From positions 1 to 26,185 of IMG/VR virus record IMGVR_UViG_3300017771_000089: a stretch of 26,185 bases of DNA. The stretch is one strand, 5' to 3'. Below, piece by piece: positions 1-26,185 of the stretch (position 1 is the first letter of the stretch; each line of letters begins with the position of its first letter). Below the pieces are notes generated by a model. That model made no database searches. It worked only from the letters and a program-made list of their open reading frames with translations, and had not been told where the DNA came from. This DNA is from a virus. The position numbers and the translations under genes were made by a program.

Positions 1-1884
1 AATATCTCCAATTTTATTCATTTGTTTAATACCAGTAGTCTGGGCTGCACTTAGCTGTTGCTTCTGCTGTTCGTTTGGTGATTGAATGATAAATTCTTTA
101 AATGCGCCAGTTTCTGTCAAACCCTCTTTTAGAGCGTTTTGAATATCAATATTTACTTTTGACAATGCTTGCTCACGTGCCTTATCGAATGTAGCACCAG
201 GGACTGCTGAAAATTGTTGCAAATAAGTTCTATAGTTTTGCTTGAATTTATTTACTGCTAGGGTGTGGTTAACCTCATTTAATGCTCCAAACGCTCTAAC
301 ATTGCCAAGAATTTCAGGACTGTTGTTAACAGTGCTTTCAATCATTGACATATGAAGCTGTGTCGTTGTATCTGCAAACAAACTATCAGATTGCTTGGCT
401 AGGTTCATAGCACGATTTAGTGCCTCAGGGCTTTCATAGTGACCACCTAGAGCAATGTCCATGGTCAGACGTCCAGTTTTATACAGCTCGTCGTTAGTAG
501 CCTTTGTTTGACGCCAACGCTGTGCATCAGAAGTGATACGACGTGCATTTTGCAACATCTTAGACTCACGTCCAAAGTAAAGAATAGTGCCACGGCTTTC
601 AATATCTTTGACTTCTGCATCGGTCAAGTCACCGTCACCACCAAGCCTGTTCATTTCATCAACAACCCAAGCATCATATTCAAGCTGCTTTGCTTGTTCC
701 TCTCTGTTAGCGTCTTGGTTTTGTCTAGTAACAATGCTGTTTTCAATGTCTTCTAATTCAGCAGCAAAGGTTGGAAATGATTTACGCAGTGTTTGTCCAT
801 TAGAACCACTACCTGGATAATCAAGAATTGAATCGATGACACCAGCTTCGAGAGCATAAGCACCACTTTCTTTTGATTTAGTTTCTAAATACTTACGAAG
901 ATCTTCCCGTTTTTGAAAGGAAGGATTTGTACTGTTCCAACGAATTAAACCTGCTACTTGGGCTTGGTTAAAAGCTACAGCAAATGCGTTTTGACGGTCT
1001 TGTGTGAGTTCTTTTTCTTGCAGTGCTCGTCTGTCTTTAAGAAAAAGGTTACGACGGTTACCGACCAATTCGTCTAGTTTCGCGTAGACACCAGCACCTG
1101 CAAGAACTTCAGGACGTGCTTGACCTACAAAGTTGACCTCCATAAACTCACGCTTTGCTTCAGTCAAGAAAGCGTCAAAGTCAGTGATAGGTGCGTTTTG
1201 TTCTAGCTCTTTAGCACGGATCTTTTGTTCAAGAAACTCCGGAAATTTGTTTAGGCTGTTTTGAAATAACTGTTTATGCTGTACCCAACGTTTTGTGTTC
1301 CGGTTTTGGTAGACCGCAAACATGCCATCAATAAGGCTAGTGTCAGCATCAGGTCCAAACATTTCTTGGACACTGTCTTGTGCAGCAAACTCTGAACGTG
1401 TTAGATTGTCGTCCATTTTTTGGTACGACACCATTTGATCATAAGTTACACCAGTCCTTGAAATGACGTCATGAGCAGCAGCAACCTTTTTCTCCTCTTG
1501 CTCCTGCATGTAGTCACCAAGCATACTAAAAGCAGTTTGGCTAAAAGCACTAATGTTGGCTAGATCAGTTTGTCTTGACTTGTTTTCAGCATCCAGATTA
1601 TCCATCTGAATTTTGTAGTCACGATCCAACGCATCCTTATAGGATTGCCGTTGCAATGACTGCATTCGGTAGTTGGTTTCGCGGTTAGCGTCTTCAGCAG
1701 AGTTGACTAGGCGTTGTGCACGCAAGTAAATCTGTTCGTTTTCTTTTGCGAATTCACGAGCACGTTGTACACCACGAACTTGTTTTTCTGTTTGTCGCTC
1801 AATCTTAGCCGTTTGGTCTGGAACCCGAATTTGAAATTCACTAAAACTTCCCGGCTTAGAGTATGTCTTGTAATTTTTAGGCAT
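1..1884 (-). CDS. Internal virion protein, gp15-like (partial, cut by left edge)
   Basis: An open frame starts at ATG 1884 (MPKNYKTYSKPG...) and runs without a stop for 628 codons to the first base of the window, so the C-terminus is missing. The protein is hydrophilic, rich in Gln, Glu, Asn and Arg, and looks largely helical, with no signal peptide or membrane segment. By position, directly after tail tube B and a gp14-like gene, it matches T7 gene 15, an internal core protein ejected into the host to help genome entry; T7 gp15 is about 750 residues. The assignment rests on order, size and composition, not on a recognised motif. It could also be the start of a gp15/gp16-type fusion. It begins 12 nt after the upstream stop. 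Its start context, CAACTATG, resembles those of two other virion genes here and has no clear Shine-Dalgarno sequence. Confidence 0.8.
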   Translation of the reverse strand, partial: MPKNYKTYSKPGSFSEFQIRVPDQTAKIERQTEKQVRGVQRAREFAKENEQIYLRAQRLVNSAEDANRETNYRMQSLQRQSYKDALDRDYKIQMDNLDAENKSRQTDLANISAFSQTAFSMLGDYMQEQEEKKVAAAHDVISRTGVTYDQMVSYQKMDDNLTRSEFAAQDSVQEMFGPDADTSLIDGMFAVYQNRNTKRWVQHKQLFQNSLNKFPEFLEQKIRAKELEQNAPITDFDAFLTEAKREFMEVNFVGQARPEVLAGAGVYAKLDELVGNRRNLFLKDRRALQEKELTQDRQNAFAVAFNQAQVAGLIRWNSTNPSFQKREDLRKYLETKSKESGAYALEAGVIDSILDYPGSGSNGQTLRKSFPTFAAELEDIENSIVTRQNQDANREEQAKQLEYDAWVVDEMNRLGGDGDLTDAEVKDIESRGTILYFGRESKMLQNARRITSDAQRWRQTKATNDELYKTGRLTMDIALGGHYESPEALNRAMNLAKQSDSLFADTTTQLHMSMIESTVNNSPEILGNVRAFGALNEVNHTLAVNKFKQNYRTYLQQFSAVPGATFDKAREQALSKVNIDIQNALKEGLTETGAFKEFIIQSPNEQQKQQLSAAQTTGIKQMNKIGDI

Positions 1885-1895
1885 AGTTGAAAGTT

Positions 1896-2948
1896 TTATT
1901 TGGTGAATCCAACAACTTGTGAAGCAATTTGCATGCTATTACGGAAGAAAGCACCGGCCAAGTTAGCTTGATAAGGAATGCTCTTCATTGGTTTAGGACC
2001 TTGCTTCGGCTTGTAAATGTCTTGGTATTGTGGGAACGGCAGTGCAAGTGGTTTAGGCAGCGGTGGTGAGATTTGTGGTTTCAGCATAATGTTAGCCTCA
2101 GCGTCTATGTCAGCCTGCAGCCTTTGCATTGCAATTTGACTTCGGTTTAAACTGTCAGCAGCGACTAGGTTGTTTTCACTCAATTCAAGTGCAAGATTGT
2201 CCTGCATATTTTGCTGACGTGCAACCAAAAGGTCCATATCAACCTGCCCTGTATCAATCATCAGTTCATTGACAATGTCACTCTCTACAGCGTTAGCTTC
2301 AGCTTGAATAGCATTAAGACTTTTAGCAGCAGCCCGTCCAGCTTGTCCACGTGCAGCAGCTTGACCTTTAGCTTTGAGAGCAGAGATACCAGCTGTACGC
2401 AGTTGAGAAGTAGCCCCTGCTTTAAGTTTTTTCTTTTTGAGCATCAGACCATGTGCCTGAGCTGTGTAGTTAAGAAGAGTCTCTTGACCACTTAGCTCTA
2501 GCTCAATCTGCTGCTCCATCAAATTACGGTCTGCCTGAAGATTAGCAAACTCACTAGCAATAAAATTAAAACCTTTTTGTTGAACAGCTTGCTCAACGGA
2601 TTGGTTGTAAGACCGCATATCTTGAGAAAACTCAAAATCACGGATTGCCATTTTAGTATTCCAATCCTGCTGACGGTTGTTGGCTTGGAATTGAAGATCG
2701 CGCCTCAGATTTTTTTTAGAAATCTTTTGCCCTTTTACTTCGTGCTCAAACCTACGCTCTAGCTCTTCACCTTCATATGCATAGACCTCTTTGTTATATT
2801 TATTAGTTTCCTTTGCTACTTTTTTTGCGTGTGCGTTTTGTGTAGATGCACCACCTGTAAAAATGTCGCCAATAGTCTTAAATATATTTAGCTCTAAACC
2901 AGACTCTTCAAGCTGTTGATCCAGTATATTTTGTTTTGGGTTAAACAT
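1896..2948 (-). CDS. Internal virion protein, gp14-like
   Basis: A 350-residue protein starting MFNPKQNILDQQ. The start is chosen at ATG 2948 because AGGAGG lies five bases upstream, one of the best Shine-Dalgarno sequences in the window; a TTG one codon earlier is less likely. The ATG overlaps the stop of tail tube B (TGATG), implying translational coupling. The middle (about residues 50-270) is highly charged and Gln/Ala-rich, typical of a long helical, coiled-coil-prone protein, with an Ala-rich stretch near 185-215. The C-terminal part is Pro-rich (about 295-335). Position after the tail-tube gene and before a long core protein corresponds to T7 gene 14, whose product leaves the virion and helps form the channel across the cell envelope. 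T7 gp14 is 196 residues, so this one is much longer. Assignment is by synteny and composition. Confidence 0.75.
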   Translation of the reverse strand: MFNPKQNILDQQLEESGLELNIFKTIGDIFTGGASTQNAHAKKVAKETNKYNKEVYAYEGEELERRFEHEVKGQKISKKNLRRDLQFQANNRQQDWNTKMAIRDFEFSQDMRSYNQSVEQAVQQKGFNFIASEFANLQADRNLMEQQIELELSGQETLLNYTAQAHGLMLKKKKLKAGATSQLRTAGISALKAKGQAAARGQAGRAAAKSLNAIQAEANAVESDIVNELMIDTGQVDMDLLVARQQNMQDNLALELSENNLVAADSLNRSQIAMQRLQADIDAEANIMLKPQISPPLPKPLALPFPQYQDIYKPKQGPKPMKSIPYQANLAGAFFRNSMQIASQVVGFTK

Positions 2949-5584
2949 CAAGCCCTCCTATAGAATCGCGGTGTATATTGTCCTTCCCACATCATCGCAT
3001 TAACGGCAACTGGAAAAGGTGAGTTATTGAACATTTTTAGTCTAAAGTTTTCAGTGCGTTGATGGATGGGGATAGTAAATACAGTTTCGTTATTAAGAGG
3101 TACGTCGTTAGCAAGATACTGGTTTGCTTCTGCTACAGGTTGAATGTCAAACCATTCATCAATGTAAAACTTGATAGCAGCGTTGTTAGCGGGTGCTGTG
3201 GTTAAGACAATAGTTGTGTCGTTAGTAAAGGTAAAACCCGTCTCATTGACACCGTTGACACTGACTTTAACATCAGACCTGTCAGCAAACTTTAGATCAC
3301 GTTTGTTAAAAGTGTAGGTAGTGGTAGAACCATCACCAGTAAACTCAACACTATATGGCAATCTGCCTTGTTGTTTAACTTTGAAACTCATCATACCTGA
3401 CAAACCAACTGCAAACTTCATACGTGCAATAGTAAGATTAGCTGTAAAATCTGTAATTCTATTGTCAGGTCGGTAGTATGTACGAGGTAGCTCTACATCA
3501 AAATTATACTTAAATCCAACAATAACATCACCAGCAACGTCAAGAGCGTCTTCACCAGATGCTGTCAAATTTTTGTTGGGAATAATAAAGAAAGTTTCAG
3601 TGCTGGGGGAGTTGGGACCATTTGTATCAGACGCACGTTCAGGTGTAAGGGTGAAGCCTGACTCGACAAATGTACCACTACTTGTATCGCCTTTAATTAC
3701 AATGATAGGTGTCAAAGACGAAACGTCATTGTACGGTATGTAGCATTTAGTCTGGTCATTAACAGAATCGTAAACAACTGCATTAGATGCAATGTTTTTG
3801 TACAGGTCAATAGAAGGGTTGACCTTTTCACCTTCGTTGTTGACGATAATAGCTTGTTCAGGACTTTGGCTAAGTGCAGCTTTGAGCAGTGTAAACTGGT
3901 TACCCTGTTTAGTCACTGCGTACATAATGTCAGAATCAGGTGCAAGGAACTGAACAGTACCTGGCATTAACCAACTGACCCACGATTGCATTAGGTTGGT
4001 TTGCCCATCGTTGTAGTAACGGAACAGAAACACTTCATTAAGGCTTTGACCACTTAAAGCAATCAAAGAGTTTTGAGGACTAGAAACCATCAAATCAATG
4101 CTTGGTGAAATCCATTCTTTTACGACACGAGAAGTGTCCAAAACTTGTGGGTTTTCTTGCTGACCACGTGTAACCATGCTGAACACACGGCTATAACCAG
4201 GTGTCTTGCTAACAAAGTTGATGTTACTACCAACGTCCACAGGATGGATATTACGATCCATCTGGTAGTTAGAAAGCGTTCTAATTGTTGCCAATCCAGG
4301 TGTCAACACACCGGTATCAGAAAACAAAATAAATTGTTGATTCTCACTAAACAACACAACACCCTGAGCTGTAGGAATTACAGCACTTAGCGACGTAGGT
4401 CGAATAGAAGAACAACTAATGTCAATAGGGTCAGAATCAATAACAGTCTGAGCGGTGGTAAAAAAGAAGTTATAAAAATCACCTGATCGACTTAGAATGA
4501 CATTGTCACCAGAAATAAAGCCAAGGCGATTGTTATGAAAGAACCCACCTGTAATTTTATTAGCTACAAAACTAGGCTGTGAATTAGTTTGGTCGTCACC
4601 TACTTGCCTGTCAACATAATTAATTTCTCTAAATATAAACGTGTTAGTAGCTGTGTTGACAAGTTCATGTGGCATTGTGGAATTGTCAAGTCCAATTGAA
4701 ACTGTTGGATTGATTGTTTCTTCCCAAAACCCTTCACCGCCAACACCATTGTGTGCTACAAATTTCACCCAATAGTCAGCATCATTTGCACCAGTCAGTA
4801 CAACTTTAATAATTCTTCCATGCCTAGATTGGACAGGAAGGTCACTAATGTTTGTAACCTTATCTTCTATTGCTACTAAGTCAAGGTTATTAATACCGCC
4901 TTCTGCATGAATGCCCATGTCAGCAGTGTGGACAAGCTCTAGCTCGTTTGCAAATTTAGTAACAGTAATACCAGCATGGCTGCCAGTCATTGATTCAATG
5001 TCTGACTTGATTGCATTAAGAACTTCAGTGGAATCACTAGAACTACTTGCAGTAAATGTTGCTGTTTGCGTAGAACCACCAACAGTGATGTCAACTGTAT
5101 AAACAGCGCCGTTTATAACAGTACCAAGCACCAAAGACACTGACCTAAGTGGATTATAGGATGAGTCAGAAACAGCAGTGTCAGCAATTACGTTGTCTTT
5201 GCTGTTAATAATAATACTGGTGTCCTGGACAGTAATGATTTCATAATTATCTTTAGTCCCGTCTAGGTATCCAGTGCCGTTAGGAAACGTGACTGTAGCT
5301 GCAGTGCCAGTTAATGCGTTCCAAATGTCAATGTCAGTACCTTTGATTACACCAATGTACTCTTCATCGTCGTCACGTTTAATGTAAAACCATTTACCAC
5401 CATCGTATGTAGTACCAGTACCTAGGTTAAGAATGTGCTCAAAACCAGGTCGCTTAGTTAATCCATATGTAGCATCAGGAAATCCGTTGTAGCACTCACG
5501 GACTTGACCTGGCAGCATTTTATTATCTGATTGTTTGGACACGCCACCAAGGTAGGTTCCGATCCGCTGAGTGACTGATGCCAT
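2948..5584 (-). CDS. Tail tubular protein B (gp12-like, nozzle)
   Basis: An 878-residue protein beginning MASVTQRIGTYLGGVSKQ. The N-terminal pattern (a 'GGVSKQSD...LPGQV..C.N..P....GL.KRPG' arrangement, residues 13-50) is characteristic of podoviral tail tubular protein B, T7 gp12, which forms the nozzle of the short tail and carries the fibres. T7 gp12 is 794 residues, so this is slightly longer. The rest is rich in beta-forming residues and Thr/Ser/Asn, with no membrane segment, as expected for a beta-propeller virion protein. Residues about 730-790 contain a domain with the phrase VEFTGDGSTTTYTF followed by VNGVNETGFTF, resembling a small beta-sandwich module found in phage tail proteins. 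The ATG immediately follows the TAA of tail tube A, so the two genes abut. Confidence 0.92.
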   Translation of the reverse strand: MASVTQRIGTYLGGVSKQSDNKMLPGQVRECYNGFPDATYGLTKRPGFEHILNLGTGTTYDGGKWFYIKRDDDEEYIGVIKGTDIDIWNALTGTAATVTFPNGTGYLDGTKDNYEIITVQDTSIIINSKDNVIADTAVSDSSYNPLRSVSLVLGTVINGAVYTVDITVGGSTQTATFTASSSSDSTEVLNAIKSDIESMTGSHAGITVTKFANELELVHTADMGIHAEGGINNLDLVAIEDKVTNISDLPVQSRHGRIIKVVLTGANDADYWVKFVAHNGVGGEGFWEETINPTVSIGLDNSTMPHELVNTATNTFIFREINYVDRQVGDDQTNSQPSFVANKITGGFFHNNRLGFISGDNVILSRSGDFYNFFFTTAQTVIDSDPIDISCSSIRPTSLSAVIPTAQGVVLFSENQQFILFSDTGVLTPGLATIRTLSNYQMDRNIHPVDVGSNINFVSKTPGYSRVFSMVTRGQQENPQVLDTSRVVKEWISPSIDLMVSSPQNSLIALSGQSLNEVFLFRYYNDGQTNLMQSWVSWLMPGTVQFLAPDSDIMYAVTKQGNQFTLLKAALSQSPEQAIIVNNEGEKVNPSIDLYKNIASNAVVYDSVNDQTKCYIPYNDVSSLTPIIVIKGDTSSGTFVESGFTLTPERASDTNGPNSPSTETFFIIPNKNLTASGEDALDVAGDVIVGFKYNFDVELPRTYYRPDNRITDFTANLTIARMKFAVGLSGMMSFKVKQQGRLPYSVEFTGDGSTTTYTFNKRDLKFADRSDVKVSVNGVNETGFTFTNDTTIVLTTAPANNAAIKFYIDEWFDIQPVAEANQYLANDVPLNNETVFTIPIHQRTENFRLKMFNNSPFPVAVNAMMWEGQYTPRFYRRA

Positions 5585-6199
5585 TTATCGATAAAGTGCG
5601 TTGTAAGGTTGATAGCTTTGGTAACGATTGGTTTCTCCAGAATGTCCAAAGAACGTATAGTCACCTTGATTGCATTCATATTCCATAGCCATAGCCCTGG
5701 TAAATGCTTCTTTTTGTTGAAGGATTTGATATTGATTTGCGTCACCAACAATTCGACTTGACGTAATCGATGCAGCACGTGCAGTAATAAAATCTGCAAT
5801 AGGTTTAGGCAGATCTACCCAATCAAATAGCCAAACAATGTCACACTCAATGTCTTTCGTAAATGTGTATGTGTGATGTGCCTTGTCGTATAGCTTACCG
5901 CTACGACGAATAACGTCAAGTTCTACGTTGGCTGCGTTAGTGGTTGTATCAATCTGCAGAATATTATTGGGAATGGCAATTTCGTTGTCATTATTACGAG
6001 TCATTTTATAATGACCCTCTTTGTTAAATGTCCATCCCTCCGCCTGTACTTCCCGTGAGACTTCAAGCAAAGTCTGATAGGCAATCGCAACGTCCGGGTT
6101 GGTTTGATCTAGGGTAGTCACAGGCGCTTGACCACATGACTGCAGAATTTGATTCACAGCGGAAAGTTCTTGCTGCGAGTTAGTGGTAGGAAAAGCCAT
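5585..6199 (-). CDS. Tail tubular protein A (gp11-like, adaptor)
   Basis: A 204-residue protein, close to T7 gp11 (196 residues). The N-terminus, reading SAVNQILQSCGQAPV then DVAIAYQTL and REVQAEGW-FN at residues 13-60, fits the tail tubular protein A family: a helical start with a conserved SIG/SCGQAPV-like turn and an E-x-Q-x-x-GW motif. It forms the ring joining the portal to the nozzle. Position between the capsid gene and tail tube B agrees with T7. It starts at ATG 6199, only a few bases after the U-rich tail of a strong terminator, and has no visible Shine-Dalgarno sequence, so expression should depend on read-through past the terminator. It abuts tail tube B. Confidence 0.92.
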   Translation of the reverse strand: MAFPTTNSQQELSAVNQILQSCGQAPVTTLDQTNPDVAIAYQTLLEVSREVQAEGWTFNKEGHYKMTRNNDNEIAIPNNILQIDTTTNAANVELDVIRRSGKLYDKAHHTYTFTKDIECDIVWLFDWVDLPKPIADFITARAASITSSRIVGDANQYQILQQKEAFTRAMAMEYECNQGDYTFFGHSGETNRYQSYQPYNALYR

Positions 6200-6201
6200 A
6201 T

Positions 6202-6233
6202 AAAAATAAAAAAAGGGACCCCGGAGGATCCCT
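6202..6233 (-). terminator. Rho-independent terminator after the capsid gene
   Basis: Read on the minus strand, AGGGATCC - TCCG - GGGTCCCT forms an 8-bp stem (one G-T wobble) with a four-base loop, followed by TTTTTTTATTTTT. It lies between the capsid stop and the tail tube A start, the same place as the major T7 terminator after gene 10. It should reduce transcription into the tail genes relative to capsid. The U-tract runs nearly into the start codon of the next gene. Confidence 0.9.
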
Positions 6234-6253
6234 GTATAAGTTGATTTAAATAA

Positions 6254-7390
6254 TCAGAATGCAGCAGGTGCAGAAGCGGTACCAGCGTACAGCTCCACAG
6301 CACATGCAGGGTTCAGGTAGTCAGAGCCCATGGCAAGACGACCCAGGATTACGTCACCTTGGTAGACCACGGAGACGTCACCACTGGTGACCTGGACCTG
6401 AGGACCAATTGCTTCCACGCAGCCAGCGGCTTCACGTTGGAAAATAATTCCACAGGAATTAGCGAATTCGGTTTCTTCACCGTACTCGTTGTTGATGCCG
6501 GTGACATCGTTAGCAGCATCTTCCAAAGCTTCACCAACGAAGGAGCCGGTGTTACCAGGAGAAGTGGTGCCAGGGTTAGTCGCAGAACCAGTACCGTACT
6601 TGGTGCCATACTGGCTGAAGAACGGAATGTTCATGGACTTGTAGATCTTGATACCAGCAATCTCAACAATGCCCTGGCCGCTTTGCAGCGCAGCGCCTTG
6701 CTCGTCGCGGTTGATCAGACCGTTGTTACCGACCTCTTGGATCAGTGCATAGTATTGGCGAGGGTTCAAAACACCCACGCGACCTTCAGAAGACACACCC
6801 TTTTCGTCCATCGCAGCAGCGGCGTCGAAGAAAGCGGTGGTCAGGTTTTGAGCATTGTAAGCATCAGAAGCGTTAGCAGTGGTGCCAACACGAATCTGGG
6901 TGCCGCCGGGCTCAACAAAACTAGACTTGGTAACCGGGGATGCAGCACGTGCGCCACGGGTGACAGCACGGAAGATAAGACGGTCATACTTTTGGGCCAA
7001 AGCGTAGCCGATCTTACGGCTAATCTCAGAACGCAAATCGTAGTGAGACAGAGTCTCGTCAAGATCATACACGAAAGCCGAGCTGATGAGCAGATCGTCA
7101 ACCGTGATGGTCTTTTCAGCCACCGGAGGTGCACCGTCGGAGTTACCGAGGATAGCGTTTCCGGGGGTGTGGAATTCAGCAGTTGTGCGTCCCGTGTAGA
7201 TGAACTGCATAGACTTGCCGTTCTTCAGGGTGCGCTTCATGACCAGGTCACGAGCGATTGCATTGTACTGGAAACCTTTGAACATTTCTCCACTGAACAG
7301 TTTCAAGTAGAGAGCGCGGGCGTCTCCCGCGGAGTTTGATTGACCAGCCCTAGTTAGGGAAGTGGTCAGATCAGAAGACTGATGTGCCAT
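6254..7390 (-). CDS. Major capsid protein (gp10-like)
   Basis: A 378-residue protein (T7 gp10A is 345) starting MAHQSSDLTTSLTRAGQ. The sequence shows the T7-like HK97-fold capsid arrangement: an N-terminal arm, then ALYLKLFSGEMFKGF (residues 27-41), a GKSMQFIYTGRT strand, an 'AEKTITVDDLLISSAFVYDLDE' segment, then YALAQKYDRLIFRAV and VLNPRQYYALIQEV. These are all typical of the podoviral capsid family. It assembles the head shell on the scaffold. The gene is visibly richer in G/C-ending codons than its neighbours, consistent with selection for high expression. It is preceded by a roughly 150-nt leader with palindromes and followed by a strong intrinsic terminator. No classical Shine-Dalgarno sequence is seen before the ATG. 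Confidence 0.96.
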   Translation of the reverse strand: MAHQSSDLTTSLTRAGQSNSAGDARALYLKLFSGEMFKGFQYNAIARDLVMKRTLKNGKSMQFIYTGRTTAEFHTPGNAILGNSDGAPPVAEKTITVDDLLISSAFVYDLDETLSHYDLRSEISRKIGYALAQKYDRLIFRAVTRGARAASPVTKSSFVEPGGTQIRVGTTANASDAYNAQNLTTAFFDAAAAMDEKGVSSEGRVGVLNPRQYYALIQEVGNNGLINRDEQGAALQSGQGIVEIAGIKIYKSMNIPFFSQYGTKYGTGSATNPGTTSPGNTGSFVGEALEDAANDVTGINNEYGEETEFANSCGIIFQREAAGCVEAIGPQVQVTSGDVSVVYQGDVILGRLAMGSDYLNPACAVELYAGTASAPAAF

Positions 7391-7543
7391 TTGTTAGGTA
7401 CTAATAATTGTGTATAAACAGTCTCCAAACGTTTGGAAAAATTTTTGTGGTCTATCCCACCGTCTAGACGGCGAAGGGTGTCTTCCGTAGAAGGCCAACG
7501 CCAATGCAAGGGAGGTCCGACTTTGAGGTGCCTCCCAAGCTTT
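7391..7543 (-). promoter_or_regulatory. Leader upstream of capsid gene, with palindromes
   Basis: About 150 nt between the 48-residue CxxC protein and the capsid start. It holds two perfect 12-bp palindromes, CCAAACGTTTGG (7425-7436) and CCGTCTAGACGG (7460-7471), and an inverted repeat GGGAGG...CCTCCC with a 15-nt loop (7510-7536). The hairpin is not followed by a U-tract, so it is not an obvious terminator. In T7 a strong phage promoter sits before gene 10, so a promoter or RNA-processing site is plausible here, but I cannot identify a promoter motif directly. An out-of-frame ORF also crosses this leader (see findings). Confidence 0.4.
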
Positions 7544-7690
7544 TTACAAAAGTCCTTTAAGACACTTCTTTTGTTTGCGACATTGTGGTTTTTTGTCACC
7601 ACAGTGACCACAACGATTGAAAACTACATCACCAGAATCAGGAGTCATCTTAGTGATAGCAGCCTTAGCAACCTTAGATTGATGTGGCAT
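7544..7690 (-). CDS. Small CxxC (possible zinc-ribbon) protein
   Basis: A 48-residue ORF starting MPHQSKVAKAAITKM and ending in a basic, cysteine-bearing segment: CGHCGDKKPQCRKQKKC at about residues 27-43. One CxxC plus two further cysteines could bind one zinc ion. Its first residues and codons resemble the capsid start (MAHQSS), which may be chance. It is placed between other tiny genes in the scaffold-capsid interval. I do not recognise a family. Amino-acid content and tight placement support a real gene, but no Shine-Dalgarno sequence is seen. A +1 reading frame continues open past its stop for over 50 codons, so a frameshifted extension cannot be excluded. Confidence 0.55.
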   Translation of the reverse strand: MPHQSKVAKAAITKMTPDSGDVVFNRCGHCGDKKPQCRKQKKCLKGLL

Positions 7691-7703
7691 AATAAATTTT
7701 TAG

Positions 7704-7823
7704 TTATGTGCAGTTTGCAATGGTGCGCTTAAGGATGTAAGAAACGCCCCGATACTTTAAGACAATTTCTTTTTGCTTGGCTTGCTGTTCACGGATGCGC
7801 TGACGGATTTCGATTTGAGACAT
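7704..7823 (-). CDS. Tiny protein, DUF4278-like
   Basis: A 39-residue ORF, MSQIEIRQRIREQQAK... ending KEIVLKYRGVSYILKR plus a short tail. The phrase LKYRGVSY (about residues 22-29) matches the hallmark L-x-YRG-x-x-Y of DUF4278, a short domain I know mainly from cyanobacterial proteins; its function is not known. The N-terminus is a charged helix. It lies between a terminator-like hairpin and the CxxC gene. The match is short, so the family call is tentative, but the reading frame looks coding. A host-derived origin is possible. Confidence 0.55.
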   Translation of the reverse strand: MSQIEIRQRIREQQAKQKEIVLKYRGVSYILKRTIANCT

Positions 7824-7834
7824 GATTAGTTCAG

Positions 7835-7866
7835 AAAAAACCTACCCCCCGTTCCATGGTTAGGTT
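7835..7866 (-). terminator. Terminator-like hairpin upstream of the DUF4278-like gene
   Basis: On the minus strand AACCTA...TAGGTT (extendable by two pairs past one mismatch) is followed by TTTT, giving a TTTTTT run. It lies between the beta-barrel-like gene and the 39-residue gene. A second small hairpin, TCCCA-ATAA-TGGGA, lies just upstream at 7874-7887. The pair could end messages from the scaffold region or act as a processing site before capsid expression. Confidence 0.5.
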
Positions 7867-7909
7867 GCCTGCGTCCCAATAATGGGATGAACGTACGGCT
7901 TGACTTTAA

Positions 7910-8254
7910 TCAGAACTCGTAAACAAATCCAATTTTAGTGCCAAAGAGATTGTCAATATCTGAGGTCATAAAAGATGCCTCAGCATATGCGGACACACTA
8001 TCAAAGAGATCGGCCGATCCTCCAACTTTGCCTGACAATTCAAGCTCAGTGTCACCATTATCAGGGGCAACGATTGCAGGCCCTGCCTGAATATACCAGT
8101 TGTCCTTTTTGTAACCAACGTGATTGTCGATAACAGTGACACCATAATCAGAACCGGCAAAACTAGAGTTGGCTTCGACGTTCAAATATGGTCCTGCAGT
8201 GGCAGGAGCTGTAACAGCAATAAGTGCTGCGGGAAGGAAAGCAATGGGTTTCAT
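7910..8254 (-). CDS. Small exported, outer-membrane beta-barrel-like protein
   Basis: A 114-residue protein starting at ATG 8254 (MKPIAFLPAALIAVTAPATA), which reads as a typical signal peptide: basic N-terminus, hydrophobic core, and an A-x-A cleavage site near residues 18-20. The mature part has alternating polar/hydrophobic beta strands (YLNVEAN, YGVTVIDNHVGY, WYIQAGP, LELSGKVGG, SAYAEASFM) and ends GTKIGFVYEF. A terminal aromatic residue on a last strand is the classic signal of outer-membrane beta-barrels. Proteins of this kind are, from memory, also found in other marine cyanophages, where I would expect them to be virion- or envelope-associated. Function is unknown. It starts one base after the stop of the preceding gene; the 12 upstream codons of the longer frame lie inside that gene and are not used. 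Confidence 0.75.
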   Translation of the reverse strand: MKPIAFLPAALIAVTAPATAGPYLNVEANSSFAGSDYGVTVIDNHVGYKKDNWYIQAGPAIVAPDNGDTELELSGKVGGSADLFDSVSAYAEASFMTSDIDNLFGTKIGFVYEF

Positions 8255-8255
8255 G

Positions 8256-8411
8256 TTAAGCGTAGCGTTTTTTAGCGGTTTTGGCAGCACGTTTGAAGTT
8301 GCTGGCAGTCGGTGCTTTTTTAGAGCCCGGCGTCCTCATCTTCTCCCCACTGCCTGCGGCGATACGACGCCGCTTAGCGTGGATGTTAGCGTAGAGTCCA
8401 GGTTTAGCCAT
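8256..8411 (-). CDS. Small basic conserved phage protein (MAKPGLYANIHAKR type)
   Basis: A 51-residue, Lys/Arg-rich protein beginning MAKPGLYANIHAKRRRIAAG, with a GSGEKMRTPGSK-P segment and a KRAAKTAKK tail. I recognise this as a small protein recurring in many marine phages next to head genes; its role is not established. Its high positive charge suggests nucleic-acid or acidic-protein contact, for example with DNA or with the strongly acidic scaffold. The ATG lies within the last codons of the upstream 71-residue gene (8-nt overlap), and the beta-barrel-like gene starts one base after its stop, so it sits in a translationally coupled chain. Confidence 0.75.
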   Translation of the reverse strand: MAKPGLYANIHAKRRRIAAGSGEKMRTPGSKKAPTASNFKRAAKTAKKRYA

Positions 8412-8619
8412 ACTTTTTTTTAGATTTCTTTTTTGCTAAAGGAAGCTGTGGTCCTGTCCGACGAAGAAAAGTATCTTTTTCGTTAGAGTTGTCAGTGCTT
8501 TTGCCTTTGTTGTAGATCTTCTGTTTCTTCTGTGCACCTTTGTGGCCTGGGCCAATATCAAAGGACTGTGAAACAAAATTACTATTAAAAGCTTTTTGGT
8601 CAACGCGATGCTTTTTCAT
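8404..8619 (-). CDS. Small basic protein of unknown function
   Basis: A 71-residue Lys-rich protein, MKKHRVDQKAFNSNFV..., ending AKKKSKKKYG. No family is recognised. Its ATG overlaps the TGA of the upstream small gene (TGATG) and its own end overlaps the next start, so it is part of the coupled cluster of tiny basic genes between scaffold and capsid. The central part (about residues 20-60) is polar and probably disordered. DNA or scaffold binding is only a guess from charge. Confidence 0.65.
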   Translation of the reverse strand: MKKHRVDQKAFNSNFVSQSFDIGPGHKGAQKKQKIYNKGKSTDNSNEKDTFLRRTGPQLPLAKKKSKKKYG

Positions 8620-8783
8620 CAGCCCATACCCCGACGACGGCGTAGTGCTTTAAAGTCAGCACCGTCAATCTTCATTTTGTTGCCAGCCATGCCAGCAATC
8701 TTCTGTTGCTTAGTTGACAGTTTTTTATTTTTCTTTTTAGGGCGACCCACTTTGGAGCCGTATGTTCCAGGTCCGTCAGGCAT
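8619..8783 (-). CDS. Small basic conserved phage protein (YGSKVGRPKKK type)
   Basis: A 54-residue protein, MPDGPGTYGSKVGRPKKKNK..., then QQKIAGMAGNKMKIDGADFKALRRRRG. I recognise this pattern, a GSKVGRPKKK basic patch followed by a KIDGADFKAL-like helix, as recurring in marine cyanophage and pelagiphage head regions; no function is established. The RGRP-like patch resembles an AT-hook core, so minor-groove DNA binding is conceivable. The start context is TAACTATG, overlapping nothing and three bases from the scaffold stop. Its TGA overlaps the next ATG. Confidence 0.75.
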   Translation of the reverse strand: MPDGPGTYGSKVGRPKKKNKKLSTKQQKIAGMAGNKMKIDGADFKALRRRRGMG

Positions 8784-8785
8784 AG

Positions 8786-9541
8786 TTAAAAATCAATGTC
8801 AGATAGTTCGAGCTTACGCATAATGTCGTTCCTGTATGCAGCGTCACGCTCGTAACGAGGATCGTTCATAGCATTGACAAGTTCAGCTTGACTACGGAAA
8901 CTATCAGCAGAATCCGTGGCAGCACGTCCTTGTATCAGCTCGCCTTCAGTACCGATTGAATCTTGGTACCGAAGGGCGAGTGCTTGGATGGCAAAGAAAG
9001 CAGCTTCAGTGTTTCCACTGTCCATAATCGCATCATACATATTAATCTCTTGTTCGGAAAAATTATCTTTTGCCCAACCAAGTAGATTACCGTATTGCTG
9101 GTCACCACCGACCATGCCTTTAAGCTGCGTTGCAGTCTCTTCGGTCATAGGTTCAGCTGCATTTTCTTCCATCTGACGACGGTAGTCAAGGTGCATTTGT
9201 GCCAGTTCAGTCGGATCTGCATTACTAATTTCGTCCAGGATGTCATCACTAAACTCGTTGTTTAGCTCACCTTCCCAAAGACGATCAAACAAATCACTGT
9301 CGATTTCTTCAGTCTGCTGCTCATCTTCTACTTGTTCTTCTGACTCTTCATCATCAGTACCAAGTTTTTTTTGCAGTTCAAGGTATGCAGACTCAAGTTC
9401 TTCTGCGTTCTTATATTTGCCAGCCAGCATTTGTTCATGCTGTGCCTCTAGTTCTTCGCCTACTTGTAGAGATTCTTGTTCATCTGCATTAAGTTCACCC
9501 GGACCATTTTCTTCCGGGATCATAGACATTACTTCAGCCAT
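8786..9541 (-). CDS. Scaffolding protein (gp9-like)
   Basis: A 251-residue, very acidic protein rich in Glu, Asp and Gln (for example DDEESEEQVEDEQQTEE around residues 67-83). It lies directly between portal and capsid genes, as T7 gene 9 does (T7 gp9 is about 307 residues). The scaffold directs procapsid assembly and leaves before DNA packaging. A long helical C-terminal region ending in a mixed-charge tail (RNDIMRKLELSDIDF) fits capsid contact through the C-terminus. The segment near residues 52-60 (LESAYLELQKKLG) resembles the capsid-assembly scaffold signature. Start ATG 9541 lies two bases after the portal stop. No strong Shine-Dalgarno sequence is seen. Confidence 0.9.
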   Translation of the reverse strand: MAEVMSMIPEENGPGELNADEQESLQVGEELEAQHEQMLAGKYKNAEELESAYLELQKKLGTDDEESEEQVEDEQQTEEIDSDLFDRLWEGELNNEFSDDILDEISNADPTELAQMHLDYRRQMEENAAEPMTEETATQLKGMVGGDQQYGNLLGWAKDNFSEQEINMYDAIMDSGNTEAAFFAIQALALRYQDSIGTEGELIQGRAATDSADSFRSQAELVNAMNDPRYERDAAYRNDIMRKLELSDIDF

Positions 9542-9543
9542 AG

Positions 9544-11115
9544 TTAGGTGGGTAGATCTTCTTCAGGTGGTTGTTGTGCTGCTTGTGGATTCTTTGTTGG
9601 ATCCATCATTGGCGTTTTCATTGCATCAACGCTAAGCTTCTGTTGTTCAAGAAGCATTTGTTGTTGCATTGCTTGCTGACGTTCACCTTGTACTTCTGCC
9701 ATAGAACGTACAAGATTCAGTACATCAATACCTTGCGATGCAGCTAAACGTTTGATGACTTCATCAGTGTTAATAAATTGTGCAATAGCCTCAGGTCCTA
9801 CAGTCTGTGCCAGTGTTGTCAAGAACGAACCAAGGCTTTCACGATCTTGGCCGCGGCCTAGTGCATTGACACCTGCAACAATAGTAGGTTTGACAATGTT
9901 TTTAGGAATGCGTGGGATTTCACCCTTACGCTGTGCTTCACTAAGTTTACGATTTAGGTACGGAACAAGGAAATCAACAGTCAGCAAACTGAACAGTCCA
10001 CCAAGTTGTTTTTCCAATTCCATTTGTGTCATACGTACTTCTTCTGCAGTTGTACGTTCTGACTGTCTGACGTTAAGAATTAGAAACGCTTCACTAAGAC
10101 GACGTTCTAATACTTGTGTCATTTCAAATGCAGTTCGGAAGTCTGCAGTCTTACCAACTTGCACAACACCTACATCATCAGGACGACCCTGAATGATTGC
10201 ACCGTTACCTGCAGCAGCAAGGGTGCTAGGTTTAGTTGTACTAGAAGGGCTGACAGTAAATACAACCTTAGCGGCTGCTGCACTGCCTTCTACCAAAGCT
10301 TGGCTAAGACCTTCCAACGATTTAAGGTCACCAATAAATTGACCAACTCTGCCACGTCCATAGCTTTCACCATCGACTGTGTTGAATCTAAGGGCAATCC
10401 AAGGCGTGTTGTTGAGTGGCGATTTACCTTGTGAACCTTTGATGATTTTGTCAGATACCTCTTGGTGCCAAACAAAACGGTTGTTGTCACGCTTGACATG
10501 TGTGTAGACATCAATGTCATCAGCGTATGATCCATCTTCTCTAACACTTTTTCTGTCAGCAAAAAAATCTTTAGGTAATTGATCCCGAAGGATTTGTTTT
10601 GAAATACGTTCTTTTGTAATTATTTCAACTACTTGACCGTTGCCGTCCCGATCCACAACGTAGCGATTCAAAGGATAGACTTTTAATCCATTCTTGCTCA
10701 TAAAGATCATAGCGTTTCCTGCTACAACCAAATGCAACAAAGCCTGATGCACCGCAACACGGTCATCAGACGCTGCAATTGATTCAAGAATAATACGCTC
10801 AATCTTTGCAAAAGACAAATCAAGTTCGGATTTAACTTGTGGTCCGAAGTCTCGACCCAGCTGACTTTCATCAAGCTGCAATTTAAAGAAACTGGTTTGT
10901 ACAGGGAGTAGAGCCAACATCAACGCAGATGCCAGCGCAACACAACCCTTCGCCCCAACGCTTTGGTAAGGTGTCTTAAGTTGTTTCATGCCCATGGTAT
11001 ATTCTTCATGACCACGAATCAAGTATGGAAGTGTCAGTTCTGATGCTTGACGTGCTTCTTCAAGAAACTGGGAACGATCGCTAGTTAAATAATCATATCG
11101 TGTACGTGCTGACAT
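9544..11115 (-). CDS. Portal (head-tail connector) protein, gp8-like
   Basis: A 523-residue protein, near T7 gp8 (536). The opening (RTRYDYLTSDRSQFLEEARQASELTLPYLI) followed by L-K-TPYQSVGAKGCVALAS at about residues 46-63 is the conserved T7-like portal N-terminus. Further on are VAGNAMIF and a YPLNRYVVDRDG segment, PWIALRFNTVDGESYGRGRV (about 240-260), and RTTAEEVRMT-ME (about 350-366), all typical of podoviral portals. The C-terminal tail is Gln/Met-rich. The portal ring forms the DNA entry vertex and binds tail tube A. The start overlaps the stop of the upstream gene (TAATG). Confidence 0.95.
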   Translation of the reverse strand: MSARTRYDYLTSDRSQFLEEARQASELTLPYLIRGHEEYTMGMKQLKTPYQSVGAKGCVALASALMLALLPVQTSFFKLQLDESQLGRDFGPQVKSELDLSFAKIERIILESIAASDDRVAVHQALLHLVVAGNAMIFMSKNGLKVYPLNRYVVDRDGNGQVVEIITKERISKQILRDQLPKDFFADRKSVREDGSYADDIDVYTHVKRDNNRFVWHQEVSDKIIKGSQGKSPLNNTPWIALRFNTVDGESYGRGRVGQFIGDLKSLEGLSQALVEGSAAAAKVVFTVSPSSTTKPSTLAAAGNGAIIQGRPDDVGVVQVGKTADFRTAFEMTQVLERRLSEAFLILNVRQSERTTAEEVRMTQMELEKQLGGLFSLLTVDFLVPYLNRKLSEAQRKGEIPRIPKNIVKPTIVAGVNALGRGQDRESLGSFLTTLAQTVGPEAIAQFINTDEVIKRLAASQGIDVLNLVRSMAEVQGERQQAMQQQMLLEQQKLSVDAMKTPMMDPTKNPQAAQQPPEEDLPT

Positions 11116-11927
11116 TATACATTGAGTGAAGAAATTTTCATGAAGCGATCACCAGCCCGACCAAAGGTGCCACGAAGACCTCCACGTTGCAGTTGCTGCT
11201 GAGTTGCACCACCAGTACCACGATTAGCAAACCTAATTCCCTCTACTTGCTGACGTGGACCCTGTGCTGCCAAAGCCTGCTGGAAAGAACCTTGCATTTC
11301 TTGCATCGCTGCTGCGGATGCAGCACGTTCTTGCTCCATCTGTGATTGCAAAGTTCCTAGTTGATTTTGGAAACCAGCAGTCAAACCAGCTATTTGACTA
11401 TTAAGGTTACCAATTTGACTTTCAAAACCACTAGTATCAAACGCCGGTTGTTGTTGCTCCGCCGGTTGTTGTTGCTCGTTTTGTGGTATGTACTCTGGAA
11501 TATTTGATGTAACAGTATTCCCATCCTGTTTTGATTTTGATCGTTTTTTAGTTTGTGACTTACTTGGTTGACTGCTGGGTTGATTGGCTAGTGCACGTGC
11601 TGCACTACCTTTAATTTTTAGTGGTTCAAATGTAGGTCTTGAAGCAGCAGGATTCCTAACCTGAGTTCGATTAGATCTACTATCAAACCCTCTAGCTGCT
11701 TCTCTGTAATCACCGATGTTTTGGTTCTGAATTGCTAGAAGACTGATACCTTTTTTTGCAGCTTTCTGACCTTCTTCTTGACTAATCTTACCGTCTGAAC
11801 TAATCTTGCTGATAAATTTCTGACGCTTGTATTTTTTTGGGTCACTTTTTTTGAGACTTTTACTTTTCTGTGTCCGCTGATAGTCAGCAATTATGTTGTT
11901 AGATGAGTAACGGGTTTTTTTAGCCAT
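11115..11927 (-). CDS. Coiled-coil virion-associated protein upstream of portal (T7 7.3 position)
   Basis: A 270-residue protein. The start is placed at ATG 11927 (MAKKTRYSSNNI) because TGGAGG lies a few bases upstream and the ATG overlaps the previous stop (TAATG); the longer frame to 11957 is inside the previous gene. The N-terminal half is strongly basic and Ser/Lys/Arg-rich. The middle contains Gln-rich repeats (EQQQPA twice) and a heptad-like coiled coil (IGNLNSQIAGLTAGFQNQLG then MEQERAASAAAM). The end is Gly/Gln/Arg-rich. Its position before the portal equals that of T7 gene 7.3, a tail-assembly/host-range protein, but T7 7.3 is far shorter and I cannot show homology. Probably a virion or tail-assembly component. 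Confidence 0.7.
   Translation of the reverse strand: MAKKTRYSSNNIIADYQRTQKSKSLKKSDPKKYKRQKFISKISSDGKISQEEGQKAAKKGISLLAIQNQNIGDYREAARGFDSRSNRTQVRNPAASRPTFEPLKIKGSAARALANQPSSQPSKSQTKKRSKSKQDGNTVTSNIPEYIPQNEQQQPAEQQQPAFDTSGFESQIGNLNSQIAGLTAGFQNQLGTLQSQMEQERAASAAAMQEMQGSFQQALAAQGPRQQVEGIRFANRGTGGATQQQLQRGGLRGTFGRAGDRFMKISSLNV
11442..11477. repeat. 18-bp tandem repeat, two copies, inside the coiled-coil gene
   Basis: Two perfect adjacent copies of CGCCGGTTGTTGTTGCTC (plus strand). They keep the reading frame and encode the EQQQPA duplication, so this is a coding tandem repeat likely able to change copy number by slippage. Confidence 0.9.
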
Positions 11928-12106
11928 TAGTTTTCCTCCATGTATTGAATGATCCACTCAACAACACTGCGTTGACCAGATCTGTACATAATTTTTTCTA
12001 TTGTATCGTCAGGTGTTGGATTAGTAGGTGGGAAAGATTCCTCAAGTGCATGGACAAGACCCTGGGAGTTCATCCCCAGGACTTCAAGCATATTGGGGGA
12101 GGTCAT
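11927..12106 (-). CDS. Small protein of unknown function after nrdB
   Basis: A 59-residue protein if started at ATG 12106 (MTSPNMLEVLGMNSQGLVHAL...), overlapping the end of the reductase small subunit by 23 nt. Upstream codons of the longer frame lie inside that gene and look non-coding, so I reject the longer start. The product is mildly acidic, with a Pro-rich turn (FPPTNPTPDD) and a final helix, IMYRSGQRSVVEWIIQYMEEN. No domain is recognised. Its stop overlaps the next ATG (TAATG) and its last codons contain the Shine-Dalgarno sequence of that gene, so translation of the two is probably coupled. Confidence 0.65.
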   Translation of the reverse strand: MTSPNMLEVLGMNSQGLVHALEESFPPTNPTPDDTIEKIMYRSGQRSVVEWIIQYMEEN

Positions 12107-12800
12107 TGTTGCTATGTTCAAAGAAAGCTGGAACTCGTGATGCTCGTGTAAAAGTAAGCTCAGGAGCTTTGCCCTCATACATCAAACGATCGCTAGAATC
12201 TAGCCAAAATTTTTTGTTTAAATATTTATCAGGGTTTGTTGCAGACAGCGGCTGCAGAACCCAGTTTATAGTTGCCTTCCTGAGACGATCAAGAGAAGGA
12301 CTGATGTTATACCCCAGCTCGCTATGAACCAAACTATTGGCAGCCACGTGAATTTGTTCATCTCTGCTTATGTCTGCGGAAACTGTTCGCATTCCAGGGT
12401 CACCAACAGCGCGGAAGAGTGGTAGAAGAACGAAGAAAATTGCACGCTCAGCGACCATGGCCTTAGTGATCGTATGATCTGGATGCGCTGTCCAAGCATC
12501 ACGTAACCGTAACGCTTCGGTCTCAGCTTTTTCATTAACCCCGTGAGCATTGGCAATGTAATTAAGTGCGAGATCATGTTTTTCCTCGTCTTTGACGTTG
12601 GAGAGTAGAAGTTCACGCGCCAACGACGGTACTTCGGTAGCAAGAGCTTCATTGATAAACTCTCCCACAGGCAGTTCCATATGTCTGATGGCAAGGGCAC
12701 GTTGTAATACTTCTTGTGCCCCCTCCTTTACTGTACCAGCAGTCGTCTGTACTGGTGTCCATGTTCTTTTTCGTTCGATTAGTTTTTGATACGGGTTCAT
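12084..12800 (-). CDS. nrdB: Ribonucleotide reductase small (beta, ferritin-like) subunit, compact type
   Basis: A 238-residue protein, far shorter than usual NrdB (about 350-380). Two ExxH motifs of the class I beta metal site are visible: E72-E-K-H75 and E148-Q-I-H151, with E118 (MVAERAIFF) between them as the bridging carboxylate. The first ligand is probably E42 or E47. The position equivalent to the usual radical tyrosine, four residues after the first ExxH histidine, is Leu79; the nearest tyrosine is Tyr81. The C-terminus ends LPQYA, with a tyrosine where beta subunits relay the radical to alpha. It should bind alpha and generate the radical. It is ATGA-coupled to the large subunit. The compact size matches, from memory, the cyanopodovirus reductases later described as class Ø. 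Confidence 0.87.
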   Translation of the reverse strand: MNPYQKLIERKRTWTPVQTTAGTVKEGAQEVLQRALAIRHMELPVGEFINEALATEVPSLARELLLSNVKDEEKHDLALNYIANAHGVNEKAETEALRLRDAWTAHPDHTITKAMVAERAIFFVLLPLFRAVGDPGMRTVSADISRDEQIHVAANSLVHSELGYNISPSLDRLRKATINWVLQPLSATNPDKYLNKKFWLDSSDRLMYEGKAPELTFTRASRVPAFFEHSNNDLPQYA

Positions 12801-14182
12801 TCTTGACAGTCACATTGTGGTTCATTAGATGACTCCATAAATAGGTCTTCAAGATAATCGTCAATGTCTCCCTGCAAAGCAGCATAGACATCTGATTTGT
12901 CTTGTGTGTCCCCCATTACTTGGAGTGAATAGTAAAGGGAGGTTTGCGAGGAATCTAACCACTCTTCAATAAAGGCTTCGTCATATGTAACGACATCACT
13001 CCAACTGTTGAAGCTATACCCGTGAAGAAGTCCCGTACGGTCAAGCAAAGACATGATGCCATCAGCAACACGTTTATAGTTTACCCAACCAACTTCTGAA
13101 CAAATTTCTACATCACCATATTCATATGTTTGGACACCGAAAGTGCCACTATCTCTGTCTACTGTACGTCCAACAGGCGGGGCGATTTCTGGTGTGCAAG
13201 TATAACCATCAAGATCCTTGCTTCGATAACTGCAGGAGGCAGTAGGTGCAATAGCAAAGGCCCGTACCATATTATGAGACCTAGCCATTGCTGCGGCAGA
13301 CTCGATACCAACGACAAACTTAGAAACCAATTCATAGGCTGGTGTGCGTACCACTTCGCCTGCATTGTGCTGCTCCAAAGCAATGCCAAATTGCTCATAG
13401 GTTACTCCGTACCGCCGTAGGAGATTTGCCAGTCCAAGCATCCCAAGTCCGACTTGTCGGTCTGTTTCTGACGGTAGATATTCTCCTGAATCGCCAACGC
13501 CAGTTCTAGCATGGAGGGTACACAGCTCCGACATGCCCTGAACAAAAGCTCCTGGGATTTCGTCGAACTCACAGGCACCGAGATTGACGTGCTGCAGCAA
13601 GCATGTTCCGCGTGAGGGCAAATACACTTCCAAACAGACGTTGCCTCGGATCCGTGTTCCTTCTTTGTCATACTTTACTTTGTTTAACCATACATCTCCA
13701 GACTTAATAGCGAAGAGAAGTTTATCTTTAAATGTACATTCTTGCCACCATTCATCAGTAATGTTGATACATCGCTTGACCCAAGGCAACTCTGATCGTG
13801 AGACAGTAATGAACTCAAGAGCATCACTGTGCCGGAGATCGAGGTGGCACACTATCGCGCCATTACGGTAGGTGCCCCCCCTCCTCAGGATCTCATTTAA
13901 GGTGCTGTAGATTTTGGCGAATGATACTGGTCCGCTTGCAACAAGCTTGTCATTTCCTTTTGTTGATTCCGTTCCTTTGGGTCGCAGTTCCGACAAGTGG
14001 ACCGCGCAGCCTGCTCCATTTCGTAAAGCATAAGAAGCAAATCTCCAGCTTGCTTCGATTCCATCAGTTCCCTCCATAGAATCTTGGACGACAAAAACCG
14101 TGCACGACACCGGCAACCTAGACGTTGGGTTATCCAACCAAGATTGGACACGTCCCGTGCGAGAAATAAGTGAGGTGGTCAT
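12797..14182 (-). CDS. nrdA: Ribonucleotide reductase large (alpha) subunit, compact type
   Basis: A 461-residue protein lacking the N-terminal ATP cone and much of the usual class I alpha (about 700-850). Catalytic features are present: SC27 of the redox pair, N181-V-C183-L-E185 (thiyl-radical cysteine with its Asn and Glu), C194 in the GTCLLQHVNL strand, APTASCSY (312-319), and the tandem tyrosines Y417-Y418 in SLYYS that relay the radical from beta. The tail ends QCDCQE, a cysteine pair for external reductant. It reduces ribonucleotides to deoxyribonucleotides. The tandem tyrosines and the adjacent beta gene show class I-type chemistry rather than B12-dependent class II, with which cyanophage reductases have been confused. 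The start is ATGA-coupled to the MazG-like gene. Confidence 0.93.
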   Translation of the reverse strand: MTTSLISRTGRVQSWLDNPTSRLPVSCTVFVVQDSMEGTDGIEASWRFASYALRNGAGCAVHLSELRPKGTESTKGNDKLVASGPVSFAKIYSTLNEILRRGGTYRNGAIVCHLDLRHSDALEFITVSRSELPWVKRCINITDEWWQECTFKDKLLFAIKSGDVWLNKVKYDKEGTRIRGNVCLEVYLPSRGTCLLQHVNLGACEFDEIPGAFVQGMSELCTLHARTGVGDSGEYLPSETDRQVGLGMLGLANLLRRYGVTYEQFGIALEQHNAGEVVRTPAYELVSKFVVGIESAAAMARSHNMVRAFAIAPTASCSYRSKDLDGYTCTPEIAPPVGRTVDRDSGTFGVQTYEYGDVEICSEVGWVNYKRVADGIMSLLDRTGLLHGYSFNSWSDVVTYDEAFIEEWLDSSQTSLYYSLQVMGDTQDKSDVYAALQGDIDDYLEDLFMESSNEPQCDCQE

Positions 14183-14550
14183 TCGATAATAAGATCTTGC
14201 AAATTAGGTTCTTTATAATTTGGTCCTTTTAGGACCTTCCCGTCAGGACGGTAGATTGGTTTGCCGTGCTCATCAAGTTTTGACATGTTTGAATCATGGA
14301 TGCGGCACATTGCTTCGTCAAGATCCCATTCTTGTGATGCAGCAAATTGGTAGCAAACATATACAAGGTCTGCTAGTTCTTTCAGTTGCTCACAATCATC
14401 TTTCATGTGGTAAGCTTCATGGAATTCAGACCATTCTTCATCGATCAAAGATTTCTGAATCGAACGCTGTTCTTTCCCAGTCATCAAAATATATGCTGAG
14501 CGGAACTGTTCGGCCATCGTCATCAGGCTGCGATGAATGTAAGAGTTCAT
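14179..14550 (-). CDS. MazG-like nucleoside triphosphate pyrophosphohydrolase
   Basis: A 123-residue protein if started at ATG 14550 (MNSYIHRSLMTMAEQF). The MazG/all-alpha NTP-pyrophosphohydrolase signature is clear: EEWSEFHEA, a short gap, then LKELADLVYVCYQF, i.e. the E-x-x-E helix followed by E-x-x-D, which bind magnesium. The C-terminal part (SKLDEHGKPIYRPDGKVLKG) matches the conserved tail seen in phage members. Cyanophage MazG hydrolyses nucleoside triphosphates to monophosphates, perhaps recycling host nucleotides for phage DNA or changing alarmone signalling. This start overlaps the DUF3310 gene by 113 nt; ATG 14523 or 14517 are alternatives with less overlap. The stop overlaps the reductase start (ATGA). 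Confidence 0.82.
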   Translation of the reverse strand: MNSYIHRSLMTMAEQFRSAYILMTGKEQRSIQKSLIDEEWSEFHEAYHMKDDCEQLKELADLVYVCYQFAASQEWDLDEAMCRIHDSNMSKLDEHGKPIYRPDGKVLKGPNYKEPNLQDLIIE

Positions 14551-14728
14551 TTTCAAGGTAGTGGATAGCTTTTTTAAGGTCTTCAACCTTTGTGTCAGGA
14601 CTTTTGTAACCGGCACGGCAAATATATTTAATAGCATTGCCGAGATGGTAACTGAGTTGTTGATCGCGGATAAAATCCCATACCTCTATGCTTCCTCGGA
14701 TGTAGTGAGAAGGGGACGGCTGGGCCAT
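14438..14728 (-). CDS. DUF3310 protein (related to T7 gp1.7 nucleotide kinase)
   Basis: A 96-residue protein. Residues 7-62 show the DUF3310 pattern: HY-x-x-G-x-IEVWDFI-D at the start, then LGNAIKYICRAGYKS and EDLKKAIHYLENEL. T7 gp1.7, a nucleotide kinase acting on dTMP/dGMP, carries a related region, so a role in nucleotide metabolism is plausible next to MazG and ribonucleotide reductase; most DUF3310 proteins are uncharacterised. The last 34 residues are acidic and overlap the MazG-like frame. The ATG overlaps the end of the NblA gene by about 43 nt. No good Shine-Dalgarno sequence is present. Confidence 0.82.
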   Translation of the reverse strand: MAQPSPSHYIRGSIEVWDFIRDQQLSYHLGNAIKYICRAGYKSPDTKVEDLKKAIHYLENELLHSSQPDDDGRTVPLSIYFDDWERTAFDSEIFDR

Positions 14729-14928
14729 TTTTTAACTAGGTTGGTAACAGTGTTTGCAAGGCAGAAGTTCTGCTTTTGCAGGGCAAGGTAAACAGTAATA
14801 ATATCTTTTTTGTCAGCGTTTTTTAACAAGTCTTCAATCTGTCGAAGCTTGAACTGTTGCTCCATCGTCAGTTCGATTACTGGCGGTGGCGGGTAGCCAT
14901 GGTATGACTCGTTCATTGATGGCGTCAT
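14686..14928 (-). CDS. nblA: NblA-like phycobilisome degradation adaptor
   Basis: An 80-residue protein from ATG 14928 (or 76 from ATG 14916). After a Pro-rich N-terminus (YHGYPPPP) the sequence IELTMEQQFKLRQIED lines up without gaps with cyanobacterial NblA, whose hallmark is (I/L)-L-x-x-EQQF-x-L, followed by the second-helix pattern VYLALQKQN...LVKKW. Cellular NblA is about 60 residues and forms a helix-loop-helix dimer that binds phycobiliproteins and the Clp protease chaperone, causing phycobilisome breakdown. Phage copies are known from freshwater cyanophages and, from memory, an uncultured marine cyanophage. The gene overlaps both the exonuclease end and the DUF3310 start. It implies a phycobilisome-containing host. 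Confidence 0.85.
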   Translation of the reverse strand: MTPSMNESYHGYPPPPVIELTMEQQFKLRQIEDLLKNADKKDIITVYLALQKQNFCLANTVTNLVKKWPSRPLLTTSEEA

Positions 14929-15604
14929 AGTCAGTATGTTGTAAGATTTTTGCAAGACGTGCATTCATCAAAGCTGTTTCTTCACCCAATTCTTTGGACT
15001 CAAAAGCTTTGACAACTGTGTCCCATGTGTAACCATCTTTGTCTAACAAAGCAATAGCACGTTTAACGCCAATACCAGGAACGCCGCCATATCCATCTGT
15101 TTGGTCACCGGCAAGTGTTTGAATCAAATGCCAACGCATACCTTCCTCCTCTGTAACGTCAATGGTTTCATCAAGGTTGTATAGTTTGCCAGGGATTTGA
15201 CGCATGTCTTTGTCTGGGCTGACAATGATGTTGCCAGGTTCAAAGGTTGCGTAGATACCCATAGCATCGTCGGCTTCTAGTTCAGGAATGCGAACTACTT
15301 TGTAACGTTGATCAAGTTTGTTGATAACTCGCCTATAACCACAAGGCTTTTTTCGATTACGGTGACCCTTGTAATCTGGGTAAATTTTTTTTCTAAAATT
15401 CTTAGAGTCACTAAAAAACAGAATCACTTCTGGCGTGTCCCACATGAAGTGCTGTTTGATCTTTGTCAGTTCACGCTCAACACTTTTCAGTGCTTCACTA
15501 AACCTGCTGATGACAACAATAACGTCGTCACCCCAATCAATTTCATCCTCTGCTGCAGCACAGCATTTGTAGACAATAAAGTCAGCGTCAACTAGCAGTT
15601 TCAT
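14834..15604 (-). CDS. 5'-3' exonuclease (gp6-like, FEN family)
   Basis: A 256-residue protein (T7 gp6 is 300). The flap-nuclease carboxylates are visible in order: D6 and D8 (LLVDADFI), D66 (FFSDS), E110/D112/D113 (ELEADDAMG), D131/D133 (SPDKDM), D167/D170 (AGDQTDGY), followed by the helix-hairpin-helix GVPGIGVKRA at 174-183. It degrades DNA 5'-3', removing primers and, in T7, host DNA together with endonuclease I. The ATG overlaps the stop of the homing endonuclease gene (ATGA). The 3' end overlaps the NblA gene by about 95 nt. Confidence 0.94.
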   Translation of the reverse strand: MKLLVDADFIVYKCCAAAEDEIDWGDDVIVVISRFSEALKSVERELTKIKQHFMWDTPEVILFFSDSKNFRKKIYPDYKGHRNRKKPCGYRRVINKLDQRYKVVRIPELEADDAMGIYATFEPGNIIVSPDKDMRQIPGKLYNLDETIDVTEEEGMRWHLIQTLAGDQTDGYGGVPGIGVKRAIALLDKDGYTWDTVVKAFESKELGEETALMNARLAKILQHTDYDAINERVIPWLPATASNRTDDGATVQASTD

Positions 15605-16002
15605 TTTTTAGAGTGGTACCAGGCAAAGAATTCGTCGCACTTAGCACGGCGACGTTCGTGCATGTAGGGATAGAAACGGATGATCAAATCGTGAATGTCT
15701 TTACGTCGGTGCAAAGACCAAAGACCATGAGGTTTGTGGTGTTCTTTGTCTGAAGGATATTTACGAAGACCACTAACTTTTCCGACGCAATTGATAGCTT
15801 CGTAAAATGACCACAGAACATCCATGTCAGTCATTTTAACTTTCATCTCCCAACAATCACTTGATTTTTTATAAGTGAGACAACCTTCACCTTCGAAGAT
15901 TCCGATAGCCCAGGCATAAGGGTCAGTGAACGTCAGCCCAACTGTATCCTTGCTTGGCTTCTGCTGCGATTGGTATTCTGAGATTGTAGTATTGTCCTGC
16001 AT
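15601..16002 (-). CDS. LAGLIDADG-type homing endonuclease
   Basis: About 133 residues if started at ATG 16002; the only ATG starts in frame lie inside the 3' end of the polymerase gene (16062, 16044 and 16002), so the true start is uncertain. Residues 30-41 (AWAIGIFEGEGCL) are a clear LAGLIDADG-like motif: a helix with G-x-F-E-G-E-G supplying the metal-binding acid. They are followed by a strand-helix layout (WEMKVKMTDMDVL, GLWSLHRRKDI) typical of a single-motif, dimeric homing endonuclease. Such enzymes cut an allele lacking the gene and spread by repair. It is inserted between polymerase and exonuclease, is ATGA-coupled to the latter, and is not in an intron. Cleavage of the polymerase region of competing phages is inferred. 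Confidence 0.8.
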   Translation of the reverse strand: MQDNTTISEYQSQQKPSKDTVGLTFTDPYAWAIGIFEGEGCLTYKKSSDCWEMKVKMTDMDVLWSFYEAINCVGKVSGLRKYPSDKEHHKPHGLWSLHRRKDIHDLIIRFYPYMHERRRAKCDEFFAWYHSKK

Positions 16003-17203
16003 CTGCTGCAGTACGTTCGAGGCAAGTTGATAAGGAGTTTGCATAATTTGGGTGAGTTTCAAACTGCAGTTCGTCGTGGATAAATGCGAGCTGATTGCAC
16101 GGTATATCCAGTTCTTTTGTTGCTGTATCGTTCAGTACCATCCAGCGTTTTGCAATGACGCCAGCGCCTGACTGCAGTAAATAATTAAGTGCTTTGTGTT
16201 GACTATCAACTTTAATTGGTCTTCCGTCAATAGATTTTACGTAACCTCTTTGGCTAGACTCTTTAATTGCTGCAAGTAATTCTGCAAGACCATCAATAGC
16301 TAACACAAATGCGTTTCTAATTTCTGTACCTTTTTTCTTTGCAGCTGTGTCTTTTAGGGTAGAGTCAAAAGATTGTCCGATTTTGACGTCTCCGGCTCCA
16401 TAAAGGAAGGCGTAGCTAACGGTTTTGACAGCACGTCTGGAGATTCCAATTTTGTCGGCATTAACTTGGTGAATGTCGCCATTGATGAGAATATCCGCGT
16501 AGCGACCCCCGTCATAGCGTGCAAGGTAATGAGCGAGCATCCTAAGTTCAATACCAGCAAGGTCGGCACCAACCATGATGTTCCCTGGCGTTGGTTTGAA
16601 GAGTTGTCTACAGTCATGATCAGAACTTACCTGAGAAATGTTCGGTTTACGATGTGCACAACGATGTGTGTTAGTTGCAACTGAGCAGTGATGATGTACT
16701 CGACTAGCAGTCGTACATAGCTTGAGCCATGCGTTCGTGCCTTGCGAGATCATCCCCAATTTCTTTGTAATAGTTAGACACTTCAGAAAGCCCTCGGCAA
16801 TCGTAATCCCACTCGAAGCAACTTCCTTGAGTACATTCTCGTCGATTACTGCTTTGCCCGTTTCTGTTCGTAATGTTGGTTTCCATCCGTAATGTTCTCC
16901 CAAGAACCATGCAATATGGTCCCGTGATGTGGGGTTAAGTTCAGTGATGCGGGTAAATGTTGCTCCGGCGATATACCCGTAGCGTCTGTTATTTGCCTTA
17001 GGAGTGAATTCCGATCTTGGTGCGTAAGCGTGCCCGTCGCGTAATACTGCACAAGTTTCTTCAAGTTCTGCTCTGAGAGAAGATGACAATTCCCATGCAG
17101 CGCGTTCATCAAAATACCATCCATGAAGTTCTTGTTGGGTGAGAAGTTGGGCAACCTGGTGTTCTAATTTTACGAACTCAGGTATTTGTGGAAGTGGTCG
17201 CAT
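15923..17203 (-). CDS. DNA polymerase, family A polymerase domain (gp5 C-terminal part)
   Basis: A 426-residue protein from ATG 17203 (MRPLPQIPEFVKLEHQ). The polymerase domain is complete: LTQQELHGWYFD, NPTSRDHI, motif A around D214 (GADLAGIELRMLAHYLARYD), motif B R-AVKTVSYAFLYGAG with K260, Y264 and Y268, motif C H376-D377-E378, and a C-terminus GYSWADVH like that of T7 (GPNWAICH). Y264 corresponds to T7 Tyr526 (Pol I position 762). The region matching the T7 thioredoxin-binding insertion is about 38 residues shorter. The 3'-5' exonuclease domain is encoded separately just upstream, overlapping by 34 nt in another frame. I see no classical -1 slippery heptamer or Shine-Dalgarno sequence, so both independent initiation and a one-base lesion remain possible. 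Confidence 0.92.
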   Translation of the reverse strand: MRPLPQIPEFVKLEHQVAQLLTQQELHGWYFDERAAWELSSSLRAELEETCAVLRDGHAYAPRSEFTPKANNRRYGYIAGATFTRITELNPTSRDHIAWFLGEHYGWKPTLRTETGKAVIDENVLKEVASSGITIAEGFLKCLTITKKLGMISQGTNAWLKLCTTASRVHHHCSVATNTHRCAHRKPNISQVSSDHDCRQLFKPTPGNIMVGADLAGIELRMLAHYLARYDGGRYADILINGDIHQVNADKIGISRRAVKTVSYAFLYGAGDVKIGQSFDSTLKDTAAKKKGTEIRNAFVLAIDGLAELLAAIKESSQRGYVKSIDGRPIKVDSQHKALNYLLQSGAGVIAKRWMVLNDTATKELDIPCNQLAFIHDELQFETHPNYANSLSTCLERTAADAGQYYNLRIPIAAEAKQGYSWADVH

Positions 17204-17691
17204 AGTTTGCGAGTGACGTTTACATCTTGTACGCAATAATCTTGCATCTCTTGACTCCACTCTTGCCAGTCAGTGTTTTTTCCAAAGGACCCTTTGTATT
17301 CTCCCAACCTATACCCGTAGGATTCAAGTGAATGCCTACCGTATAGTTGTAGTGGCATTTGGTCCCAGTTACGGTCTTGATCAACTTTGATCATATCTGT
17401 GTGATACAGACGCGACAACAACAAAGTGTCTACAACCATGGCGGTTGGTGAGAACCACGAGTAAATCTTGCGAAGACAGGGGATGTCGTAACCGATGACA
17501 TTGTGTCCAACAATGACGTCAGCATCTTCGAGCCTTTGTACACCACGGGTGATCGGCTCAGCGTTACCTTGGTCGTTGTAAACAATCGTCTCACCAGTTT
17601 CCTGCTCATGAATAACAAGACAGTGGATCTTGGTAACATCATTTAGAAGACCGTTGCTTTCTAGATCGAATACTAGAGTGTTTCCAGACAT
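17170..17691 (-). CDS. DNA polymerase 3'-5' exonuclease domain (gp5 N-terminal part, separate ORF)
   Basis: A 173-residue protein from ATG 17691 (MSGNTLVFDLESNGL). All three DnaQ-type motifs are present: Exo I D9-L-E11, Exo II around N64 and D69 (GHNVIGYDI), Exo III Y152-x-x-x-D156 (DYCVQDVNVT). This equals the T7 gp5 proofreading domain, and the ORF ends (KYLSS) exactly where the linker to the polymerase domain should follow. It should proofread, if it docks on the polymerase protein. A GTG at 17715 is an alternative start. The stop lies 34 nt inside the polymerase ORF, which is in the -1 frame. Confidence 0.92.
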   Translation of the reverse strand: MSGNTLVFDLESNGLLNDVTKIHCLVIHEQETGETIVYNDQGNAEPITRGVQRLEDADVIVGHNVIGYDIPCLRKIYSWFSPTAMVVDTLLLSRLYHTDMIKVDQDRNWDQMPLQLYGRHSLESYGYRLGEYKGSFGKNTDWQEWSQEMQDYCVQDVNVTRKLCDHFHKYLSS

Positions 17692-17803
17692 AAGTCTTGT
17701 CAACAAATTGTGCACGTTTCACCATTTCAGGTGTGGGTGGGTTAGGTCGTTTAAGTTCAGAAATCTGGAATGTATTCAGGCTCCGTTGTTGATTTAGTTT
17801 CAT
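17639..17803 (-). CDS. Possible small overlapping gene between primase/helicase and exonuclease
   Basis: A 54-residue open frame (MKLNQQRSLNTFQISELKRP, then NPPTPEMVKRAQFVDKTYVW and a basic tail). It starts inside the end of the helicase gene, spans the gap of about 65 nt between helicase and exonuclease, and ends inside the exonuclease gene. The segment translated in the gap (ELKRPNPPTPEMVKRAQFVDK) looks like real protein. T7 has small genes (4.1-4.7) in the same place. No Shine-Dalgarno sequence or known family is seen, and much of the frame overlaps other genes, so this is tentative. An inner ATG at 17725 is another possible start. Confidence 0.35.
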   Translation of the reverse strand: MKLNQQRSLNTFQISELKRPNPPTPEMVKRAQFVDKTYVWKHSSIRSRKQRSSK

Positions 17804-19379
17804 TAAATTTACAGGTGGATAAATCGTAATCTAGTAAACACGCGATGCCAGTTTCGCCAGAATACCGATTTTTAAGGACTCGCACTGTCGTAGCATCGTG
17901 TTTAGATCCACTCTGCTGGTTTCGTTCGAGTGCAATAACGCTATCTGAGAGCTGAGCAATTGCAGCTGAGCCACGTAACTGGCCGAGAGTAACTCTTGCT
18001 CCTTCTTCATGGTTTTTATCCGATTGTGTTGTACGGCGGAGATGTGACACCAAAAACATGGCAATACCAGTTCGTTCCACCAGACTGCGAAGACGAGTCA
18101 TGGTGATGTCCAGCATTCGCCGCTCGTCACCATCAAGACCAGACAAAAGAATACTTAGGTGATCAAGGAACACAACACGAGTCTCTAAACCCGCTGCCAT
18201 GTACTCAATACGGTTGTAAATGTGATCAGGATCATAACTACCAAAACCGTCAAACAAATGAAGGTTCCAAGTAGCTATAGTCTTGTCAAAATAATTTGTC
18301 AGGTCTCGTTTGTTGTGCTCTCCAATATGGAGGGATTTTCCGACTGCTGATGACATGAGTCCGAGAGCAGTACGGCGGTTAGATTCTTCGAGTGCCAAAT
18401 AACCGACTCGTTCTCCTTTATTAAGAAGGTCAGTTGCAATTGAACGACAGAAGGAGCTTTTTCCGATGCCAGACCCCGCAGTAATTGTTGTAAGCTCGCC
18501 AAACCTGATCCCGTGAAGCTTTGTTTGTAGTCCTTGAAATGGGTAGTCATGGTCAGCTGCTGGTGAGGGGGTGGTTACAACTTCTAGTAGGTCTTTGGCA
18601 TCAATAATGCCATCAGGGGTGTATTGTTGGTGGTTGTAATTACAGACAGCTCTAACAGCTTCTGCATCACCTGCGGCTAAAGCCTCTGAGGCATCCTTGT
18701 AATCGTCTAGAAAGCCTATAAAGACTTTACCAGGTGGAAGGACACCTGCAGCATCCTTTGACGCCTGTACACCGGCAGAATCGTTGTCAAAAAATAAAAC
18801 TACTTTGTCGTAGTGTGCAATCCATTCATAGTTATGTTGAATTGCTTTTTTGGCCGCGGCTGCACCGTTAGGGATGCTGACTACGTCCCAAGGCTGTGCC
18901 TCGTAACAAGCCATTGCATCCATTTCACCCTCTGTGATTACAAGCTTTTTTTGTTTGCTTGTAGTCTTGTGGCGAAAGTTTTGCATACCGAACAAAGTTT
19001 TGACTTCCCCTTCGCAACGAAAGTCTTTGTCCTTTGTCCTTACCTTAGCCCCAAGTAACTTTCCATCCACATCATAATAATAATGCCGAAGAACTTGTCC
19101 ATCCTTGTAGGTTTTAAAGAGTTCAGCTGTTTTTTCGCTGATCTTTCGTTGAGCCAACCTTGAAGCTGAACCTTGAAGATCGACGGCAGACATTGTGTGA
19201 TTGTGAAAGGACGGCGTGCCACTACCGTGCGTGCGGTGGTGACACTTGTGACAAAACGTGTGGTCATCGGTGTAAATCGCGTTGGCGTCAGAGGAACCGC
19301 AGTTGGGGCACGAAATGTGCCGTATAAATTCGTTCTCTACATGAGCCACGTTACCGGGATGTTCTTGAAAGAGCACCAT
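17757..19379 (-). CDS. Primase/helicase (gp4-like)
   Basis: A 540-residue protein (T7 gp4 is 566). In order: an N-terminal zinc finger C24-x2-C27...C43-x2-C46, a TOPRIM primase core with E150 (LVITEGEMDA) and D198/D200 (LFFDNDSAG), a linker, then the RecA-like helicase with Walker A GSGIGKSS (302-309), Walker B VVFLDHLSIL (402-411), and the late motif QLRGSAAIAQLSDSVIALERNQ (about 467-488) followed by KNRYSGETG. It unwinds DNA as a hexameric ring and makes primers for the polymerase. The C-terminus is acidic and ends in Phe (EPEYIPDF), like the T7 gp4 tail that touches the polymerase. The start overlaps the endonuclease gene by 43 nt. GTG 19349 is an alternative that keeps the zinc finger. 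Confidence 0.95.
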   Translation of the reverse strand: MVLFQEHPGNVAHVENEFIRHISCPNCGSSDANAIYTDDHTFCHKCHHRTHGSGTPSFHNHTMSAVDLQGSASRLAQRKISEKTAELFKTYKDGQVLRHYYYDVDGKLLGAKVRTKDKDFRCEGEVKTLFGMQNFRHKTTSKQKKLVITEGEMDAMACYEAQPWDVVSIPNGAAAAKKAIQHNYEWIAHYDKVVLFFDNDSAGVQASKDAAGVLPPGKVFIGFLDDYKDASEALAAGDAEAVRAVCNYNHQQYTPDGIIDAKDLLEVVTTPSPAADHDYPFQGLQTKLHGIRFGELTTITAGSGIGKSSFCRSIATDLLNKGERVGYLALEESNRRTALGLMSSAVGKSLHIGEHNKRDLTNYFDKTIATWNLHLFDGFGSYDPDHIYNRIEYMAAGLETRVVFLDHLSILLSGLDGDERRMLDITMTRLRSLVERTGIAMFLVSHLRRTTQSDKNHEEGARVTLGQLRGSAAIAQLSDSVIALERNQQSGSKHDATTVRVLKNRYSGETGIACLLDYDLSTCKFNETKSTTEPEYIPDF

Positions 19380-19690
19380 AAAATGCCTATTCGCTCACAG
19401 TATTGGGCGTAAGTAGTTTTAGATTTTTTAGATATTGTGTTGTAAGGAGCTTGAAAGACCATGCGAAGGTCAAGGTCAGGGTTTTGTTCCTTGACTGCTT
19501 TAACCTTGCGCCTATCCTTGCTGTCCCAATACCCTTTACATTCCAGGTGCACCCCGTTAGGAAGAATGAAATCTGGTTTGTAGATGTGGGCAATGGTGTA
19601 ATTAACCTTGACAGTTTCGTATTGGTACTTGACGTCAAGGTCAACCAACAGGTCAGCTACCTTTTCTTCAAGCCTTGACCTGAACGCCAT
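19337..19690 (-). CDS. Endonuclease I (gp3-like Holliday junction resolvase)
   Basis: A 117-residue protein (T7 gp3 is 149). It aligns with the T7 enzyme along its length: YRSGLEDKVAE-like FRSRLEEKVADLL at residues 3-15, then KPDFILPNGVHLECKGYW with the PD-(D/E)xK residues D40, E50 and K52, plus E8 as the further metal ligand, and a DLRMVF strand followed by Y-x-x-x-C-E-R-x-GI. It resolves branched DNA and, in T7, nicks host DNA for degradation and recycling. It lies between SSB and primase as in T7. The C-terminus is shorter than in T7. The stop of the SSB gene overlaps its ATG. Confidence 0.94.
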   Translation of the reverse strand: MAFRSRLEEKVADLLVDLDVKYQYETVKVNYTIAHIYKPDFILPNGVHLECKGYWDSKDRRKVKAVKEQNPDLDLRMVFQAPYNTISKKSKTTYAQYCERIGILWCSFKNIPVTWLM

Positions 19691-20262
19691 TAGAAATCAT
19701 CAAAGGCTTCGCCATTACTGACGTCGTTGACAACGTTAGGCTCGCTTTGCTTGTAACCTTTGGTTTTGCCAAACAAATCTGCAACGTCAGTGTCGTCCAT
19801 ATCACCGACATCTGTACCAGCTTCGGATGAAACCGAGACAATCTGAACACCGACTAGTTTAAGAGTAGTGCCATAGGTGACACCATCCTTTAAAACGTAT
19901 GGCTTTTGGTAAAAGGCAAGCTTGACTTTGCTGCCGCTGTACACTGGGATGTTGTCATCAGTAATAACAGTCCCTTCAGTGTCTACAATGACAGGTTTGG
20001 TCTCGTCTTTCCACGAAAACTTGACTTTGTATTTACCCTGTGCAACTTCCTCCCAAGGTTCAGGCTTGAGGGTAGAACGCTTAGGGTTTTTTAGTTTAGA
20101 CTCAGCCCATGCAAGACTGCCTGGACGATCAGTTTCAAGTTGATCAACCATGTCATTATCGACAATGGCAGAAAGACTGAAGCCAAATTTGTTTGGTTTG
20201 AGTACAGCTTGAAAGCCTTCAAGAATGACAGGCTCTTCAGTTTTAAAAATGGTGCGGGCCAT
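19690..20262 (-). CDS. Single-stranded DNA-binding protein (gp2.5-like)
   Basis: A 190-residue protein (T7 gp2.5 is 232). The start is at ATG 20262 (MARTIFKTEEPV), which shares its A with the RNA polymerase stop; the two extra upstream codons are unlikely. It has a beta-rich OB-fold type core (KFGFSLSAIV, KYKVKFSWKDET, KVKLAFYQKPYVLKDG, GTTLKLVGVQIV), and then an acidic tail from about residue 145 ending GEAFDDF. The terminal acidic stretch plus Phe is the hallmark of T7 gp2.5, which uses it to contact DNA polymerase and helicase. Placement directly after RNA polymerase and before endonuclease I supports the call. Confidence 0.88.
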   Translation of the reverse strand: MARTIFKTEEPVILEGFQAVLKPNKFGFSLSAIVDNDMVDQLETDRPGSLAWAESKLKNPKRSTLKPEPWEEVAQGKYKVKFSWKDETKPVIVDTEGTVITDDNIPVYSGSKVKLAFYQKPYVLKDGVTYGTTLKLVGVQIVSVSSEAGTDVGDMDDTDVADLFGKTKGYKQSEPNVVNDVSNGEAFDDF

Positions 20263-22601
20263 TAACAAAAAAAGTAGGTGGAATGAATTACGGTTGACGG
20301 TTCTAAGTCACCGATAATTGGAGGTTTTGTTTCTGCACCGATTTGTTGTGCAAATGTTGTGAGGTAGTCATGCTCCGCAAATAGGTGCATGTATGTCTCT
20401 CGAACGATGGCTGATAAAACACCCATGTCAGTAGCACGACATAGAACCGAGTCGTGTATGAGGGAAATCGGTGCGTCGAAACGGAATGTAGATAGACACA
20501 AGAGACTTGCATCAAGACTGTGGATAAGATTCGGAGCAGTAGCGTTTTTGTGATGTGCTTTGTCAACTTTGTCGGTGTCACCCGTAGCAACTTTGACTTG
20601 ACATCTACCCAGTAATTGAAGATCAATACGCTGGGTTTGATATTTCATAAGACGTTGTGTAACAATAAAACCAGACGGTGTTACCCATTCGATTTGTTGT
20701 TCACCACGATCAATGGCAGCAGCTACTTCCTTTTCAATCCACTTCATTACACGCATCGGACCAGGAACAACCTCGTCCATAGCATTTCTAACAGCCTTGA
20801 CTACTGCTGTCAGTTCTTCCTTTTTGACTTCAACACCTTTTTCTTTTAAGGCATCACGAATGTATGACCTATTGGAATAAGGCTTAGCGTTGTAAGGAAT
20901 TGTCATAACTGTTCGCTTGGTTACCTTCCGATCCATGAAAGGTTGGATCCTTTCTGGAACGTCTGGTTTTGCTTGTTCAGCTATAACTTTGTATGCGTCC
21001 TGTGGTTTGTCACCTGGGACAACATTGACTAACTTTGCAGTTGATTTGTCGCGTGCAAGTCCTGCCAAGATTTGTAAACCTGAGCATGTTGCGTCTGTGG
21101 CAACCATCAAGTTTGTAAACTGACGGTTACAATCTATGACACAAGCATAGTATTCCTCACAAGCTGCAAGGAATTGCCAAGGTTCATCAGCAGCTTCCCA
21201 TTCAGGTAAGTTGCTAATTGGATCTGTGGCTACACGTTTAATTAGATCGTGGTTGTTATCAACCCAGACCTGTCTATCGTGCATTGTGTCTTTATCAAGA
21301 CCATATGTTGTGGCAACCTGAAAGGCTAGCCAACGTTCAGACTCTGGGGTGACAAAGGCTGACACATGGAACTTAAGTAATGACTTTCCAAAGTCTGTGT
21401 CTTGTGGTGTCAAGAACGCAGGGATTGGGTAGACCCTGGATCTATAATCAAACGACCAAGGAATAAAGAACTTTTTTTTGTTCTTAAATACTTTGACAGC
21501 ATTCATGGTCATCCGTGTCCTACAAGACTTTTGGAATGCTTGTGAATTGAGGTTCATAACCTCTGCTGCACGTCGCCTGTAATCCTTCCGAGAGTCGTAG
21601 TTCTCAGCGATGTCTACAGGCTTTGGTGGCAGTGGTATCTCAACCACAGGAACAAACTTTCCAACAGCTATACCCTTTGCCATGAGCGTCTCAGCAACGC
21701 CCACTACAAATTGGTTTAGGGTGTAGGCAACCTTTTGAATCTTGTTCAAAAAAGCTATTGGTGTTTCTCCCTGTATACGGGAGGGGTTACCGCGTCGTAC
21801 CATGTCATAGCCTTTCATGACCTCGTTCAAGATGTATCCACCTTGAGTTTCATTAGACCAATCATTAGGTTCAATGAGCATCGGCCAAGCAATCGGACTG
21901 AATAGTTCAGCCGTTGCCATCACCTGGTCTTTAATGGCTATGAATTCAGGTGTAGGTACAACGTACGTGCGAGTCTTGCGACCCTCTCGCTGCATGTTTG
22001 TCATAAACCAATTGGAAGACAGACATATGCAATCAAGCAGCCAGCCACCTAACCGGATGCGGTTGGCACGTCCCCACGTTTTCCAATGTTCGACATCACA
22101 TCGATTCATCAGAGTCCGTATGACAACCACCTTCTGATGTGTGCCAATAGACTTGTGCCAATAGTTTTCCTTCAGGCTATGAAGTAACCCTGGCACGTTC
22201 GTTTCGTAGTGCCTCATCATGCACTCGTTTTCGATAGCCTTGCCGATGGCGTCTGTGACGCTTGATACAAGATTGGCTTTCGATTTAGTGCTAAAGACTT
22301 TGTCGAACGTGATCTTGCAAGCAATAGCTGCTGCGGCTTCAGGTTCTAAGTCTTTGAGATACTCATAAATTTCTTTGAAGTTGACACCCGCTTGTCCTTT
22401 GATCAAGCGTAGCCGAGTTGCATCAATACGACCCACCACGTGAGGGATAAGGTCCCTAATAGAAGCCACCCCGTAAACGGAAGAACTTGCATAGCTTTTT
22501 TCCTCAAGGTTGCGTGTGTTTGCATGTAGATGATCCAGTCCTTGTCGGATTTGTTCTCGTTCAAGGGCAATTTGTTGATCAATTTCAAATGGTGTCGGCA
22601 T
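20262..22601 (-). CDS. T7-like single-subunit RNA polymerase (gp1-like)
   Basis: A 779-residue protein, about 100 shorter than T7 RNA polymerase (883), mostly through a shorter N-terminal promoter-binding region. Conserved polymerase motifs are present: FDYRSRVYP (about 384-392), motif A ATDATCSGLQ with catalytic D503, motif B RKVTKRTVMTIPY with K562 and Y570, and motif C LIHDSV with catalytic D717, preceded by APNLIHSLDAS. The C-terminus ends aromatic (TYFFC), similar in character to the T7 FAFA foot. It should transcribe middle and late genes from phage promoters. It starts at 22601, overlapping the preceding small gene by 17 nt, with AGAGG immediately before the ATG at poor spacing. Confidence 0.96.
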   Translation of the reverse strand: MPTPFEIDQQIALEREQIRQGLDHLHANTRNLEEKSYASSSVYGVASIRDLIPHVVGRIDATRLRLIKGQAGVNFKEIYEYLKDLEPEAAAAIACKITFDKVFSTKSKANLVSSVTDAIGKAIENECMMRHYETNVPGLLHSLKENYWHKSIGTHQKVVVIRTLMNRCDVEHWKTWGRANRIRLGGWLLDCICLSSNWFMTNMQREGRKTRTYVVPTPEFIAIKDQVMATAELFSPIAWPMLIEPNDWSNETQGGYILNEVMKGYDMVRRGNPSRIQGETPIAFLNKIQKVAYTLNQFVVGVAETLMAKGIAVGKFVPVVEIPLPPKPVDIAENYDSRKDYRRRAAEVMNLNSQAFQKSCRTRMTMNAVKVFKNKKKFFIPWSFDYRSRVYPIPAFLTPQDTDFGKSLLKFHVSAFVTPESERWLAFQVATTYGLDKDTMHDRQVWVDNNHDLIKRVATDPISNLPEWEAADEPWQFLAACEEYYACVIDCNRQFTNLMVATDATCSGLQILAGLARDKSTAKLVNVVPGDKPQDAYKVIAEQAKPDVPERIQPFMDRKVTKRTVMTIPYNAKPYSNRSYIRDALKEKGVEVKKEELTAVVKAVRNAMDEVVPGPMRVMKWIEKEVAAAIDRGEQQIEWVTPSGFIVTQRLMKYQTQRIDLQLLGRCQVKVATGDTDKVDKAHHKNATAPNLIHSLDASLLCLSTFRFDAPISLIHDSVLCRATDMGVLSAIVRETYMHLFAEHDYLTTFAQQIGAETKPPIIGDLEPSTVIHSTYFFC

Positions 22602-22728
22602 CCTCTGGTAGGTATTTAACTGAGTTCATGTCATCGATTTGTTCGTGCATTAACTCAATAATTTCTTCTTTGTGTGGATGTTTATCCAACTCAGTGATGA
22701 GCCGTGCAAATTGCAAATCAGTCATCAT
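22585..22728 (-). CDS. Small unknown protein preceding RNA polymerase
   Basis: A 47-residue acidic protein, MMTDLQFARLITELDKHPHK... The start is supported by AGGAG four bases before the first ATG (seven before the second), so the true start is 22728 or 22725. It is predicted helical, with EEIIELMHEQIDDM at residues 21-34. No family is recognised. It overlaps the upstream 104-residue gene and the RNA polymerase start, so it may mainly serve translational coupling to the polymerase. Confidence 0.65.
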   Translation of the reverse strand: MMTDLQFARLITELDKHPHKEEIIELMHEQIDDMNSVKYLPEDADTI

Positions 22729-23032
22729 CAAACTCCTGTGATAGCTCGGGGTGCACGTAGTACAACGCTTCTTCAGCACAAACAATTAACTCGTGCGTTT
22801 TGTAGGTCATGTATTGTTTAATCTTGTTTTCAGCGTATGACATGCGTTTGTATACATGTTCAGTGACTTTGCTGTTTTCAAGATTTGTGGCACGAATGAC
22901 ACATGTAACGTCCACAGGAAGTTCCCAACCAGCAACCTTCCATTCCATAAAATCTTCGTAGAAGATGGATTGAAACATACTGGCTGGGGTTTCCTTGTAC
23001 TTACGCCATTTATTCGGGAAATACTTACTCAT
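22718..23032 (-). CDS. Unknown early protein (104 residues)
   Basis: MSKYFPNKWRKYKETPASMF... with a basic aromatic N-terminus, a beta-like centre (ELPVDVTCVIRATNLENSKV), a helix around YKRMSYAENKIKQYM and an acidic end (SQEFDDD). I do not recognise a family. The ATG lies 8 nt inside the end of the upstream small gene, and its last codons carry the Shine-Dalgarno sequence of the next gene. It is part of the four-gene lead-in to RNA polymerase, so an early role (host takeover or transcription) is possible but only inferred from position. Confidence 0.7.
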   Translation of the reverse strand: MSKYFPNKWRKYKETPASMFQSIFYEDFMEWKVAGWELPVDVTCVIRATNLENSKVTEHVYKRMSYAENKIKQYMTYKTHELIVCAEEALYYVHPELSQEFDDD

Positions 23033-23150
23033 CGATTAACCGTACGTCTAATAGTTCTGAAGCTTTGTCATTGGACAGTTCTAAGGCGTGCCAGGCGGCA
23101 TCTTCAGGACTGGCGGCAAGAATGTAAATATTCTCGTCACTTAGACACAC
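23025..23150 (-). CDS. Small unknown protein, GTG start
   Basis: A 41-residue acidic protein read from GTG 23150 (VCLSDENIYILAASPEDAAW..., ending VRLIDE). The frame stays open further upstream, but that part overlaps the 75-residue gene in another frame and looks like a shadow; the GTG two bases after that gene's TGA is the natural start. The central helix, SPEDAAWHALELSNDKASELL, resembles the short alpha-beta modules common among tiny phage proteins. No family is recognised. Confidence 0.5.
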   Translation of the reverse strand: MCLSDENIYILAASPEDAAWHALELSNDKASELLDVRLIDE

Positions 23151-23151
23151 T

Positions 23152-23379
23152 TCATAACTCTTTAGTTCGGTTCCGAGTAGCTCGTCTAGCCCGTCGTGGT
23201 TTTGGTTTAGCGGGTTCTCCGATATAGGATCCCCGTTCTGCCAAGTCCTTGTAAATGGAGTGCCATTTGTGCTTTTCGTCGAAGTAATACAACCAACAAT
23301 GGATTGCATTACGGATGAAAAAGTCTTCATCCAACGCTTTTGCTTTCCCATCGTTAGCTGGTGCATTAGAAGTGGACAT
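23152..23379 (-). CDS. Small unknown protein, basic C-terminus
   Basis: A 75-residue protein, MSTSNAPANDGKAKALDEDF..., with an aromatic middle (IRNAIHCWLYYFDEKHKWHSIYKDLAERG, about 23-50) and a strongly basic tail (KPKPRRARRATRNR). No family is recognised. The basic tail suggests nucleic-acid binding. It is the first gene after the 23.59-kb terminator and so heads the RNA polymerase operon. Its start codon lies inside a short perfect hairpin (see the regulatory entry). Confidence 0.65.
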   Translation of the reverse strand: MSTSNAPANDGKAKALDEDFFIRNAIHCWLYYFDEKHKWHSIYKDLAERGSYIGEPAKPKPRRARRATRNRTKEL

Positions 23380-23399
23380 GTTTTTACATGTGATTGTGA
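23376..23399 (-). promoter_or_regulatory. Start-codon hairpin and shared leader element
   Basis: Plus strand ACATGT-TTTT-ACATGT (23376-23391) is a perfect 6-bp inverted repeat with a four-base loop; the ATG at 23379-23377 is within one arm. It overlaps a 12-bp element ATGTGATTGTGA (23388-23399) that also sits just before the starts of the genes at 24693 and 25227. This could control translation of the RNA polymerase operon, but function is inferred from placement alone. Confidence 0.3.
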
Positions 23400-23456
23400 A
23401 AAGAAGATATTCAATTTTCTAGGTTCTGCAGGAATTGAGCTATGCCCTTCCCGCAC

Positions 23457-23666
23457 TTACAACATAGTGGCTATTGACCGTGAGTCTATAAATCAATTGT
23501 TAAAGTGGCACAAGGCAAAAACCTATTTTGTTTGTTTCATGCTTTACAGGTTGTCTTCACATTGTATAGACACAAAAAAAGACCCCCGCCAACACAGCAG
23601 GGGCCAAGTTCTCTCCCAAACCTATACTAGATACGTCCTTGTGTACTGTCTTGTGGCACTTCGGGA
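23457..23666. other. Intergenic region before the RNA polymerase operon
   Basis: About 210 nt with no supportable gene. It contains the terminator at 23574-23605, then AT-rich sequence on the minus strand running towards the RNA polymerase operon. A host-type promoter would be expected here for an operon following a terminator. Candidate boxes such as TTGCCT and TATAGA are present but spaced badly, so I do not call one. Confidence 0.4.
23574..23605 (-). terminator. Rho-independent terminator ending the right-hand early gene block
   Basis: On the minus strand GGCCCCTGC - TGTGTTG - GCGGGGGTC forms a 9-bp stem (two G-T wobbles) followed by seven T residues. It lies after the stop of the 104-residue gene at 23667 and before the RNA polymerase operon, so it separates the early genes to the right from the polymerase. 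Confidence 0.9.
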
Positions 23667-23981
23667 TTAGGTGATCATCTTAGTGTTTTCATTAGGTTCT
23701 TCATGTGCCTCAGGACCGAAACCCTCAGCAACAATCTGAGCTTTGTTGACAGTTGCAGGTTCAGCCTTAGCGTCCTTGTCAACAAATGAAGCAAACCAAT
23801 CACGTAGTGAATCTCCTGTGGGTGTACCTTTAGGCCAAGAAATAAACTTAAGTGCTTTCTTAGTGTCCGTAAAACTACAGCTGGTGTGAGGTTTCCAAAC
23901 TGTGTAAGTGATGGGATGTCCCTCACGGTTGTGTTTGCGCTCAATCCACAAACCAGTTGCTGTGAAGTAATCAGATTTCAT
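23667..23981 (-). CDS. Unknown early protein (104 residues)
   Basis: MKSDYFTATGLWIERKHNRE... with an N-terminal beta-like part containing TYTVWKPHTSCSF, then a helix TKKALKFISWPKG and SLRDWFASFV (about 55-68), and a Glu/Pro/Asn-rich, probably disordered tail from about 70. AGG lies 7 nt before the ATG, giving a modest ribosome site. It is the last gene before the early terminator. I do not recognise the family; a host-takeover role is only a positional guess. Confidence 0.7.
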   Translation of the reverse strand: MKSDYFTATGLWIERKHNREGHPITYTVWKPHTSCSFTDTKKALKFISWPKGTPTGDSLRDWFASFVDKDAKAEPATVNKAQIVAEGFGPEAHEEPNENTKMIT

Positions 23982-24087
23982 TTACACACCTAATGTGTTT
24001 GATGTGTTGATCGACCCACTCCAGTGCTTCGTCCTGTTGCCAGTCAAACCAACAATCACTGACGATCGTGGTCAGGACTTCTTCCAT
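23971..24087 (-). CDS. Possible 38-residue protein
   Basis: MEEVLTTIVSDCWFDWQQDE..., then ALEWVDQHIKHIRCVNEI. It fills the interval between two better-supported genes, overlapping the end of the upstream one and the start of the downstream one. Its acidic/aromatic helix (FDWQQDEALEWVDQHIKHI) looks like real protein, and chain overlaps are normal here. No Shine-Dalgarno sequence and no family are seen, so this is moderate at best. Confidence 0.5.
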   Translation of the reverse strand: MEEVLTTIVSDCWFDWQQDEALEWVDQHIKHIRCVNEI

Positions 24088-24262
24088 GTTTTTGCATTGC
24101 CTTAGCTTTGTTTTCAGCTCTTCGGAAACAATCATAAAAACTCCGTTCAAGTGTGGTTAATGGAATGGATGGGTCCTTGAGTGCAAGCCGTGCACGTTGT
24201 TTGGCTTTACTCATGTAATCCTTTGGGTTGTTATACCAATGGTTGAGACGTTCGTTACTCAA
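24056..24262 (-). CDS. Small basic unknown protein
   Basis: Reads (TTG start) MSNERLNHWYNNPKDYMSKA..., 68 residues. The TTG at 24262 overlaps the upstream stop. An inner ATG at 24214 has AAAGGA at good spacing and would give 52 residues, so the start is unsettled. The product is Lys/Arg-rich and helical (SKAKQRARLALKD, RRAENKAKAMQK). No family is recognised. Confidence 0.6.
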   Translation of the reverse strand: MSNERLNHWYNNPKDYMSKAKQRARLALKDPSIPLTTLERSFYDCFRRAENKAKAMQKHGRSPDHDRQ

Positions 24263-24434
24263 GCTGCTGTACAGTAGTGATCTGTACTCTAGACAAAGTT
24301 TTAGGTATTTCTACCAATGCCAGGGTAATGGCGTGGTTTGCTGACACAGCTTTGACCGTGACGTGTCCACTTGAACCCTGTCCCGTGGTGCGAATTTTGC
24401 CTGCATACTTGACAAACCATTTGTGAAAATTCAT
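24255..24434 (-). CDS. Small unknown protein (59 residues)
   Basis: Start set at ATG 24434 (MNFHKWFVKYAGKIRTTGQG); a TTG at 24455 overlapping the previous stop is the alternative. The product is basic, with alternating beta/helix character (GHVTVKAVSANHAITLALVEIPK, about 23-45), like a small alpha-beta fold; the AVSANHAITLAL segment resembles short helices in many tiny phage proteins. No family is recognised. Its end overlaps the next gene's TTG start. Confidence 0.6.
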   Translation of the reverse strand: MNFHKWFVKYAGKIRTTGQGSSGHVTVKAVSANHAITLALVEIPKTLSRVQITTVQQLE

Positions 24435-24447
24435 TTTTGTTGAGCGA

Positions 24448-24693
24448 TCAGCCAATCATTGAAGGTTTGAGACGCTCACCATGCATCGTGACTACTGTGA
24501 AGCCTAGTGATTCAATCTTTGCGATGTCATGTGGCCGTAGTGTTTTGCTACATGTGAGTCCCTGGAATGTTTCGGCTTGGTCATTGACTGGATAGGCCAA
24601 CGGTCTGCCGTACACTTGTTTGATTTCGTAGACAGCGAGGTGCGTGCCGTCACTGACTGATCGGGCGTGTTGTAGTCGTGTGATTGCGTCCAT
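24448..24693 (-). CDS. Small unknown protein (81 residues) with repeated start region
   Basis: MDAITRLQHARSVSDGTHLA..., a mixed alpha-beta protein with YEIKQVYGRPLAYPVND in the middle and IAKIESLGFTVVTMHGERLK near the end. No family is recognised. Its first codons and the 15 nt upstream are identical to those of the gene starting at 25227, so the two genes share an initiation region. No Shine-Dalgarno sequence occurs in that shared leader. Confidence 0.65.
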   Translation of the reverse strand: MDAITRLQHARSVSDGTHLAVYEIKQVYGRPLAYPVNDQAETFQGLTCSKTLRPHDIAKIESLGFTVVTMHGERLKPSMIG

Positions 24694-24708
24694 GGGATGT
24701 GATTGTGA
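24685..24708 (-). repeat. 24-bp direct repeat across a start codon, copy 1
   Basis: A perfect 24-bp match to 25219-25242. The central part reads TCACAATCACATCCCATGG on the minus strand, with the ATG at 24693. The 12-bp upstream half also occurs at 23388-23399. It may be a duplicated ribosome-binding or promoter element. Confidence 0.85.
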
Positions 24709-25227
24709 TTATTTGGCAGGGATGCAGCCGTCAGGCACACCGCCAGCCGCGAGAACTTTTTTATCGATCTCTGGAATAAATATACCTAGACCAGGATCTT
24801 CTCGCCTAATTAACATCGCAGGTGGTTGATTGCCACTTGCATTCATTACATAATCAACAAGTTTTTGATACACCTCAGGTGGTATATCTTTTGCATTATC
24901 ATACTTTGTATCATGTTTGCGCCCGTAAAAATAAACACTACGAGAACCACATGAGTCAGTCCAATGCAATTTAAAACCGTTGTGTTCAAATGATTCAACA
25001 ATCCCACCATGAGATCGTGAAACAATTACAACTTGCGGCCATGATGTCCTGGCTTTGTGCCATTCGTGGTTTAGTGTCCAGCTTTGACCTGCTGCCTCTG
25101 CTTTTGCAATGCGATCAGCACAGCGTTGCAGGATCTCTGCTTTTGTGTTACCAAACATTGTGCCGTTGCCGATCTTGACAGACCAACGTTGTTTCATTCC
25201 TTTGAGTGGAATCATGGCTGCGTCCAT
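24709..25227 (-). CDS. Unknown early protein (172 residues)
   Basis: MDAAMIPLKGMKQRWSVKIG..., the largest of the right-end early genes. It has a helix GNTKAEILQRCADRIAKAEAAG (about 26-47), a central beta-rich segment (WPQVVIVSRSHGGIVESFEH, FKLHWTDSCGSRSVYFYGRK) and a C-terminal helical and Pro/Gly-rich part ending GCIPAK. Soluble, with no signal peptide. No family is recognised. The start is in the shared 24-bp repeat; inner methionines at residues 5 and 11 are alternatives. Confidence 0.7.
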   Translation of the reverse strand: MDAAMIPLKGMKQRWSVKIGNGTMFGNTKAEILQRCADRIAKAEAAGQSWTLNHEWHKARTSWPQVVIVSRSHGGIVESFEHNGFKLHWTDSCGSRSVYFYGRKHDTKYDNAKDIPPEVYQKLVDYVMNASGNQPPAMLIRREDPGLGIFIPEIDKKVLAAGGVPDGCIPAK

Positions 25228-25242
25228 GGGATGTGATTGTGA
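25219..25242 (-). repeat. 24-bp direct repeat across a start codon, copy 2
   Basis: Perfect copy of 24685-24708, with the ATG at 25227. Identity stops immediately on either side, so it is not simply the edge of a longer gene duplication. Confidence 0.85.
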
Positions 25243-25247
25243 AGGTC

Positions 25248-25280
25248 AGAAAATATACCCGGCTTGAAATGTTGCCGGGT
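25248..25280 (-). terminator. Possible weak terminator
   Basis: On the minus strand ACCCGGC - AACATTTCAA - GCCGGGT is a perfect 7-bp stem with a 10-nt loop, followed by ATATTTTCTG, a poor U-tract. It lies in the 75-nt gap between the 113-residue and 172-residue genes. It could be a weak terminator or a processing hairpin. Confidence 0.5.
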
Positions 25281-25302
25281 TGATGTTACTTAGTGGTAAA
25301 TG

Positions 25303-25644
25303 TTATGCAACAGGTTTAGCAATAGCTCGGCTTATTAAAATGTTTGCTGCTGCTTTACATGTACAAACACCGGCACTAAGTGACCACAACTGTCCCGTAG
25401 ATTTCACCAGTTCGTTGTCAATCCACGGGTAGATTGCGCGGGCTGCATCATCCCATCGGTTTAGTGCAATGGTGTTAAGTGCTGAATCTTCACGATGTGC
25501 CTTAACTAATTCTTCAGGGCTGAACTTGCCTGCTATGTATGAAACAATAGGCTCAATTGCAAACTGTTCATAAAATGCTTGGTGCATAGTGCTGCGCTCT
25601 TCGGAGTTACCTTGAAAGGCTAGATACTGTTTACGGGTGATCAT
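25303..25644 (-). CDS. Unknown early protein (113 residues)
   Basis: MITRKQYLAFQGNSEERSTM..., a helical protein with EQFAIEPIVSYIAGKFSPEELVKAHRED (about 26-54) and LNRWDDAARAIYPWIDNELV (about 61-80). It ends in an Ala-rich helix after VCTCKAAANI, whose CxC is the only cysteine pair. The ATG overlaps the stop of the upstream small gene (ATGA). No family is recognised. Confidence 0.7.
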   Translation of the reverse strand: MITRKQYLAFQGNSEERSTMHQAFYEQFAIEPIVSYIAGKFSPEELVKAHREDSALNTIALNRWDDAARAIYPWIDNELVKSTGQLWSLSAGVCTCKAAANILISRAIAKPVA

Positions 25645-25811
25645 GATTCAATGGTGACAATGTGGGCGTAGGATTCAGAATTGTTTTGCCTGAGTAGATT
25701 GCATTCTTTACGGGCTAGGTCACGATCTGCAAAGGTTTCAAGCGTGATCGTCTTGTAATAACCAATAGAAGAGCCAACAAAACGCCGGTCTCTTAGTTCG
25801 TAAAGTGTCAT
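25641..25811 (-). CDS. Small unknown protein (56 residues)
   Basis: MTLYELRDRRFVGSSIGYYK..., then ITLETFADRDLARKECNLLRQNN and HIVTIES. The layout, a strand with substrate-like loop, the helix FADRDLARKECNLLR, then a last strand, is common in tiny alpha-beta phage proteins of unknown role. AGGAG lies 9 nt upstream, giving a good ribosome site. It is ATGA-coupled at both ends. Confidence 0.65.
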   Translation of the reverse strand: MTLYELRDRRFVGSSIGYYKTITLETFADRDLARKECNLLRQNNSESYAHIVTIES

Positions 25812-25927
25812 CGGTTACACTCCTGGTAGGTTTTGTCGGTGTTGTTGGCACAGCTTAGGGCTGTTGTGTAGTCTGTCCAGATAGCAAGGGCCACAAGGGC
25901 AGTAGATAGGGCGAGCAGTGTTTTCAC
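25808..25927 (-). CDS. Tiny membrane or exported peptide
   Basis: A 39-residue ORF from GTG 25927 (MKTLLALSTALVALAIWTDY...). Residues 2-17 form a hydrophobic segment after a single Lys, reading as a signal peptide or membrane anchor. The remaining 20 residues are polar with two cysteines (SCANNTDKTYQEC) that could form a disulfide outside the cytoplasm. It is coupled by GTGA to the upstream gene and ATGA to the downstream gene. No family is recognised. Confidence 0.55.
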   Translation of the reverse strand: MKTLLALSTALVALAIWTDYTTALSCANNTDKTYQECNR

Positions 25928-26124
25928 TGTGCACAGAATGCAAAGGGTAGATCAGACAGGTCTAGGTTCCGGTCTGAGTGCTTACGGCGGATGCTGTAGA
26001 TATGCATGTATCCACGGCATGAGCGACGGAGACGGAGGCGACGGGCTGCAGTGGTGACGTCGACGTATTCAGTGACGGGACACCAGCCATCATCACAGCC
26101 GAAGTATTGAAAGACGCGATACAT
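25924..26124 (-). CDS. Small basic unknown protein (66 residues)
   Basis: MYRVFQYFGCDDGWCPVTEY..., with a beta-like N-terminus containing two cysteines (C10, C15), an Arg-rich helix TTAARRLRLRRSCRG (about 24-38), and a final IYSIRRKHSDRNLDL segment. Its TGA overlaps the next gene's GTG start, which supports it. No family is recognised and no Shine-Dalgarno sequence is visible. The 61 bases to its right, up to the window edge, show nothing I can support. Confidence 0.55.
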   Translation of the reverse strand: MYRVFQYFGCDDGWCPVTEYVDVTTAARRLRLRRSCRGYMHIYSIRRKHSDRNLDLSDLPFAFCAQ

Positions 26125-26185
26125 GAGAGGGAGAGCAACACAGGTGAGTTGGTTTGGTCCGGTTGCTTGCAGCCATCATTGCCCT

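Follow-up and report, generated by a model that had tools for sequence, protein, structure and literature searches.

A short gene in a T7-like cyanophage genome encodes an NblA-family protein; in cyanobacteria, proteins of this kind serve to direct the light-harvesting antenna to a protease. The assignment is supported by a Pfam match, a predicted two-helix hairpin and a fixed gene order, which confirm the observation made in a first-pass annotation and support its interpretation as an NblA placed between the exonuclease and DUF3310 genes. The gene (80 codons) is located at positions 14686–14928 on the minus strand of the window, a term used here for the whole stretch of DNA analysed (26,185 bases, 44% GC, a linear IMG/VR virus record). 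It is clearly a further member of a published family and nothing new in kind; the window thereby adds one well-supported example of viral NblA, a protein that dismantles the host antenna.

Genome setting and extent of the gene

The window is a section of a T7-like cyanophage genome, with almost all of its genes on the minus strand. Following the direction of transcription, the gene order starts with a T7-like RNA polymerase, a gp2.5-like ssDNA-binding protein, an endonuclease and a primase/helicase, continues with DNA polymerase (two overlapping ORFs), an HNH endonuclease, a 5′-3′ exonuclease, the nblA-like gene and a DUF3310 gene, and ends with a MazG-type pyrophosphohydrolase, both ribonucleotide reductase subunits, a head-tail adaptor and the major head protein. 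The closest records are the marine T7-like cyanophages S-SBP1 and MedDCM-OCT-S28-C3 (an uncultured Mediterranean phage), and the closest isolates have Synechococcus as host. Five minus-strand genes around the nblA-like gene were identified by profile matches: the upstream T7-like 5′-3′ exonuclease (14834–15604; PF02739, 5.1e-11; phrog_107, 7.6e-66), the downstream DUF3310 protein (14438–14728; PF11753, 2.8e-15), a MazG/PRA-PH-type nucleotide pyrophosphohydrolase (14179–14637; PF01503, 2.3e-8; phrog_671, 1.8e-34), the ribonucleotide reductase large subunit (12797–14182; PF02867, 2.5e-18; phrog_367, 5.6e-48) and the ribonucleotide reductase class Ia beta subunit (12084–12800; phrog_6799, 8.3e-126).

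Some other minus-strand genes of the window were recorded in passing. The DNA polymerase is divided over a 3′-5′ exonuclease part (17170–17715) and a polymerase part (15923–17260), and this split is annotated likewise in S-TIP37 and P-SSP7. The HNH endonuclease (15601–16062; phrog_5046) is inserted between the DNA polymerase and the exonuclease and overlaps the 3′ end of the polymerase. Flanked by head genes, a 126-aa protein with a signal-peptide-like start (7910–8290) belongs to phrog_417, of unknown function.

The nblA-like ORF runs from an ATG at 14928 to a stop codon ending at 14686, and its product is MTPSMNESYHGYPPPPVIELTMEQQFKLRQIEDLLKNADKKDIITVYLALQKQNFCLANTVTNLVKKWPSRPLLTTSEEA. The positions given in the first-pass annotation were correct, and have to be completed with the minus strand and with the overlap of the gene with both neighbours, which takes up 138 of its 243 nt. 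Its first 95 nt (14834–14928, minus strand) overlap the 3′ end of the exonuclease in a different frame, the relative frame being the same in all 84 sequences compared. At its own 3′ end, the ORF coordinates give a 43-nt overlap with the DUF3310 gene (14686–14728, minus strand), where synonymous changes are depressed. A start at or near 14928 was found in 80 relatives, as ATG in 75 and as TTG in five. Two other ATG codons, at 14964 (an unlikely start, giving a 92-aa version) and at 14916, were ruled out, since neither is conserved in relatives. As the gene lies within the replication/nucleotide block and overlaps both neighbours, it is probably co-expressed with the exonuclease and DUF3310 genes; promoter and terminator scans around it returned nothing beyond what was obtained with shuffled sequence.

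The N-terminal segment (residues 1–16, MTPSMNESYHGYPPPP; 14881–14928, minus strand) lies wholly within the exonuclease 3′ end. Residues 1–6 have a pLDDT below 50, thus low predicted order, and G11, P13, P14 and P16 are invariant among relatives. The proposal that a Pro-rich N-terminal extension sets this protein apart from cellular NblA does not hold: the NblA of S. elongatus also has a Pro-rich stretch, PPLPDFSLSVEQQF, before its EQQF helix, matching PPPPVIELTMEQQF of the window protein, and only the roughly 11 residues preceding this stretch are extra. These residues and a short C-terminal tail are the additions, and both coincide with the gene overlaps.

Family membership and predicted fold

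A search with the Pfam NblA profile (PF04485), which the first-pass annotation had named as a check, gave a match of 28.4 bits, exceeding the gathering score of 25. The matched domain comprises residues 19–67 (profile positions 1–49 of 50; 14728–14874, minus strand). This score is low in absolute terms and far below those of cellular members, Nostoc NblA reaching 88 bits. The same profile was matched by 34 of 35 diverse phage relatives and, across 14 control genomes, solely in the cyanobacterium S. elongatus. When scored with a profile built from 31 cellular NblAs, the window protein reached 26.5 bits, compared to 14.3 bits for the best of 20,000 shuffles and 6.3 bits for the next-best ORF of the window, which excludes a chance match. 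With the NCBIfam equivalog NF045916 (S. elongatus-type NblA) it scored 21.5 bits, below a 100-bit cut-off that is narrower than the NblA family, as genuine NblAs of Nostoc, Calothrix and Aphanothece score just 32–33.

Profile comparisons in both directions led to the same family. When the profile of the phage relatives was compared to that of the 31 cellular NblAs, the match had a probability of 96% (E 4e-9) over 55 columns, including both helices. In the PDB the best match of the phage profile was the NblA structure 3cs5 (2.8e-5), and 1ojh, 2q8v and 2qdo were also found. A reciprocal search of 244 cyanobacterial genomes with the phage profile returned a single match in each of 16 genomes, and the matches translated as ORFs (12 loci) were NblA sequences. 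The window protein also matched PHROG 27006 (E 6.6e-21, residues 22–72), which corresponds to cyanopodovirus NblA and is listed as of unknown function. The segment IELTMEQQFKLRQ is present in the product, and the gapless alignment to cellular NblA that had been reported for it, second helix included, extends over residues 17–67 and covers both helices.

The hairpin fold that had been put forward as a further check was indeed predicted. AlphaFold2, run as a single chain on 33 relatives, placed helices at residues 22–35 and 40–67 with a pLDDT of about 94. Helix 1 (14824–14865, minus strand) carries the EQQF motif, while helix 2 (14728–14811, minus strand) ends in NLVKK. A control model of Nostoc NblA, based on 31 cellular sequences, had helices at 9–23 and 27–55, so that the phage layout equals the control shifted by 13 residues, the same offset as in the sequence alignment. 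Foldseek found no PDB match for the phage model, and likewise none for the genuine Nostoc NblA model; therefore this negative result is uninformative for hairpins of 65–80 residues. Among viral models, Foldseek gave one strong match, a 79-aa protein with 60% identity, which adds nothing on function.

Compared to cyanobacterial NblA (PF04485; 1ojh, 2q8v, 2qdo, 3cs5), the window protein shares the EQQF helix, a gapless two-helix hairpin of equal length and the LxK near the end of helix 2, at about 22–33% identity, but has about 11 extra N-terminal and about 12 extra C-terminal residues. The EQQF motif occupies residues 23–26, at the start of helix 1, and none of 35 relatives varies at E23 or Q24. 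In the C-terminal part, all 80 relatives compared have L64 and W68, while K66 is kept in 65 and replaced by T, Q or S in the others (T in S-TIP37). In the alignment, L64 and K66 correspond to Leu51 and Lys53 of Anabaena NblA, C-terminal residues that bind phycobiliproteins.

Distribution among cyanophages

The expectation that such a gene would be a rarity among phages was not borne out, as relatives of the window protein are encoded on 221 IMG/VR contigs. Where the flanks allowed the comparison, gene order was invariant, with an upstream exonuclease in all 74 loci that could be assessed and a downstream DUF3310 in all 78. The gene was present in each of the phage records whose exonuclease shares 55% identity or more with that of the window. 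It is therefore a clade-wide gene, fixed in this clade of marine T7-like cyanophages, rather than a rare insertion. Syn5, P60, S-CBP42, S-TIP28, SS120-1, P-SSP10, 9515-10a and NATL2A-133 were not among the matches. Being short, overlapping its neighbours over more than half of its length, listed in PHROGs as of unknown function and unannotated in several reference records, nblA is easily missed; it is present yet unannotated in S-TIP37 (MH540083), S-RIP2 (HQ317389) and MedDCM-OCT-S28-C3 (AP013539). In S-RIP1 (HQ317388, about 34752–34966), nblA and the exonuclease are each found in two pieces, which may reflect frameshifts in the sequence record or disrupted genes.

Other viral NblAs can be compared with that of the window. 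The NblAs of marine T7-like cyanophages (S-TIP37, S-CBP4, S-RIP2, KBS-P-1A and S-SBP1; PHROG 27006) have the same start and the same locus between the exonuclease and DUF3310/RNR; with 63–73% identity for the best records, they differ from the window protein by sequence divergence only. Viral NblA is also carried by the freshwater Microcystis phages Ma-LMM01 and MaMV-DC and by Planktothrix phage PaV-LD, and in Ma-LMM01 the gene overlaps its neighbour nrdA (PMC4103541), but in the published tree these three form a separate lineage (PMC9602691). Their NblAs did not appear among the phage matches listed by tblastn with the window protein. The marine T4-like/TIM5-like cyanophages S-SCSM1 and S-TIM5 have an NblA as well, which groups with picocyanobacterial nblA, apart from the podovirus group (PMC9602691). 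Lineage placement was taken from that published tree, about 50 aligned residues being too few for a tree of our own.

A homologous gene is found at the same place in P-SSP7, P-SSP3 and NATL1A-7, which are known or recorded as Prochlorococcus phages, and in P-SSP2. This P-SSP7-type homologue, present on 95 IMG/VR contigs, is plainly homologous to the group of the window (E 8.9e-41) and weakly homologous to cellular NblA (probability 88%); the three members tested (P-SSP7, NATL1A-7 and P-SSP2) did not match PF04485. The Prochlorococcus-phage homologues keep the locus, the start and an EQDF motif, mostly have E, T, N, Q or A at the position of K66, and in many cases have a long C-terminal tail.

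Proposed role and alternative explanations

Very probably the gene encodes a phage NblA that, in infected cells, delivers the host phycobilisome to the Clp protease. This reading joins the family membership, predicted fold, conservation, fixed gene order and selection found here with dimerisation, ClpC and phycobiliprotein binding and antenna loss, carried over from cellular and other viral NblAs. In cellular NblA, the EQQF region of helix 1 has been reported to bind ClpC and the helix 2 region to bind phycobiliprotein (PMC7966870). By analogy, the short helix-loop-helix protein would be expected to form a dimer, a four-helix bundle in which the conserved EQQF helix would bind ClpC and the end of helix 2 phycobiliproteins, a bridging that would pass the phycobilisome to the Clp protease in the infected host. 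The likely gain for the phage would be amino acids for its own proteins, together with less light energy absorbed by the dying cell. The published family was described by Nadel 2019, in which nblA was predicted in 14 cyanopodovirus isolates and in S-TIM5, and S. elongatus PCC 7942 lost pigment when it expressed a viral nblA of marine origin (as summarised in PMC9602691). In Nadel 2025 (Nature), “viral NblA” was estimated to lower marine light capture by up to 5% (as summarised in PMC12892361).

The protein could also be an NblA homologue that still bridges ClpC to a target, but acts in infection mainly on something other than, or in addition to, the phycobilisome. This is suggested by the relatives retained at the equivalent locus in P-SSP7, P-SSP3 and NATL1A-7, whose Prochlorococcus hosts have neither phycobilisomes nor nblA (PMC7439483), and for which the target may be leftover phycobiliprotein or another protein. 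However, similarity to PF04485 is undetectable and K66 is changed in the Prochlorococcus-phage forms, whereas the Synechococcus-phage forms, including that of the window, keep the Pfam match and mostly K66, as expected if the type found in the window still acts on phycobilisomes. As marine viral NblA, moreover, does cause pigment loss (PMC9602691), we regard a different main target of the window protein as unlikely. The broader idea that the family as a whole is a cyanophage Clp adaptor whose target goes beyond the phycobilisome, which concerns the relatives rather than the window, is put forward as a tentative and rather unlikely one; if true, the drifted homologue in Prochlorococcus T7-like phages may present ClpC with a different host protein.

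Two explanations would deny the phycobilisome-directed NblA altogether. The protein is short, consists of two helices, has low absolute scores and finds no PDB match with Foldseek, all of which would suit an unrelated helical hairpin with an EQQF motif acquired by chance; yet the Foldseek negative is shared by the control NblA, the distance between the profile score and that of the best shuffle is large, the match is gapless across both helices, the helix boundaries are identical to those of the control once offset by 13, and reciprocal searches return NblA, making such a coincidence highly improbable. Even less credence can be given to an untranslated ORF that merely mirrors the exonuclease and DUF3310 genes with which it overlaps, in spite of the extent of these overlaps and of its missing annotation in several phage records. 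In the exonuclease overlap, the nblA frame is the better conserved of the two (mean pairwise identity among the 84 sequences 67%, against 49% for the exonuclease frame), which points to selection of the N-terminal segment as protein, and all relatives share the start and the frame. Over the 34 codons free of any overlap the pooled dN/dS was 0.07: the nblA-like gene is under purifying selection, clear in this non-overlapping part.
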